NCBI GenBank assembly: GCA_016926155.1
Contig: JAFGPC010000073.1
Location: 1 to 64,000 of the forward strand
From: Sedimentisphaerales bacterium
GTDB lineage: Bacteria; Planctomycetota; Phycisphaerae; Sedimentisphaerales; Anaerohalosphaeraceae
Length of the DNA stretch: 64,000 nt
Direction: 5' to 3'
The notes under the pieces were generated by a model. It did not search any database, was not told where the DNA came from, and worked only from the letters and a program-made list of their open reading frames with translations. This document shows, piece after piece, positions 1 to 64,000 of this stretch; positions within the stretch are counted from its first letter, which is position 1; each line of letters starts with the position of its first letter. The translations under genes were made by a program, and so were the position numbers.

Positions 1-2406
1 CCCGTCGGGGCCCGCGGCAGCGCGGTCGGGACAGTGGTGGGTTATTGCCTGGGCATCTGCGATGTGGATCCGATTAAGTATGACCTGCTGTTTGAGCGGT
101 TCATGGATCCGGAACGCAACGAAATGCCCGATATTGACATCGACATCTGTCAGGACGGCCGGGCGCGGGTTTTGGAGTACGTCCGGCAAAAATACGGGGA
201 AATCGCCCAGATCATCACGTTCGGGACAATGAAGGCCAAGGCCGTAATTCGCGATGTCTGCCGGGTGTTGGATGTGCCGTTGGCCGAAGCGGACCGGCTG
301 GCCAAGCTGGTGCCGAATGAGCTGAAAATGACCTTGGACAAAGCCTTGCAGATCGAGCCGGATCTGAAAAAGGCCTATGGGCAGGATGAGCGGACACACA
401 AGGTCATTGACATCGGCCGTAAGCTGGAAGGTCTGACGCGGCATGCCTCTGTACACGCCTGTGGTGTAGTGATCGCCGATGAACCGTTGACCAATTTTCT
501 GCCGTTATACAAGGCGCCGGGTTCAGAGGATCTGATCACACAGTTTGAAGGCCCGACAGTAGAGCGGGTGGGCCTGTTAAAGATGGATTTTCTGGGTTTA
601 AAGACCCTGAGCATTATTCAGCGGGCGGTCGATCTGATTAAAACCCTGCATGGACAGACGATCGATATCGAGCATATCGACATCACCGATCAGAAAGTTC
701 TTACCGAGATTTTCGGGGCGGGACGGACCAAAGGGGTGTTCCAGTTTGAATCCGGCGGCATGGCGGATCTTCTGATGAAGCTCAAACCCGACCGGATCGA
801 GGATCTGATTGCCGCCAATGCTCTGTATCGTCCCGGTCCGATGGCCCTGATCCCGGACTTTATCAAACGCAAACACGGCGCTCGTTGGGAGGTGCCGCAC
901 CCAATCATGCGCGAAGTCCTGGAAGAGACTTTCGGAATCATGGTCTACCAGGAGCAGGTCATGCGGATCTGCAACCGGCTGGGAAAGATTCCACTGCGGC
1001 AGGCCTATACCCTGATTAAAGCGATCGGCAAGAAGAAAGAGAAAATCATCAAGGCCGAAAAAGCCCGGTTCATTACCGGCAGCGTGGAGCAGGGGCTCAA
1101 GGAGCAGCAGGCCGAGGAGATTTTTGACCTGATTGAAAAATTCGCCGGCTATGGCTTTAACAAGAGCCACGCCACGCGGTATTCATATATTGCGTATCAA
1201 ACGGCCTGGCTGAAATGTTATTATCCGGTGGAGTTCATGGCGGCGCTGCTGACCTTCGAATCGGGCAGCACCGACAAGGTGGTCGAGTATATCGGCGAGT
1301 GCAAGGAAATGGGGATCGATGTGCTGCCGCCGGATATCAATGAGAGTTTTACCGATTTTACCGTGGTCTATAATCAGGAGCACGATCCCAACAAGGACTC
1401 CGGCTTGATCCGATTCGGTTTGGGGGCGGTCAAAGGGGTTGGGGGAAAGGCGGTTGAGGCGGTCGTGCATGCTCGAGAACAGATGGGGCGGTTTCACAGC
1501 CTGTATCACTTTTGTGAGCACGTGGATCTGCGGGTGGCCAATAAGCAGGTAATCGAGGCGTTGATCAAGGCCGGGGCGTTTGACCGAATGGGGGGCAGCC
1601 GCGCTCAGATGATGGCGGGTGTGGAAAAGGCCATGCAGATCGGGCAACGGATGCAGGCCGATGCGCAGAGCGGGCAGATGAATCTGTTTGGCGCCGGCGA
1701 CAGCGAACCATTGGAGAAGGATTTTGAGTCGTTGCCCAAGGTTCAGCCCTGGACCGAGATGCAGATGCTGACACATGAAAAAGAAGTATTGGGAATGTTC
1801 GTAACCAAGAATCCACTCAGCAAGCACGCGATGGAGCTGGATGCCTATGCCAATGTCAACACCAGCGAACTGTCGGGACGTGGATCGGAGATGGAAGTGA
1901 TTATCGGGGGGATGGTGACTAAAATACGCAACATCGTCACACGCAATGGACGAAATGCCGGGGCAAAAATGGCGGTGTTTGAGTTGCAGGATCTCCAGGG
2001 CAAATGTGAAGTGGTCTTGTTTCCGCGGATTCTGGACCAGTATGGCAACTTGCTGGAAGTGGACAGGATTCTCTTTGCCAAGGGCAAAGTGGATTGCAGT
2101 CGAGAAGTGCCGAATATTATTTGCGACGAGCTGATTGCCCTGGAAGAGGCCAGCGATAAATTAGCGGCCAGAGTATGGGTGCATTTTGAACATAAGGAGG
2201 TGACCGAAGACCTGATCCGGCGTGTTCGGTCCTTGTGTGAGAGCCATCGAGGCAAAAGTCCGCTCCATGTCAGCGTGACAACGCCCCGAGGATATCGGAT
2301 TCGAGCAGTTGCCGATGCACGTCTCAATGTCAAGCCGGATCCGGTTTTTTGCGAGAAACTCCGCGGAATCGTCGGACGAAGCCATGTGGAACTGGCCCGT
2401 CGGTAA
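1..2406 (+). CDS. dnaE: DNA polymerase III alpha subunit, C-terminal part (5' end outside the window)
   Basis: Replicative DNA polymerase III catalytic subunit of the C family. The frame is open from base 1 and reads GARGSAVG then YCLGICDVDP, so the gene begins upstream and the N-terminal PHP region is missing. Visible parts, counted from the GTG at 34, are the palm motif PDIDIDI with the two metal-binding Asp (about residues 35 and 37), the second palm motif MDFLGLKTL (about 184), the FGTMKAKAVIRDV and NKSHA segments, a helix-hairpin-helix region, and an OB fold (about 620-680, starting EVIIGGMVTKIR). The C-terminus is short and ends soon after the OB fold. A GTG at 34 could be mistaken for the start, but conserved polymerase sequence continues upstream of it. 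It heads the replication/translation gene block that follows. Confidence 0.97.
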   Translation, partial: PVGARGSAVGTVVGYCLGICDVDPIKYDLLFERFMDPERNEMPDIDIDICQDGRARVLEYVRQKYGEIAQIITFGTMKAKAVIRDVCRVLDVPLAEADRLAKLVPNELKMTLDKALQIEPDLKKAYGQDERTHKVIDIGRKLEGLTRHASVHACGVVIADEPLTNFLPLYKAPGSEDLITQFEGPTVERVGLLKMDFLGLKTLSIIQRAVDLIKTLHGQTIDIEHIDITDQKVLTEIFGAGRTKGVFQFESGGMADLLMKLKPDRIEDLIAANALYRPGPMALIPDFIKRKHGARWEVPHPIMREVLEETFGIMVYQEQVMRICNRLGKIPLRQAYTLIKAIGKKKEKIIKAEKARFITGSVEQGLKEQQAEEIFDLIEKFAGYGFNKSHATRYSYIAYQTAWLKCYYPVEFMAALLTFESGSTDKVVEYIGECKEMGIDVLPPDINESFTDFTVVYNQEHDPNKDSGLIRFGLGAVKGVGGKAVEAVVHAREQMGRFHSLYHFCEHVDLRVANKQVIEALIKAGAFDRMGGSRAQMMAGVEKAMQIGQRMQADAQSGQMNLFGAGDSEPLEKDFESLPKVQPWTEMQMLTHEKEVLGMFVTKNPLSKHAMELDAYANVNTSELSGRGSEMEVIIGGMVTKIRNIVTRNGRNAGAKMAVFELQDLQGKCEVVLFPRILDQYGNLLEVDRILFAKGKVDCSREVPNIICDELIALEEASDKLAARVWVHFEHKEVTEDLIRRVRSLCESHRGKSPLHVSVTTPRGYRIRAVADARLNVKPDPVFCEKLRGIVGRSHVELARR

Positions 2407-2504
2407 CAGTCAGGCATTTACAGGATTGCTACGATCCGTTATCATACCGGTTTGTCGCCCTGAAAGGGGTAATAATTTTATTCGCGTTTAAACAGGGAAT
2501 TCTG

Positions 2505-3272
2505 TTGCCCAGAGTAATCGAAATTGTTCGTTCCCGCTGGCCGGAAGTGTTGATGATTGTTGTGCTACAGGCGGGACTGCATGTGGTTTTACCCGATATA
2601 ATGAATCGACTCGAAGCGACTTCGGCGCCGTCGCGCGAGATCCTGCTGCTGGCAGCAGCCGTTGCCATGTTTGTCGTTTTGGAAATGGTAGCGCTGGGAT
2701 TCTTTGCCACGGCGGCACGAGAGGGAATCCAGCCTTCCGATCCGATTCAGCTGTTGAGTATCGGGCGGTATTTTTTCTGGCGTCTGATTCGTTTTGAGCT
2801 GCTGATGGCGATCGTCTCATTTCCTGTAGTAATTCTGTTTTTTTCTTCGATGAGTGTTCTATCAGGGATATCCGATCCCGAGAAAATGCCTTTATGGGTA
2901 CCTGGACTGACAACTACGGTGGTTATGGTGATTCTGGCAAAACCGTTACTTCTGATTCCCGCGGTGATGGTGGTCTGTGATCGCATGGTGATCGAATCCC
3001 TTCTCTACCTGCGGAAATATCGCGTATTGGACATGTGGAAGATATTACTGGTTTTTCTGATTTTACTCGGTGCACTTTTTATGGCGGATTCCTTGCTGGC
3101 AGTGTATGTAAAGAAAGGGATCGTACATTGGATTGGAACGATAGGCCTGGCGCTTCTGGCGACTATGGGAACCTTTATGATCTGGTTGTGGATGGTACTG
3201 TTCGTGGCGGCAAGGGAGCGGCCCGTAATTTCCGAACCATCAAGTGGCGATCCGGGGCATAACAACGAATGA
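2505..3272 (+). CDS. Six-helix integral membrane protein of unknown function
   Basis: I do not recognise the family. From the TTG at 2505 the product is about 255 residues with roughly six hydrophobic segments, beginning with the one around VLMIVVLQAGLHVVL and ending with one around MIWLWMVLFVA before a short hydrophilic tail. The reading frame stays open upstream to an ATG at 2349 inside dnaE, but those residues are Arg/Pro-rich and look like an out-of-frame reading of dnaE, so I prefer a later start. The ribosome-binding signal is weak (CAGGGAA before the TTG), so the start is uncertain. The 3' end overlaps the earliest possible tmk codons, suggesting cotranscription. It may be a general permease-like or DUF membrane protein; nothing in the sequence fixes a substrate. 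Confidence 0.6.
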   Translation: MPRVIEIVRSRWPEVLMIVVLQAGLHVVLPDIMNRLEATSAPSREILLLAAAVAMFVVLEMVALGFFATAAREGIQPSDPIQLLSIGRYFFWRLIRFELLMAIVSFPVVILFFSSMSVLSGISDPEKMPLWVPGLTTTVVMVILAKPLLLIPAVMVVCDRMVIESLLYLRKYRVLDMWKILLVFLILLGALFMADSLLAVYVKKGIVHWIGTIGLALLATMGTFMIWLWMVLFVAARERPVISEPSSGDPGHNNE

Positions 3273-3282
3273 GGTTCATCTT

Positions 3283-3906
3283 GTGAAAGACAGAGTGGCA
3301 GGAAAATTCATTGTTCTGGATGGTCCTGATGGATGCGGCAAGAGCACCCAGGCCCGCCTGTTGCGGGATTGGATTGGGCAGCAGGGAGTAGAGGTCTGTG
3401 CCTATAGGGATCCCGGCACGACTGTAGTAGGAGAGAAAATCCGTGAAATCCTGCTGGATCCAGTCCATGATCCGATGGCGGACAATGTCGAGGTTTTATT
3501 GTATATGGCGGCCCGAGCCCAATTGTGGAAGGAAAAGATCGGGCCGGATTTGGCGGCAGGACATTGTGTGGTTATGGATCGCTGGATTTCCAGCACATGT
3601 GCCTATCAAGGATATGCGGGTGGATTTGGAATTGAAAAAGTTATTCAACTGGGTACAGACTGTTTGGAACGCGTCTGGCCGGATGTTACGATTATTCTGG
3701 ATGTCGATCGGGATACCGCAATGACGCGAATGGATCGACAACTTGATCGTATGGAACAGAAAAGTAATGATTATCAAGAGAAAGTGCGACAGGGATTTAT
3801 GAAACTGACTGAGATGTTTCCCGAAAAGTTGGTTCTACTTGATGCGAATCAAAATGTTGAAAAAGTCCACAAACAGATAATTGAAACCGTCAGTGCAGGA
3901 AAATGA
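3283..3906 (+). CDS. tmk: Thymidylate kinase
   Basis: Phosphorylates dTMP to dTDP with ATP in the cytoplasm, for DNA precursor synthesis. The P-loop GPDGCGKST lies near the N-terminus. The DRW...AYQ segment (MDRWISSTCAYQG) corresponds to the family DR(Y/W)xxSxxAYQ substrate-binding motif, and the lid region around RMEQKSNDYQEKVRQGF matches the family pattern. Length is 207 residues, normal for Tmk. I start at GTG 3283, preceded by GAGG at 3271-3274; the frame is open 13 codons further upstream, but those residues precede the usual N-terminus (GKFIVLDGPDG). The gene sits between a membrane protein and a small two-helix protein, followed by holB. The tmk-holB pairing is common in bacteria. Confidence 0.93.
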   Translation: MKDRVAGKFIVLDGPDGCGKSTQARLLRDWIGQQGVEVCAYRDPGTTVVGEKIREILLDPVHDPMADNVEVLLYMAARAQLWKEKIGPDLAAGHCVVMDRWISSTCAYQGYAGGFGIEKVIQLGTDCLERVWPDVTIILDVDRDTAMTRMDRQLDRMEQKSNDYQEKVRQGFMKLTEMFPEKLVLLDANQNVEKVHKQIIETVSAGK

Positions 3907-3909
3907 AGA

Positions 3910-4095
3910 ATGGTCAAATGGGGGCCAAAACATGAGATGACTGGTTGGCTGATATGGTTTTTTATCCCATTAACCGCTGTAATACTTTCTTTATTTCTTC
4001 CGATAGGAAAGAATCACCCTGTTTTAACCTGTATAACAGTGGGTATATTTGTTTCAGTATCTTTATGGTATTTGATTAAACGGATTCAAAAATAG
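3910..4095 (+). CDS. Small two-helix membrane protein, function unknown
   Basis: A 61-residue product whose start lies 3 bases after the tmk stop, with AGGA about 8 bases upstream of the ATG inside the end of tmk. Two hydrophobic stretches, about residues 12-31 (WLIWFFIPLTAVILSLFL) and 38-56 (VLTCITVGIFVSVSLWYLI), are separated by a short polar turn containing Gly-Lys-Asn-His-Pro, and the protein ends in basic residues (KRIQK). The positive ends suggest a helical hairpin with both termini in the cytoplasm. No family is recognised. Position and spacing suggest it is translated with tmk. It could be a chance reading frame, but the tight spacing and clean two-helix pattern argue for a real gene. 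Confidence 0.6.
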   Translation: MVKWGPKHEMTGWLIWFFIPLTAVILSLFLPIGKNHPVLTCITVGIFVSVSLWYLIKRIQK

Positions 4096-4152
4096 CTAAC
4101 GGAATTGGTTTTTTTGACTTTGTATTCCGTGAAAAAAAATGACAGGCCTTAA

Positions 4153-5280
4153 ATGCAGTTGCAGGAAATCTTTTGTCAGGATGAAGTGCTTAAAAGATTG
4201 CAGCAGGCTTATGCAGCAGGCAAAATGGCGCATGCCTATATCTTTGCAGGTCCGGATGGAGTGGGGAGGCGCACGATAGCCCGAGCTTGGGCACAAATGC
4301 TGTTGTGTCAAAATCGACAGCAGAAAAAAATAGGGGGCTATCCCCTATTTGTAGATAACTGCGGGCAGTGCGAATCATGTAGAGTATTCGATAGTGGCGG
4401 ACATCCGGATTTTCAAGAAATCTACAAGGAATTGCGGCCCTATACAGTCGCTGACAAGGGCAAAGAAGCCAAACAAGACCTGCCGATTTCCGTGATTCGG
4501 GAGTTTCTTATCGACAAAGTCGCCTCCCGTCCGACTATGGGAGAATTTGTGGTCTTCATTGTTCACGAAGCCGAACGGCTCAATGCCTCTTCACAGAATG
4601 CACTGCTCAAGGTCCTGGAAGAGCCCCCGCGGCATTGTATAATTATCCTGTTGTGTACCCGGCCGGAAATGCTGCTTCCCACGACCCTGTCCCGCTGTCA
4701 GTTGCTTCGTTTCGGGCCGATCGAGGAGGATATCATTGTCAAACGGCTTGTCGAACAGGGAGTTGATAAGGTCGAGGCAGTCTTCTGGGCCCGATTCTGT
4801 GAAGGCAGCCTGGGGCAAGCGATACACTGGATCGGTCTGAAATTAAAGGAAGGCTCCTGTTATTCCCTTAAAACCGAACTGATCCGACGCCTGGCCCAGT
4901 TCCAGCTTGCCGATACCGTCGATCTGGCCGAATGGATGGTTTCTCAGACCAAAGACCTCGGGCAGGCCTTCAATGCCGTCAATGAACAGGTCAGTAAGAC
5001 CGAGAGCAACCGCCGGGCACTAAAAGGTGTTTTACGCATGACTTTGTATGCCTTCAAAGATACCATGCGACTCTCGGCGGGCATGGACGAAGGATTAATC
5101 AACGCCGATCAAAAAGAACTGATCTGCCGTATCGCAGACAGGAATTGCCCGGAAACTCTGGCCGAATGGATCGCCACGGCCGACAAAAGCATGCAATGGG
5201 TCGATGACAGCGTCAACGAAAAGCTCATTTTTGAGGATTTCTTGTTACATTGTGCCGGTTGTGGTATAGTACGACTATAG
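4153..5280 (+). CDS. holB: DNA polymerase III delta-prime subunit (clamp loader)
   Basis: AAA+ clamp-loader subunit that, with DnaX and HolA, loads the beta clamp. The 375-residue product has a P-loop-like GPDGVGRRT (about 33-41) in which the usual Lys is Arg, suggesting weak or no ATP hydrolysis as in many delta-prime proteins. A four-Cys zinc module (C52, C70, C73, C76; CGQCESC) is typical of clamp-loader subunits. VHEAERLNASSQNALLK and LEEPP then correspond to Walker B and the following helix, and SRCQLLRF is the SRC motif. The C-terminal half is helical, as expected for the collar domain. It lies between tmk and the PSP1-family gene, the same neighbourhood as in Bacillus. Confidence 0.92.
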   Translation: MQLQEIFCQDEVLKRLQQAYAAGKMAHAYIFAGPDGVGRRTIARAWAQMLLCQNRQQKKIGGYPLFVDNCGQCESCRVFDSGGHPDFQEIYKELRPYTVADKGKEAKQDLPISVIREFLIDKVASRPTMGEFVVFIVHEAERLNASSQNALLKVLEEPPRHCIIILLCTRPEMLLPTTLSRCQLLRFGPIEEDIIVKRLVEQGVDKVEAVFWARFCEGSLGQAIHWIGLKLKEGSCYSLKTELIRRLAQFQLADTVDLAEWMVSQTKDLGQAFNAVNEQVSKTESNRRALKGVLRMTLYAFKDTMRLSAGMDEGLINADQKELICRIADRNCPETLAEWIATADKSMQWVDDSVNEKLIFEDFLLHCAGCGIVRL

Positions 5281-5344
5281 TAGCTAACCGATACAGATCA
5301 TCCTCCCTGCGATGATGATACACAAGATATGAAGATGAGACAAA

Positions 5345-6646
5345 ATGACACAGGGCGAGGCGCCAAAGCCCAAACAAAAAAATAAAAAATTAATGCTGGT
5401 TCGGTTTGGCAAAATGGGCCTGCTGGGCTGGTTTGAGCATAATGAATCGACGATTCCGAGAATCAGAAGCCGGGTCATTATCAAGACTCAGCGCGGGCTG
5501 GAAATAGGGGATATTGTCGGCGAATTCAATTATCGGGGGGGGCAGTTTCGTTCCACTGTTGAGCAGGTCGAGGAATATTATCCCAATCGCGGTAAGGATT
5601 TCCCACTGACGGAGGGGGGCACGTTTGTCCGATTTGCGACCGATGAGGATCTGAATGAGGAAAAGCACCTGGAAGCATCGGCTCAGGAAGAAGCCCTGAC
5701 CTGTCAGAAATTCATCCGCGAAATGGACCTGCCGATGAAGGTTATTGATGCCGAGCATTTGTTCGGCGGCGAGCGGATTGTGATCTATTTCAGCAGCAAT
5801 GGTCGAGTGGACTTTCGAGAACTGGTCCGGCGACTGGCTCGTGAGTACCAGACGCGGATTGAGCTTCGTCAGATCGGCTCCCGCGATGAAGCCCGACTGA
5901 TCAGTGACTTTGAAAGCTGTGGACAGGAATGCTGTTGCCGACGATTTCTTAAGGTACTCGAACCGGTCAATATGCGAATGGCCAAACTGCAGAAGGCCAC
6001 ACTCGATCCGTCCAAAATATCCGGGCACTGCGGTCGCCTTAAATGCTGTCTGCGTTATGAAGATGAGACCTATAAAGATTTGCGGAACCGGCTGCCGAAA
6101 AAGAATTCATGGGTGCGCACTCCTTCCGGGGACGGGCGGGTTGTGGATACCCAGGTCCTGACCCAGCTTGTGATGGTTCAATTAGGAGATTCCACTCATG
6201 AGGCGTTTCCACTTGAGCAGATCGAGCGGATTGATGGACCTCCACGAGGGGAAAGTCTTTCAGAGGAAAATGCTTCTTCTGAGGCCAGAGTACCGAAAAA
6301 ATCCTGGCCCAAGAAATCCGAACCGGAGGCGCAACGCTTTTTCGATCTGGATGAGTTTGATGAGGAAGAGGAAAATAATGGAATCGACAAGCTGACGTAT
6401 CTATCCGAATCCTCATCGACCGATAACGACTTTGATATGGATGTCGAAGAATCGGAAGAAAATCTTTACCAATCCGAAACGCAACAAGAGTCTACACCTC
6501 AACAGAATGGATCGAAGGAATCGGAATCTCAAAATAATCGACGACGAGGAAAGCGTGGGAAAAGACGTGGTGGTCGACGAAAAAGACCGGGCCGGGGAGA
6601 CAACCGATCCGGGGGACAGACCGGCGGTCCTTCGAACACAAACTGA
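5345..6646 (+). CDS. PSP1/RicT-family protein with acidic and Arg/Gly-rich tail
   Basis: Related to the PSP1 C-terminal family that includes Bacillus RicT (YaaT), a member of the RicAFT complex that binds Fe-S clusters and influences RNase Y-dependent RNA processing. Residues from about 15 to 260 carry the family core: VRFGKMGLLGWF near the start, a central VIYFSSNGRVDFRELVR, then the Cys cluster CGQECCCRRFL ... KISGHCGRLKCCLRYE. Beyond residue 300 the protein departs from RicT, with an acidic low-complexity stretch (EEEENN, then Asp/Glu/Ser-rich) and a strongly basic end (KRGKRRGGRRKRPGRG) that resembles RNA-binding RG tails. Total length is 433 residues against roughly 275 for Bacillus RicT. 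It sits between holB and metG, 13 bases before metG. The family is secure; function in this organism is inferred. Confidence 0.85.
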   Translation: MTQGEAPKPKQKNKKLMLVRFGKMGLLGWFEHNESTIPRIRSRVIIKTQRGLEIGDIVGEFNYRGGQFRSTVEQVEEYYPNRGKDFPLTEGGTFVRFATDEDLNEEKHLEASAQEEALTCQKFIREMDLPMKVIDAEHLFGGERIVIYFSSNGRVDFRELVRRLAREYQTRIELRQIGSRDEARLISDFESCGQECCCRRFLKVLEPVNMRMAKLQKATLDPSKISGHCGRLKCCLRYEDETYKDLRNRLPKKNSWVRTPSGDGRVVDTQVLTQLVMVQLGDSTHEAFPLEQIERIDGPPRGESLSEENASSEARVPKKSWPKKSEPEAQRFFDLDEFDEEEENNGIDKLTYLSESSSTDNDFDMDVEESEENLYQSETQQESTPQQNGSKESESQNNRRRGKRGKRRGGRRKRPGRGDNRSGGQTGGPSNTN

Positions 6647-6659
6647 ATGAGGAGAACCG

Positions 6660-8663
6660 ATGACACGAAAGATCGTTGTAACCTCTGCATTACCCTATGC
6701 CAACGGACCGATTCATATCGGTCATCTTGTGGAATATCTCCAGACCGATATCTGGGTTCGATTCCAGAAATTATGCGGGAATACCTGCTATTATTTTTGT
6801 GCCGACGACACACACGGCACGCCTGTAATGATTCGGGCTCGCAGTGAAGAGATTGAGCCGGAACAACTCATCGCCCGTATGCAGCAGGAACACCTTCGCG
6901 ATTTTACCGGTTTTAAAATTGCGTTTGATAATTACTATTCGACCCATTCCGAAGAAAACCGTCGGTTCAGCGAGATGATCTATCAGAAGGCGGTGGAGAA
7001 AGGCGCCATCCATACGGCGGATGTGGAGCAGGCATTTTGCGAGCATTGTAAGATGTGGTTGCCGGACCGGTATATCAAAGGCACATGTCCCCGATGCAAA
7101 TCGGAGGATCAATATGGCGATTCCTGTGATTGCTGCGGAGCCCACTATCGTCCGACTGAACTGGTGGATCCCTATTGTTCGGTATGTAAAAGTCCTCCGA
7201 TTCGAAAAAACAGCAAGCATTACTTTTTCAGACTGGCCGACTTTGAGCCGCAATTGAAAGAGATGGTCCATCACGGTTATGTACAGGAGTCGGTTCGCAA
7301 CAAACTGGAAGAATGGTTTCAGGCCGGGCTGCGGGACTGGGACATCTCGCGGGACGGTCCCTATTTCGGTTTTAAGATTCCCGGTGAACAGGATAAGTAT
7401 TTTTACGTCTGGCTCGACGCTCCGATCGGCTATATGGCTTCGTGCCAGAACTATTGTCAACAGCATGGCCTGGATTTCGATCAGGTCTGGGATAATGATG
7501 AATATGAACTGTATCACTTCATCGGCAAAGACATCATGTATTTCCATGCCCTGTTTTGGCCGGCATTGTTACTTTGTGCGGGTATAAAAACGGCTAATAA
7601 GCTGTTTGTGCATGGTTTTTTGACGGTAAACGGCCAGAAGATGAGCAAGACCAAAGGCACTTTTATCACGGCCGAGACGTATTTACGGTATTTAAATCCG
7701 GAATACCTGAGGTATTACTATGCCTGTAAGCTCTCTGCGGGAGTGGATGATATCGATCTGAATTTTGACGATTTCCTACAACGGGTCAATTCCGATCTGG
7801 TGGGCAAGTTTGCCAATCTGGCCAGTCGATCGGGGCCGATGCTGACAAAAAAACTGCAGGGACGACTCGGTTCACTGGATCAGGAAGGGCGGGAGCTGAT
7901 CAACAAACTCCAGGCGGAAAAAGAGGCCGTCATCTCCGATTTTGAGGGATTGAACTACGCTTCGGCGATTCGAAGGATTGTCGCATTGGCGGACGAAGCC
8001 AATCGGTATGTGGACCAGAAACAACCATGGACAACGATCAAGGACGATCCGGAAACAACACGTACGACGCTGACGGCGGTCATCAATGCGGTTCGTATTT
8101 TGACCATCTATTTGAAACCGGTGGTGCCTGTCTTTGCGGAAAAAATCGAAGTTTTTTTGAACATCAAGCCGCTAACTGTGCCTGATGTGGATACAGTGTT
8201 GGAAGAGGTGGAAATCGGTACTTTTAAGCGGCTTGTTGAGCGAGTAGAAAAGGAAAAGGTGCAGGCAATGGTGGAAGAAAGCAAAGAAAATGCAGCGGCC
8301 CGACAGTCCAAAGTGGAACTGGATGAGCCGCTGGCGCTGGAATGTACGTATGATGATTTTATGAAAGTCGATCTGCGGATCGCCCGCGTCAGCAAAGCCG
8401 AACCCGTCGAGGGAGCCGACAAACTTCTGGCGTTGGAACTGGATCTGGGAGCACTCAAGAAAAACGTGTTTGCCGGTATCGCAAAAGCCTATAAGCCTGA
8501 AGAGCTTGTAGGGAAAATGGTGGTTTGCGTTGCTAATTTGCAGCCGCGCAAGATGCGGTTTGGCGTCTCAGAGGGAATGATTCTGGCCGCCGGGCCCGGG
8601 AACACGGAAATCTTTATGCTAAGTGTCGATCCGGGTGCTGAACCGGGACAGCGGGTGCGTTAA
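6660..8663 (+). CDS. metG: Methionyl-tRNA synthetase
   Basis: Charges tRNA-Met (initiator and elongator) with methionine. The 667-residue class I synthetase has HIGH at residues 19-22 (PIHIGHL), the zinc-binding insert with several CxxC pairs (CEHCKMW, GTCPRCK, CDCCGAH, YCSVC; about 120-180) and a KMSKT variant of KMSKS near residue 327. The C-terminal ~105 residues (from DDFMKVDLRIARVSKAEPV) form the EMAPII/Trbp111-type tRNA-binding domain, so this is the long dimeric form. A clear ribosome-binding site, GAGGAGA, precedes the ATG. It follows the PSP1-type gene closely and precedes the Minf_1886-type gene by about 37 bases, so cotranscription is likely. Confidence 0.97.
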   Translation: MTRKIVVTSALPYANGPIHIGHLVEYLQTDIWVRFQKLCGNTCYYFCADDTHGTPVMIRARSEEIEPEQLIARMQQEHLRDFTGFKIAFDNYYSTHSEENRRFSEMIYQKAVEKGAIHTADVEQAFCEHCKMWLPDRYIKGTCPRCKSEDQYGDSCDCCGAHYRPTELVDPYCSVCKSPPIRKNSKHYFFRLADFEPQLKEMVHHGYVQESVRNKLEEWFQAGLRDWDISRDGPYFGFKIPGEQDKYFYVWLDAPIGYMASCQNYCQQHGLDFDQVWDNDEYELYHFIGKDIMYFHALFWPALLLCAGIKTANKLFVHGFLTVNGQKMSKTKGTFITAETYLRYLNPEYLRYYYACKLSAGVDDIDLNFDDFLQRVNSDLVGKFANLASRSGPMLTKKLQGRLGSLDQEGRELINKLQAEKEAVISDFEGLNYASAIRRIVALADEANRYVDQKQPWTTIKDDPETTRTTLTAVINAVRILTIYLKPVVPVFAEKIEVFLNIKPLTVPDVDTVLEEVEIGTFKRLVERVEKEKVQAMVEESKENAAARQSKVELDEPLALECTYDDFMKVDLRIARVSKAEPVEGADKLLALELDLGALKKNVFAGIAKAYKPEELVGKMVVCVANLQPRKMRFGVSEGMILAAGPGNTEIFMLSVDPGAEPGQRVR

Positions 8664-8700
8664 GAGACCGGTTTCAAATCGTTGCTCGTGAGACAGATAT

Positions 8701-9099
8701 ATGACTGAACCCAAAAAGAGTATTGAGGAGATTGCCTGTGAAGATGGGCGCTATAATGTGCAGGCGCTTAAATTCGTCTATGAGGGACTCGGTGCAACCA
8801 TTCAGCGTATTCGAGAAGCCGAATCCCAAGAGGAAGAAGACGCAGGTCCCCGTCATATCAGTGGTGAGGAACTGGCCTATGGGCTGGCGAATCTGGCCAT
8901 GGAGCGATGGGGCCGACTGGCAAGGATGGTATGGCGACAATGGGGGGTGCATCGAACGCGTGATCTGGGAGAGATTGTTTATTTGATGATCCGGTACGGC
9001 TGGATGAGTGCACAGGAGGAAGACCGCATCGAAGATTTTGATGATGTGTTCGATTTCGAGGCTCTGTTTGAAAAACAGTTCGATTTTGAGTTGTCCTGA
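8701..9099 (+). CDS. Minf_1886-type conserved protein (Planctomycetes/Verrucomicrobia-specific)
   Basis: A 132-residue soluble protein with the conserved pattern of the Planctomycetes/Verrucomicrobia small-protein family known as Minf_1886: DGRYNVQALKFVYEGL near the start, RHISGEELAYGLANLAMERWG in the middle, then GVHRTRDLGEIVYLMI, ending in an acidic DFDDVFDFEALFEKQF segment. The function of the family is not known. No catalytic motif or membrane segment is visible, and the protein is probably alpha-helical and cytoplasmic. It ends the + strand information-processing block, 48 bases before the secreted glycosidase gene. Its presence is one of the better taxonomic markers in the window. I recognise the pattern from memory of the family and have not aligned it. 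Confidence 0.85.
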   Translation: MTEPKKSIEEIACEDGRYNVQALKFVYEGLGATIQRIREAESQEEEDAGPRHISGEELAYGLANLAMERWGRLARMVWRQWGVHRTRDLGEIVYLMIRYGWMSAQEEDRIEDFDDVFDFEALFEKQFDFELS

Positions 9100-9147
9100 C
9101 ACAGCGGACAAAATTTCGAATCCTGTTTAGTGGGAAGGGAGTGATTG

Positions 9148-10449
9148 ATGAAAAAGGATTCCATTTCTCTGCTTGTGATGATTTGTGTGTATGTCTGCAG
9201 CGTACATGCCGAAAACCGACCTTTGATGAAAGACTTCATGGGTATGTGCGTGCATACCGTGCAGTTCAAGCCTGATTTGTATCAGCCCGTTTGTCGGCTT
9301 GTACGTGATTACCACGGACTCAACTGGGATCTGGGAAAGGAAAGAACGGATTTCTGGCCCATCTTTCCTTTCGCTCATAATCGTGTGAACTGGGAGACGA
9401 TGTACGCCGGCTGGAACAAGGCCGGTTTTGAGATCAACGCGAGCATTCAGCTCGGTGAGATAGAGGCGGATAGCTGGATCAATCTTCCACGTGATGCCGA
9501 AACGTACGGATTTGCCTTTGCGCGATTTTTCGGTCCGTCAGGGCGTGACCTTGTGACCTCGGCGGAAATCGGTAACGAACCGGGACATTATGACGATGCC
9601 GCCTATCGGAAGGTATTCACTCACATGGCTGGAGGGATGCGGCTGGGTGATCCCCGACTGAAAATTGTAACCTGCGCGATGACTCCCGGCGAGAGCCATA
9701 AATACGCCAAAAGCCTGGAATGTATCAAAGGCCTGGAAAATCTCTACGATGTGATCAACTTTCACAGCTATGCCCAGGTCCAGGGCTGGCCGACGTGGGA
9801 AAGGAGTTATCCGGAAGATCCATCCATCCGATATCTTAAGGAAGCACAGGAAATTATCGACTGGCGAAATCGAAACGCCCCCGGCAAGAAAGTGTGGATC
9901 ACTGAATTCGGCTGGGATGCTTCGACCAAGCCGGCGCCCAAGGAAGGGACTTTCAAGGATTGGATCGGTTCGACGGAGCTGGAGCAGGCCCGCTACCTGG
10001 TACGTTCGTTTCTGGTCTTCTCCGCGATGGATCTGGATCGAGCCTATATGTTCTGGTTTAATGACACCGACCAGCCGCAGGTGCACGGCTCCAGCGGACT
10101 GACGCGCAATTACACCCCCAAACCTTCCTTTTATGCGATGGCTTATCTGTACCGAACACTGGGTGATTATCGTTTTGATGGAATCGTCATCCAAAAAACC
10201 GGTGATTTGTATGTCTATCGTTACAAGCATGAGACCGATTCGAAAAAATTGATCTTTGCCGCATGGTCACCCACAAGAAACGAGCGAAGTGTCAACAGAA
10301 CAATTACTGTGGGGCCGGTTGAAAAGATCGAGAGAATGCCGTTGACAATAGAAGATCCCGAAACGATTCCGATTGTCAGCAAGCAGGATGGTGGGATTTC
10401 TCTTCCCATCACGGAGTCGCCGGCATTTCTGTTCTGTCAATCTCAATAA
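9148..10449 (+). CDS. Secreted clan GH-A glycoside hydrolase (GH39-like)
   Basis: A 433-residue secreted enzyme with an N-terminal signal peptide (SISLLVMICVYVCSVHA, cut near residue 20). The fold signature is that of (beta/alpha)8 retaining glycosidases of clan GH-A: an N-E-P motif (EIGNEP, Glu144) as candidate acid/base and ITEFGWD (Glu253) as candidate nucleophile, about 110 residues apart. A small beta-rich C-terminal region follows (about 345-430). Family-level placement (GH39, GH5 or an unassigned GH-A group) is uncertain and the substrate cannot be read from the sequence. Start is ATG 9148 after GGGAAGGGAG; a TTG one codon earlier is less likely. It leads a set of four secreted proteins on the same strand that probably act on one polysaccharide outside the cytoplasm. 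Confidence 0.8.
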   Translation: MKKDSISLLVMICVYVCSVHAENRPLMKDFMGMCVHTVQFKPDLYQPVCRLVRDYHGLNWDLGKERTDFWPIFPFAHNRVNWETMYAGWNKAGFEINASIQLGEIEADSWINLPRDAETYGFAFARFFGPSGRDLVTSAEIGNEPGHYDDAAYRKVFTHMAGGMRLGDPRLKIVTCAMTPGESHKYAKSLECIKGLENLYDVINFHSYAQVQGWPTWERSYPEDPSIRYLKEAQEIIDWRNRNAPGKKVWITEFGWDASTKPAPKEGTFKDWIGSTELEQARYLVRSFLVFSAMDLDRAYMFWFNDTDQPQVHGSSGLTRNYTPKPSFYAMAYLYRTLGDYRFDGIVIQKTGDLYVYRYKHETDSKKLIFAAWSPTRNERSVNRTITVGPVEKIERMPLTIEDPETIPIVSKQDGGISLPITESPAFLFCQSQ

Positions 10450-10535
10450 GCGGGATAAAAAGAGAAATACAAAGCCCTTCGAATCCGTCTATCAGAGAAA
10501 CGGCATCCGACAGAACAGGTTTTGCAGGAGAACAC

Positions 10536-13052
10536 ATGAATCGTTACAGACAAGTGGTATGGTTTGGATTTTGGGTAGTAGCGATACTCTTTCTCAGCGG
10601 GCAGAACTGTCAAGCGGAGCAGCAAATACGACGTATTGGCGACTTCTACGTTTCCGCCAGAGGTGATGATGCCAATCCCGGAACACGGGCCTTGCCGTTT
10701 GCCACTCTGCAGCGGGCACGCGATGAAGTCGGCAAACATATCAGACAGGGTTTGACGAAGGATATTGTTGTTCTGATACAAGACGGCACTTATTACCTTC
10801 CTTACGGGATCACATTTGGCCCCGAAGACTCCGGCACGGATAAGTATAGAATCACCTATGCGGCATATGGACAGGATATTCCGGTCCTGACAGGTGGCGT
10901 AAAACTGGATGAATGGGAAAAACACCAAGGGCACATATATGTAGCCGAGTTTCCCAAACATCTCAAAGGAACGCAATTCTTTGAAGATGGAGTATGGATG
11001 CCATGGGCACGAACCCCCAATGAAGGCTACTTCAAACTGGTCGAACCGGCAGAGGCCGATGGCAAATTGGCCTTTACCTATCATCCGGAAGACATGAATC
11101 CGGCTCGCTGGGATATCTCCGATGCCCAGGTCAACCTCTGGCCGTATCACGATTGGTTTAACCATACCTATTCTCTGGCCGCTGTTGATACACGAAAAAA
11201 AATGCTTGTATTAGATACGGCCCAAACCCGTCTGCGGACCGGTAACCGGTACTATGTAAGAAACCTGTTGGAGTTGCTGGATGTTGCCGGTGAGTGTTAT
11301 ATCTCTCGCACACAGGGAAAGATCTATGTATGGCCCCGAGCCTTGAATATCCGACAAGCCCAAATGGTCCTTTCAACAGCGAAGAATGTGATTTGTATCA
11401 GGGGAACAAACGATCAGCCTGTGGAGAATCTTCATTTGGAAGGCCTGGATATCGGTATCTGCGAAGAAAATGCCGTCGATATCAGCAATGCCCAAAACTG
11501 TTCGATCCAATACTGCACTATCGAAAATGCCGGTGTTGTCGGTGTCATGATTCACGACAGGGCCCAACAGGTCCGGGTGCAAGGCAATCGGATTCGCTAT
11601 CATGGCCAGCACGGTGTATCCCTTCAGGGCAGAGGTCCGGGACCGGATCAGAACAACCATCACAACATTGTTGAAAACAACCATATTCATCACTGCGGAC
11701 GTCTCATCGGGCATGGCTATGGCGTTCGTATCAGTCAGAGCGGACACAACCAGATTCTTCACAATCATATCCATCATATGCCTCGATACGGCGTCAGTGT
11801 AAAAGGAGCCCGCTACAAGACGATCGAAGGTAAGGTGGAAGGAATGACCTGGGAGAATCGTTATGACTATATGCCCGGCCGGAACAACCGGATTGCCTAT
11901 AACGATATTCATAACACGAATCTGGACAGTCAGGACACTGGGGCGATTGAAAGCTGGGGCTCGGGTCGGGATAATACGATCGATCATAATCTGATCCATG
12001 ACACGGGCAATCGTGAGTTCAACCTGCAAAGCGGAATCTACCTCGACGATCAGGCCGACTACTGGACGGTTACTAATAATATCATCTATGGCGTAATCGG
12101 TACCGATTATAACCAGTGCATTTACACCAAGGGAATCGGCAACCATATAGAGAACAACATTTTGATTGGAAGCTCGATCTGCGATGTGGGAATTCGTTCG
12201 TTTTTCATGGCCGATGAACGATGTGACCATCACAGTTATCTACGAAATATCTTTTACTTTGAACCTGCCGCAGTGAATGTCTCTCAAGGTTCATTCGGTT
12301 CCGGTGTGGGTAATCTTCAAAACAAAGGATCAATACTGACATGGCGAATCAAGGTCCCGATAGACGGCGACTATTATGTATGGCTTCGATATGCCTGCCA
12401 TAACGCTCCTTATGGTTTGAAAGCAATGGATGGACGCACGGAAATCCAAGTTGACAAAAGGATGCCCGTTCTACTTAATAATCTGCCAGATACCGGCGAC
12501 TGGGGCAAACAGCAATGGTCACAGACGGCTTTGGTAAAGCTGGCAAGCGGAGTGCATACACTGCAATGGACCAATACCAAAGGCGGCGGTATCAATCTTG
12601 ACGCCTTGGTCCTGGCCAATGATCCTGTCTGGAAGCCTGATGAGACGAGTTTGCCCAAAACCCAACAAGGCAAGCATGTTCTATTGATCCAGGCGGAGGA
12701 CTATACCTCTCGGGACGGTGTGCAGCGAAAGAGTACAGCCTATGCCTATGGATTTGTCAACTGGTCCGACGATCGAATTACAGCTTGTGATTTCAACCTG
12801 TTCTATGATCCTGGTGGCCAGGTCAGTGTCAAAGGATCTCCTGCGGACGGTTCAATGGATCAGTGGAAACAGCTTTACGATAGTAAGTTTGATGTACACA
12901 GCATCGCTGCCGATCCAGGATTCAAAAATGTATCACAACGGGATTTCTCACTTGCTCCCGACTCACCTGCATTACAACTCGGCTTTAAGCCAATTGATAT
13001 TTCTCAGATCGGACTCAAAGAAGATTTTCCCTCGCGATTTGAAAAAGAGTAG
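10536..13052 (+). CDS. Secreted right-handed beta-helix protein with CBM-like insertion
   Basis: An 838-residue secreted protein (signal peptide to about residue 28, ending CQAE). It starts with the YVSARGDDANPGTRALPFATLQRA segment common to parallel beta-helix proteins (DUF1565-like), has a beta-rich insertion (about 90-265), and then the repeating IxxNxIxxxxxxGI pattern of a right-handed parallel beta-helix (about 280-565; many NNHIHH-type turns rich in His/Asn). At about 585-740 a carbohydrate-binding-like module interrupts the final helix part: DGDYYVWLRYA, GVHTLQW, INLDALVL, then QAEDY. The helix C-terminus resumes at NWSDDR and ends with the DSPALQLGFKP signature. Such proteins are often polysaccharide lyases or glycosidases, but no catalytic residues are assigned here. 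GCAGGAGAA precedes the ATG. Confidence 0.78.
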   Translation: MNRYRQVVWFGFWVVAILFLSGQNCQAEQQIRRIGDFYVSARGDDANPGTRALPFATLQRARDEVGKHIRQGLTKDIVVLIQDGTYYLPYGITFGPEDSGTDKYRITYAAYGQDIPVLTGGVKLDEWEKHQGHIYVAEFPKHLKGTQFFEDGVWMPWARTPNEGYFKLVEPAEADGKLAFTYHPEDMNPARWDISDAQVNLWPYHDWFNHTYSLAAVDTRKKMLVLDTAQTRLRTGNRYYVRNLLELLDVAGECYISRTQGKIYVWPRALNIRQAQMVLSTAKNVICIRGTNDQPVENLHLEGLDIGICEENAVDISNAQNCSIQYCTIENAGVVGVMIHDRAQQVRVQGNRIRYHGQHGVSLQGRGPGPDQNNHHNIVENNHIHHCGRLIGHGYGVRISQSGHNQILHNHIHHMPRYGVSVKGARYKTIEGKVEGMTWENRYDYMPGRNNRIAYNDIHNTNLDSQDTGAIESWGSGRDNTIDHNLIHDTGNREFNLQSGIYLDDQADYWTVTNNIIYGVIGTDYNQCIYTKGIGNHIENNILIGSSICDVGIRSFFMADERCDHHSYLRNIFYFEPAAVNVSQGSFGSGVGNLQNKGSILTWRIKVPIDGDYYVWLRYACHNAPYGLKAMDGRTEIQVDKRMPVLLNNLPDTGDWGKQQWSQTALVKLASGVHTLQWTNTKGGGINLDALVLANDPVWKPDETSLPKTQQGKHVLLIQAEDYTSRDGVQRKSTAYAYGFVNWSDDRITACDFNLFYDPGGQVSVKGSPADGSMDQWKQLYDSKFDVHSIAADPGFKNVSQRDFSLAPDSPALQLGFKPIDISQIGLKEDFPSRFEKE

Positions 13053-13079
13053 CGACAAACTCTGAAGGGAGGAATTTGC

Positions 13080-14357
13080 ATGACTTCCGTTATGATTTCA
13101 GCAATATCTTTTTGGCTGAGCGTGCTGCCGGTGCAAAGTAAGTCATCCGCTGTAGAATCGCAGCGATTCGAGCAGATCGCCTGTGCGCAGAAAGGCCAAA
13201 TCACGGTTCATCCCCAATACCCTGCCTGGCTGATGCGAAAAGGTGGAAAACCTTTATTCATGTGTGGCCCCGGGGATCCGGAGGATTTCCTGTATCGTGG
13301 CGCATTGAATCCTGATGGTACGCGTACCGGGGATCAGATGCAGATCATCCAAAAACTCAAGGGAACCGGAGCCAATTGCATATATATTCAGGCGATTCGT
13401 TCCCATGGCGGCGATGGAGACCGGACACACAATCCCTTTAAAAATCATGATCCGAATAAAAGAATCAATTCCAACGTGCTGAACCAATGGGAAACCTGGT
13501 TTACGGTAATGGATGAAAGCGGGATCGTCATCTTTCTTTTCCTTTACGATGACAGTGCCAATGTATGGAAAACTGGAGATCAGGTCAAAACTCCTGAGAA
13601 GCAATTCATCCATACTTTGGTAGACCGTTTTGAACACCATAAAAATCTGATCTGGTGCATTGCCGAAGAGTATGCAGAAGCCCTTTCTACGGAGCGAGTG
13701 AAAAGAATTGCCGCCGAGATACGTAATGCGGACGACCATGACCATGTCATTGCAGTGCATAAAAATCACGGGCTGGATTTTTCCGAATTTGCCGAGGATC
13801 CGAACATCGACCAGTTTGCCGTCCAATACAATATTCCGACAATTGGTGATTTGCATGGAGGTTTAGTGGAGGCATGGGACAATGCTCGAGGCCGTTATAA
13901 CCTGAATATGTCCGAATGTGCTGATCACGGGACCGGCATCGAGATGCGGCGAAGGAACTGGGCTTGTGCCATGGCCGGGGCGTACGTCATGATCCTGCGA
14001 ATGGATATCGTTACTACCGATATACAGGATTTATATGATTGTGGTATGCTGGTTCGTTTTTTTGAAGAGACAAATTTTGTCTGCATGCGGCCTGAGGATG
14101 AGTTGGCTTATGAGGATACAACATATATCCTGGCAGGGCCAGATTGCTATATACTCTACTCATCAAATTGTATGGCGCGGTTAGGATTAAAAAACCTGCC
14201 GTTGGGGAACTACCACCTGATCTGGCTGGATTGTGAAAATGGCCGGCGTATTAGCAAGGATTACCAACATAAACAGAGGGACAAAAAAGCATGGCCAAAA
14301 CCGGAAAATTTCGGACCGGAAGTGGCCCTTTCGATCCAGAAAGATAATTCTTTATAA
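13080..14357 (+). CDS. Secreted apiosidase-like (DUF4038/GH140-type) glycosidase
   Basis: A 425-residue protein with a short hydrophobic leader (about residues 4-20) and the HPQYPAWLMRKGGKPLFMCGPGDP opening typical of apiosidase-like (beta/alpha)8 proteins of the DUF4038/GH140 group. Candidate catalytic acids are the Glu pair in WCIAEEYAE (196-197) and Glu279 in NLNMSECADHG; these are inferred from position and untested. The family hydrolyses apiose-containing side chains of pectin (RG-II) in gut Bacteroides; substrate here is unknown. GGGAGGAA precedes the ATG 27 bases after the beta-helix gene, so the two are probably cotranscribed. The C-terminal ~90 residues are beta-rich (YILAGPDCYILYSS), probably a small accessory domain. 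Confidence 0.72.
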   Translation: MTSVMISAISFWLSVLPVQSKSSAVESQRFEQIACAQKGQITVHPQYPAWLMRKGGKPLFMCGPGDPEDFLYRGALNPDGTRTGDQMQIIQKLKGTGANCIYIQAIRSHGGDGDRTHNPFKNHDPNKRINSNVLNQWETWFTVMDESGIVIFLFLYDDSANVWKTGDQVKTPEKQFIHTLVDRFEHHKNLIWCIAEEYAEALSTERVKRIAAEIRNADDHDHVIAVHKNHGLDFSEFAEDPNIDQFAVQYNIPTIGDLHGGLVEAWDNARGRYNLNMSECADHGTGIEMRRRNWACAMAGAYVMILRMDIVTTDIQDLYDCGMLVRFFEETNFVCMRPEDELAYEDTTYILAGPDCYILYSSNCMARLGLKNLPLGNYHLIWLDCENGRRISKDYQHKQRDKKAWPKPENFGPEVALSIQKDNSL

Positions 14358-14398
14358 CGGACCAGGGAAAACACGTCCTTACATTTATGGGAGTTGTT

Positions 14399-17074
14399 AT
14401 GAGAAAACTACGATACATGGTTCTACCGTGCCTTCTGGGTTTTGTCTTTGAAGTATTGCATGCCGGTACCATCGTGGAATGGGATTTTACACAAGGAACA
14501 CATGGATGGAGCGGTAACCAGCGAGTGGCTCCAGTCCAAAGTACTTCTGAGGGTTTAATCGTAAAATCCACCGGCCTGGATCCCTGGATTGAAGGACCGG
14601 CAGTCGATATTCCTGAAGGAAGTCTCGTCCGATTGACCTTGCGAGTGCGTTCCAATACCGATGGCTCAGGGCAGGTCTTTTATGGCAGATCGTTTGCCGC
14701 CGAACGGGTACGGAGTTTTGTTCTCTTTAACGATAATCTGTGGCATGATTACGTAGTCATGATTGGCGATTCGATGGGAATAGGAACACGTTTCCGTTTC
14801 GATCCCTGCCACGGAGAAGGCCTGACGGTTGTCCGGTTTATCCGAGTTGAAGCACTCCAAAGACCTGAAACGCCCGCTTTCAAACCTCCTCAAGCGCAAT
14901 CCGGATCGTTACGATCCCTCACAAGTAAAGCCGGGTCCTTGGTTCTCTGTCATTCCTCTGATATGTGGGGTAATTTTTCTGTTCGGTTTTCCGACATGAA
15001 TATGGCTTGCGGTTATACGGGGGAAATGATCGGAGTGCAGTGGGATGATAAGACCGAATGGCTTGTCCTGAGCGAGACAAAAGTCTCGGTTCATCTTGAG
15101 AAGCAAAATCACTTGACGGAAGAGGCTGTACTGAATGATTCTCGGGGAGCCGAATGGAAGATTTCAAGGACATTCGTACCTTTGCTAGATCAAAATTGTT
15201 TGGAATTTCATACTTCGATTACTGTTGATCAACCCCGTGACGTTGTCCTCCTCCCATGGATTACCTTGCTGCCCGGATTGAATTCATATGGTACACAGAA
15301 ACACCAGGGATTGTTCTGTGGTTTGGAGTATCTGGCTGACGAGCCTTCCAGCAGTACAGCGGATATTGCTGGTCCGGAACATGTCCGGCGTATCCCCGAT
15401 CCCGTTAAAATTACGTTCCCGTTGATGGCAATTGAACAGAAAGGGCAGTACATCGGACTGATCTGGGAAAAATCGGAATTGGTCGCGTCCGGATATGATT
15501 CTCCTGATACTGTGTTCGGATCAAATGCACATGCTATGTGGCTCTCCGGACCCGGCGTTGGATCCCTTCGCTTTCCGAATAATTTAGTTGCTCATTCACC
15601 CATTCGACTTAAAGCAAATCAAGCGGTTACTGTTCGAGGATGGATCATCGCCGGTCAGGGTGACAGCGTTGTTCCCGCAGTACAGCAATATGTCCGCCTT
15701 AAAGGTCTACCGGAACTTCCCGAATTCGATGGCGGCTTTACCCGTGCGGTCGAATTGCTGGCTCATGGCTGGCTGGATTCGGCGGCCAATCGGAACTGGC
15801 GTTTTCGTCATGCCGTCTGGGGGGATAGTTTCGGTCCGACACCTGCCGCTGATGCGGCTATGTATATGCACTGGCTGGCGCGCTCTACTACGGATCATGC
15901 CCTTGCCGAAAGACTCCAAGCCGGTGTGGAAAAGACACTCGAAGAGCTTCAGCCGGGTGATCCTTTTTCCAGTTCGGTTTCCCATGTTCGTCTGCCGGTC
16001 CCGCCGCTTCTGTTTGGCCGAGTGGAAGAATATGTCCGGATGCGTCAACGGCAGGCCCTGATGCAATGCCGACAATTCGATGAACGGGGACGAATCCTTT
16101 ACCAATCCGTTGATGGTCGGCCTGATTATGCCAAAACGCATTTTGCCGATCACGCCAATGGCTTGGGAGGACATCTTGTTGCCGACGTTCTGGAGACTGC
16201 CGCTCTGTGCGGTGATAAGAAACTGATTGGGGACGGCCTGGCTCTTCTGGACAAGCAGACCGTTCTCTATGCCAACTCCGTGCCCCGCGGCGCACAGACG
16301 TGGGAAGTTCCACTGCATACACCCGATATCCTTGCCTGCGCACACATGATTCGAGCATATGTCTATGGCTATCTCCTTAGCGGCAACAAGGAGTATCTGG
16401 AACAGGCGCGATATTGGGCCTGGACAGGAGTACCATTTATTTACCTTGTTAATCCTACCGATGGTCCGGTCGGTCCCTATGCAACGATTGCCGTATTGGG
16501 CGCTACTAACTGGGTCGCTCCGGTCTGGTTCGGTCAGCCCGTGCAGTGGTGCGGTTTGGTCTATGGATCGGCACTGCATCTTTTGGCCGATTGTGACGGC
16601 TCGGGCCCATGGCGACAACTGGCTAACGGCATTACGATGGCCGGATTGCAAATGACATGGCCCGAACGTGACAAAGAACGCCAGGGATTGCTGCCTGACT
16701 TTTTCCATCTTCGACAGCAAATCAGTGACGGACCGGCGATTAATCCCGGCACGGTCGGAGCCTATACCCCGCAGGCATTTGGAAAGCCGCCATTGTATAA
16801 CATGAAAAGGCTGACGACACAACCGTGGTTCCTTCATGCTCCTTGTCGGATAAGCAACATGCAGGAAAATGGAGACAGAATTACTTTCACTGTCGAGGGG
16901 ATTGCCGATACTCCCTATACCCTGTTGGTATCCGGCATGGATACCTCGCCACAGAAGGTAAGCTATACCGAATGGACCGCAAAAAAGGCGGATTCTTCAT
17001 ATACTTATGATAAAACAGGTTTTCTGACAATCCATCTGAAGGGGAAATCCACGATACGGATCGATTTGAAATGA
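14399..17074 (+). CDS. Large secreted alpha/alpha-barrel enzyme, probable polysaccharide-active
   Basis: An 891-residue secreted protein. Signal peptide to about residue 23 (LPCLLGFVFEVLHA), then a jelly-roll-like domain (about 25-165: WDFTQGTHGW, GSLVRLTLRVRSN), a beta-sandwich region (about 185-440), and a helical C-terminal half (about 450-780) rich in Trp and His with repeated helix pairs, consistent with an (alpha/alpha)6 barrel as in many lyases and glycosidases. A small beta domain closes the chain. I cannot place it in a numbered family or name catalytic residues. Start is taken at ATG 14399 because GGGAG lies 5 bases upstream; an in-frame ATG at 14387 is less well placed. It is last in the secreted polysaccharide-type gene run and is convergent with the next gene. 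Confidence 0.65.
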   Translation: MRKLRYMVLPCLLGFVFEVLHAGTIVEWDFTQGTHGWSGNQRVAPVQSTSEGLIVKSTGLDPWIEGPAVDIPEGSLVRLTLRVRSNTDGSGQVFYGRSFAAERVRSFVLFNDNLWHDYVVMIGDSMGIGTRFRFDPCHGEGLTVVRFIRVEALQRPETPAFKPPQAQSGSLRSLTSKAGSLVLCHSSDMWGNFSVRFSDMNMACGYTGEMIGVQWDDKTEWLVLSETKVSVHLEKQNHLTEEAVLNDSRGAEWKISRTFVPLLDQNCLEFHTSITVDQPRDVVLLPWITLLPGLNSYGTQKHQGLFCGLEYLADEPSSSTADIAGPEHVRRIPDPVKITFPLMAIEQKGQYIGLIWEKSELVASGYDSPDTVFGSNAHAMWLSGPGVGSLRFPNNLVAHSPIRLKANQAVTVRGWIIAGQGDSVVPAVQQYVRLKGLPELPEFDGGFTRAVELLAHGWLDSAANRNWRFRHAVWGDSFGPTPAADAAMYMHWLARSTTDHALAERLQAGVEKTLEELQPGDPFSSSVSHVRLPVPPLLFGRVEEYVRMRQRQALMQCRQFDERGRILYQSVDGRPDYAKTHFADHANGLGGHLVADVLETAALCGDKKLIGDGLALLDKQTVLYANSVPRGAQTWEVPLHTPDILACAHMIRAYVYGYLLSGNKEYLEQARYWAWTGVPFIYLVNPTDGPVGPYATIAVLGATNWVAPVWFGQPVQWCGLVYGSALHLLADCDGSGPWRQLANGITMAGLQMTWPERDKERQGLLPDFFHLRQQISDGPAINPGTVGAYTPQAFGKPPLYNMKRLTTQPWFLHAPCRISNMQENGDRITFTVEGIADTPYTLLVSGMDTSPQKVSYTEWTAKKADSSYTYDKTGFLTIHLKGKSTIRIDLK

Positions 17075-17101
17075 ATGGAGATTGATCGGGAGACTTTAGA
17101 T

Positions 17102-18562
17102 TTATCGGCTTCGGCGAGTTTCTGTGACGCCGCTTGTGATACGCAATCGGACGAATCGACTAATGGTGTCGATATTGTCGCTGGCTTTGAAGACAAGCTT
17201 GTAATCTCCAACTTGGCTGGCTGTCCATTCAAAGGTCTTTGTATCAAAAGATAAACCGGGAGTTCCTTCCGGTACGGTTAAATAAATCGGATCGCCGTCC
17301 TGGTCGGTCCAATCAAGAAAATAGGTCAAAGGTTGGTCCACAATACCATTAGCGGGTCCATCCACAATCAGTGTTGGGACATGATTGTACCGGTAGGAAT
17401 TGACACTTAGATTATCAAATCGCGCTTCGGTACCGGCCAATGTGTATAAGGCAAGCCGGCCTGCCTCGACCTCAAAATTTTGAACGGAAAAAATAAGATT
17501 GTCATCGATAGAAACACGAATGCGGTCTTCGTCTGCTTCAATCCAAAAACGATAGGACTGACCTGGTTTATAGGACACTGTATCGCCGGCCAGAACGACA
17601 AAAACCCCATTGGTCTTCTTGACCAGTTTTCGTCCGTTTAAAGAGTTCCATGAAAAACGGAAATAATTATTATCGTCTTTATAGCGGAATAAGACACCGA
17701 CAGATCCACTGGTTTGTGGGGTGATCGTAATCTGGGTCTGAAAATTCCGTAAGTCTGAATATCGTTGATAGGCCAGGCAGGAACTTTGAATTGTTGGAGT
17801 ATCGGAAGGAATGGGTTGGTTGCCTACCGGCTGTGTTGCCAGCGTATTGTCTTTGAGGCGCCAAAAGGAAGAAACCGAGGGGATTTCCACTTCGAGAGGT
17901 TGCCATTGCGATAAGTCATTCTTTGAGAACGTTTCCTGCGTTATAGTATAGGTTCGGCTGATCTGAGGTCCAGTTATTCCAAGAGGACCGGCAATCACAC
18001 GCAGTTCCAGCGACTCCCATTGAATAGGTTCTCCATCCGTAAGAAAAGCCAGACCAAATCCGGTATCCGTTCCGGCGTAATCAACCAGTTCCAGTAAAGA
18101 GGAGGAATAAAGCGCCGGCTCAGAATCGCTGATTTCCAACAGGAAGGGACGACGGAAGATGTCCCATACCCAGGAGTCCGGTTTGTCGCATTTTTCCAGA
18201 TCAATCATCGTATCCGTCGATTGACTGGAATCAAGTGTAATCGTAGCGGCCGGTTGAGCTGTTTCCTGCAGGACCGATTGTTCATGGGAACCATAAGAAT
18301 GCAGGCCAATGGAGGGATTGTTAAGCACATACACACTTAACTGCCGGCTCTCTGAGAGCAATGTTTCTTGTCGAATCGTAATCAATGCATCGGTAAGAAC
18401 ATAGCCGGCGGGAATCTTTAAAGTCTGATTGTCCAGTCCCCATACTAACGGACGACCGGTCTCAATCATACCCCCGTTTACGGCGCCGGAGAAAATCCAC
18501 GCAACTGCAAACACAGATGCCCCGCGCCACCACGCGTGTTTCTTCGTTTGTTCTACACCCAT
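17102..18562 (-). CDS. Secreted LamG-like and Ig-like domain protein
   Basis: A 486-residue secreted protein with a signal peptide near residues 12-31 (ASVFAVAWIFSGAVNGG). The N-terminal third is beta-rich and unrecognised. Residues about 210-390 look like a concanavalin/LamG-type jelly roll (FQTQITITPQTSGSVGVLFRYKDDNNYFRFSW ... YRFWIEADEDRIRVSIDDN, FDNLSVNSY), and the C-terminal ~90 residues form a cadherin/putative-Ig fold (DQDGDPIYLTV, FEWTASQVGDYKLVFKASD). No enzyme motif is seen, so it is probably a carbohydrate-binding or surface protein. It is divided from the propeller gene upstream by 193 bases holding strong inverted repeats. The best Shine-Dalgarno match (AGGAAG, at 18583-18578 on this strand) is about 15 bases from the ATG, further than usual, so the start is less sure. 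Confidence 0.65.
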   Translation of the reverse strand: MGVEQTKKHAWWRGASVFAVAWIFSGAVNGGMIETGRPLVWGLDNQTLKIPAGYVLTDALITIRQETLLSESRQLSVYVLNNPSIGLHSYGSHEQSVLQETAQPAATITLDSSQSTDTMIDLEKCDKPDSWVWDIFRRPFLLEISDSEPALYSSSLLELVDYAGTDTGFGLAFLTDGEPIQWESLELRVIAGPLGITGPQISRTYTITQETFSKNDLSQWQPLEVEIPSVSSFWRLKDNTLATQPVGNQPIPSDTPTIQSSCLAYQRYSDLRNFQTQITITPQTSGSVGVLFRYKDDNNYFRFSWNSLNGRKLVKKTNGVFVVLAGDTVSYKPGQSYRFWIEADEDRIRVSIDDNLIFSVQNFEVEAGRLALYTLAGTEARFDNLSVNSYRYNHVPTLIVDGPANGIVDQPLTYFLDWTDQDGDPIYLTVPEGTPGLSFDTKTFEWTASQVGDYKLVFKASDNIDTISRFVRLRITSGVTETRRSR

Positions 18563-18586
18563 TTCGAGTAATTCAGACTTCCTGTA

Positions 18587-18670
18587 ATTTCCTGGCTGTG
18601 AGAAGTAAAGTGATACTGTATGGTACCAGGAAATCTACCTCTACCCTCCGGATACTCACAGTCATACAGT
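18587..18670. other. Three interlocking inverted repeats in the gap upstream of the LamG-like gene
   Basis: Three perfect complementary pairs lie within 84 bases: ATTTCCTGG (18587-18595) with CCAGGAAAT (18626-18634); CTGTGAG (18596-18602) with CTCACAG (18655-18661); and ACTGTATG (18615-18622) with CATACAGT (18663-18670). The first pair would form a hairpin whose loop contains one arm of each of the other two pairs, so the second and third pairings would be pseudoknots with the hairpin. The element is 25 to 108 bases upstream of the - strand start codon at 18562 and next to its candidate ribosome-binding site. No poly-T run follows on either strand, so it is not a normal terminator. A structured leader RNA or multi-site operator are possible readings. 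Confidence 0.55.
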
Positions 18671-18755
18671 CCCATAACTTATCGGCTGGGCAAGTAAATA
18701 ACAATAGACAATTTAAAAAAAGAAAGGATTTTCTATTTCAGGGTTTAACAAGGAA

Positions 18756-19745
18756 TTACTGAATGACTTGTATCACATTGTGTGTTGTATCCAGCATGTA
18801 AATCTTGTTGTTATCTGAACTTATTGCCACGGTAACCCGGACGCAACCCTGGATGCCGGAAGCTGTTCCCATATTTTGGAGAAATGTCCCGTCAGAGGTA
18901 AATTTTTTCACACAGCAGCCGTTAGACTCGGCTGTATATAAATTTCCTTGCAAATCAAAACATACGTTTTTGGGCTCACAACAACCTTCAAACAAACCTT
19001 TATTACCTTGTTTTCTACTGCCGAAACGACGAATTTCTTTACCCTCCCGATCATATTGAATGACAGCAAACTCGCAATTGGCTGCAAGATATACAATTCC
19101 GTCTTTGGCGGCAATGTCCAGTTGTCCACAGCATCCGCGAAGATCGGTTACGATTTGTTTTGGATCGGAAAATGTTTCATCTGTGCGATAGATAGAGTAT
19201 TTATAACTATTGGGTTCGCGAACCGCCGCGAAAACGTCTGTCCCGGTACTGGCCAGTCCGGTGGTGGTGATTCCCGGGATGGAACCAGTTCGGAGGATTT
19301 TACCGTCCGAATCCAGAAGAGCAATCTTACCCACACCGGATACCAAAGACGTACCATCGTTACGGTGGTCAATTGCTTCGGGGGAAAAATTAAGTTTCCA
19401 CACAGCTTTAAGTGTGTCCTCCGGAGTAATCACCCGGATAACGTTCTCCTTACCATCACAGGCCAGGATGTTATCCTGTCCATCCAGACAGTAATTGGTC
19501 AATCGAGTACATTTTGTTTCAGTACTGGAGGCAAGGCTGGGACCGGCAGATCCTTTGCTGCGAGAAATAACTATTGGCAGCTTTTCCGCTTTTTTTCCGG
19601 CAAGAGATACTGCCAGTATCATAAATGCTGCACCTGCAAGGATTAGAATTAAAGCGATAAGTATAAATGTGCTGGTTCGGCCTGATTTATGAAAGCGAAC
19701 CTTCCTGTTATGGGGTAAATATGTCGTATATTTAGGTGTTTTCAT
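18756..19745 (-). CDS. Membrane-anchored NHL-like beta-propeller protein, Cys-rich
   Basis: A 329-residue protein with a basic N-terminus, one membrane segment (about 25-49, FILIALILILAGAAFMILAV) and an extracytoplasmic domain of repeated NHL/propeller-type blades (DGQDNILACDGKENVIRVI, DLQGNLYTAESN, YDREGKEIRRFG). It contains 12 Cys (79, 86, 96, 205, 206, 224, 255, 256, 262, 277, 278, 301), including three adjacent pairs in GCC contexts (RGCCGQLD, EGCCEPKN, NGCCVKKF). Vicinal Cys pairs on a propeller could bind metal or cluster cofactors or form disulfides; this is inference. AAAGGAG stands 5 bases before the ATG. It is the first gene of a probable two-gene - strand unit with the LamG-like protein. 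Function is unknown. Confidence 0.7.
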   Translation of the reverse strand: MKTPKYTTYLPHNRKVRFHKSGRTSTFILIALILILAGAAFMILAVSLAGKKAEKLPIVISRSKGSAGPSLASSTETKCTRLTNYCLDGQDNILACDGKENVIRVITPEDTLKAVWKLNFSPEAIDHRNDGTSLVSGVGKIALLDSDGKILRTGSIPGITTTGLASTGTDVFAAVREPNSYKYSIYRTDETFSDPKQIVTDLRGCCGQLDIAAKDGIVYLAANCEFAVIQYDREGKEIRRFGSRKQGNKGLFEGCCEPKNVCFDLQGNLYTAESNGCCVKKFTSDGTFLQNMGTASGIQGCVRVTVAISSDNNKIYMLDTTHNVIQVIQ

Positions 19746-19796
19746 GGCAACTCCTTTCCAAACATTTAGACGAGTCTATCCGTAAATTGTTACATA

Positions 19797-19802
19797 ATTA
19801 TA
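19797..19802 (-). promoter_or_regulatory. Candidate -10 box for the propeller gene
   Basis: A perfect TATAAT on the - strand about 50 bases upstream of the ATG at 19745. No good -35 hexamer is seen at the usual distance, so this is a weak prediction. Confidence 0.35.
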
Positions 19803-19910
19803 TCGATCTTTCAACCTGAGTGGTATTTTTCTCTTAGGTTCTTGTGTATGAAATTCCTATTCTTGAAACGCCTAATTGCAGGAAACCTTCTTCTCGCTTT
19901 TAGGTCTTTT

Positions 19911-19919
19911 TGGTATAAA
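19911..19919 (+). promoter_or_regulatory. Extended -10 promoter for aroA
   Basis: TGGTATAAA is a TGn-TATAAA extended -10 about 35 bases before the aroA start codon. The -35 position (TTCTCG, 19891-19896) is poor, as extended -10 promoters allow. The short leader then holds GAGGA ahead of ATG 19954. Confidence 0.45.
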
Positions 19920-19953
19920 ACATCTTTGTAATTCGGTCCAAACGAGGATATTT

Positions 19954-21243
19954 ATGCAGCTCTATGTTGAAAAGTCGAGTTTACAGGGCGAAGTTTCGAT
20001 TCCAGGTTCGAAATCCCATACCATCCGGGCCATAGCCATCGCTTCCTTAGCACAGGGAGTGAGCCGGATTCGCAATCCACTGCCATCCAATGATACATTG
20101 AGTGCTGTCCAGTGCTTTCGGTTGCTGGGAGCACAGATCGAGACAAGGAATAATTCTGTATGGGAAGTAGAAGGAATAAATGGGCGGATTCAGATCCCGG
20201 ACAAAGTAATTGATGTGGGAAATTCCGGTACAACACTTCGTGTGGCATTGGGTTCGGCTGCTTTGTGCAATCCAAAGGCAAAAGTCGTTTTTACCGGAGA
20301 TGGACAGATTCAGGCTCGCCCGGTCGGTCCGTTGCTGCAGTCGTTACGCGATCTGGGCGCCGGGGCAGAATCACTCAAAGGGAATAATTGTGCTCCTGTT
20401 GCTGTTTCAGGAACATTGATTGGTGGAAAAACCAGGATTGAATGTAAGACTAGTCAATATCTATCCAGTCTGCTTCTTGCTTGTCCATTGACGCAAAAGG
20501 ACACTGAGATTGAAGTTACTCTGCTCCATGAACCGGATTACGTACAAATCACCTTGGACTGGCTGGATCGACAAGGTATTCGATATGACAACAACGAAAT
20601 GAAGTATTTCCGGATTCCCGGCAGGCAGCATTATCAGGCTTTTGACGCCTTCATCCCGGCGGATTTCTCCAGTGCAACCTTTTTCCTATGCGCCGGAACC
20701 TTGCTGGATGCCAATGTGACTTTGCGGGGGCTCGATTTTTCGGACAGTCAGCCAGACAAGGCCGTGGTCGATTATCTGAAACAAATGGGGGCCGATATCC
20801 AGGTTGAATCCAATGGTGTTTCCATCAAGGGAGGGATGTTAAGAGGTACGACAATTGATATGAACCGAACCCCGGATGCGTTGCCCGCCATGGCAGTAAC
20901 AGCGGTTTTTGCCGAAGGGACAACACATCTGATCAATGTGCCTCAGGCCCGAAACAAGGAAACGGACCGGATTGCCTGTATGGCGTCGGAATTGAAAAAA
21001 CTGGGTGCTGCTGTACAAGAGCTTACAGATGGATTGATCATTCATGGCGGTAAAACACTTCGACCGACACAACTGAACGGCTGGGGTGATCACCGGATTG
21101 TAATGGCCTTGAGTCTGGCGGGAATGGCCATGGATGGGACAACCATCATCGATACTGCCGAAGCAATTCATGTCACATTTCCCGAATATGTGAATCTGAT
21201 GCAGGCCTTGGGTGCGAAAATGGAAGTAAGGGGAAAGTCTTGA
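19954..21243 (+). CDS. aroA: 3-phosphoshikimate 1-carboxyvinyltransferase (EPSP synthase)
   Basis: Transfers enolpyruvyl from PEP to shikimate-3-phosphate, the sixth step of chorismate synthesis. The 429-residue product shows GSKSHTIRAIAIASLA near the N-terminus (shikimate-phosphate Lys and Ser), GNSGTTLR (family GNAGTxxR), QARPVGPLL, and DHRIVMALSLAG near the C-terminus. Start is ATG 19954 with GAGGA upstream; the frame is open 26 codons further back but those residues precede the usual N-terminus. The stop overlaps the next start codon as TTGA (21240-21243), indicating translational coupling with the kinase-synthase fusion. Three consecutive pathway steps are thereby encoded in two adjacent genes. 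Confidence 0.95.
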   Translation: MQLYVEKSSLQGEVSIPGSKSHTIRAIAIASLAQGVSRIRNPLPSNDTLSAVQCFRLLGAQIETRNNSVWEVEGINGRIQIPDKVIDVGNSGTTLRVALGSAALCNPKAKVVFTGDGQIQARPVGPLLQSLRDLGAGAESLKGNNCAPVAVSGTLIGGKTRIECKTSQYLSSLLLACPLTQKDTEIEVTLLHEPDYVQITLDWLDRQGIRYDNNEMKYFRIPGRQHYQAFDAFIPADFSSATFFLCAGTLLDANVTLRGLDFSDSQPDKAVVDYLKQMGADIQVESNGVSIKGGMLRGTTIDMNRTPDALPAMAVTAVFAEGTTHLINVPQARNKETDRIACMASELKKLGAAVQELTDGLIIHGGKTLRPTQLNGWGDHRIVMALSLAGMAMDGTTIIDTAEAIHVTFPEYVNLMQALGAKMEVRGKS

Positions 21244-22847
21244 AAATTGTACTGGCAGGACCGAAAGCGGCAGGTAAAAGTTCCGTTGCTACCGAACTGA
21301 CCCAATTGACCGGCCTGGAAGCCGTCGAAACGGATCGTCTAATCGAAGAGTGTTTCGAGAAGGAAACCGGTGAAAAGCACACCTGTCGCGAGATTTTCAT
21401 CGAGCACGGAGAACAGGAATTTCGTGCTGTTGAGAAAAAGGTGGCCGTTCAATTGAGTGAGGTTGACTGGAAACTGATCGTATGTGGCGGCTCAAGCCTG
21501 TTGGATCCGACCAGCCGACGGGCTTTGCGAAAAAAGGCCGTTTTAATTTATCTGACTGCTGATCCCGCTACGTTATGGAGCCGTATTGCCAGGGATGGAA
21601 TTCCACCCTGGCTGAGTGGGCCTGACGCCCGTCGACAACTCGATCAGAACGTTTCCTATCGTCAGGAGCTTCTCAGTCCGTATGCTGATGCTGTGATCGA
21701 CACAACCAATAAAACGCCCGCCCAAATTGCGCAGGAGGCAATGGGATATATCATGGAAGAATTGACCATCCGTTGCCGAGCCGCCAATACCTATGGTGAC
21801 ATCATTCGTGTGACGACATTCGGCGAGAGTCACGGGCCGGCTATCGGCGCTGTTCTGGATGGAGTAAAACCGGGAATCGAATTTCCGCTGGAACAGATCC
21901 AAAACCAGCTTGATCGTCGTCGTCCCGGACAGAGCGAAGTCACGACGCCCCGTGATGAAAAAGACAAAGTGGAAGTCCTTTCCGGCGTATTTGATGGAAA
22001 AACCACCGGTGCCCCGATCGCTATGGCGATCTTTAATCGGGATCACGATTCATCCAAATATGAAGGCATCAAGGATCTTTTCCGGCCCGGACATGCCGAT
22101 TTTACATACTATCAAAAGTATGGAATACGCGACCATCGCGGCGGGGGACGTTCCTCCGGTCGTGAAACAGCCGGTCGGGTGATGGGCGGGGCTTTTGCCC
22201 GCCAGGAATTGACCAAACGCGGGATCAGAATCGTGGCCCATGCCATCGAAATTGCCGGCATTGCTGTGCAAAAATGTGATTACGAAGCTATTGAATCCAA
22301 CCCGGTTCGCTGTGCCGATCCGGAAGCGGCCGAGAAGATGGTCCAGGCGATCCTGGCGGCCAAAGACGACAACGATTCGGTTGGGGGGATCATCCAGTTG
22401 GAAATCCATGGTCTGCCTGCGGGATTGGGCGATCCGGTCTTTCAGAAATTGGACGCTCGCCTGACCGGTGCAATTATAACCTTAGGAGCTGTTAAAGGTA
22501 TCGAGGTAGGCGAGGGTTTTGCATTGACCCGCATGCGGGGCAGCCAGTCCAATGACAATATGGCCGATGGCGGTTTTATGTCAAACAATGCCGGAGGTAT
22601 CACTGGAGGTATTTCCACAGGACAACCGATTATATTACGAATTGCCGTCAAGCCGACCTCTTCCATCGCCAAACCGCAGAAAACTGTCGATACAAACCTT
22701 CAAAATCAGCCTATCGAAACCCATGGTCGACACGATCCCTGTATCGTTCCTCGCGTCATCCCCGTTATTGAAAACATGACGGCGCTGGTCCTTCTGGATG
22801 CATGGGAAGTCCAGGAACGACTTCGACCCGGTTGGGATCAGAAATAA
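21240..22847 (+). CDS. Shikimate kinase-chorismate synthase fusion
   Basis: One 535-codon frame joins two enzymes of the shikimate pathway. Residues 1-~175 are a shikimate kinase (P-loop GPKAAGKSS, D32 in ETDRLIEE, R62 in EFRAVE, CGGSSL for the substrate GGG loop). Residues from ~188 are a full chorismate synthase with GESHG, DRRRPGQ, FRPGHAD, RGGGRSSGRET, GSQSND, SNNAGGITGG and GRHDPC intact. The normal lid Arg (RPLL in other shikimate kinases) is not seen: this region reads GIPPWLSG. The synthase makes chorismate from EPSP with reduced FMN; between kinase and synthase lies the aroA step, encoded just upstream. Start is TTG 21240, overlapping the aroA stop. No stop or frameshift separates the halves. 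An internal AGGAGG near the junction could also permit a separate synthase. Confidence 0.92.
   Translation: MKIVLAGPKAAGKSSVATELTQLTGLEAVETDRLIEECFEKETGEKHTCREIFIEHGEQEFRAVEKKVAVQLSEVDWKLIVCGGSSLLDPTSRRALRKKAVLIYLTADPATLWSRIARDGIPPWLSGPDARRQLDQNVSYRQELLSPYADAVIDTTNKTPAQIAQEAMGYIMEELTIRCRAANTYGDIIRVTTFGESHGPAIGAVLDGVKPGIEFPLEQIQNQLDRRRPGQSEVTTPRDEKDKVEVLSGVFDGKTTGAPIAMAIFNRDHDSSKYEGIKDLFRPGHADFTYYQKYGIRDHRGGGRSSGRETAGRVMGGAFARQELTKRGIRIVAHAIEIAGIAVQKCDYEAIESNPVRCADPEAAEKMVQAILAAKDDNDSVGGIIQLEIHGLPAGLGDPVFQKLDARLTGAIITLGAVKGIEVGEGFALTRMRGSQSNDNMADGGFMSNNAGGITGGISTGQPIILRIAVKPTSSIAKPQKTVDTNLQNQPIETHGRHDPCIVPRVIPVIENMTALVLLDAWEVQERLRPGWDQK
21733..21738 (+). promoter_or_regulatory. Internal Shine-Dalgarno-like AGGAGG at the kinase/synthase junction
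   Basis: AGGAGG inside the fusion gene lies 2 bases before an in-frame ATG (21741) and 14 bases before another (21753, beginning MEELTIRC, the natural start of a chorismate synthase). Neither distance is ideal, but the element sits exactly between the two enzyme domains and could allow some stand-alone synthase to be made. Confidence 0.3.
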
Positions 22848-22867
22848 CATCGCTGTCAGAGTTTTCC

Positions 22868-22896
22868 TTGCATCACAAAGCAGTTTTTTCTATAAA
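22868..22896 (+). promoter_or_regulatory. Promoter of the second chorismate synthase-like gene, with overlapping dyad
   Basis: TTGCAT (22868-22873), a 17-base spacer and TATAAA (22891-22896) form a credible sigma-70-like promoter about 50 bases before GTG 22945. A perfect dyad TTTCTAT-AA-ATAGAAA (22887-22902) overlaps the -10 box and could be an operator. This suggests control separate from aroA and the fusion gene. Confidence 0.5.
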
Positions 22897-22944
22897 TAGA
22901 AACATGCTAAAACAATATCCATGTTTTTATCAGGAGAGTAAAGA

Positions 22945-24285
22945 GTGATTGGTTGTCATGTTGGACGATGCTTTCAAGTAACAGTCGCCGGCGGATCCTA
23001 TCAGGAAGGCTTGACGGCAGTGATACAAGGCCTTCCGCCGGGGATGGTGTTTACCGAGCAGGAAATCTATGGGGATCTGCTCCTCCGCAAACCCGGGGCC
23101 GATGAGCTTTCCAGTCCCCGCAAGGAACCGGATCTACCAGTGATCTATTCCGGAGTCAATGCGGCCGATACTATTGAAAATGCCGGCAATAGGCACCATA
23201 CCAATGGCACACCGCTGACAATCCTGATCCCCAATCTGGATCGACACTTTATTCACATTAAGCAGTATCAGGACACGAACCGAACCCCCCGACCCGGTCA
23301 TGCCTCCTATGCATCTTTTACTAAATATGGACCGGATGATGACGCGATCGGTGCCGGATTGTTCAGCGGCCGATATACTTCGACGATTGTTGCCGCCGGG
23401 TATGTGGCCAAAAGAGTACTCAAATTATTCGGTATTGAGGTGTTCTCTTTTATTCGCGAAATGGCCGGAGTTCGATGTGTTTCCGTGGATTCAAAGACGG
23501 CTTTTGAATCGACCCAACGATATAAAACAATGCGACATGACCTGGATCCCTTCTTCCAGGAAATTTATGTCAAACAACGGATTACACGGGACATGCGATT
23601 TTTGGAAAAAATGCAGGTCTTGGCACAAGTCGAAAAGGAAATCGATGCGATTCGTTCGAAAGCACCGAAAATAACGAATGAAGAAGTCTTGGAGCAATAT
23701 AACATCCATCCTGTCGTGAACTGTCCGGATATTGATACCGCTCAGGCGATGCTGGAGGCATGTAATACAATCACCAAAACCGGAGATTCATCGGGAGGGG
23801 TAGTGGAAGTTCGGATTACCGGAGTTCCTGTTGGCTTGGGTGAACCGGTCTTTTGCAAGCTTGATGGCGAACTTGGGCGTATGCTGGGTATCGGCGCCGT
23901 CAAAGGAGTGGAGGTAGGGGCTGGCTTTGCCGTCAAGGACATGACCGGCTATCAATCCAATGATCAGATACATTCGGAAAATGGGAAAGTTATCTTCGAT
24001 TCCAACAACGCCGGCGGCATTACCGGCGGGCTTACGACGGGACAGGATATAGTGGTTCGTCTAGCCATTAAGCCGACACCAACCATCGATAAACCCCAGC
24101 ACACCATTGACAAATATACCTGTCGGAACACCGACCTGGCGGCGATCACCCGACGGGATCCGACCATTGTCGGGCGTATCTGGCCGGTGGCGGAAAATTA
24201 TACGGCCATGGTGATCCTGGATCATTTGTTCCTGCATCTAGGATATGAAGCTATCAGGCAGAAAGTTATTTCCATCGAATCCTGA
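22945..24285 (+). CDS. Divergent chorismate synthase-like protein
   Basis: A 446-residue homologue of chorismate synthase across its full length, encoded right after a normal synthase. Retained parts are RPGHAS, GDSSGGVV, GVPVGLGEPVF, GAVKGVEVGAGFAV, YQSNDQ and SNNAGGITGG. Altered active-site motifs are GESHG to GGSYQ (the catalytic His becomes Tyr), RRRPG to LRKPG, RGGGRSSxRET to IGAGLFSGRYT, and RHDPC to RRDPT (Asp kept). A ~60-residue helical, charged stretch (about 170-240) also differs. GTG 22945 follows CAGGAGAG at good distance and the gene has its own promoter, so it is not a dead fragment. A changed reaction, a regulatory or structural partner of the synthase, or an FMN-binding protein are all possible; canonical activity is unlikely given the lost His. 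Confidence 0.8.
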   Translation: MIGCHVGRCFQVTVAGGSYQEGLTAVIQGLPPGMVFTEQEIYGDLLLRKPGADELSSPRKEPDLPVIYSGVNAADTIENAGNRHHTNGTPLTILIPNLDRHFIHIKQYQDTNRTPRPGHASYASFTKYGPDDDAIGAGLFSGRYTSTIVAAGYVAKRVLKLFGIEVFSFIREMAGVRCVSVDSKTAFESTQRYKTMRHDLDPFFQEIYVKQRITRDMRFLEKMQVLAQVEKEIDAIRSKAPKITNEEVLEQYNIHPVVNCPDIDTAQAMLEACNTITKTGDSSGGVVEVRITGVPVGLGEPVFCKLDGELGRMLGIGAVKGVEVGAGFAVKDMTGYQSNDQIHSENGKVIFDSNNAGGITGGLTTGQDIVVRLAIKPTPTIDKPQHTIDKYTCRNTDLAAITRRDPTIVGRIWPVAENYTAMVILDHLFLHLGYEAIRQKVISIES

Positions 24286-24305
24286 TTCATCAGTTCGAAT
24301 AAAAA

Positions 24306-24331
24306 AGGCCTTGCTCTGGAGGGCAAGGCCT
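24306..24331 (-). terminator. Rho-independent terminator of the secretin-like gene
   Basis: A 9-bp stem AGGCCTTGC/GCAAGGCCT with an 8-base loop. On the - strand it is followed by a run of T (TTTTTT), the classic form. It lies just beyond the stop of the - strand secretin-like gene and 20 bases past the end of the + strand synthase-like gene, for which its downstream side lacks a T run. Confidence 0.8.
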
Positions 24332-24359
24332 CTAATTCCTCATTCCGCCAAGATCCAGG

Positions 24360-27300
24360 TTAGCCACCACTGGCCTCTATTGCGGCCACGGCATCTTGCT
24401 CGGCCTCTTCCTTAAGGATAATACTCGGTTTGACAAGGATCAGCAGGATTCGCTTATCTTTGACGTCGCTGCGATTGGAGAACAATCGTCCGAGAATCGG
24501 CAATTTGGCCAGGCCGGGAATACCGGATTCGATTTCCGCATCGGCTGTGATCGTCAGACCGCCTAGCAACACCGTTCCCCGGTCCGGTACTAAAACACGC
24601 GTCGTGATCTGCGAGATCTGGTTAACAGGCAGATCATAGGTGTCTGTCAGGAGGGTTCCGGTACCCGGATCCACCGCCTGAACAGTGTCCTGTGTAAACG
24701 TAACGTCGTTTAACATTGTCTCGATATTCAAGATGACATATTTCTTGTCGGCTGTGATCACCGGCGTTACCATCATTTGAATCCCGTCCGAGATCTGATC
24801 GATTTCATGGGTCCAGTAGGTAAAGGTTCGATCCGTGCCGGTGGTGGTGATTGTCTCACTTTCGATTTCGCTGTCCGACTTGTAGTTGGTAACTGTATTG
24901 ACGCTGATCCTTGTTGATTCCCCATTCATGACTGTTGCCTTCGGGGCCGTCAACGTTTTGGAATTGGCGTGCATCTGCGTGGCACGAATGATAAAGTCCA
25001 CCTGGAGATCGTCTATTGCGCCGGTATAAGAGAGGCCGAAATTCAAAGCCGGATTCGAGGCGGCCAGCGTTGCCAATGAGCCCGAAACATCAGTACTGCT
25101 GGGTCGGCTTGCTTCGAAGGAGTCCATTTCGATCACGCTGGTAGGATCGGCCGTCGTTCCGAGTTGAAATTTATCCAAATCCAGAGTATTGATCGTTACA
25201 TCCAGACCGATATCTTCCAGGAAGTGTTCATCCACCAGGAGGAATCGTGCCTCCACCGCGACCTGCTGGCCCAGCAGCGCCATCATTCGATCCAGGAATT
25301 CCCGCACCCGAGTATGATTTTCCGGAGTTTGCCAGACAATAAGCTGGGTACCGCCAAATTCATTGATTCGGCCTTCGCCCCCCGCATCGTACCAACTGTC
25401 CGGCTCGATGGTTTCCTGAATAATATAAATGATCTGATAGGCTCGCATACGAGCTTGCATCTGGGTATAGCCACCTCCACCTCCATACATGCCACCTCCC
25501 ATGCCACCACCCATGCCGCCCATACCGCCTCCCATGCCTCCCATACCGCCTCCCATGCCTCCCATACCGCCTCCCATGCCTCCCATACCGCCCATCATGC
25601 CCATGCCTCCCATGCCGCCGCCCATCATGCCCATGCCTCCCATGCCGCCTCCCATGCCCCCCATGCCGCCTCCCATGCCTCCCATGCCGCCACCCATACC
25701 ACCCATGCCTCCTCCCATGCCACCACCCATGCCCATGCCGCCCATCATGCCATACCCGGACGAGGGAGGACTGAGTAATTCGCCGACATCATAGACCCGG
25801 TTTTCAAATCGAGTCGGAAGAGAGTCGCGGGTGGCAATACTGATGACACCGTCTTCGATGGTATAATCCAGGGGAGACAGTGCTTGCGGACCACTAACTG
25901 CTTGGAGGACACGATCCAGACCCGTACGCAGGGGGATCGAGGTCAGACCAGCCCCGCTCATCTGGATCGGAGTATCCGGCGTGATAAAAGCCGTATCGTT
26001 CAGGTCGCGCCATAGAACCGCCATGTTTAATGGAGGCTCGACACTGTTTCGCAGGATTTCGACCGCTTCGGATAAGGTGGTTTGCTCGGTCAGCATGGAA
26101 AGATTGACCACCTCATTGAGCTGACGATCTGTAGCCATGTCCGCCGGACTGCGACCGTCGGTAACCGCCTCTTTTCGGCGCGAAGCAATCTCTTTCCAGT
26201 TTTCCGGATAATTCATTTCCTTCTCGTATGGAACGCCCTGCTTATAAGTTTCCACCAGCAGAGCCATCTCATGCTTTTCACTTTCTTTCTTCAACTGCAG
26301 TTCCGACCGCCAGCGAATGGTATCTTCCAGCATCTGCTTGAGCAGCAAAGCGTCATTGTTCATCGAATCCACAACCAACAACTGTTCGATTTGTCCCAGG
26401 GCTTCGTCAAAACGTCTTTCTTCACTGAAATTCCTGGCACGTGTCATATAATCTTTGATGGCTTTTTGACGTTGTTGTTCTGCTTCTGTTGTCAGTTCTT
26501 CAGCCCGTTGTTCAATATCTTTTCTTATTCTTTCTTCTTCTGCTTGTTGCCACTGGGCTTGTTTTGTATTGATCTTATCCTGTAAGAGATTCAATTCATC
26601 CATGTGGGTTTTGTATTGGTCACCCAGGAGTAAACGATTCTTTTCAACCACACGGAACGCAGTCGCCAGCGATTGCTGCGCTTCGGTAAACCGATTCTTT
26701 TCCAGCAGGCTCCCGGCTTTGGCGGCAGAATCCATGACAATCGCCTTGGTGTATTCACGCTGAATTTTTTGTTCTCGCAGAACCTGATTCAAATAAGCGT
26801 CTTTGGGTAAGGCAGGTGTCGGTTCGGTTGGAATTTCAGTCGGTGTCTTGATTTCGGTTTCCACCTTTGAAGGGGGTACGGTTTCCGGTTTGGATTCCGA
26901 TATGGTTACCGGTTTCGGCTCGGGTTTTAACTCCGGTTCCGGTTCTGTTTTGGGTTCCGGTTGAACGATTGGCTTGACAGGTTCGACCTTGGTTTCCGGT
27001 TCGGGCTCGACAACGACAGGTTCTGCCTTGACCTCAGGTTTGACTTCCGGTTGTGGTTTGGGTTCCGGCTTCGGCTCGGCGGAGATTTCGTATAAAACGT
27101 TTTTAGGAGGACTCACGGAACCTTGTTCCGGAGCGCCCAATAGCTCGTCTTCTACATTCATAGTGGTGGTCGCATCGGACTTGGCGGGTTCTACGGTCTC
27201 AGGCACGCTCGTTTGAGAAGCGATCATGACCAGGTAGTCCTGGGCTGTCTTGCCATCCTTTCCAGCAACAGGAACACCGGTCTTGATGACTTCTTCAAAA

Positions 27301-27860
27301 CCCAATTTGGCCTTGTCGTATTCTTTCAATTCATACAGGCGCAGACTTTTATTGAATAATTCCTGGACCTGTTTCTGATATTGCTGTGACTTGGCTTGTA
27401 AATCTTCGATCGAAGCGGCAACTTGTTTCTGTTCGGCGTCGCGCAGGTACGGACTTTTCTGGATTTCCTGTAATATCGCAACAGCGCCCGTATAATTCTC
27501 CGCCGCTGCCATTTGATCGCTTTGCCGGAGTTTTTCGGCGATGACTGTCCTGGTGGCCAGCGCTGTGGCGACATGCTCGGAAAGTTTGTCCAGTTCTGTT
27601 TTATCCCGATCCGCGATATACGTTCCATACGATTCACGAATTTTGGCTAATTGCACCTCCGCTTCCTTATACAGGCCGCGTTTAACCTGTTCGGATGCGA
27701 TCTTGATTTCCATGCGGGCCCGTTGTTGAAGCGATTCTTCTTTCGTGGCCGGCTGCCCCTGAGTCGATGTCAAGATGCAGAATATACCGAGGAAAACCGT
27801 GAGAATTGCCAGAGTGTTCAGTGCATAAACCCCTGATGAGCTAACCCTTCTGGTCACCAT
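24360..27860 (-). CDS. Large secretin-like (type II/III secretion) protein with TPR-like region and Gly/Met repeat
   Basis: A 1,166-residue envelope protein with an N-terminal hydrophobic signal (about 12-34), a helical TPR-like region with coiled stretches (about 40-230 and 380-560), a Pro/Glu/Lys-rich linker (about 250-340, repeated EPKPEP units), an STN/secretin N-type segment (about 600-690), a Gly/Met-rich tract of ~95 residues (about 699-793), and a C-terminal secretin domain (about 800-1150) with VEARFLLVDEHFLEDIGLD, ending in the signature VPDRGTVLLGGL and GIPGLAKLPILGRLFS. Secretins form outer-membrane channels for type II secretion or type IV pili; in planctomycetes such large forms are common. 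TGGAGG precedes the ATG. No other secretion genes are adjacent, apart from a prepilin-like gene 35 kb away. Confidence 0.88.
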   Translation of the reverse strand: MVTRRVSSSGVYALNTLAILTVFLGIFCILTSTQGQPATKEESLQQRARMEIKIASEQVKRGLYKEAEVQLAKIRESYGTYIADRDKTELDKLSEHVATALATRTVIAEKLRQSDQMAAAENYTGAVAILQEIQKSPYLRDAEQKQVAASIEDLQAKSQQYQKQVQELFNKSLRLYELKEYDKAKLGFEEVIKTGVPVAGKDGKTAQDYLVMIASQTSVPETVEPAKSDATTTMNVEDELLGAPEQGSVSPPKNVLYEISAEPKPEPKPQPEVKPEVKAEPVVVEPEPETKVEPVKPIVQPEPKTEPEPELKPEPKPVTISESKPETVPPSKVETEIKTPTEIPTEPTPALPKDAYLNQVLREQKIQREYTKAIVMDSAAKAGSLLEKNRFTEAQQSLATAFRVVEKNRLLLGDQYKTHMDELNLLQDKINTKQAQWQQAEEERIRKDIEQRAEELTTEAEQQRQKAIKDYMTRARNFSEERRFDEALGQIEQLLVVDSMNNDALLLKQMLEDTIRWRSELQLKKESEKHEMALLVETYKQGVPYEKEMNYPENWKEIASRRKEAVTDGRSPADMATDRQLNEVVNLSMLTEQTTLSEAVEILRNSVEPPLNMAVLWRDLNDTAFITPDTPIQMSGAGLTSIPLRTGLDRVLQAVSGPQALSPLDYTIEDGVISIATRDSLPTRFENRVYDVGELLSPPSSGYGMMGGMGMGGGMGGGMGGMGGGMGGMGGGMGGMGGGMGGMGMMGGGMGGMGMMGGMGGMGGGMGGMGGGMGGMGGGMGGMGGGMGGGMYGGGGGYTQMQARMRAYQIIYIIQETIEPDSWYDAGGEGRINEFGGTQLIVWQTPENHTRVREFLDRMMALLGQQVAVEARFLLVDEHFLEDIGLDVTINTLDLDKFQLGTTADPTSVIEMDSFEASRPSSTDVSGSLATLAASNPALNFGLSYTGAIDDLQVDFIIRATQMHANSKTLTAPKATVMNGESTRISVNTVTNYKSDSEIESETITTTGTDRTFTYWTHEIDQISDGIQMMVTPVITADKKYVILNIETMLNDVTFTQDTVQAVDPGTGTLLTDTYDLPVNQISQITTRVLVPDRGTVLLGGLTITADAEIESGIPGLAKLPILGRLFSNRSDVKDKRILLILVKPSIILKEEAEQDAVAAIEASGG
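25483..25760 (-). repeat. In-frame tandem repeat coding Gly-Gly-Met units
   Basis: About 280 bases of tandem repeat with a 21-base core unit encoding GGMGGMG variants, inside the secretin-like gene. It is flexible low-complexity sequence between the N-type segment and the secretin pore domain, and is prone to length change between strains. The opposite strand reads as a Pro/Met-rich open frame, a by-product. Confidence 0.85.
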
Positions 27861-28004
27861 GTGCCTCCAGTTACCTTAAATGAAGATACAAAACTGTTTA
27901 CATGACGATTGCACCCAATCTATGCCGATAGCTACATCAGTGTAAGCATAAAGAACCTCTTATGCAAGAGAAAAATATGGCGATCAAATTGTTCGCCCAT
28001 AACC

Positions 28005-28033
28005 TTGTTATCAATGGTAAGAACGGCTATATT
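28005..28033 (+). promoter_or_regulatory. Promoter of tsaB
   Basis: TTGTTA (28005-28010), a 17-base spacer and TATATT (28028-28033), 82 bases before the tsaB ATG. It lies in the divergent gap between the - strand secretin-like gene and tsaB. Confidence 0.5.
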
Positions 28034-28114
28034 CTCGGTTCCTGCTTTTATTTATAAGACAGAGATGCTTTAACGTAACTTTTGACGGATTTGGATCGAT
28101 AACCCGGAACAGGT

Positions 28115-28852
28115 ATGGCGGACTCAAAAGAGAGTATGGTTTGTCTTGCAGTAGATACATCGGGTCGTTTTGGATCCGTGGTGCTGGGCATAGGAAATGA
28201 AATCCTGGGTCGACGGGACTTTTCCGGGATGGTCCGACAAAGTTCGGAGCTTTTTACTTCAATCCAGGACTTGTTAGGCTTGATTGGCAAAAAAGCCGGC
28301 CAGGTTGAACATTTCTACCTGACAATTGGACCGGGCAGTTTTACAGGCCTTCGAATCTCCGTTACCTTGGCGAAAATGTTCGCTTTCTGTACCAATGCTA
28401 AATTGGTTTGTATCAGCACAATGGAGGCTTTATCGGCTAATGCCTCCCGGTTTGCCTTGGAAACGAACATAAATGTGTCTAGGGTTGGAACTGTACTGGA
28501 CGCTAAAAGAGGGCAGTTTTATGTGGCTGCATTCCATCGCAATTCTGGGGGATGTATTCGCATTTTGGAGGATTCTCTTGTCAATCCTGAGTATTTCCTG
28601 GAGTGGATTGAAGGGGGAGCCTCGCCGATCTGGCTTCTTGGGGAGGGGTTGGTTTTTTATAAGAAGCGGTTTGAATCCTCTCTAGTCGAATTCATTCCGG
28701 AATCGTACTGGAATCCGGATGCTTATGAAGTCTATCAGATTGGACGTAAAAAAGCCTCACAAGGACTTTTTACTGATCCAGTGACTTTAACCCCGGTCTA
28801 TCTAAGGGGGCCAGATGCGGTAGAACTGAAGGACCGCTCTTTGGGCCGATGA
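28115..28852 (+). CDS. tsaB: tRNA threonylcarbamoyladenosine biosynthesis protein TsaB
   Basis: Partner of TsaD in making t6A37 in ANN-decoding tRNAs; acts in the cytoplasm. The 245-residue product starts with VCLAVDTSGRFGSVVL (ASKHA ATPase-like phosphate-binding loop) and has the hallmark GPGSFTGLRI near residue 75, followed by STMEALSANA. Length is normal for TsaB (about 220-250), and the C-terminal ~120 residues are less conserved, as is usual. TsaB is considered catalytically inactive and works as a scaffold for TsaD, which is not in this window. The start ATG follows GGAACAGGT. It stands alone between divergent and very large genes, with its own promoter. Confidence 0.88.
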   Translation: MADSKESMVCLAVDTSGRFGSVVLGIGNEILGRRDFSGMVRQSSELFTSIQDLLGLIGKKAGQVEHFYLTIGPGSFTGLRISVTLAKMFAFCTNAKLVCISTMEALSANASRFALETNINVSRVGTVLDAKRGQFYVAAFHRNSGGCIRILEDSLVNPEYFLEWIEGGASPIWLLGEGLVFYKKRFESSLVEFIPESYWNPDAYEVYQIGRKKASQGLFTDPVTLTPVYLRGPDAVELKDRSLGR

Positions 28853-29343
28853 AAAAAATCTATATCCCTTTTTCAGAAAATCACTTACATCGAGATTTGA
28901 CGAGATAATCTCCAAAGGACCTTTCGGAACTTTGCTATACGGTAAATACATTACCCGTTTTTAGGTGCTGCTCCGGAAATTTCCTCATTTTTTTTGAAAA
29001 ATTTCGTAACAGATAGGTTTATCTGAACCTCCCTATCTTGTAGTGTTGGCCAAGTTTATACTATAGGACGTATGGGGTAATGGGGGATGATAATCATGAC
29101 GGGGTCCGATAAAAAAACACCAAGTCCCATAAGATTGCCTCTGAGTCATTTAGACTTGACATTGGATGGTCTGTTCTGTTAGACTTAACCTAAACTTGTT
29201 CCTGATTAAATCCGATGAAATAGCGATGTTTTTTAGATGCAGGGCCTGCTGGAAAGGGTCTTTGCAATTTTTTATTGCGCTATCGAGTTGGAGTCCCGTG
29301 AGGATACGGAAGTTCGAAATACCCTTTTGAGGATGGTGTTACC
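28853..29343 (+). other. Non-coding leader region before the giant gene
   Basis: About 490 bases without a credible gene. It contains a short GAGATT/AATCTC dyad (28892-28912), a GGAAATTTCC palindrome (28975-28984), A/T-rich stretches and the predicted promoter at 29156-29185. GAGGATGG precedes the giant gene's ATG. No RNA gene is recognised. Confidence 0.6.
29156..29185 (+). promoter_or_regulatory. Promoter of the giant secreted protein gene
   Basis: A perfect TTGACA (29156-29161), 18-base spacer and TAGACT (29180-29185). The implied leader is about 150 bases. Confidence 0.5.
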
Positions 29344-32300
29344 ATGCAGCGTAAAGCACTCATCAGTGTAACGTTATGTCTCTTTCTGTCTACAGTTTTT
29401 GCGGTCGATCGGGTTGTTCCGACCGCCTATCCAACGATTCAGGCCGCCATTGATGCAGCGACGGCCGGAGATGTTGTGGTAATCCAGCCCGGCAATTATA
29501 TGGGGGCGGGTAACTTCAATATCGATTTCCAAGGGAAGGCGATCACGGTTCGTAGTGCAGACGGACCTGCAACCTGTCTTATCGATTGCCAGCAACAGGG
29601 CAGAGGCTTTGTCTTTCAATCCGCGGAGACGCCTGATTCGGTTCTGGAGGGAGTGACGATCCTCAATGGTCAGGCCGATTTCGGTGGGGGTATCGAATGC
29701 GACAATTCCTCTCCGACAATCCAGAATTGCGTCATCCAGAACTGTCAGGCCGAATATGGTGGCGGGATCGACTGCTACTATGCTGCGCCTACAATCACCA
29801 ATTGCGTGATCCGGGGCAATATGGGTTTGAAGGAACGACTGTACGAGAATCAAGTTGTACATACCGGTCAGGGAGGTGGAATCGAGTGTAATGGCTCCAC
29901 TGTACAGGGAAATGTTTCACCAATAATTTTTAACTGTCTAATTGTAGACAACATCAGTGCACAATATGGTTCGGCAATAAACGTCATTCAGTCCAGCGCA
30001 CCGGAAATCAGCTTTTGTACAATAGCAGGCAATGAGGTGGAAGATGATTTGTACGGCGGGGCGGTAAGGGCCGATTTGACCAGTGCTTTAACCGCAGTAA
30101 ACCATTGTATTCTCTGGAATAACGGAACACACGATCTGCTTGGAGTCATGAGCAGCTACTGTTGTGTTGAAGACGGGACTGCGGGAGAAGGCAATTTTGC
30201 TCAGGGTCCCCGTTTTTATACCGGTCCGCTGGGAGATTACTACCTTAGTAATACGACAGCCGGTCAACTCTGGACGGGAAGCAGCCCTTGTATCGACGCC
30301 GGTAATCCAGGTGTTGATCTGGCTTCTATCGGGCTTGAAGAAGGAACTACTCGCACGGATAATACGTTTGATACGGCTCCGGCAGACTTGGGATATCACT
30401 ATCCGGGTGGAGCGGAAGCCGCCGCGTATACGCTAACCACCGAAGTGATTGGGGCCTTTCCGGGTGAAATTACACCCGATGGGGGAGTCTATACCGCTTA
30501 TTCGGAGGTGATTCTGACCGCCAGTACGGATATCGGTTACAAGGTACTGCAATGGACCGGTACGGAACTGGACGATGTGATGACCGATACCACCTATGTC
30601 AGGATGACTTCGGACAGGCATGTCACAGTATCGTTTCAGGAGGTTGCTACAGCGCTTTTGACGACAGAGGTCGTTGGAGAAGGCACAATCACTCCCGCCA
30701 CGGGTATTCAGGCGATCGGTGATACCATCATGCTCACAGTTAATCCTGCGGAAGGATGGCGTGTGGAGACATGGGAAGGAACTGATGATGATGAATTGTA
30801 TACGAATGCAGCTAGTACAGTGGCTTATGTTACAATGGATGGAGAACGGACCGTTCGTGTCACTCTTTCCAATGCAACGCATGTGACATTACGATGTGAG
30901 GTGCTTACCGGTCATGGGACTATAACCCCCTATCGCCTTACGGTGCCGGTGGGTGAGATGGTAGAACTGGAAGCGATCCCGGATCCCGGATACCAGGTAA
31001 AACGATGGACCAATACCGATCTGGATATCATCTTCCAAGCGGGCGATTTCATTATTTACAATACGGACTTATTTAATACGGTCACAATGAATCGCGACAA
31101 GATTGTCACGGTAGAATTCGAACGCGCCCAGCGTTTCTGGCTTGAAACCGAAATTTTTTCACCCGATGGAGATCCTCATGGTACTCTCGAACCGGCCAGT
31201 GGCTGGTTTGACATGGATGAAATCGTCGACCTGATCGCCACGCCGGATCCCGACTACGAAGTGGAATTCTGGCTGGGAACAGACGATGATACAATTCTTG
31301 ATCCTGCCAATACGATCACAATGATTGATGACACACGGGTAGTGGTCAAGTTCAAGGAAATCGTTGAGGATCCTTTCCAGGAAGGGGATATTACGCTGAA
31401 TGGGGACCGAGGCGTATTGTATGGAACGATTCAGGAGGCGATTGACGCTGCCAGCGACGGAGATGAGGTAGTAGTCAGTTTCGGTACGTACGGTGGGCCT
31501 GGTAACATGGATCTGGATTTGGGGGGGAAAGCCATCACCGTCCGAAGCGCGTTTGGACCGGAGGGACCGCTGGCGTCTATTATTGATTGCGGCGGGGCGG
31601 GACGCGGCTTCTGGTTCCGCAACAATGAATCGCCACAGTCGGTGGTGCGAGGTTTTACCATTCAAAACGGCCTGGCTACGCGTGGTGGCGGCGTGTATTA
31701 CATGGCCGACGCGGAAGCGGTCGTTGAAGATTGTATCATTCTCAATTGTCAGGCGGAAGAAGATGGTGGCGGTGTGTGTTTTGGAGGTGCCGACATTATA
31801 GATCCGGTTGATCCCAGCGGTGACGATCCCAATGAGCCCGGCTATGATCCCGGTGATCCGGGTGTGGCCAATAATGAAGGATTCATCCCGCAAGGGCGGC
31901 TTGTGAATGTACAGATTCGAAACTGTTTCGCTTTGGGCGCCAGTGGCGGGACAATGATAGATGATGCAGGCAATGGCGGAGGTATCTACATCGAGGAAGC
32001 AGCCCCTGTGATCGTCAGTTGCCAGTTGCAGAATAACCAGTCAAGGCAAACAGGCGGAGCAATGTACATCCTTGGCATTGAGGATCAGGGAAACCATCCG
32101 GCCATCATTAACTGTCTGATCATTTTCAACCGGGCGCAAGGTTTTGGGGGCTCGATCTATATGGATAGCAGTTCCCCCACGATCCGTCTTTGCACGATTG
32201 CGTATAATAACGGAGCCCTCGATGAAGACAATCCCCGCTTGGGGCGAACCGGTGGGATTGTGGCCGTAGGCGAGGATATAAATCCGGTTATCAATCACTG

Positions 32301-35300
32301 TATTCTGCACCAGAATGGTGATAGTCTTCGCGGATGTAATGCCAGCTATAGTTGCATTACCGATTTCGATATCGATTCTGTGGGACAAGGAAATGTCTAT
32401 GACGATCCGCTGTTCATCACAGGACCTTTGGGGGATTATTATTTAAGCCAGGCCGCAGGAAATCAACCCCAGGACAGTCCTTGTGTGGATGCCGGACAGT
32501 CTATTCTTACTCAACTACAGAACATTTATGGTCTGTCCGATCAGATCACGACTAGTGTGACAAGTACGGATGACGTCGGACAGACAGACATAGGGTATCA
32601 CCTTCCGAAATATGTTGATGTTCCTGAAGTCTATCGGTTCAAGCTCCATCCGTCGGAACTCGGAACGGTTCAATTCCGTACGGAGAACAATGCCGATCCG
32701 GGTTCTGAGATTATTGGAGAAGTGACTCCTGACGACGAGGCAGTGGTTTTATTTTTACCGGCATGGACCATCGTTCATTTACGTGCTGTAGGCGATCCGG
32801 GTTACCGACTGGCTACCTGGCAGGGAACGGATAACGACCAGACGTACTCACCGGCCAATCAAGTTACAATGACCTACAATCGTGAGGTATGGGTTACATT
32901 TGAGGAAATAATTCCACAGGTACTGGTTGTGCCGTCGGTTTATTCGACCATTGAGCAGGCAATGGCCCTTGCCCGGGATGGGGATGTGATTGTTGTGGAG
33001 CCGGGAGTCCATTATATATCCAGCCCGGAAGGGATCGATTTCGAACTGAAAGAGGTAAAACTGATCTCAACCGATCCGGACGATCCCGCAACCATCGCCG
33101 CGACGATTATTGATTGCCAGGGAACCGATCAAGCTCCCAAACGAGCATTCCATTTTCATAGCGGGGAAGGGAACAATACACTAGTAGCCGGATTTACCAT
33201 CCGTAAAGGCTGGTGGAATGGCGGTGTGGGTGGATTAGCTCCACGATATTGGTGGCCTAATGATGATCCGCCGAATGATATTCCCATCTTCAGCGCCTAC
33301 AGTGGCGGGGATTCCATTGGCGACGGATATGGTGGTGCTGTTTTGTGTGAGAACGCCAGTTCTCCGACGATTCAATACTGTGTGATCAAGGACTGCACCG
33401 TAACCGGCGGGCAGGGTCTTAATGGCTATATGGGTACGGTCCTTATTGATGAAGATAACAATGTACACAGTATACCCGGTGGCCATGGGGGCACCGGTAC
33501 TGGAACCGGATGTGGCGGAGCCATCGCCTGTCTGGACGGCAGCAGCCCCATATTGGGTTATATTTCATTCCAAAATAACTTTGCCCGCGGGGGTTGCGGA
33601 GGCGACGGCGGTAACGCCGGTGACATCCGAGACTATCTGGGAGGTGGCCTGAATGCCGGTCATGAATCCCGCGGCGGTAATGGCGGCGATGGATATGGTG
33701 TCGGCAATGGCGGCGCTATTTTCTGTGATCAAGCCAGTAATCCAGTGCTTATGGAATGTGATTTCATCAGTAATGTTGCCACGCAGGGATTATATGGGAC
33801 GGGCGGGAATCGCTCTCCCTCCGGGACTTCCTGGGGCGGCGACTGGGTGGCCAGAGACGGCGCCAATGGATATGTCTATGTGACGAATGGAACGATCTCA
33901 GGCGGAGCGGCTTACTACCTGTCCAATTCCACGGCCTTCTTTGAAAACTGTCGGTTTGAGAATAATAAAGCTTATGAAGCCGTTGAGACAAGCTCATGGG
34001 CTTATCGTGATAATCCTCCTCTGGAGGAATCTTATCTCCAGACTTATGCAGGAGCTATGTATATCGGCTTCGGCAGTAGTGCCGATTTGTATAACTGTAT
34101 GTTTGAAGGAAACCTCGGCGGGGCGATGTATTGTGAGGGAGCCCAGGGTATCTCATTACAGCAATGTGATTTTTGGGCCAACGGCAACCGATTGGACGTG
34201 GTCTCTACTATCGGGATTATTACCCAGCCGATCATCCCAACAACCGGAGCACCGGCCGGCGCAATACATATTGATCCATATTGTTCGAATATCCTGATCG
34301 AAGATTGCGCTTTTGGTGAGAATTTCTCAATCGGTGACGGCGGCGCCGTTACCTCCTTAAGCACGGCTGATTTTGTTCGTTGCCGTTTTGGGGGCAACCG
34401 TGCCGATGGTAATGGAGGGGCCCTCTTCTCCCAGGCACGAGGATTCACAACGCCGCAACTGACGTTTGACCATTGTGGATTCATCGAAAATGAGGCAATG
34501 AACGGAGGAGCGGTATATCTCTATGAGTCTTCCGGAACCTTCCAAAATTGCCAAGTGTATCAAAATATGGCCGAAAACGGCGCCGGTCTCTATCTGGCCA
34601 TTTCGGAAGTCGCGATTCTTGACGGAACGATCGCCAATAATACGGCTTCCTCATATGATGCCCAGGGTGGCGGCATTGCCAATATCGATACGATGCTGTT
34701 GATGCAGGGAACCATCCTGCAAGGTAACCTTGTTGAGGGTCAGGAAACCTTCGGTGGAGCATTGAGTATCTTTGCTTCCGATACCTTGCTTGAACAGCAG
34801 ATTGAGAACTGTCTGTTCGTAGACAATCAGTCAAGTTACAGCGGAGGCGCAGTTGCGATTCAGGTATTCTGTGAGCCGACATTTACGAATTGCACATTTG
34901 TAAACAACAGTGCCGACCAGGGTGGTGCATTGTTTGGAGACTGGTGTTCCTATCCGGTAATTATAAATTCAATCTTTACTGGAAATACCCAACAGGCCAT
35001 TTATGAAGAGCCAATCGGTTATGAACCTTTACCGGGTGGAAACACAACTGTCAGCTACAGCTTGTTCCATGACAACGAAGTCGATCTTTTTGACGCTCAG
35101 ACCGAGCAAGGCTATACGGGAGCCGATGTAATTAATACCCTCGGCGAAAACATGGAAAACCTCGACGGGGATCCACAGTTTATTGCCGGCTCGATGGGGG
35201 CTTACTATCTGGATTTCTCCAGTCCGGCGATAGATCGCGGAAACAAACCCGCACAAGAAGCCGGCTTGGATACAAGAACAACGCGAATTGATGATATTCC

Positions 35301-38300
35301 CGATAGCGGAATCGTGGATCTGGGATATCACTATATCGGAGCATCCGGTATGCCTACGTACACCCTGACGGTTTCGGTAGTTGGGGGGCATGGGACGGTC
35401 GGACCAATCAATGGCATATACGCACAGGGCCAGGCCATTGTTCTGACAGCGACTCCGGATCCCGGATATCGTGTAGATCAGTGGGGCGGCGGAACGATCA
35501 ACGACAGGTCTGGCAGTTCAACCAATGTTGTTATTATGGACTCGAACAAACACGTTACCGTGCAGTTCGAACAGCCGCGTGTTTTGGTGGTGGGCAGCAA
35601 CTCCCCGTATACGGATATTCAACGTGCGATTGATGATGCCGAAGACGGCGATACGGTAATGGTTCAACCCGGACAATATCAACCGGCATTTCCGTTTGAC
35701 CTGATCACGTTTACAGGCAAGAGCATTCGGCTCAGCGGCATGAATCCTGATAATCCACAATCGGTCGCCGATACGGTCCTGATCGGGTATGATTTTATTC
35801 TGGTCGGAGTCGGTAAAGATTCGGTCATGGAAGGTTTGACCATCCAGACAGGGCAAATGTATCTCATGCAGAGTGACATGACGATTCGGAACTGCCAATT
35901 TGTGGCGAGTCACTGGGTAGGGGAGGATGGCGATGGAGGGGATGCGGACGGAGCCAGTGACGGGGAAAACGGCGAGAGGGTATTTGGCGGTGCAATTATC
36001 ATGTACGCCAGTAACCCGAAAATTCTGAATTGCCGGTTTGAAAATCTTTCGGTGACCGGTGGAAACGGTGGGATAGGTTCCAACGGGGATGATCCGGATC
36101 GTCATGGAAGCGGCTGGGACGGCGGTTGGCCCGGTCGCGCTTATGGCGGCGCCGTATACATCGGATTTTCCAGCGATCCTATCTTTATGGATTGTGTCTT
36201 TATGGATTGTTTTGCTCAGGGCGGCAACGCCGGTAACGGCGGTAACGCCGTCAATAACGACTTCTATGGAGGACGCGGCGGCGGTTGGGTCTGGGCCAAG
36301 ACATTTGAAGATGAATACTTCTCCTGGTGGGATGGCTGGCAGTGGGGAGACCGTTATCGGATCGTTCCGGATGATACTCAGCCGCCGTATGCCCCATCTT
36401 CCGCTTCGTTTGGCGGGTATGAATGGGAGCGATGGAGTAAATGGTTTGATATCAAGCTGATTTACGATTGGGATGAGTGGAACCTTAATTACGTATACGA
36501 TCCGTACGATACGGCCTATGACGATTACTGGCGGTACAGCGGTTATGGCGGGGCTGTCTATTGTGAGTTTGACAGCAATCCCACATTCATGAACTGCCAC
36601 TTTGAAAACAACCGCAGTTATGGCGGCCTCAGCGGTATTGGGGGAGAAGGCGGGCAGATCGATTTGTGGCCGGATCGGCAATTAAACCTCGAAACAGGCG
36701 GTGGTGCATTGTTTGCAACCCGAGGATGCAAAGTTACATTGCTGGACTGCGTCATTCGTAGTTGCACGGCCGATCCTACAACGATTGATCTGTCTCAGGA
36801 TGGATGGTCGGCTGATGATTTCTATATCAGTTTCGGTGGTGGTATTGCATATACTACCGAATCCAAAGTCAATGCTGTTGGATGCACCTTCGAAGGCAAC
36901 CAGGCCGCGGTCGGTGGAGCGATCTATTGGGATCAATCCGAGCTCGATGTCGCTGATTGTAACATGCTGACCAACTCCGCCTATCAAGGGGCCGCGATGT
37001 ATAGTTCCTATTCGATGGCTACGATACGTGGAGCCTATGTCGCTGATAACCTGGCGATGAGCGACCCGACAACCATCATACAACCGGATCCGATTTTCGA
37101 TCCGGGACAGCTTGCAATCCCTGATTTGCCCAATCCGGTAGAGTTCGGACATGGAGGCGGGTATTTCAGCCTGGCAACGCCGGCGCTCATCGAAGACAGC
37201 GTCTTTGAGCATAACCGTGCGGCCGGATGTGGTGGTGGTCTGTACCTGGTCGGAAGTGATCAGGACATTCTTCAAGCGCCAACTCTGGACAACTGCCTTA
37301 TTGTGAACAACGTAGCGGGATACCAGGGCGGCGGTCTGGCTAGCGCTTGGTATGCCGAACCGGTGATCCGTAACTCTACGATCGCTGATAATAATGTGAC
37401 CGATCCGGAAGGTCTTGGCGGTGGTGTTTTTGTCGGTTATCATAGTAACGGCGACATTGAGAACAGTATCATCTGGAATAATGTAGCAAGGCATGGTTCA
37501 CAGGCCGCCGTCAGTAGCGGTGGTGATTATACCGAAATGCCTTCTTCGATGGCCATCCGTTATAGTGATATCCTGTATTATGAAGATCCTTCACAATTCC
37601 TGCCGGCCGATCCGACGGCGCATGCAATTCGAGAGGGATTTGACACGTATTCTCTCTCAGCCAATAATGACCAGTCCACCGATCTGATGTTCATCGGTTT
37701 CCCGATCAATTTCTTCGGGACGGTATATGACAGCCTGTATGTCAACAACAACGGAAACGTGACCTTTGATGCACCGATGTTCAATTTCATTCCGGATGGA
37801 TTAACCACGAATATCGGCACGTCCATCATTGCACCATTCTTTGCTGATGTGGATACACGAGGTCCCGGTTCGGATATAGTTACTTGGTCCTATGGAGCCG
37901 GTTCTGTAGATGGACGCGATGCCTTTGGCGTTAATTGGATTAATGTCGGGTATTTCTTTGCTCATACCGATAAGTTGAACAGTTTCCAGTTGATTATAAT
38001 TGATCGCAGCGACCGCAATCCTGGCGATTTTGATCTGGAATTTAATTATGACACGGTTCAATGGGAAACCGGTGACGCCAGCGGAGGTGTCGATGGCTTC
38101 AGCGGTGAATCCGCCCATATTGGTTATTCCAATGGCACGGGATTGCCGGGAACCTTCTTTGAGTTTGAAGGTTCCGGTGTCAATGGATATTTCCTGGATA
38201 GCAGTTCCGCCGGCCTGATTCATGGACGTCGTAACAGCCAGGTGCTTGGACGATATTCATTCCGCGTACTGAACGGTCAACCGGAATTCCCGGGTACTGC

Positions 38301-41300
38301 ACTCTATGTGGAGGATGGATCCGTACTGCATGGCTGGAATGAACTCGGCCAGACTTGGGATGAAGGCCTCTTTAACTTCAACCAGGATCCGTTGTTCCTG
38401 GCCGGATATTACCTAAGCCAGATCGCATCGGGTCAGGAGGAAGACAGTCCCTGTATTGACATTGGTAGTGATATCGCCGGCCGGTTTGGGCTGACTGGTA
38501 TATATACCACTCGTACGGATGGTGTAGGTGAAGATCCGGACAGCATTGTAGATATTGGATATCATTACCGGGAGCCCGCCCCGCCGATGCGTCTGATCCT
38601 TACCGTCATTGGTGAAGATTGGGGCGATGTCACCTATGAACCGATTACCGGTATCTACGATGAAAAAACCGAGAGCTACCTGTTCCCGGTCGGCACAATT
38701 GTCAAGTTAACGGCCACTCCGAAACCGGGCTACCGGATCCGGCGGTGGGTTGGAACCGATGATGAGCGCACCTACCTCTGGCACGAAAGCGAGGCGGAGG
38801 TAACGATGGATCAGGACCGTGTGGTTGAGCTCGAATTCGAAGCGGATATAGCACGTATCTTAACGGTTCCGGAGGCGTATCCGACGATTGAAGATGCCTT
38901 GGCAGTCGCCAGCGGCGGAGACACGATCGTTGTGGCGCCGGGAGTGCACTATATAACGGCTCCCGAGGGGATTGATTTTGGCGGTCGTGACGTTCGCCTG
39001 ATCAGTACGGATCCGGACGATCCTCAGGTGATCGCGGCGACCATCATTGATTGTCAGGGGGCACGCTATACCCCCAAGCGGGCTTTCCATTTCCACAATC
39101 GCGAAACATCTGAATCGCTGATCAGCGGATTGACCATCCAGAACGGTTTCTGGATCGGTTCTGTAGGTTTATCTGGTGTTATTACCCTGACGGATCCCTG
39201 GCCGTCAGCAATTCCGCCGAACGCGGATGCCCCGAATACGGTCATGAGGGCCGCTTACGGAGAAGATGCACGTGGTTTCGGATACGGCGGCGCGATCTTG
39301 TGTGAAGAGGGTAGTTCCCCGACGATTGAAAACTGCGTCTTTAAAAATTGTACGGTTTTGGGAGGATGGGCCGGTGATGGAGCCGCCGGCGGGACATGGC
39401 CTAATCAGTTGGGCGGACCTCACTCACAATCCGGAGGGCATGGAGGAGCAGCGGCAGGCAACGGTTTTGGTGGAGCTATCGCTTGTATTTTAAACAGTAG
39501 CCCCACGATTCGTTCCTGCAGCTTTGAAGGCAACATAGCAGGTGGAAGTCGAGCAGGTGATGGTGGTGATGCAGGCCCCTCGGGTGGCGGTCATGAAGGT
39601 TGCGGCGGTGACGGCGGCGATGCCCTAGGCTTTGGACGCGGCGGCGCGGTGTACTGTGACCGCAAGAGCAGCCCCCTCATTATGGACTGTGACTTTAAGA
39701 ATAATGAAGTATTTGGGTCAGTGGCTGGTTTAGGCGGCCTGATGGCATCCGGTTCGGAATGGGATCCCTACTGGCCGGCGCATGATGGCTTTAATGGGAC
39801 TTCGAACAGTTATGAAAGAATCGCCGGAGGCGCCATTTTCTATGGTCTTAATTCCAATGCGCAGATCTCCCATTGCACCTTTGAGGGCAATAAATCGTAC
39901 GACAGTATAGAATATGGATTATACTATCAATATCGTCAGGAACTGAATCAGGTCGAATCCTACCTCTATACAAAGGGCGGTGCGATCTACTCCGATCCCA
40001 ACAATAGCATTATATTGCAGGATTGTGACTTTACCGGAAACCTCGGTGGTGCGGTCTATCTCACCTCGTCTTGCTGGGTAGATGTAAAGGATTGCACCTT
40101 TACCGCTAATGGCAGTTCGACCGAGATAACCCAGTTCCTGCCATATTACAATCTGGGATTATATGATTCTTATTCCTTAACCGATCCGGTTATCTCAACG
40201 GATACTCCTGCCGGTGCTCTATATATCGGACCTCTGTGTTTTAGTGTCCATGTTGAAGATACCCGGTTCTCAAAGAACTTTACCTTTGGCGATGGTGGCG
40301 CTGTAACCTGCAAGAGTGATGCCGATTTTGTGGAATGTTATTTTGCGGAGAACGAAGCCGATCGATTTGGTGGGGGTTTCTTTGCCTATGATTCCACACG
40401 CGATCCCAATGATCCTATGGCGTTTATAACGCTCGACAAGAGCACCTTTATGAGTAACCGTTCACTCCATGGTGGCGCCATGTGGCTGCGGGAAACCAGG
40501 GTTAAAGCGCAGGACACTCACTTCTTTGCCAACCGGGCCGAAACCGGCGGTGCTATCCTGGCAGCGGATACGGATCTGACTCTGGATGGTGGTATCCTTC
40601 GTGATAACCAGGCAACACTGAGCGATGGACATGGTGGCGCCATTCTGATGGCTTCAGCTACCGGGTATCTACGGAACCTCATTTTCGAGAACAATACGGC
40701 GTTAGGTGAGAATGCCTATGGTGGCGCTGTGAGCTTCTACGGCAGCGATTCACGAGAAACTCAGATCATCGAAAATTGTCTATTGACAGGAAACCATGCC
40801 GGTAATAGCGGTGGCGCCATAGCCTGCCGCATCTTTACAGAAGCGCAAGTCCGCAATTGTACTTTGGTCAACAATACGGCAGAGCAATTCGGAGGTGGCA
40901 TCTTCTGTGACTGGTCTTCTTATCCGAAGATCTCTGATTCGATCCTGACTGCCAATGTGCCCCATGCCGTCTATGAGGAACAGATTGGTGGAAATAGCAT
41001 TGTTCGATATTCACTGTTCTATGACAACGTCGAAGATCTTTTTGACGCTAATACCGGTCTTGGATACAACGGTGCTGCGGCGATTAATGCATTACAAGGC
41101 AATGAAAGCAACACTGGAGGGGATCCTTTGTTTGTTGCCGGGCCTTTCGGATCCTATTATCTTGACCCGATCTCTGTGGCTGTCGACGCCGGCAGCAATA
41201 CGGCCGAGAATCTGAATCTGGATGATCGAACCACTCGTACGGATGGCCAGCCGGATACAGGTACTGTGGATATTGGTTACCATTTCAAAGACATTTCAGG

Positions 41301-44300
41301 ACTGGCCCAGTACACGTTGACGGCCGTGGTTGATGGCGGTCATGGTGCAATTACACCCATTTCCGGCACATACTATGCGGGTTCGGCCGTTACAGTTACT
41401 GCCATTCCCGATAAGGGATACACAGTTGACTATTGGGGCGGCGGGACCGTGAATGATGCCTCTCTGAACACTACCAATATAGTCGTCATGAATTCCGATA
41501 AGTATATTACAGTTCGTTTTAAACAGCCGCGCGTGCTTCTGGTGGGAAGCGGGACGAATTATACGACCATCCAGCATGCCATTCAGGAGGCCGAAGACGG
41601 GGATATCGTTTTGGTCAAACCCGGTCAATATATTCCTGCTTATCCCTTCGGAATTATCAATTTCCTGGGTAAGAACATTACCCTGTCGGGAATGAATCCC
41701 GATGATTCCGAAAGTGTGGCTTCCACGGTATTACAGGGATACAACTTCTACGTTTTCAATGTCGGTGAAGAATCGATTATTGAAGGTATCACGATTCAAG
41801 GCGGCCAGATGTGGCTGGTCAATAGCTATCTAACCATTCGCAATTGTGTATTTGAAAATACGCATGTAACAGGTGCCAACGGAACCGATGGCCCCGATTG
41901 CAACAACGGTCCTCGGGATGGTTATAACGGCTCGAGCGTTTACGGCGGTTCGATGAGAATGTATCACAGTTCACCGAAGGTGCTCAATTGCCGATTCCAG
42001 GGCCTTTCGGTAACCGGCGGTGACGGAGGTCGGGGCAGTAATGGTTGTGATTTCCATCCTGAAGGATGGGATGGTGGTTGGGCCGGTCGGGCCTATGGCG
42101 GCGCCGTTTATATGGGATTTGGCAGTGCTCCTGAGTTTTTGGACTGTGAATTCATCAACTGTTACGCATTAGGCGGAAATGGTGGTAATGGTGGGGATCA
42201 CCTATCCCCGGATTATGGCGGACGTGGTGGAAACTGGATCTGGCCGGACTTCATTGAAGACAGCTCGTTTACCTGGTGGGACGGATGGGAGTGGGGCGAT
42301 AAATACGACAACTATTTGTGGTATGGTATCTATCGTCTCTACGACTGGAAGCGCTGGGCGCACTGGTATGATCTACAAGATTACCATAGTTGGGAAGATT
42401 GGGACAGCCAGAGGCAATACGATCCGTATGAAAACGCTTTTGAAGAATACTGGCGCTATAGTGGATATGGCGGGGCTGTCTATTGCGATTTCGACAGCAG
42501 TCCGAAATTCACAGGCTGTCGTTTTGAAGATAACCATAGTTATGGCGGCGTCTCCGGTATTGGCGGCAATGGTATAAATGCTCCCTGGCCCAATCGAAAT
42601 CTCAATATTGAAAACGGCGGCGGTGCTTTGTTTGCCACGCGCGGTAGCAAAGTGGAAATGGCCGCCTGCGTCTTCCGCGCCAACAGTGCTGATCCTTCGA
42701 CGCTCTATGATACCGATCCGGGCGATCAGAACCCCGGTTTGGATACGTATGACGATTACTATGTCAGCTTCGGTGGCGGTGTGGCCTGTACCGAAGAAAG
42801 TACGGTTGAAATGACCGAATGTACATTCGAGTCCAACCAGGCGGCCATTGGTGGAGGCTTCTATTGGGCGGATACAACTGCTCAGATAGCGGATTGTAAT
42901 TTCCTGGCAAATAGTGCTTACCATGGTGCCGGTCTTTACTCTGCCCATGCGGATGGTTCGATAAGTGGTCTGTACGCTTCATTTAACCTGGCAGCACTGG
43001 ACCCGGCCGCATGGATTGATCCGGATGAGGATGTTCAGACCGGACAGGGACCTGTGATTCTGCCCGATCTGCCTCATGCCATTAATTTCGGCAATGGCGG
43101 TGGATATTTCTGCCTCGCCTCGCTGGTCGATGTTCGAGACAGCATATTTGAGGATAACCGGGCAGCCGGTGCCGGCGGTGGTATCTACTATGCCGGAAGC
43201 GATCCGGATGTGACGGTCTCTACTATCCTGCATAATACTCGCCTCACTCGTAACGCTGCGGGACGGGATGGTGGCGGTGTATCCGCCGACTGGTACAGTC
43301 GATTACGGATTACCAACTCTACTCTCGCGGAAAACACGGTAACCGGTACGGTCGGGGCCGGGGCCGGATTTGGCGGTGGACTCTATTGCTCCTACGGAAG
43401 CGATGTGGATCTGGTCAACAGCATCCTCTGGGGCAATATTGCCGTCGACGGTGCTCAAGTCGCCGTCGGAAGCGGTGATCTATATGGAGCTCGTCCGTCC
43501 ACTGTTCGGGTAAGCCACAGTGACATCGGACCGGCATACGATCCCAATGCCGTATTAGAAGTGATTGATGGCGAGCCAACGATTTCTCTTCCGCCTCAGA
43601 GCGGATCCACAGCGCTGATGATTGAGCAGGAAACGATTCTGCAACAGTATGCTTCGGGTACCGAACAGGCAGACCTGATTGTCACTCTGCGTCAGCCGGT
43701 AGAACTGCGAAAGAGCATGGACTGGAACAATCCCTTCTCCGTTCAGGTATACCGATCTGAGGTTGCTCGACGAATCGATTCAGCGCTGGCTATGTTGCCG
43801 GCAACGGAATATACCTTGAAATATCGATATGAAAACATTGCCGCTTTTAGCGGATCCATCACACAAAGCGCCTTGAATCAGCTCATGGCCAATCACATGG
43901 TGATCTCCATTGAACCGGTCCGGTATGTCCGACCAACCCTGCGACAAGCGATTGCACTGGCCAATGCCACCCAGGCACGGCAAGTGTATGATGGAACCGG
44001 CACGGCGGTAGCGATTATTGATAGCGGTGTGGATTACCGACATCCGATGCTTGGTGGCGGAGCGTTTCCGAACGACAAGGTCATTGGAGGGTATGATACG
44101 GGCGATAATGATGCGGATCCCATGCCATCCGACGAGGCTCACGGTACTGCCTGCGCCGGTATCGCCGCCGGGACACTAGGCGAAGTAGGCGATTACATCG
44201 GCGGCGTGGCATTCAATGCCAAAATTTATGCGCTTAAGATTACTACCGATACCGGCCTTTGGCCTACAAACTCGACGTTAAACGCCTGGGATTGGTGCAT

Positions 44301-47300
44301 CACTCACCAATATGATGATCCGCGAAATCCCATTCTTGTAATGAGTAATAGTTGGGGTAATTACGTATTCTATGAAGATCCTGCAGTGGCCGATGCGTTC
44401 TCCCCGGCTCATACTCAACTGGCCACTTTGGCAGTGGAACGCGGCATCACAATTCTGGCTGCCTCAGGCAATGAGTACTCGGCGGGTCAGGGTATTATCT
44501 GGCCGTCGGCCATGTCCGACGTGATCAGTGTTGGTGCGGTCTTTGACACGACGGATCAGGTGACCCCGTATACCAACATGGATGAACTTCTTGATATACT
44601 GGCGCCGGGCGATCCGATGTATACTACAGATATCGTTGATCTGGGTGGGTATGATCCCGGGGATTATTACCCCTATTTCGGTGGTACGTCTTCGGCATGT
44701 CCGTTTGCCGCCGGTTGTGTCGCCAGCATTCAGCGATCGGCCATGCTGCAGATAGGACGATTCCTGACACCTGGCGAGATTCGGACACTGCTGATCAACA
44801 CCGGTGTCCCTGTGACCGATACGAAGGTTGCGATCACCAAACCGCGAGTCAATCTCGGTCTGGCTGTGGCCAATCTGGTTCCCGTTCCGATCTTTGTCGA
44901 AGAGGGATGCGAGTTAACCGGTTGGGATCCCATTGATCAGTCCTGGGATCCCGAAACGTTCAATCTGGAAATGGATCCCCTGTTTGTCGGTGACTATTTC
45001 CTCAGCGAGATTGCTGCCGGTCAGTTGAAGGACAGCCCGTGTCTCGATGCCGGGAGCGATATGGCTCTAGCGTTTGATCTGGATACTTATACAACGCGTT
45101 CAGACAGCGTGCCGGATGATGGTATCGTTAACATGGGTTATCATCATCGTTTGTTTGAGCCGGAGACGTACTTCCTTTACACGAACATCAATGCGTACGG
45201 TCTTGATCTGCTCTATGGTTACGAGCCTCAGATTACACCGCATGATCCGGACGGTATCGAGTGTCTGCAATACACCCAGTTTGAACTGGAGATTGTTCCG
45301 CCTCCGCCGTTTGGATACGAAGTGGTCTGGAGCGGCACTGATGACGACACGCTTACCGGTCCGATCAATGTCGTAACCGTGGACAGCAATACCGCGGTGT
45401 TGGCTGAGTTCGTGAAAGTGGCCTTTGAATTGACGACCGAAGTGACGGTGGATCCAGATCTGCTGCCGAATTTCGAGGCCGATATGACACCTCCGGAAGG
45501 GCTATATGAACCGTTCGAGGTGGTCGAGTTGAACGTTACGCCTCCGCCGGCCGGATTCCAGGTTAAATGGATCGGCACCGATGATGATTCAGTTGTGGCG
45601 GCGCGGAACTTTGTAACGATGCTTGCCGATACGAAGGTAGAGGCGTCCTACGAGCCGGTGGAGTCCAAGTACTATGCGATCATCGTAGGTATCAATGATT
45701 ATCCCGGCGTCTTTTATGATTTGCAATGGTCCAATCGGGATGCTTCACAGTTCTTCCAGAAACTGGTCAAGACGGATGTCTGGGACGAAGAGAACATGTT
45801 TTTATTGCTCGATTCACAGGCAACCAAGACCAACATCCAGGTAGCGTTCCAGACTCTAGCCGATGAGATGGATTATGACGATGTCTTTGTTTTCTATTTC
45901 TCCGGCCATGGCACCGCTGCGACGGATACCTTCCCGATTGATGAAGCCGATGAACTGGATGAGTTCTTGGTCGACAGTGGCGGTGAAATGATTCGGGATG
46001 ACGAGATGGCCGACTGGATTCGAGCATTGCCTACCGACCAGTATGTCGTGTTCCTCGATACGGGGTACTATGGACAAACTCCGACAGGCGACTTTATTCC
46101 GAAGGGAATCGGGGTGGATGTGCCCAAGCCGGGCGACGGTTTTGGAGTGGATCTTATTCCGCATGAAACCATCCTTCCGGACGGAACGCTCTTTGTGTCC
46201 GATCCGAATGGCGCCGGAGTGGTCGTGACCGCGGCAGGCGCCGATCAGGTGGCCTGGGAGTATCCCGAATTGCGACACAGCCTGTTTACCTACCAACTGC
46301 TCAAGGCAATAGACGGGCAGGCCGACCAGCAGGGTGATATAGACCTGTGGGTCAGCGGTGAAGAGTCCTACCATTATACGGTGGAAGCTCTGGAGGCCTG
46401 GCTGAATACATGGAACGAGATCGGTGTATTGCCGTCAGTCGTGGATCAGCAGGTACGGATGTATGACGCTGTGCCGACAAAGGAGGTCCGTTTTGTTCCG
46501 GTTGTCCAATCTGATGTGGGCGCCCCGGCAGTTACTTACTATGTTCCCGGTGACGCCAAGAACATCCAGGAAGCCGTCGAGATGGCCAAGGACGGGGACC
46601 TCATCATCCTGGCGGCCAATGTTTATGATGGTGGTGGAATCGTGATTGACAAAGCGGTTACGATTACCAGCACCAATCCGGACGATCCGGACATCGTAGC
46701 CTCGACGGTGATCAACTGCGGTGGATTCTTCCAGAGAGGAGTATACTTTACAGGCAATGCCGGTCGGGATGCGGTTCTCAATGGGGTAACTATCCGTGAC
46801 GGTCGGTGGACGGCTTCAGGGGCGGAAGCGGGCACATTTGACGGCAGACTTATCGGTGGCGGCGGTATTGTGGTTGGTTATCAATCCTCGCCGACGATCA
46901 AGAACTGTGTTATTCAGGGCTTCCAGTTAACCGGCGGAAATGCGATAGCCGGCAGTTTCCCTGACGGGTCCGATGGCGGATTTGCTCTGGGCGCCGGGGT
47001 GTTGATCGCCAATGAAGCCGAACCTTTGTTTGTGAATTGTACGATTACCGATTGCCATGTGATTGGTGGTAACGCCACAAGCGGCGTCAGTGCTGATCCG
47101 GGTGATCCGACGGCCGATCCGGTAGTGCCTCCGGTTACAACGGCTGGCCGTGGCGGTTGGGGCGGCAGTGCCCGGGGTGGCGGGGTTTACATCTCCGCCG
47201 GCGCCAAGCCGATCTTTGAAGCCTGCACCATCAGTGGTTGCACGGCGACCGGCGGCAACGGCGGCAACGGCGGCAACTACGCCACGATCTACGGTGTCGA

Positions 47301-50070
47301 TGTGCCGGGCGGCCATGGCGGCTTGTGGAGCAGCGACGAATACGCTCCATGGTATGCATGGGGCTATACAGGTGATTATCGATTCTATAGCGGTCTTGGT
47401 GGCGGTGTCTATTGTGAAGAGACTTCCGAACCGACCTTTATCGAATGTCAGATCATAGGCAATTCCACTCAGGGTGGTATCAGCGGCCTTGGCGGTGCTA
47501 TGCCTGCGGGCCTCGACCGCATGGAGCCGAAGATTGCTTACGAGCTTCCGACCTATGGTGGCGGCGTCTATTGTGCCGCTGAGACCAAGGCCACATTCGT
47601 CAAATGTAAAATCGTCAACAACATCGCTCCGCAGCCGACCACAAATTATGCATTGGATCCGGATCTGGGACATGGCGGTGGTGTGGCGTTTGAGCAGACC
47701 GCATCGGTCCAGTTCGAAGGCTGTCTGATCAAGGGGAATGAAGCCTCAGTCGGCGGCGGAATGTACTGGTACGAGGATGCCCCGCAGATTGCCGATTGTA
47801 ACTTCCTGGACAACACGGCCTATCGCGGCGGCGGCTTGTATGCTCATCGCGGCGCCGGGCTGTTGACAGGCGGCCTGTTCAGCGGCAACCTGGCCTATCC
47901 GCTGGACGGTAGCGGTGGCGGTATCGTCGATCCCAATACCGGTGGAGTTGTGGGGCCGGGCGATGCTTCGACAGACATTCTTGGCCAGGGCGGTGGTATC
48001 TGTATGGTTGCCTCTTCTCTCCAAATAGAGCACACGCAGGTGCTCGGTAACCAAGCCAGTACCTCCGGCGGTGGTATCTTCATCACCGGTTCTGTGCCCA
48101 GTGCGCCCGTGTTGCTGAATGTCCTGCTGGCGCGGAATAAAGCCGGACGGGATGGCGGCGGCCTGTCCTCCAACTGGCTGACTGATCCGACATTGGCCAA
48201 CTGCACCTTTGCTGAAAATGAGGTGCTGGGTAATGTCGGCACACTGTCCGGCTATGGAGGTGGTCTCTATTGCGGATATGATACGAATGTCCAGATCACC
48301 GACAGTATTTTCTGGGGCAACACGGCTCCGAACGGTCGACAAATCCAGGTCGGTACCGGATTCGAATATGATCCGAGACCTTCCCAGGTCAGTGTGACTT
48401 ATACCACCATCCAGGGTAGAGAAGCACAGGGTTCTGTTATGGTGGAAGAGGATTGCGTATTTGAAAGTCAACACATTATGTCGGCAGATCCGAAGTTTGT
48501 AACCGGTCCGCTGGGTGATTTCTACCTGAGCCAGATAGCCGCTAACGATCCGTTGGATCCCTGGCCTGCTCAGACGGAAGAGAGCCCGGCCGTCGATGCC
48601 GGTAGTATTCCCGCAAGTCAGGTGGGTCTGGATATATATACAACTCGAACCGATCGCGGCTTCGATAATAATGATCGAGGTGTCGTGGATCTTGGCTTCC
48701 ATTATCCCACGTACCGAACGGTGGATGCATGCAGCTATTGTGATATTGCCTCTGAAGGCATTGATGGCGTCATTCGGATGAATGACCTGGCTATATTAGC
48801 GAAAGAATGGCTGCACAATGAATGCAGTGAAGCCGATAATTGGTGTAACAAAGCCGATATCAACACGGATGGATCTGTAGACCTGGCCGATTACATGGCA
48901 TTTGTTTCCTGTTGGCTTGTTCAGGATGAATTGCCGCCGGTTCCAAATCCGGCCGAATGGGGCTTCCGCATGGAAGAAGATCAAGTCTCGGGTCAGATGA
49001 TCCGGGTTGATGGTATACCGACTGCGGTAGTAAACACAACCAATATCATCATGACAGCGGCAAAAAGCTGGGATGATTGGGGTTGGCCGGTCGCTTACCA
49101 GTTTGAATGTATTCAAGTGGCCGATAAACCTGGGAATCTGTATCCTGAATTGAAACATAAAAGTGATTGGATCTATTTCCCGGATTACGAGGATGTTTAT
49201 CCAACGTGGCCTGATGCGGATGCAAAACTCCAGATAGACCTCAGTTATAAGTTCGTTGTTCGGGTTGGCGAGGTGTTGAACGTGGCGAAGCTGGGTGAAA
49301 TGAATGCCGAGGTTACTCTGGATGACGCCGATATCCGTTTGATTACTTTGGATTCAGAACCGAAGGAAGCAACGGCCGGAGTAGAGAATATTCCGCCGGC
49401 GCCGGTCCGATGGGCCGATCTGGTGCTTGATGGGGTTGACGGTCTGCCCGGACTGACGGCCGATCCGACCGAGCTGCATATGATCGCTGCACAGGCCGTT
49501 GATGCACACCATGGGCCGGTTGAGTATGAGTTTATCAGGTATGCGGATGCTACAACGCAGATTCCCGATATTACCTTCCCGCAACAATCCAGTAACGAGT
49601 TTACCGATACGGGCCTGACGACAGGTACGACATACTACTATGCCTTCAAAGTTTATGATCAACTTGATAATTGGGCCATAAGCCCGCGGGTGCCCGGCAC
49701 GCCGATGCTGTCTGAATTCGATCCGCCTACGCCGGATCCGGCCGAATGGGATCAGCAACCGACACGGGTTCCCGGATTGGACGGCCAGTCGTACGATTAC
49801 ATGCGGGCTGTCCAGGCACAGGACGCCTCCTTGCCCGTCGAGTACCGATTTATCGTAACAGACGGTGTCAGCAAGAGCAGCGGCTGGCAGACCCAGCAGT
49901 ACCAGGCCCCGGATGATGTGTTCGGCACCCTGCCGCTGATGGAGCCGTGGGAATATATGGTCAGATCAGGCGGTGCATTTACACACAACACCTATGTTGT
50001 GATCTATCGCGATTCATCGCCGAGTCAAAATATGAGTGCCCCCAGTGTGGAAGCTACGGCGGGACCGTAA
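29344..50070 (+). CDS. Giant secreted mosaic protein (6,908 residues): beta-helices, InlB-like repeats, nidogen-like, subtilisin, caspase-like, dockerin
   Basis: One uninterrupted frame with a signal peptide (to about residue 20, VFAVD). Approximate order: beta-helix 1 (22-355); four InlB/Flg_new-like repeats (361-675); beta-helix 2 (683-1090); repeat 5; beta-helix 3 (1196-2000); repeat 6; beta-helix 4 (2079-2740); nidogen-like domain (2755-2985, FPINFFGTVYDSLYVNNNGNVTF); repeat 7; beta-helix 5 (3175-3980); repeat 8; beta-helix 6 (4063-4740); I9-like propeptide plus subtilisin S8 domain (4770-5180; D in AIIDSGVD, H in EAHGTACA, S in GGTSSACP, all present); repeats 9-10; caspase-like C14 (5441-5715, SGHG at 5520-5523 but the Cys position reads LDTGYYG); beta-helix 7 (5730-6450); dockerin-like pair (6464-6525, DINTDGSVDLADYM); Fn3-like C-terminus. 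Each helix ends in a DSPCIDAG/GYHY anchor-Q-like segment. Probably a surface or secreted adhesin-type protein with protease activity; role inferred. Confidence 0.85.
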   Translation: MQRKALISVTLCLFLSTVFAVDRVVPTAYPTIQAAIDAATAGDVVVIQPGNYMGAGNFNIDFQGKAITVRSADGPATCLIDCQQQGRGFVFQSAETPDSVLEGVTILNGQADFGGGIECDNSSPTIQNCVIQNCQAEYGGGIDCYYAAPTITNCVIRGNMGLKERLYENQVVHTGQGGGIECNGSTVQGNVSPIIFNCLIVDNISAQYGSAINVIQSSAPEISFCTIAGNEVEDDLYGGAVRADLTSALTAVNHCILWNNGTHDLLGVMSSYCCVEDGTAGEGNFAQGPRFYTGPLGDYYLSNTTAGQLWTGSSPCIDAGNPGVDLASIGLEEGTTRTDNTFDTAPADLGYHYPGGAEAAAYTLTTEVIGAFPGEITPDGGVYTAYSEVILTASTDIGYKVLQWTGTELDDVMTDTTYVRMTSDRHVTVSFQEVATALLTTEVVGEGTITPATGIQAIGDTIMLTVNPAEGWRVETWEGTDDDELYTNAASTVAYVTMDGERTVRVTLSNATHVTLRCEVLTGHGTITPYRLTVPVGEMVELEAIPDPGYQVKRWTNTDLDIIFQAGDFIIYNTDLFNTVTMNRDKIVTVEFERAQRFWLETEIFSPDGDPHGTLEPASGWFDMDEIVDLIATPDPDYEVEFWLGTDDDTILDPANTITMIDDTRVVVKFKEIVEDPFQEGDITLNGDRGVLYGTIQEAIDAASDGDEVVVSFGTYGGPGNMDLDLGGKAITVRSAFGPEGPLASIIDCGGAGRGFWFRNNESPQSVVRGFTIQNGLATRGGGVYYMADAEAVVEDCIILNCQAEEDGGGVCFGGADIIDPVDPSGDDPNEPGYDPGDPGVANNEGFIPQGRLVNVQIRNCFALGASGGTMIDDAGNGGGIYIEEAAPVIVSCQLQNNQSRQTGGAMYILGIEDQGNHPAIINCLIIFNRAQGFGGSIYMDSSSPTIRLCTIAYNNGALDEDNPRLGRTGGIVAVGEDINPVINHCILHQNGDSLRGCNASYSCITDFDIDSVGQGNVYDDPLFITGPLGDYYLSQAAGNQPQDSPCVDAGQSILTQLQNIYGLSDQITTSVTSTDDVGQTDIGYHLPKYVDVPEVYRFKLHPSELGTVQFRTENNADPGSEIIGEVTPDDEAVVLFLPAWTIVHLRAVGDPGYRLATWQGTDNDQTYSPANQVTMTYNREVWVTFEEIIPQVLVVPSVYSTIEQAMALARDGDVIVVEPGVHYISSPEGIDFELKEVKLISTDPDDPATIAATIIDCQGTDQAPKRAFHFHSGEGNNTLVAGFTIRKGWWNGGVGGLAPRYWWPNDDPPNDIPIFSAYSGGDSIGDGYGGAVLCENASSPTIQYCVIKDCTVTGGQGLNGYMGTVLIDEDNNVHSIPGGHGGTGTGTGCGGAIACLDGSSPILGYISFQNNFARGGCGGDGGNAGDIRDYLGGGLNAGHESRGGNGGDGYGVGNGGAIFCDQASNPVLMECDFISNVATQGLYGTGGNRSPSGTSWGGDWVARDGANGYVYVTNGTISGGAAYYLSNSTAFFENCRFENNKAYEAVETSSWAYRDNPPLEESYLQTYAGAMYIGFGSSADLYNCMFEGNLGGAMYCEGAQGISLQQCDFWANGNRLDVVSTIGIITQPIIPTTGAPAGAIHIDPYCSNILIEDCAFGENFSIGDGGAVTSLSTADFVRCRFGGNRADGNGGALFSQARGFTTPQLTFDHCGFIENEAMNGGAVYLYESSGTFQNCQVYQNMAENGAGLYLAISEVAILDGTIANNTASSYDAQGGGIANIDTMLLMQGTILQGNLVEGQETFGGALSIFASDTLLEQQIENCLFVDNQSSYSGGAVAIQVFCEPTFTNCTFVNNSADQGGALFGDWCSYPVIINSIFTGNTQQAIYEEPIGYEPLPGGNTTVSYSLFHDNEVDLFDAQTEQGYTGADVINTLGENMENLDGDPQFIAGSMGAYYLDFSSPAIDRGNKPAQEAGLDTRTTRIDDIPDSGIVDLGYHYIGASGMPTYTLTVSVVGGHGTVGPINGIYAQGQAIVLTATPDPGYRVDQWGGGTINDRSGSSTNVVIMDSNKHVTVQFEQPRVLVVGSNSPYTDIQRAIDDAEDGDTVMVQPGQYQPAFPFDLITFTGKSIRLSGMNPDNPQSVADTVLIGYDFILVGVGKDSVMEGLTIQTGQMYLMQSDMTIRNCQFVASHWVGEDGDGGDADGASDGENGERVFGGAIIMYASNPKILNCRFENLSVTGGNGGIGSNGDDPDRHGSGWDGGWPGRAYGGAVYIGFSSDPIFMDCVFMDCFAQGGNAGNGGNAVNNDFYGGRGGGWVWAKTFEDEYFSWWDGWQWGDRYRIVPDDTQPPYAPSSASFGGYEWERWSKWFDIKLIYDWDEWNLNYVYDPYDTAYDDYWRYSGYGGAVYCEFDSNPTFMNCHFENNRSYGGLSGIGGEGGQIDLWPDRQLNLETGGGALFATRGCKVTLLDCVIRSCTADPTTIDLSQDGWSADDFYISFGGGIAYTTESKVNAVGCTFEGNQAAVGGAIYWDQSELDVADCNMLTNSAYQGAAMYSSYSMATIRGAYVADNLAMSDPTTIIQPDPIFDPGQLAIPDLPNPVEFGHGGGYFSLATPALIEDSVFEHNRAAGCGGGLYLVGSDQDILQAPTLDNCLIVNNVAGYQGGGLASAWYAEPVIRNSTIADNNVTDPEGLGGGVFVGYHSNGDIENSIIWNNVARHGSQAAVSSGGDYTEMPSSMAIRYSDILYYEDPSQFLPADPTAHAIREGFDTYSLSANNDQSTDLMFIGFPINFFGTVYDSLYVNNNGNVTFDAPMFNFIPDGLTTNIGTSIIAPFFADVDTRGPGSDIVTWSYGAGSVDGRDAFGVNWINVGYFFAHTDKLNSFQLIIIDRSDRNPGDFDLEFNYDTVQWETGDASGGVDGFSGESAHIGYSNGTGLPGTFFEFEGSGVNGYFLDSSSAGLIHGRRNSQVLGRYSFRVLNGQPEFPGTALYVEDGSVLHGWNELGQTWDEGLFNFNQDPLFLAGYYLSQIASGQEEDSPCIDIGSDIAGRFGLTGIYTTRTDGVGEDPDSIVDIGYHYREPAPPMRLILTVIGEDWGDVTYEPITGIYDEKTESYLFPVGTIVKLTATPKPGYRIRRWVGTDDERTYLWHESEAEVTMDQDRVVELEFEADIARILTVPEAYPTIEDALAVASGGDTIVVAPGVHYITAPEGIDFGGRDVRLISTDPDDPQVIAATIIDCQGARYTPKRAFHFHNRETSESLISGLTIQNGFWIGSVGLSGVITLTDPWPSAIPPNADAPNTVMRAAYGEDARGFGYGGAILCEEGSSPTIENCVFKNCTVLGGWAGDGAAGGTWPNQLGGPHSQSGGHGGAAAGNGFGGAIACILNSSPTIRSCSFEGNIAGGSRAGDGGDAGPSGGGHEGCGGDGGDALGFGRGGAVYCDRKSSPLIMDCDFKNNEVFGSVAGLGGLMASGSEWDPYWPAHDGFNGTSNSYERIAGGAIFYGLNSNAQISHCTFEGNKSYDSIEYGLYYQYRQELNQVESYLYTKGGAIYSDPNNSIILQDCDFTGNLGGAVYLTSSCWVDVKDCTFTANGSSTEITQFLPYYNLGLYDSYSLTDPVISTDTPAGALYIGPLCFSVHVEDTRFSKNFTFGDGGAVTCKSDADFVECYFAENEADRFGGGFFAYDSTRDPNDPMAFITLDKSTFMSNRSLHGGAMWLRETRVKAQDTHFFANRAETGGAILAADTDLTLDGGILRDNQATLSDGHGGAILMASATGYLRNLIFENNTALGENAYGGAVSFYGSDSRETQIIENCLLTGNHAGNSGGAIACRIFTEAQVRNCTLVNNTAEQFGGGIFCDWSSYPKISDSILTANVPHAVYEEQIGGNSIVRYSLFYDNVEDLFDANTGLGYNGAAAINALQGNESNTGGDPLFVAGPFGSYYLDPISVAVDAGSNTAENLNLDDRTTRTDGQPDTGTVDIGYHFKDISGLAQYTLTAVVDGGHGAITPISGTYYAGSAVTVTAIPDKGYTVDYWGGGTVNDASLNTTNIVVMNSDKYITVRFKQPRVLLVGSGTNYTTIQHAIQEAEDGDIVLVKPGQYIPAYPFGIINFLGKNITLSGMNPDDSESVASTVLQGYNFYVFNVGEESIIEGITIQGGQMWLVNSYLTIRNCVFENTHVTGANGTDGPDCNNGPRDGYNGSSVYGGSMRMYHSSPKVLNCRFQGLSVTGGDGGRGSNGCDFHPEGWDGGWAGRAYGGAVYMGFGSAPEFLDCEFINCYALGGNGGNGGDHLSPDYGGRGGNWIWPDFIEDSSFTWWDGWEWGDKYDNYLWYGIYRLYDWKRWAHWYDLQDYHSWEDWDSQRQYDPYENAFEEYWRYSGYGGAVYCDFDSSPKFTGCRFEDNHSYGGVSGIGGNGINAPWPNRNLNIENGGGALFATRGSKVEMAACVFRANSADPSTLYDTDPGDQNPGLDTYDDYYVSFGGGVACTEESTVEMTECTFESNQAAIGGGFYWADTTAQIADCNFLANSAYHGAGLYSAHADGSISGLYASFNLAALDPAAWIDPDEDVQTGQGPVILPDLPHAINFGNGGGYFCLASLVDVRDSIFEDNRAAGAGGGIYYAGSDPDVTVSTILHNTRLTRNAAGRDGGGVSADWYSRLRITNSTLAENTVTGTVGAGAGFGGGLYCSYGSDVDLVNSILWGNIAVDGAQVAVGSGDLYGARPSTVRVSHSDIGPAYDPNAVLEVIDGEPTISLPPQSGSTALMIEQETILQQYASGTEQADLIVTLRQPVELRKSMDWNNPFSVQVYRSEVARRIDSALAMLPATEYTLKYRYENIAAFSGSITQSALNQLMANHMVISIEPVRYVRPTLRQAIALANATQARQVYDGTGTAVAIIDSGVDYRHPMLGGGAFPNDKVIGGYDTGDNDADPMPSDEAHGTACAGIAAGTLGEVGDYIGGVAFNAKIYALKITTDTGLWPTNSTLNAWDWCITHQYDDPRNPILVMSNSWGNYVFYEDPAVADAFSPAHTQLATLAVERGITILAASGNEYSAGQGIIWPSAMSDVISVGAVFDTTDQVTPYTNMDELLDILAPGDPMYTTDIVDLGGYDPGDYYPYFGGTSSACPFAAGCVASIQRSAMLQIGRFLTPGEIRTLLINTGVPVTDTKVAITKPRVNLGLAVANLVPVPIFVEEGCELTGWDPIDQSWDPETFNLEMDPLFVGDYFLSEIAAGQLKDSPCLDAGSDMALAFDLDTYTTRSDSVPDDGIVNMGYHHRLFEPETYFLYTNINAYGLDLLYGYEPQITPHDPDGIECLQYTQFELEIVPPPPFGYEVVWSGTDDDTLTGPINVVTVDSNTAVLAEFVKVAFELTTEVTVDPDLLPNFEADMTPPEGLYEPFEVVELNVTPPPAGFQVKWIGTDDDSVVAARNFVTMLADTKVEASYEPVESKYYAIIVGINDYPGVFYDLQWSNRDASQFFQKLVKTDVWDEENMFLLLDSQATKTNIQVAFQTLADEMDYDDVFVFYFSGHGTAATDTFPIDEADELDEFLVDSGGEMIRDDEMADWIRALPTDQYVVFLDTGYYGQTPTGDFIPKGIGVDVPKPGDGFGVDLIPHETILPDGTLFVSDPNGAGVVVTAAGADQVAWEYPELRHSLFTYQLLKAIDGQADQQGDIDLWVSGEESYHYTVEALEAWLNTWNEIGVLPSVVDQQVRMYDAVPTKEVRFVPVVQSDVGAPAVTYYVPGDAKNIQEAVEMAKDGDLIILAANVYDGGGIVIDKAVTITSTNPDDPDIVASTVINCGGFFQRGVYFTGNAGRDAVLNGVTIRDGRWTASGAEAGTFDGRLIGGGGIVVGYQSSPTIKNCVIQGFQLTGGNAIAGSFPDGSDGGFALGAGVLIANEAEPLFVNCTITDCHVIGGNATSGVSADPGDPTADPVVPPVTTAGRGGWGGSARGGGVYISAGAKPIFEACTISGCTATGGNGGNGGNYATIYGVDVPGGHGGLWSSDEYAPWYAWGYTGDYRFYSGLGGGVYCEETSEPTFIECQIIGNSTQGGISGLGGAMPAGLDRMEPKIAYELPTYGGGVYCAAETKATFVKCKIVNNIAPQPTTNYALDPDLGHGGGVAFEQTASVQFEGCLIKGNEASVGGGMYWYEDAPQIADCNFLDNTAYRGGGLYAHRGAGLLTGGLFSGNLAYPLDGSGGGIVDPNTGGVVGPGDASTDILGQGGGICMVASSLQIEHTQVLGNQASTSGGGIFITGSVPSAPVLLNVLLARNKAGRDGGGLSSNWLTDPTLANCTFAENEVLGNVGTLSGYGGGLYCGYDTNVQITDSIFWGNTAPNGRQIQVGTGFEYDPRPSQVSVTYTTIQGREAQGSVMVEEDCVFESQHIMSADPKFVTGPLGDFYLSQIAANDPLDPWPAQTEESPAVDAGSIPASQVGLDIYTTRTDRGFDNNDRGVVDLGFHYPTYRTVDACSYCDIASEGIDGVIRMNDLAILAKEWLHNECSEADNWCNKADINTDGSVDLADYMAFVSCWLVQDELPPVPNPAEWGFRMEEDQVSGQMIRVDGIPTAVVNTTNIIMTAAKSWDDWGWPVAYQFECIQVADKPGNLYPELKHKSDWIYFPDYEDVYPTWPDADAKLQIDLSYKFVVRVGEVLNVAKLGEMNAEVTLDDADIRLITLDSEPKEATAGVENIPPAPVRWADLVLDGVDGLPGLTADPTELHMIAAQAVDAHHGPVEYEFIRYADATTQIPDITFPQQSSNEFTDTGLTTGTTYYYAFKVYDQLDNWAISPRVPGTPMLSEFDPPTPDPAEWDQQPTRVPGLDGQSYDYMRAVQAQDASLPVEYRFIVTDGVSKSSGWQTQQYQAPDDVFGTLPLMEPWEYMVRSGGAFTHNTYVVIYRDSSPSQNMSAPSVEATAGP
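32929..38862 (+). repeat. Internal duplication of the giant gene, copy 1
   Basis: About 5.9 kb starting VPSVYSTIEQ and containing beta-helix 3, repeat 6, beta-helix 4 (with a Trp/Tyr-rich loop), the nidogen-like insert and repeat 7. The same order of modules recurs immediately downstream at an offset of about 5,940 bases. Confidence 0.75.
38866..45425 (+). repeat. Internal duplication of the giant gene, copy 2
   Basis: Begins VPEAYPTIED and repeats the modules of copy 1 (HYITAPEGIDF, then RVLLVGSGT and the WWDGWEWGDKY loop). The insert before the terminal anchor-Q segment is a propeptide plus subtilisin instead of the nidogen-like domain. Protein similarity is clear but far from identical, so the duplication is old. 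Confidence 0.75.
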
Positions 50071-50104
50071 TTGACAGCGAAATGGTAATAGTGGTTTTAT
50101 CGAC

Positions 50105-50140
50105 GGGGCCGGGAGAGTCATCTTTCGGCCCTGTTTTTTT
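50105..50140 (+). terminator. Rho-independent terminator after the giant gene
   Basis: Stem GGGCCG (50106-50111) with CGGCCC (50126-50131), plus a G-T closing pair, followed by seven T (50134-50140). It lies 35 bases past the stop of the giant gene and ahead of nikR. Confidence 0.75.
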
Positions 50141-50220
50141 GCATGGCAGAAAAAAAGTCTCCGACCTTTCCCTTCGGCGGAAATACGGTACAATACCCTC
50201 CGGATGTAAGGGAGGTCCGT

Positions 50221-50628
50221 ATGGAACAGTTGCAGCGTATCGGCGTCTCGCTGGAAGGGACGCTTTTAGAGCAATTTGACAAACTGATTGAACGGCAGGG
50301 GTATACCAACCGCTCCGAGGCGATTCGGGATCTGATCCGAAACCGCCTGACCGACGAAAAACTCGCCGATCCGAACACGCGGGCCATTGCAGCAGTCCTG
50401 ATGGTATATGACCATCACCAGTCCCGGCTTGCCCAGAGGCTGATTGAATTGCAGCACGACCATCATCTGCACACCATTTCTTCGATGCATGTGCATATCG
50501 ATCATCATAATTGCCTGGAAGTAGTGCTCCTGCAGGGAAGCGTCGGAGAAATTACCCGGCTTGGCGACCGGATCGTCAGCCTCAAAGGCGTTAAACTCGG
50601 CAAGGTAAACCTGGTCGCGACGGATTGA
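50221..50628 (+). CDS. nikR: Nickel-responsive regulator NikR
   Basis: Ribbon-helix-helix DNA-binding repressor with a C-terminal ACT-like nickel-sensing domain, usually controlling nickel uptake. The 135-residue product begins with the RHH part (RIGVSLEGTLLEQFDKLIERQGYTNRSEAIRDLIR) and has the metal-binding set: an upstream His in the DHHQSRLA region, then HVHIDHHNCLEVV, matching the family H-x-H-x5-C pattern. I start at ATG 50221 because GGGAGGT lies just upstream; the frame is open to 50143, but that start falls against the terminator. No nickel transporter or nickel enzyme gene is adjacent, so the target is elsewhere. It is convergent with cimA, 49 bases away. Confidence 0.9.
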   Translation: MEQLQRIGVSLEGTLLEQFDKLIERQGYTNRSEAIRDLIRNRLTDEKLADPNTRAIAAVLMVYDHHQSRLAQRLIELQHDHHLHTISSMHVHIDHHNCLEVVLLQGSVGEITRLGDRIVSLKGVKLGKVNLVATD

Positions 50629-50677
50629 ACCGCCGATGGAAAATTTTCCTGTCCGGGGGGCTTGTCGTGTCGGGAAA

Positions 50678-52249
50678 TCAGTTAATGTGTTTTTTTGCGT
50701 CTTTAAGAAGCTTGTACTCGACCGAATCGACCAGCGCTTTCCAGCTTGCCTCGATGATATTTTCCGATACGCCGACTGTGCCCCAGACGGCATCGTGGTC
50801 GCGTGACTCGATAATGACGCGAACACGGGCGGCCGTAGCGGCCTGGGCATTGACCACACGCACCTTGTAATCGACCAGGTGCATATCGCCCAGACCGGGA
50901 TAAAACCGCAGCAGCGACTTACGCAGGGCGTTATCCAGGGCGTTGACCGGGCCGTCCCCCTCGGCGACTACATGTTCGATCATGTCGTCCACCCGCAGTT
51001 TGATCGTCGCCTCGGTCACAATCTCACCGGCCTTGTTCATTTCCACATTGACATGATACTTGAGCAGTTCGAAAGCAGACTTGTAGGTGCCGAGGGCTTT
51101 TTTGATGAGCAGATCGAAACTGGCCTCGGCCGCTTCGAACTGATACCCCTCATTCTCCATGTCCTGTATGGTATGAAGTAATTGCCTGGCCAGGTCTTTG
51201 TCCTCGGCAAGGCGGTCTTTTTCCAGTTTGGCCAGAATGTTCGAAGCCCCGCTCAGTTCACTCAGGAGAAACCGCCGCTCATTGCCTACCAATCGCGGAT
51301 CGAGGTGCTCGTAGGTCGCCTTGTTCTTGCGAAGGGCGTTGACATGCAGTCCCGCTTTATGCGCAAAAGCACTTTCCCCGACAAACGGCATGTTCATTAC
51401 CGGGCTCAGGTTGGCGACTTCGAAAATGAAATGCGAAAGTTCGGTCAGGGAGGCGATCTTGCCCGATCCCACAGTCTCAAAACCCATTTTCAACGATAGA
51501 TTCGCAATAATCGAGCATAAGTTAGCATTACCCGTTCGCTCGCCAAGTCCATTGATCGTACCCTGTACATGCCGCGCGCCGGCCCGTACCGCCGCCAGCG
51601 AATTGGCGACCGCACAATCAGTGTCGTTATGGCAATGAATGCCGACTGTCACGCCCGAAAACTCTTGTACCACAGCCTCGGTAATATCATACACCTCATG
51701 CGGCAGACAGCCCCCGTTGGTCTCACACAATGCCAGCACGTCTGCTCCCGCCTCGGCCGCAGCACTCAATACCTTTATGGCATATTCCGGATTATGTTTG
51801 TAACCGTCGAAAAAATGCTCGGCATCAAAGATAACTTCCAGTCCCTTGCTCTTAAGATACTTGACGGACTCATGACAAATGGCGATGTTCTCTTCCAATG
51901 AGCATCGCAGCACCTCGGTCACGTGCAAGTCCCAGGTCTTGCCTACAATGGTTGCCACCCAGGCTCGCGTTGCCAGAATGGCCTGCAGTGACGGATCCTC
52001 CTCGACTGTTTTATCCGCACGACGCGTACTGCCAAAAGCCGCCAACCGGGCGTGGGTCAGACCGTCCTTCAGTTCCTGAAAAAAATTCATTTCTTTCGAG
52101 TTAGCTGCGGCATATCCTCCTTCGATGTAATCGAGGCCAAACGCATCCAGACGCCGGGCGATGAGCAGCTTGTCGGCCAGCGAATAGCTGATCCCCTCGG
52201 CCTGCATCCCGTCCCGCAGAGACGTGTCGTAAATCTTGATCTTTTCCAT
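50678..52249 (-). CDS. cimA: Citramalate synthase
   Basis: Condenses pyruvate and acetyl-CoA to (R)-citramalate, the entry to the threonine-independent isoleucine route. The 523-residue protein has the HMGL-like barrel with YDTSLRDGMQAEGISYS at the N-terminus, FGSTRRADK, ALCETNGGCLPHEV, the metal-binding HCHND, and GTINGLGERTGNANLC. The C-terminal ~120 residues (FELLKYHVNVE ... VTEATIKLRVDD) form the LeuA-type allosteric domain. The TIGR00977-type pattern (STRR, DLHV) favours citramalate synthase over 2-isopropylmalate or homocitrate synthase. AGGAT lies upstream of the ATG and a promoter is predicted at 52280-52308. It is transcribed away from tRNA-Thr and argB. Confidence 0.9.
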   Translation of the reverse strand: MEKIKIYDTSLRDGMQAEGISYSLADKLLIARRLDAFGLDYIEGGYAAANSKEMNFFQELKDGLTHARLAAFGSTRRADKTVEEDPSLQAILATRAWVATIVGKTWDLHVTEVLRCSLEENIAICHESVKYLKSKGLEVIFDAEHFFDGYKHNPEYAIKVLSAAAEAGADVLALCETNGGCLPHEVYDITEAVVQEFSGVTVGIHCHNDTDCAVANSLAAVRAGARHVQGTINGLGERTGNANLCSIIANLSLKMGFETVGSGKIASLTELSHFIFEVANLSPVMNMPFVGESAFAHKAGLHVNALRKNKATYEHLDPRLVGNERRFLLSELSGASNILAKLEKDRLAEDKDLARQLLHTIQDMENEGYQFEAAEASFDLLIKKALGTYKSAFELLKYHVNVEMNKAGEIVTEATIKLRVDDMIEHVVAEGDGPVNALDNALRKSLLRFYPGLGDMHLVDYKVRVVNAQAATAARVRVIIESRDHDAVWGTVGVSENIIEASWKALVDSVEYKLLKDAKKHIN

Positions 52250-52279
52250 GGTTATATCCTGCCATTTTCAGGCCGATCA

Positions 52280-52308
52280 TATATACGATGCAAAAGGCCT
52301 TCTGTAAA
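52280..52308 (-). promoter_or_regulatory. Promoter of cimA
   Basis: On the - strand TTTACA (52308-52303), a 17-base spacer and TATATA (52285-52280), about 31 bases before the ATG. Confidence 0.45.
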
Positions 52309-52366
52309 GCATAAAACAGCGTAGTGGACAAATCCGAATAACGAGGGGGCCATCGGTGTTTTTCGC

Positions 52367-52395
52367 TTGCAGACCCTTTTTCCCCCGGATACACT
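52367..52395 (+). promoter_or_regulatory. Promoter of the tRNA-Thr/argB unit
   Basis: TTGCAG (52367-52372), a 17-base spacer and TACACT (52390-52395), about 77 bases before the tRNA. The -35 is a poor match. Confidence 0.35.
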
Positions 52396-52471
52396 ATTCG
52401 TTTGCCGGGAAAATCCCAGATCGGGTTCTCTCGGCAAAGATTCGTGCCATGACAGCGGCAGCGTTGCATAC

Positions 52472-52543
52472 GCCAACGTAGCTCAACGGTAGAGCACTGG
52501 TTTTGTAAACCAGCGGTTGAGGGTTCGATTCCCTCCGTTGGCT
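52472..52543 (+). tRNA. tRNA-Thr (anticodon TGT)
   Basis: A full cloverleaf: acceptor GCCAACG with CGTTGGC, D arm GCTCAACGGTAGAGC, anticodon stem CTGGT/ACCAG with loop TTTGTAA (anticodon TGT, reading ACA), and T arm with GGTTCGATTCC. Discriminator is T and CCA is not encoded. It is 22 bases ahead of argB on the same strand, so they may share a transcript. Confidence 0.95.
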
Positions 52544-52565
52544 TTTTGTTTGTAGGAAAATTGCG

Positions 52566-53441
52566 ATGGAAGCAGCCATACAAAAAGCCAAGGCCCTGGT
52601 CGAAGCGATGGAATATATCCGTCGTTTCCGGGGTCGGATTGTGGTCGTCAAGCTGGGCGGCAGTATTCTCGACGATGAGGACCTGCAGAAAAAACTACTG
52701 GTCGATGTGGTTTTCATGACTACTGTTGGGATGCAGCCGATCCTGGTCCATGGCGGCGGTAAAGCGATTACTCGTGCCATGAACGAGGCGGGGCTGGAGC
52801 CGGTTTGGGTACAGGGAAGGCGGTATACCGATGCCCGAACCCTGACGATCGCCGAACATACCTTGGTCAATACCGTCAATACCCCGATCTGTGAAACACT
52901 TCGGAATCTGGGCTGTCCGGCCATGGGATTGCACTCACTGGGCAGTTGTGTGCTTTTTGCCAAACCGATGCAGATGACCAATGAGCGAGGTGGAAAGATC
53001 GATCTGGGTCTGGTTGGCCGGGTCAGTAGCGTCAATGGCGAGCTTCTCAAGACATTATGTGATGCCGGTGTGATTCCGGTGGTGGCGCCGGTCGCCTGTT
53101 CCAAGGGCGGCGGCAAACTCAATGTCAATGCCGACACCGCCGCCGGGCAAGTGGCTGCTTCTGTCCAGGCCGAAAAACTCGTCCTGCTCAGTGACACGCA
53201 TGGTATCCGCATGGATCGAGACAATCCGGATAGCTGGATTTCAAGTGTAAACGAAGAACAGATTACGCAAATGATCAAGGATGGGATCATCACTGAAGGC
53301 ATGATGCCCAAGGTCGAAGCGTGCCTGACAGCCCTCGATGGTGGTGTCAAGAAAGCCCATATCATTGACGGGCGGATCGAGCATTCGCTCCTGCTGGAGA
53401 TCTACACAGATAAGGGCATCGGTACGCAGATTGTCAAGTAG
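52566..53441 (+). CDS. argB: Acetylglutamate kinase
   Basis: Phosphorylates N-acetylglutamate with ATP, second step of arginine synthesis. The 291-residue protein has VVVKLGGSIL (ATP-binding Lys), LVHGGGKAI, the NAGK-type VVAPVACSKGGG with NVNADTAAG, KLVLLSDTHGIRMD, and GMMPKVEACLTALDGGVKKAHIIDGR at the C-terminus. The N-terminal 20-residue extension containing YIRRFRGR resembles that of arginine-inhibited hexameric NAGKs, so feedback inhibition by arginine is plausible (inferred). TAGGAAAA precedes the ATG. argD and argF lie 2.8 kb downstream on the same strand, with an unrelated haem protein in between. Confidence 0.95.
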   Translation: MEAAIQKAKALVEAMEYIRRFRGRIVVVKLGGSILDDEDLQKKLLVDVVFMTTVGMQPILVHGGGKAITRAMNEAGLEPVWVQGRRYTDARTLTIAEHTLVNTVNTPICETLRNLGCPAMGLHSLGSCVLFAKPMQMTNERGGKIDLGLVGRVSSVNGELLKTLCDAGVIPVVAPVACSKGGGKLNVNADTAAGQVAASVQAEKLVLLSDTHGIRMDRDNPDSWISSVNEEQITQMIKDGIITEGMMPKVEACLTALDGGVKKAHIIDGRIEHSLLLEIYTDKGIGTQIVK

Positions 53442-53496
53442 AGCGAGCAGTACAATAATCACTTTTATCCTACACCGCAGGGTTTCTCCTGAAAGC

Positions 53497-53525
53497 TTGA
53501 TTTGTAGGTCAGTATCCGATACTAT
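53497..53525 (+). promoter_or_regulatory. Promoter of the HzsA-related gene
   Basis: TTGATT (53497-53502), a 17-base spacer and TACTAT (53520-53525), about 45 bases before ATG 53570. Confidence 0.4.
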
Positions 53526-53569
53526 GATATATTGATCGCAAATTGATTTTCCTGCTTCGGGAGGTAGAG

Positions 53570-56113
53570 ATGATACGACGCGATATTGTGGTTCTGGACC
53601 TCATGCTGCAGGCAGCGGTTATAGCTGTGGCAGCATTACCCTCGCTCGAAACAATCAACCGCGGCGTTATCCCTGACGCCCTGAAAAATCTGCCCGTCGA
53701 TTTCGATGCGTGTGAGGAGATCATTTTTGTCCAGCGGGGAAGCTATGAAGATCCCCACTGGTATGCCAATATTGCCTATTTTTGCGATGATGAGAACAAT
53801 CCCGCTTATACCACCGGTGCACAACTGTGCAAATTGAACCTCAAAACCCGTCAGATTACAGTTCTTCTAGAAACCGAAAACGGCTGTATCCGTGACCCGA
53901 AAGTGCATTATGATGCGGACAAAATTCTCTTTGCCTGGCGAAAGGAGGGATCTCCCTATTATCATCTGTATGAGATGGATACCAATGGAGATGACCTGCG
54001 GCAGATCACGTCCGGTCCTTTCGATGATTATGAACCTGAGTATCTTCCAGATGGGGATATCGTTTTTGTCTCAACTCGTGCCCGGCGGTGGGTCGGTTGC
54101 TGGATGACACAGGTAGGTACGATTCATCGTTGTGACGCCAACGGTCAAAATATTCGGGCACTGTCCTGCAATATCGAGCACGACAACACACCTGCCGTCC
54201 TGCCCAACGGCCAGATTCTCTATATGCGGTGGGAATACATCGATCGATCCCAGGTCGAGTTTCACCATCTCTGGACGATGAATCCCGACGGCAGCAACCA
54301 GATCATCTATTATGGAAATGAAAATCCGTGGGGTGTCTTTCTGGATTGCCGCGGCATTCCCGGCGACGACCGCGTTATGGGCATCTTCTCACCCGGACAC
54401 GGCATACGCGACCACTATGGCCAGATCGCCTTCTTCTCCAGCCGGTTCGGTCCCGATGCGCCGCAGGGCGTGAAGCAGATCGAATTTAATTTCAACGGCA
54501 AACCCACTCTTGCCGATCCATGGCCGCTCAGCGCGGATACGATACTTGCAGCGGATATGTACAAGTCGAGAATCCTCAGTGTTGAAAGGCAGGGCGATAA
54601 GTACGGTGTGCGTATTCTCTATGAAATCCAGGACAACAAACACAATTGGATTACCCAGGCCCCGCGTCCTGTTCTTAAACGTCCGCGCGAAAGAATTGTA
54701 GTTGACCGCACTAATCCCGGCCGTCCTACAGGCATCCATATTCTGGTTGATGTCTATAACAGCCGCAACATGGAAGGGGTCAAACGCGGTGACATCAAAA
54801 AACTGCTGATCCTGGAGACCCTTCCCAAGGCTGTAAACTTTTCCGGTGGTCAGGACACACTCAGTTGGCTTGGTTCGTTCAATCTCGAACGCATCCTCGG
54901 CACTGTGCCCGTAGATCCCGATGGTTCCGCTCATTTTGAACTGCCGGCCAATCGTCCGGTCTTTTATGTCGCTCTGGATGAGAATGACTTGTCTGTCAAA
55001 CGGATGCAAAGCTTCACCTGTGTCATGCCCGGTGAGACGATGACCTGTCTGGGTTGCCATGAAACTCGTCAGCAATCCCGGACCAACAAGGGCGACACCA
55101 GCCGTATCATGGCGATGCAGCGACCGCCTTCCCGGATCGATCCCATCGCAGGAGTACCCGAGGTGCCGGATTTCATCCGAGATATCCAACCGGTCCTCGA
55201 CAAATACTGTGTAGAATGCCACAATACTTCCAGACGCGAAGGCCGGATTGCTCTGGAAGGAGACATGGGATGTCACTGGTCGATCAGTTATTTCTCCTTG
55301 GTGATGTGGAATCAGGTCGCGGACGGCCAAAATGGCCATGGTAATCAGCCTGCTCGTTCATTGGGCTCCAGTGCTTCGCCGCTGCTTCGAAAGCTGGAAG
55401 GAGGGCATTATGGTGTCAAGGCTGATCATGCCGACTGGCTCAAGGTCTGGGCATGGACCGAGGCGGCAGCACCCTTCTGCGGAACTTACGGAGGTCTGAG
55501 AAATGCCGCACAGCAGAATGTTCGGCTGGATGCATTTGCCGGCGGGAGTGGAATCCTTCAGAAACGCTGCTACGGCTGTCACAATCCCAACGGCAAAGGA
55601 CCGAAAAATCGGTTTGGGGAGGGCTACGATCGCGATGCGCGGCGGCCTCATTTTAAACGGCCCACCGGAGCCTATGAACGAATGGTCCTTGAAGATGATC
55701 CCATGCGTTATTACAACTACAACGTACTGCTCAACGCTACCCGTCCTGAGAAATCGGCTGTCCTGATGGCCCCGTTGAAGAAGGACGCCGGCGGATGGGG
55801 CGCCTGCCCGGATGTGTTCCAATCGACCGATGATCCTGATTACCAGACCCTGGCTCTGGCTGTACAAAACTGGCAGACCGAATGGCTCAAGGCTCACCGG
55901 TTCGGAACTCCGAATTTCCAGGTCAATCGTCAATATATTCGTGAAATGGTTCGGTTCGGTATTCTACCGGAAGGAACGTCCCCCGAGCAGGTGGATCCCT
56001 ATAAAGCCGACCGTGAATACTGGCGGATGTTTATCTACAATCCCGAAAAGACCGAAATCCAGACAGGTCTCCAACTGACCGCACACACCCTGGTCCCCAC
56101 GGTTGAATTGTAA
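53570..56113 (+). CDS. Hydrazine synthase alpha-related c-type haem protein with propeller
   Basis: An 847-residue exported protein. A hydrophobic leader (about 5-27) is followed by a TolB/PD40-like propeller (about 60-290: LYEMDTNGDDLRQITSG, YLPDGDIVFVSTR, WTMNPDGSNQ), a middle beta domain resembling the hydrazine synthase alpha subunit (about 295-470), and a C-terminal part with three c-type haem sites: CLGCH (493-497), CVECH (547-551) and CYGCH (667-671). In anammox bacteria this family makes hydrazine from NO and ammonium; here there is no companion beta/gamma subunit and three haem sites rather than the two described for HzsA, so another redox role is likely. CGGGAGGTAGAG precedes ATG 53570; an upstream ATG at 53543 is less well placed. 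It interrupts the argB-argD arrangement. Confidence 0.75.
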   Translation: MIRRDIVVLDLMLQAAVIAVAALPSLETINRGVIPDALKNLPVDFDACEEIIFVQRGSYEDPHWYANIAYFCDDENNPAYTTGAQLCKLNLKTRQITVLLETENGCIRDPKVHYDADKILFAWRKEGSPYYHLYEMDTNGDDLRQITSGPFDDYEPEYLPDGDIVFVSTRARRWVGCWMTQVGTIHRCDANGQNIRALSCNIEHDNTPAVLPNGQILYMRWEYIDRSQVEFHHLWTMNPDGSNQIIYYGNENPWGVFLDCRGIPGDDRVMGIFSPGHGIRDHYGQIAFFSSRFGPDAPQGVKQIEFNFNGKPTLADPWPLSADTILAADMYKSRILSVERQGDKYGVRILYEIQDNKHNWITQAPRPVLKRPRERIVVDRTNPGRPTGIHILVDVYNSRNMEGVKRGDIKKLLILETLPKAVNFSGGQDTLSWLGSFNLERILGTVPVDPDGSAHFELPANRPVFYVALDENDLSVKRMQSFTCVMPGETMTCLGCHETRQQSRTNKGDTSRIMAMQRPPSRIDPIAGVPEVPDFIRDIQPVLDKYCVECHNTSRREGRIALEGDMGCHWSISYFSLVMWNQVADGQNGHGNQPARSLGSSASPLLRKLEGGHYGVKADHADWLKVWAWTEAAAPFCGTYGGLRNAAQQNVRLDAFAGGSGILQKRCYGCHNPNGKGPKNRFGEGYDRDARRPHFKRPTGAYERMVLEDDPMRYYNYNVLLNATRPEKSAVLMAPLKKDAGGWGACPDVFQSTDDPDYQTLALAVQNWQTEWLKAHRFGTPNFQVNRQYIREMVRFGILPEGTSPEQVDPYKADREYWRMFIYNPEKTEIQTGLQLTAHTLVPTVEL

Positions 56114-56168
56114 GAAGTTGTGCCTCTGAAAGTATACGGATTTCGGATTGGCCAACTATGGTTTTCCC

Positions 56169-56197
56169 TTGACAGCGGCTTACTGTGATATTACTTT
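56169..56197 (+). promoter_or_regulatory. Promoter of argD-argF
   Basis: A perfect TTGACA (56169-56174), a 17-base spacer and TACTTT (56192-56197), 63 bases before the argD ATG. The -10 is weak. Confidence 0.4.
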
Positions 56198-56259
56198 ACT
56201 TTGTTTTGCACCATTCCCTGGTGCGGTACCTGTAGAGATTGCTTTAGGAAGGCTTTACT

Positions 56260-57447
56260 ATGAACACCGCTGAAGTCATCGCAATGTTCGATAAGTATGT
56301 GATCGGCAACTACGGACGATTGCCCCGGGTCATCGTCAAAGGGCAGGACAACCGCCTCTGGGATGCCGAGGGCAATGAGATTCTGGATATGTTTCCCGGC
56401 TGGGCAGTCAGTGGAATTGGTCACTGCCATCCGAAAGTCGTTGAGGCGATCCGCCACCAGGCCGGAGAACTTCTGCATATGGATAATACCTTCTATACAG
56501 TGCAGCAAGGGGTCTTGGCCAAGATGCTGTCTGAGCGTGCTTTTGGCGGTAAATGTTTCTTCTGCAACAGCGGTGCCGAAGCCAACGAGGCAGCGCTGAA
56601 ACTGTCCCGCAAACATACGCCGAAGGAAAAATACAAGTTTATCACCGCCGAGCGAAGCTTCCATGGCCGGACGTTCGCTACGGTTACGGCCACCGCACAG
56701 CCGAAGTACCACGAGGGATTTTTGCCTATGTTACCAGGCTTCGAATATGTCCCGTTCAATGATATCGAGGCTCTGCAGGGTGCTTTCAGCGATGAAGTCG
56801 CCGCGATCATGGTCGAGCCCATCCAGGGAGAGGGCGGCATCAACGAGGCCACCCCGGAGTATCTGGCAACAATTCGTGAATTGTGTGATGAGCATGGAGC
56901 GCTTATGATTCTCGATGAGGTCCAGACCGGTATGGGCCGAACTGGAAAATGGTTTGGCTACCAGCATTACGATATCGAGCCGGATATCATCACGCTGGCC
57001 AAGGCTCTGGGTGGCGGTGTCGCCATCGGCGCCATGATGGCCAGATCTGAGATCGCCGCCTCACTTGTTCCCGGCACACATGCCTCCACCTTTGGGGGCA
57101 ATCCACTGGCCTGTGCCGCTGCGATTGCTGTCATTGAAGCTATCGATCAGGAAAATCTGCTCACCAATGCCGAGCAGACCGGCGCCTATGCCCGACAGAA
57201 GCTGGAAGCCTTAAAAGACAAACACAGTAATATCGATCACGTTCGCGGTAAAGGCCTGATGATCGGTATCCAGCTTACCGAAGCCGGTTCCGATATTGTC
57301 AACCGCTGTCTGGAAAAGGGACTGCGGATCAATTGTACGCAGGGCAACGTTCTGCGGATCATGCCCTCGATGACGGTGACGAGAGACCAGATTGATCAGG
57401 CTGTCGAAATCCTCGACGGCGTATTAAGCGAAGCGAGAGAAGGATGA
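56260..57447 (+). CDS. argD: Acetylornithine aminotransferase
   Basis: Class III PLP aminotransferase that converts N-acetylglutamate semialdehyde to N-acetylornithine with glutamate as amino donor. The 395-residue product shows MFPGWAVSGIGHCHPKVVEAI near the N-terminus, FFCNSGAEANEAALKLSRK (PLP-phosphate site), ITAERSFHGRT, EPIQGEGGI, LILDEVQTGMGRTG (as MILDEVQTGMGRTG) and the PLP Lys at about 248 in ITLAKALGGG. Length and motifs match ArgD; some ArgD enzymes also serve lysine synthesis as DapC, which cannot be excluded. AGGAAGG precedes the ATG. The stop overlaps the argF start as ATGA, so the two are translationally coupled. Confidence 0.93.
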   Translation: MNTAEVIAMFDKYVIGNYGRLPRVIVKGQDNRLWDAEGNEILDMFPGWAVSGIGHCHPKVVEAIRHQAGELLHMDNTFYTVQQGVLAKMLSERAFGGKCFFCNSGAEANEAALKLSRKHTPKEKYKFITAERSFHGRTFATVTATAQPKYHEGFLPMLPGFEYVPFNDIEALQGAFSDEVAAIMVEPIQGEGGINEATPEYLATIRELCDEHGALMILDEVQTGMGRTGKWFGYQHYDIEPDIITLAKALGGGVAIGAMMARSEIAASLVPGTHASTFGGNPLACAAAIAVIEAIDQENLLTNAEQTGAYARQKLEALKDKHSNIDHVRGKGLMIGIQLTEAGSDIVNRCLEKGLRINCTQGNVLRIMPSMTVTRDQIDQAVEILDGVLSEAREG

Positions 57448-58355
57448 GACATTTTCTTTGCATTAACGATTGCAATGTGGATGAGCTGAATGAACTGCTG
57501 ATCCTCAGTGCGGATTTAAAAAAACTCTACAAGTCCGGTAAACGGGACCTGTGCCTTTCCGGCAAGGTGCTGGCGATGCTGTTTGAAAAAACTTCCCTGC
57601 GGACCCGCATCAGCTTTGAAGTCGCCATGTTCGATCTGGGCGGATACGGTATGTACCTCAAGCCTGACGACATCGGTATCATCGGGCAGCGGGAGCCGGC
57701 CCGGGATATGGCCCGGGTGCTGAGCCGGTATATCGATGGCATCATGGCCCGGACTTTTTCTCATGAAACCATTGTGGAATTTACACAGTATGCGACGGTC
57801 CCTGTGATCAACGCCCTCAGCGACTGGTCGCACCCGTGTCAGGCGATGGCTGACATGCTTACGATCCGGGAGCATTTCGGAAAGCTGGAAGGTCTCAAGC
57901 TGGCCTATATCGGTGACGGCAATAATGTGGCCCGGTCTCTGGCATTTGCCTGCGGCAAGCTGGGACTTAAGTTTGTTGTCGCTTCACCGGAAGGATACGA
58001 ACTGGACGATACAGCCATTGCCGCGGCCAATGAGAGCACGCCTGGAACGGCCGAGCAGATCAATGATCCGGCCAAGGCTGTTGTCGATGCCGATGTCATC
58101 TATACCGACACATGGGTCAGCATGGGGCAGGAAACCGAGAAACAGCAGCGCATCCGAGATTTCCAGGGCTATCAGGTCAACGCTGATCTGCTGAGCAAGG
58201 CTCCAAAGCATGTCAAGGTGATGCACTGTCTTCCGGCCTATCGCGAGATGGAGATTACCGACGAAGTAGCCGAGTCCGACTGTTCGATTATTTTCGACCA
58301 GGCAGAGAACCGTCTCCATTTCCAGCGGGCTCTATTGAAAAAGCTGCTCAGCTAG
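57444..58355 (+). CDS. argF: Ornithine carbamoyltransferase
   Basis: Makes citrulline from ornithine and carbamoyl phosphate. The 303-residue protein has the carbamoyl-phosphate motif KTSLRTR (49-55; usual form STRTR), HPCQAMADM for substrate binding, the SMG loop in DTWVSMGQE typical of ornithine carbamoyltransferases, and HCLPAYR near the C-terminus in place of the usual HCLPAHR. The DTWVSMG signature points to ornithine rather than aspartate as acceptor; N-acetylornithine-specific enzymes differ at these loops. It follows argD with a 4-base ATGA overlap and is 15 bases ahead of the pyrophosphatase gene. argG and argH are not in the window. Confidence 0.93.
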   Translation: MRHFLCINDCNVDELNELLILSADLKKLYKSGKRDLCLSGKVLAMLFEKTSLRTRISFEVAMFDLGGYGMYLKPDDIGIIGQREPARDMARVLSRYIDGIMARTFSHETIVEFTQYATVPVINALSDWSHPCQAMADMLTIREHFGKLEGLKLAYIGDGNNVARSLAFACGKLGLKFVVASPEGYELDDTAIAAANESTPGTAEQINDPAKAVVDADVIYTDTWVSMGQETEKQQRIRDFQGYQVNADLLSKAPKHVKVMHCLPAYREMEITDEVAESDCSIIFDQAENRLHFQRALLKKLLS

Positions 58356-58370
58356 AACCGGGACTTCAGG

Positions 58371-58991
58371 ATGAAACCGCGAATTCTCGTCGCTACGACC
58401 AATCAGGGCAAGCTGCGTGAATTGTCGTCTATGCTGGATGTTGATGTTGACTGGCTCAGCCTGGCTGACTTTCCTGCTGTTACCGAGGTGATTGAGGACG
58501 GAGACACATTTACCGAAAATGCCCGCAAAAAAGCCCTCGGCTATGCCGCCCAGACCGGCCTCTGGACACTGGCCGACGATTCCGGTCTGGTCATCGATGC
58601 ACTGGATGGGGCGCCGGGAATTCACTCGGCCCGTTTCTGTGGCGAGGCCGCAAGCGGCAAGGATCGGAAAACTGTGGACCATCTGAATTGTGAAAAGGTT
58701 CTCGATCTGATGAAGGATATTCCGGATGGGCAGCGGTCGGCGCGATTTGTCTGTCGGCTTTGCCTGGCCGATCCAGATCATATCCTATTGGAGACGGAAG
58801 GCCTGTTTGAGGGGCAGATCACCCATCAACCACAGGGGGAAAACGGTTTCGGCTACGATCCGATCTTCTTCGTCCCGGCCCGCAATAAAACCGTTGCTCA
58901 GTTGACCCATGGTGAGAAAAATGCTATCAGTCACCGCGGCAACGCCATCCGATTGCTCCAGCCTAAACTTATCGAACTGTTGCAGGAATAG
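58371..58991 (+). CDS. rdgB: dITP/XTP pyrophosphatase (RdgB/HAM1 family)
   Basis: Removes non-canonical purine nucleotides (dITP, XTP) from the pool by releasing pyrophosphate. The 206-residue protein begins ILVATTNQGKLRELSSML (substrate-binding Thr-Asn and Lys), has TFTENARKKALGYA, DDSGLVIDALDGAPGIHSAR (metal-binding Asp), ENGFGYDPIFF and ISHRGNAI, all matching the family in order. Length is normal (about 195-205). It lies 15 bases after argF on the same strand, probably cotranscribed, and ends 9 bases from a convergent gene. Confidence 0.94.
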   Translation: MKPRILVATTNQGKLRELSSMLDVDVDWLSLADFPAVTEVIEDGDTFTENARKKALGYAAQTGLWTLADDSGLVIDALDGAPGIHSARFCGEAASGKDRKTVDHLNCEKVLDLMKDIPDGQRSARFVCRLCLADPDHILLETEGLFEGQITHQPQGENGFGYDPIFFVPARNKTVAQLTHGEKNAISHRGNAIRLLQPKLIELLQE

Positions 58992-59000
58992 TTTTGATTC

Positions 59001-60551
59001 TTACTGCTGGACAGTGGTGATCTGAAACGTTGCCAGCGTATCCATCAGATCACTTATCTCGGCCTTGTTTCCATTGTTGATGTGCGTGGCGATATGGCCA
59101 ATAGTATGTGTTTTGAGCATTCCGAACAATGTGGGACGGGTGGAATCCAGTGCGATCCACTTACCACCGATATACGCCTGTGTCCATGCATGTCCAACGA
59201 ATGCATTCCGCAGACGCGCATAGTCACCCACATACACATATCCGACCACGACCTGCGCGGGGATTCCCGCCGCCCTGCACAGCGCCGCCGTCAATACCGC
59301 ATAATGCCGACATACGCCCTTTCGCTCGTGCGCCACCTCCAGCGCTGAGGGAAACATCGTCGAGTCTACGACATGTACATCCGGGCTGATATACCCGTGC
59401 ACGAACGATTCGATCTTACGGGCCGCTTTAGCTGCATCGGTTGTATTTCCTGTCGCCTGCTGGGCCAGCTTAACGATCATAGGATCGTCACATTGAATCA
59501 GATCAGTCGGTTCCATGGCCCTAAGGACAGCTTCATCATTTCCCGTATAAGGCCGCTGAATACCGCTTGGATCTTTGAACGTATGCACCCGCACTAAAAA
59601 TGATCCGTCTGTTTGCGATTCGATGGTTTGATAATCGGTCGAAGGAAACACCGGCGAAAAGCCTTTGCGCGGTTCGATTCGATAGACAATGCTGTCGCCT
59701 TGTATATCTTCAATGGGCACGGGGCTGGTGACAGCAACGACTGTTTCCAGGTGTACTTCACCCACCGGAGCCTTCGCAAAGCTGGGACTGCATGCCAGTC
59801 GACTCATTTCCAGACCGCCGACAGAGGACAACTCCTTAAGGGTGTTAAACTGATCATCAACATATTCGGTGAAAGCGAACGTTCCTTCTTTCGCATTGAC
59901 CACACCGGCAATTTCATGAGCCTTAATAGTTCCATCCGGCAGGGCAATCTCTGCGGGGCCAACAACTCGAATCGAATATTCATCCGCCGTAAAACGGTCG
60001 ATGCTGTAGACCTTGACCGAATACTCTGTGCCGGGTGCCAATCCTTTCTCCTTTTGCAGTCGCCGAAATGCCGGCGGGCTCAGTGCATCTTCGGGCCACT
60101 TGAAACCGCGGGCATACTGTTGCCCATTGACGACAGCGACAAACGTATAGCTTCCATCCTCCTCTTGTCGGACGATCTTACGCTCCTGGTGCCGCACAGG
60201 CAGGAACCAAAGCTCCGTTCCCTCGTGGGACATTACACCGTCATAGGCCACCAATGTCCCGTCGACGGTTTCCAGGATCATCTCGCCGTTTCGCCAGGAG
60301 ATCGGCCGCCCCAGCAGCGTGAACGAGTCGTTGGACACCTCGGTCGTAAGGATCAAATCGTCCTTCTGGATCTGTGATCGCGTGGCATAGCCGATCCGCT
60401 GGCCGTTGAGATACTTGGCAAAATATTCCTGCGCAGGAACCTGCTCAAATCGCGTAAGATCATACAGGTTTTGCTGTGAACCGCAGGATATACACATCAA
60501 CGGGAGTACGGTCAGTAAAAGGCCTTGCAGTATGCAATGAAATCGTTTCAT
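59001..60551 (-). CDS. Transglutaminase-like superfamily protein, probable lipoprotein
   Basis: A 516-residue exported protein with an N-terminal signal ending CISCGSQQ (about residue 23), an imperfect lipobox suggesting lipid attachment. The middle is beta-rich and unrecognised. The C-terminal part is a transglutaminase core with a complete Cys-His-Asp triad: C414 in GVCRHYA, H454 in GHAWTQAY and D469 in ALDSTRP. Bacterial members are usually proteases or peptide-modifying enzymes rather than true transglutaminases. The substrate cannot be read from sequence. AAGGA precedes the ATG at about 9 bases. It is divergent from the fumarase-type gene and convergent with rdgB. Confidence 0.82.
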   Translation of the reverse strand: MKRFHCILQGLLLTVLPLMCISCGSQQNLYDLTRFEQVPAQEYFAKYLNGQRIGYATRSQIQKDDLILTTEVSNDSFTLLGRPISWRNGEMILETVDGTLVAYDGVMSHEGTELWFLPVRHQERKIVRQEEDGSYTFVAVVNGQQYARGFKWPEDALSPPAFRRLQKEKGLAPGTEYSVKVYSIDRFTADEYSIRVVGPAEIALPDGTIKAHEIAGVVNAKEGTFAFTEYVDDQFNTLKELSSVGGLEMSRLACSPSFAKAPVGEVHLETVVAVTSPVPIEDIQGDSIVYRIEPRKGFSPVFPSTDYQTIESQTDGSFLVRVHTFKDPSGIQRPYTGNDEAVLRAMEPTDLIQCDDPMIVKLAQQATGNTTDAAKAARKIESFVHGYISPDVHVVDSTMFPSALEVAHERKGVCRHYAVLTAALCRAAGIPAQVVVGYVYVGDYARLRNAFVGHAWTQAYIGGKWIALDSTRPTLFGMLKTHTIGHIATHINNGNKAEISDLMDTLATFQITTVQQ

Positions 60552-60647
60552 ATCCGGTATTCCTTAAATAAATGGATTGATCCCTTTAGTTTCGGCGTTT
60601 TGTGGCCTTTACATTAGGTACGAGATAATACTTGCCCCAGATAGGTT

Positions 60648-60676
60648 TTGACAGTTTCCCTGTAGGGGCGTATCAT
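60648..60676 (+). promoter_or_regulatory. Strong promoter of the fumarase-beta/GTPase pair
   Basis: A perfect TTGACA (60648-60653), a 17-base spacer and TATCAT (60671-60676), with the start codon at 60701. This is the best sigma-70-like promoter in the window; the leader would be only about 18 bases, holding AAGAGG as ribosome-binding site. Confidence 0.65.
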
Positions 60677-60700
60677 GCCTGCCTGTTGAAAAGAGGTTTT

Positions 60701-61234
60701 ATGAGTAAAGAAATCCAGATTGAAACACCGTTGACCGATGGGCAGATCGACACGCTTCGTGCCGGTGACCAGGTCCGGATCAACGGGATTTTCTATACGG
60801 CCCGTGATCAGGCCCACAAGCGTCTCTGTGCGCTGATCGAGACCGGTCAGGAACTTCCTGTCGATCTATCCGGCCAGGTGATTTATTTTGTCGGCCCCAC
60901 GCCTGCTGCGCCGGGTCGATGCATAGGCTCGGCCGGCCCGACGACCTCGTCCCGCATGGATGCCTTCAGCCCCATATTGATCCGTGCTGGGCTCAAAGGC
61001 ATGATCGGCAAGGGCTACCGCGGCGAACCAGTACGCAAGGCACTTCAGCAATACAAGGCCGTCCACTTTGCCACCCTCGGTGGAGCCGGCGCCCTGCTCA
61101 GCAAACATATCATCGACGCCGAGATCGTCGCCTATGAAGATCTGGGTGCGGAAGCCATTCGCAGATTATATTTAAAAGATTTTCCCGCCGTGGTGGCCTA
61201 TGATGCTTTTGGCGGCACAGTCTATGATCGATAA
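60701..61234 (+). CDS. Fumarate hydratase class I, beta subunit (C-terminal domain type)
   Basis: A 177-residue protein matching the C-terminal (beta) half of class I Fe-S fumarases and L-tartrate dehydratases. Markers are ITLxxL-like ETPLTDGQIDTLRAGDQVRINGIFYTARDQAHKRL, YFVGPTPAAPGRCIGSAGPTTSSRMD, GMIGKGYRG and GGAGALLSKHI. In two-subunit enzymes the alpha partner, which binds the Fe-S cluster, is normally the adjacent gene; it is not in this window. Either it is encoded elsewhere or this subunit has another role. Fumarase and tartrate dehydratase subunits cannot be separated here. Start is ATG 60701 (AAGAGG upstream); an earlier in-frame ATG at 60632 lies upstream of the promoter. The next gene starts 12 bases later. 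Confidence 0.85.
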   Translation: MSKEIQIETPLTDGQIDTLRAGDQVRINGIFYTARDQAHKRLCALIETGQELPVDLSGQVIYFVGPTPAAPGRCIGSAGPTTSSRMDAFSPILIRAGLKGMIGKGYRGEPVRKALQQYKAVHFATLGGAGALLSKHIIDAEIVAYEDLGAEAIRRLYLKDFPAVVAYDAFGGTVYDR

Positions 61235-61246
61235 CAGGAGAATCCA

Positions 61247-62290
61247 TTGAAAGTTGCCGTAATTGGAATGATGCAGTCGGGCAAGAGCACCCTGGTCAGC
61301 GCTGTTTCCGGACGGGAAGTCGGCGGTCCGGCATCCATGCATATCGAAGAAGTCATAGTTCCCGTTCCCGATGAGCGTCTGGACTGGCTCACCGAGCTGT
61401 ACCAGCCGAAGAAGACCGTTCATGCCACGGTCGACTGTCTCGATGTGCCGGGCTTCTCCTTTTCCGATGAGCACGGTCGTGCCGCGGCCCGGCGCCTGTT
61501 CAATCAGTTCCGCACGGTCGATATGTTTGTCATCGTCGTCAATGCCTTTTCAAAAGACAATCCCGCTGCGGAGCTTTCCGAATTGAAAACAGAGATGCTA
61601 CTGGCCGACTTGGAACTGGTGACCACCCGTGTCGAACGCCTCGAAGCCCAGATCCATAAACCCACAAAAACCCATGCCCAGGATAAGGCGGAACTGGCCC
61701 TCCAGAAACGCCTTCAGGAGGCCTTGGAATCCGAACAATCTATCAGCAGCGCCATCGAAACCGAGGACGAGGCTGCGATGATCAAATCGTTGGGTTTTCT
61801 GACGCTTAAGCCTATGATGATCGTTGTCAATGTGGCCGAAGATGCTCTCGATTCTATGATCGATCTTTCTGGAAAAATTGGTTCGGATATTCAGGTTATC
61901 ACCCTCTGCTCCGAGTTGGAAAAGGAGCTTTCGCAATTGGATCCTGCCAGCCGGATTGAGTTCATGTCCGACTATGGCCTGACCGCCCCGGCCGCCAACC
62001 AGTTTGTAAGAAGCTGCTATGCCACCCTTGGTTTGATCAGCTTTCTGACGGTCGGTAAGGATGAAGTTCGCGCCTGGCCTATCCGTAAAGGCACTATAGC
62101 CCACGATGCCGCCGGCAAGGTCCATAGCGACATCAAACGCGGCTTTATCCGCGCGGAAACCATCGCCTATGAAGACATGCGGGCTCTTGGCGGAGAAAAG
62201 GAGTGCAAAGCGGCCGGGAAATATCGGCTCGAAGGCAAATCCTACATTGTCCAGGATGGTGACGTTATAAGCTTCCGGTTTAACGTCTAA
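61247..62290 (+). CDS. YchF/Obg-like P-loop NTPase with TGS-type C-terminus
   Basis: A 347-residue P-loop protein related to YchF (DUF933). The G1 loop reads GMMQSGKSTL, G3 is DVPGF, and the specificity motif region VVNVAED matches YchF's NxxE (which favours ATP) rather than NKxD. A helical coiled arm (about 120-175) is followed by the YchF-type C-terminal TGS-like domain with RAWPIRKGTIAHDAAGKVHSDIKRGFIRAE. It is shorter and more divergent than canonical YchF (about 363 residues), so it may be a paralogue rather than the housekeeping protein. Start is TTG 61247 with AGGAGA upstream. It is probably cotranscribed with the fumarase-type subunit. Confidence 0.8.
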   Translation: MKVAVIGMMQSGKSTLVSAVSGREVGGPASMHIEEVIVPVPDERLDWLTELYQPKKTVHATVDCLDVPGFSFSDEHGRAAARRLFNQFRTVDMFVIVVNAFSKDNPAAELSELKTEMLLADLELVTTRVERLEAQIHKPTKTHAQDKAELALQKRLQEALESEQSISSAIETEDEAAMIKSLGFLTLKPMMIVVNVAEDALDSMIDLSGKIGSDIQVITLCSELEKELSQLDPASRIEFMSDYGLTAPAANQFVRSCYATLGLISFLTVGKDEVRAWPIRKGTIAHDAAGKVHSDIKRGFIRAETIAYEDMRALGGEKECKAAGKYRLEGKSYIVQDGDVISFRFNV

Positions 62291-62368
62291 ATGACGAAAT
62301 ATATGGAAAGACACGGTAGCTTGTTTTTTCACAAAAAGAAATCGTTAATAAAACATCGTAGAGTCCCA

Positions 62369-62387
62369 TTCAATTATTTTAATTGAA
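62369..62387. other. Perfect 8-bp inverted repeat
   Basis: TTCAATTA and TAATTGAA separated by three T. It could be a regulator site or a weak hairpin; no T run follows to make it a terminator. Confidence 0.4.
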
Positions 62388-62530
62388 CTTACCTGCCCTT
62401 TTTGTTCATAAGACTATGATATTCTTTGATTTATAGAAAAATGGAACGGTACGTGCGGGTATGTGGTGTCGTAAAACAAAGAAAACGATTCGCGATATTT
62501 GGAAAAATTCATTTTTAGAGCAGGAAACCC

Positions 62531-62558
62531 TTGTTTTTCGCCGAAAAAACGATATACT
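62531..62558 (+). promoter_or_regulatory. Promoter of the prepilin-like gene
   Basis: TTGTTT (62531-62536), a 16-base spacer and TATACT (62553-62558), 40 bases before the ATG at 62598. Confidence 0.45.
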
Positions 62559-62597
62559 AAGGAACAGTGCTGATTCGTTTAATATGGGAGGTGTTGT

Positions 62598-63464
62598 ATG
62601 TACAATCGAAGTAGACTGCGAGCGTTCACGCTCATCGAACTGCTGGTTGTTATTGCTATCATCGGCATTCTGTTGGCTATTGTCATTCCTGCTTTAAATG
62701 CTGCTAAGAAATATGCTACATCGGCGGCTTGTCTGTCGAATCAAAAAGGTTTAATGCGGAGCTATCTCCTTTACGTTGAAGAAAATGATTCAGGTATTCC
62801 TGGAGGAAGAATTATCCCCGAGGCTATGTATGACAGCCTTCCCGGTGGTGATCCGAGTTATCCTCCTATTTGGGTTTGGCCTCCAGTGGATATAAATTTG
62901 AATTATGTCGGTACACGTGACAGTGATCTCCCAACTATCCAGGACCGTTATCGCGGATGTGAGCGAGGTTCTTTATGGGCGTATAATGAAAGTGTAGATC
63001 TTTATCATTGTCCGGCAGATAAGCAATATGTTCAGTCCTCCCCGAGAAACCGATACCGTAGCTTTTCCATTCATCGTGGTTTAGCAGTATATAACCCCAC
63101 GAATGATATTACAAAGTATACGGAAATAAGTATTCCATCCAGCAAATATGTTTTCGTTGAGGAGACATATGATTTCATAGGCAATTTTAACTATAATCAT
63201 AACTCTTGGGACTTTGAGCCCTGGGAGGGGGATTTTCACGATCCTCTGGCATTATTTCATAACGATTCCTCCACATTTGGATTTGCAGATGGTCATTCCG
63301 AAAAAAGAAAATGGAGAGATGAACGAACAGTTGAGTTTTTTGCGGATAGAACCCTTTACGCCTATGATTCGGATGAGTTATGTGCAGGTAATGTAGACTT
63401 GGCATGGCTACAGAGAGGTTGCGCTTACAATAAAGATAAGTACGGTCCAATCGTGTTTCGATAA
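62598..63464 (+). CDS. Prepilin-like protein with H-X9-DG signature
   Basis: A 288-residue pseudopilin-like protein. The N-terminus has a short basic leader and the type IV prepilin cleavage/methylation motif (RAFTLIELLVVIAIIGILLAIVIPAL, cleaved after Ala, with Glu at +5). The C-terminal part has the planctomycete H-X9-DG motif (HNDSSTFGFADGHSE). Such proteins occur in very large numbers in Planctomycetota, and their role (minor pilin or secretion-related surface protein) is not settled. GGGAGG precedes the ATG. It would need a prepilin peptidase and secretion apparatus, not present here beyond the secretin-like gene at 24-28 kb. Confidence 0.9.
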   Translation: MYNRSRLRAFTLIELLVVIAIIGILLAIVIPALNAAKKYATSAACLSNQKGLMRSYLLYVEENDSGIPGGRIIPEAMYDSLPGGDPSYPPIWVWPPVDINLNYVGTRDSDLPTIQDRYRGCERGSLWAYNESVDLYHCPADKQYVQSSPRNRYRSFSIHRGLAVYNPTNDITKYTEISIPSSKYVFVEETYDFIGNFNYNHNSWDFEPWEGDFHDPLALFHNDSSTFGFADGHSEKRKWRDERTVEFFADRTLYAYDSDELCAGNVDLAWLQRGCAYNKDKYGPIVFR

Positions 63465-63676
63465 AGGATTGTTGAAGGTTTTCCTCTTGGCTATATAGCT
63501 TACTCTTCTCTTTCAAACCTTACAAGTTGAATTAACGTGCAATCTTTAAAACCTTTACAGAATTAGGTGAATGTGTGATAATTCTGTGAAGACATCCCAA
63601 ATAAATCCTATGGAAATTCATCATCGGCGTTTATGATAGGGACTTGATATAGATTATAAATCCTTGGAGTGATGCA

Positions 63677-64000
63677 ATGAAAGCGCAAGTGTTGACAGGC
63701 ATCCGTCAAATGGAACCGGTGGAGATTGATATGCCGGTGATTAAGAAGGATACGGATGTTCTTCTCAGGATTGATATGGTCGGCGTCTGCGGCAGTGATG
63801 TCCATTATTACGAAACCGGACGTATCGGCTCACAGGTAGTTTCCTACCCTTTTCGTGTCGGCCACGAATGTGCGGCAACAGTAATCGAAGTCGGTTCCTC
63901 CGTTACTCGTGTCATCCCTGGAGATCAGGTCGTTGTCGAACCGGCCGTGGTTTGCCATGAATGCGACCAATGCCTGGCCGGACGGGAAAATACCTGCCGG
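63677..64000 (+). CDS. Zinc-dependent sorbitol/xylitol dehydrogenase family protein, 5' part
   Basis: The first 108 codons of a medium-chain alcohol dehydrogenase; the rest lies beyond the window. Visible features are the catalytic zinc ligands in GVCGSDVHYYETGRIG and GHECAAT, and the start of the structural zinc Cys set (CHECDQCLAGRENTC). The CGSDVHYY-GRIG pattern is typical of polyol dehydrogenases (sorbitol or xylitol) rather than ethanol dehydrogenases; the exact substrate cannot be told from this part. Start ATG 63677 follows GGAG. The Rossmann NAD-binding domain is outside the window. Confidence 0.88.
   Translation, partial: MKAQVLTGIRQMEPVEIDMPVIKKDTDVLLRIDMVGVCGSDVHYYETGRIGSQVVSYPFRVGHECAATVIEVGSSVTRVIPGDQVVVEPAVVCHECDQCLAGRENTCR

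Follow-up and report, generated by a model that had tools for sequence, protein, structure and literature searches.

Within the window, the 64,000-nucleotide stretch of DNA analysed here, three shikimate-pathway genes follow one another on the same strand: aroA, a shikimate kinase-chorismate synthase (SK-CS) fusion and, 97 nt beyond the fusion, a second chorismate synthase gene with altered motifs. The genes and the features read in and around the altered one are as follows.

19954..21243, + strand: aroA, EPSP synthase (PF00275; TIGR01356 over cut-off), its ATG start picked within a longer ORF, 19876-21243
21240..22847, + strand: SK-CS fusion with canonical motifs (PF01202 and PF01264)
22932..22938, + strand: ribosome-binding site AGGAGAG, 6 nt before the GTG start, read from the sequence
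22945..24285, + strand: altered chorismate synthase gene, 446 aa, GTG start, PF01264 and TIGR00033 over cut-off
22990..23004, + strand: GGSYQ, residues 16-20, with Tyr19 for the GESHG His and Ser18 kept
23080..23097, + strand: LLRKPG, residues 46-51 (canonical xRRRPG), with R48, K49, P50 and G51 invariant in 81 sequences
23290..23307, + strand: RPGHAS, residues 116-121, with His119 (His106 of Neurospora crassa) kept
23347..23373, + strand: IGAGLFSGR, residues 135-143 (canonical RGGGRSSAR), with Ser141 (Ser127) kept and the upstream Arg lost
23476..23724, + strand: subfamily-specific helical insert, about residues 178-260 (~80 aa), not in the canonical rows of the alignment
24145..24165, + strand: ITRRDPT, residues 401-407 (GRHDPC in normal enzymes), with Asp405 (Asp367 of N. 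crassa) kept
24304..24333, no strand assigned: terminator-like hairpin between convergent genes, an 11-pair stem, consensus match only

A preliminary description of this DNA had proposed a catalytically altered synthase beside a normal one, and both halves of that proposal are borne out. The altered protein is a real, conserved paralogue, matching PF01264 at E = 1e-92 (310.8 bits; cut-off 27) and TIGR00033 at 308.2 bits (cut-off 212.2), and scoring 319.1 against NF003793, just under the cut-off of 321. Its neighbour, the fusion, has GESHG, RRRPG, RPGHAD, RGGGRSS and GRHDP, all normal. The family markers RPGHAS, GDSSGG and SNNAGGITGG, and the changes GGSYQ, LRKPG and IGAGLFS, are present in the altered protein exactly as first described. 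A ribosome-binding site is present, and we agree that the gene is probably expressed; the claim of a promoter of its own was not upheld, as a consensus scan of 22600-24500 gave no sigma-70-like match.

Elsewhere in the window, a 6908-aa ORF (29344-50070) is rich in repeated beta-helix-like segments, with one stretch like a subtilisin-type protease and one like a caspase-like peptidase; in relatives, large beta-helix proteins of a similar kind adjoin the altered gene. Apart from aroA, conserved neighbours at the relatives' loci are for the most part genes of the secretin, large beta-helix, pyrimidine and TsaB kinds; their presence looked general and points to no function. Frames of a fused length similar to that of the SK-CS fusion are also seen in relatives.

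Conserved residues and fold of the altered protein

In chorismate synthases, the GESHG His (His17 in N. crassa, His10 in Streptococcus pneumoniae) is regarded as catalytic and invariant; an N. crassa His17-to-Ala mutant reportedly retains part of its activity. Ser16 and Ser127 act in a proton relay. His17 is placed close to the phosphate of EPSP, where it may supply a proton to the group that leaves (PMC7144000). Losing the second, flavin-side His (His110 in S. pneumoniae, His106 in N. crassa), which protonates N1, costs 20-fold, and losing Asp367, which primes N5, costs 300-600-fold (PMC3509576).

A scan of the genome collection gave 164 confirmed loci, of which we kept the 80 that encode the same protein nearly gap-free. 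These are 72-84% identical to the window protein, and pairwise identity among the 81 altered sequences is 69-97%. Tyr occupies the GESHG His site in 81/81 sequences and in distant members of the family; because Tyr19 is identical in all 81 homologues, chance and sequencing error are excluded as its source. Identical positions number 156 of 446 across the 81 sequences and include S18, Y19, Q20, R48, K49, H119, S121, S141, G142, R143, R404 and D405. Five distant members at 60-63% identity (G217, G272, G327, G343 and G355) retain GGSYQ, LLRKPG, RPGHAS and IGAGxFSGR. All canonical planctomycete synthases that were retrieved with a complete N-terminus have GESHG.

Residue equivalences to the N. crassa enzyme were mapped via an alignment with the Acinetobacter baumannii protein. 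The RPGHA His (H119, His106) and the R-x-D Asp (D405, Asp367) are invariant in the altered family, as are S18 and S141 (Ser16 and Ser127). Among the equivalents of Ser16, His17, His106, Ser127 and Asp367, His17 alone is changed. Set against AroC (EC 4.2.3.5; PF01264, TIGR00033; 1QXO and the N. crassa enzyme), the altered protein shows homology over its whole length, the same fold, the other four of these residues and linkage to aroA. It departs from AroC in the replacement of His17 by Tyr and in the changes accompanying it: Gly for the adjacent Glu of GESHG, LRKPG for RRRPG, loss of the Arg before Ser127 and RRD for RHD, together with RPGHAS for RPGHAD and the ~80-aa insert. As some canonical Arg residues are lost, substrate binding may differ. 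The SK-CS fusion of the same order, its neighbour in the window, belongs to the same catalytic domain family and is the usual synthase of relatives without the altered type; it differs in its canonical motifs, in sharing only ~40% identity and in having its own kinase domain, which the altered type lacks. No description of a Tyr-type chorismate synthase subfamily was found in the open-licence literature searched.

All 28 Foldseek matches in the PDB with E <= 0.001 to a model of the altered protein are chorismate synthases, and 1QXO (S. pneumoniae) gives a TM-score of 0.77 by target length; near the FMN site the model is of low quality. The insert is predicted to form helices, mostly with high confidence in the model. 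Its assignment to a known domain was rejected, the sole PDB match being bS16 at E = 0.8, which is not meaningful. A 470-aa GESHG chorismate synthase (L101, in G252), with ~1290 nt on PF01264, also carries extra sequence.

Distribution and shikimate-pathway context

We counted PF01264 proteins in, and searched for the altered protein across, 394 planctomycete genomes that are at least 90% complete. The altered protein occurs in 15, of which 12 have no other PF01264 protein and three have both types; a canonical synthase is present in 372 of the 379 genomes without it. The association of altered and canonical presence gives a Fisher P = 9e-16 over the 394 genomes with shared ancestry ignored, and since the genome samples are overlapping and related, such P values overstate independence. 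In the window's order, with matches classed by span and score, 36 genomes are altered-only, 10 canonical-only and six have both, while three contain fragments only and four contain neither. Among 50 genomes reached through their loci, 42 are altered-only and eight have a canonical synthase too; this set overlaps the other samples, and some entries share identical contig coordinates (for example, G307/G482), so the samples are not to be summed. On the co-occurrence check proposed in the preliminary description, both types occur together in the window and in 3/15 and 8/50 carriers; most carriers are altered-only.

Most sampled genomes are metagenome assemblies. Altered-only genomes include G447 (one 2.27-Mb contig), G455 and G458, which are single-chromosome assemblies going by the titles of their records. 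G485, with the label Omnitrophota, and G487 and G488, with the label Fibrobacterota, are also altered-only. The altered gene is carried by 21 of 168 genomes of the phylum of G488. Two altered-synthase copies per genome were seen in G488 (L114 and L115) and G013.

The pathway on either side of the altered synthase is largely present. Among 34 genomes of the order, of mixed types, aroA scored over its curated cut-off in 31 and chorismate-binding enzymes were found in all 34. In a second set of altered carriers, aroA was over cut-off in 21/22 genomes, the exception being G480; altered carriers with no aroA match over cut-off are G015 and G480. Directly upstream of the altered gene, on the same strand and less than 250 nt away, aroA occurs at 33 of 76 altered loci, and within 5 kb at 48 of 76. 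In the canonical-fusion-only genomes G006, G016, G024 and G046, aroA and the fusion are on separate contigs or > 600 kb apart. In G447, AroA is encoded beside the altered gene, and the same single contig also carries genes for ADH synthase, an AroDE fusion, TrpE, TrpD and TrpB, and a chorismate mutase-prephenate dehydratase (CM-PDT).

Several further observations concern the early pathway and AroA. The ADH synthase of G447 (976733-977524; L180:7733-8524:-) is an archaeal-type entry to the shikimate pathway. DHQ synthase II (PF01959) was found in 11/53 genomes tested, all of them altered-bearing, and in 0/13 canonical-only genomes; a tie between the altered synthase and an archaeal-type early pathway (PF01959) was rejected, since most altered genomes are without PF01959. 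AroA (window 19954-21243; L021:6710-7984) has GNSGTTLR[I/V] where the Escherichia coli enzyme has GNAGTAMRP; the residue at the Pro101 position differs, and the glyphosate response might be unusual.

The shikimate kinase step is less complete. No PF01202 match was obtained in 15 of 27 altered-only genomes, by a search whose sensitivity is imperfect, as it also missed one control genome. These genomes, which have aroA and chorismate users, are G447, G455, G458, G040, G217, G272, G307/G482, G327, G149, G088, G488, G456, G483 and G453, with G307 and G482 counted separately, although they look like one genome. In G447, a local profile search for shikimate kinase (0.8% of the contig masked) gave weak matches only. 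The best of these (E = 1e-4) looks like a cytidylate kinase. A GHMP-type kinase in G447 was rejected; the one candidate, whose best model is heptose 7-phosphate kinase, fell below that model's cut-off. At a few loci, large P-loop proteins separate aroA from the altered gene (relative to the latter, at -2051..-282 in L003, -1852..-8 in L023 and -2156..-165 in L007); not being conserved neighbours, they were rejected as an alternative shikimate kinase. Other altered-only genomes, including G001, G012, G021 and G027, do have a PF01202 kinase, so the altered subfamily is not tied to kinase absence. With no recognisable shikimate kinase in many altered-only genomes, EPSP supply there is not fully explained; the simplest reading of the gap is an unrecognised kinase.

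Function of the altered synthase and its alternatives

Sequence comparison and genomic distribution together make it very probable that the altered protein works as a chorismate synthase and represents a separate, old subfamily. The evidence that it fills the chorismate synthase step in chorismate-using genomes is genomic and indirect: in most carriers it is the only detectable chorismate synthase, with the pathway before and after it present. The preliminary description had called the canonical reaction doubtful. That doubt finds no support: most carriers have no other synthase and, in those tested, aroA is nearly always kept and chorismate users always are. Counting against a working synthase are the catalytic standing of His17, the lost Arg residues, the altered-only genomes with no recognisable shikimate kinase and the two carriers, G015 and G480, with no aroA match over cut-off.

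We propose that the altered protein would turn EPSP from the neighbouring AroA into chorismate with reduced FMN. The residues credited with flavin priming and protonation (His119, Asp405, Ser18 and Ser141) are retained, and Tyr19, in a re-tuned pocket, may take over the help that His17 gives to departure of the 3-phosphate. In the window organism, the altered protein would be a second isoenzyme beside the SK-CS fusion, in a lineage that probably sits where two interchangeable enzyme types overlap.

A flavoenzyme performing a different reaction on another enolpyruvyl sugar-acid, with altered-only genomes using an unknown, unrelated chorismate-forming enzyme, is very unlikely. Residues around the substrate pocket are changed, the insert is new, many carriers are without a detected shikimate kinase, and the changed Arg positions could leave room for another substrate; the replacement pattern argues against such a substrate. 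This reading needs a chorismate synthase still to be discovered in every genome where the altered protein stands alone. Chorismate synthesis, by contrast, directly accounts for the replacement pattern, the aroA linkage and the retained flavin-side residues. The new-function FMN enzyme and the other sugar-acid activity floated at the outset are likewise disfavoured by the sole-synthase pattern and by aroA directly upstream at so many loci.

The missing kinases allow a different thought, a shikimate-pathway variant with another way of activating the 3-hydroxyl, where Tyr19, with the rearranged Arg and Lys residues, would be adapted to a different leaving group or activation step. Its basis is the 15/27 altered-only genomes without a recognisable kinase, three single-chromosome assemblies among them, and we hold it to be decidedly improbable.

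Very improbable, too, is a pseudoenzyme or regulatory subunit that joins and modulates the canonical synthase tetramer. The altered gene lies directly behind a canonical one in the window and also at L044, L052, L063 and L076, and the fold is common to both proteins; most carriers (12/15 and 42/50) have no canonical synthase to regulate, which sets aside, as a main role, the regulatory partnership first suggested. A regulatory role confined to the minority of genomes with both enzymes is possible.

The tree with planctomycete homologues that the preliminary description had called for was built from 57 sequences. Altered proteins group in a single clade (support 100/100) whose long stem measures 2.2 changes per site, and the window's canonical synthase falls elsewhere, among its relatives' fusions. 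Between the window gene and five relatives, dN is 0.11-0.17 and dS is saturated; with the 156 identical positions, these rates speak for purifying selection on the altered gene, which is not decaying. A recent, decaying duplicate of the neighbouring synthase deserves virtually no credence, as adjacency is all that favours it and it is opposed by ~40% identity to the neighbour, an intact frame, the same substitutions across 81 sequences, low dN and the placement of the two proteins in different parts of the tree; GESHG-type homologues scattered among close relatives of the altered protein, the sign of recent decay named beforehand, were looked for and none was found.

The canonical branch nearest to the altered clade is L087 (G037; support 94/84, with a long-branch warning), a placement that is only suggestive. 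Like the altered clade, this synthase has FSGR and is encoded directly downstream of aroA; unlike it, L087 keeps GESHG, RR, RPGHAD and GRHD and is missing the insert. It may possibly resemble the precursor of the altered clade.

Chorismate synthase, the enzyme that ends the shikimate pathway, is an established antimicrobial and herbicide target, and the altered synthase marks lineages with an unexplained shikimate kinase step. If our reading is true, a conserved Tyr version serving whole lineages would show that His17 is replaceable, and the leaving-group step would become testable by Tyr/His swaps. Annotation by motif, and inhibitors designed against the GESHG His, would then miss a real enzyme class.
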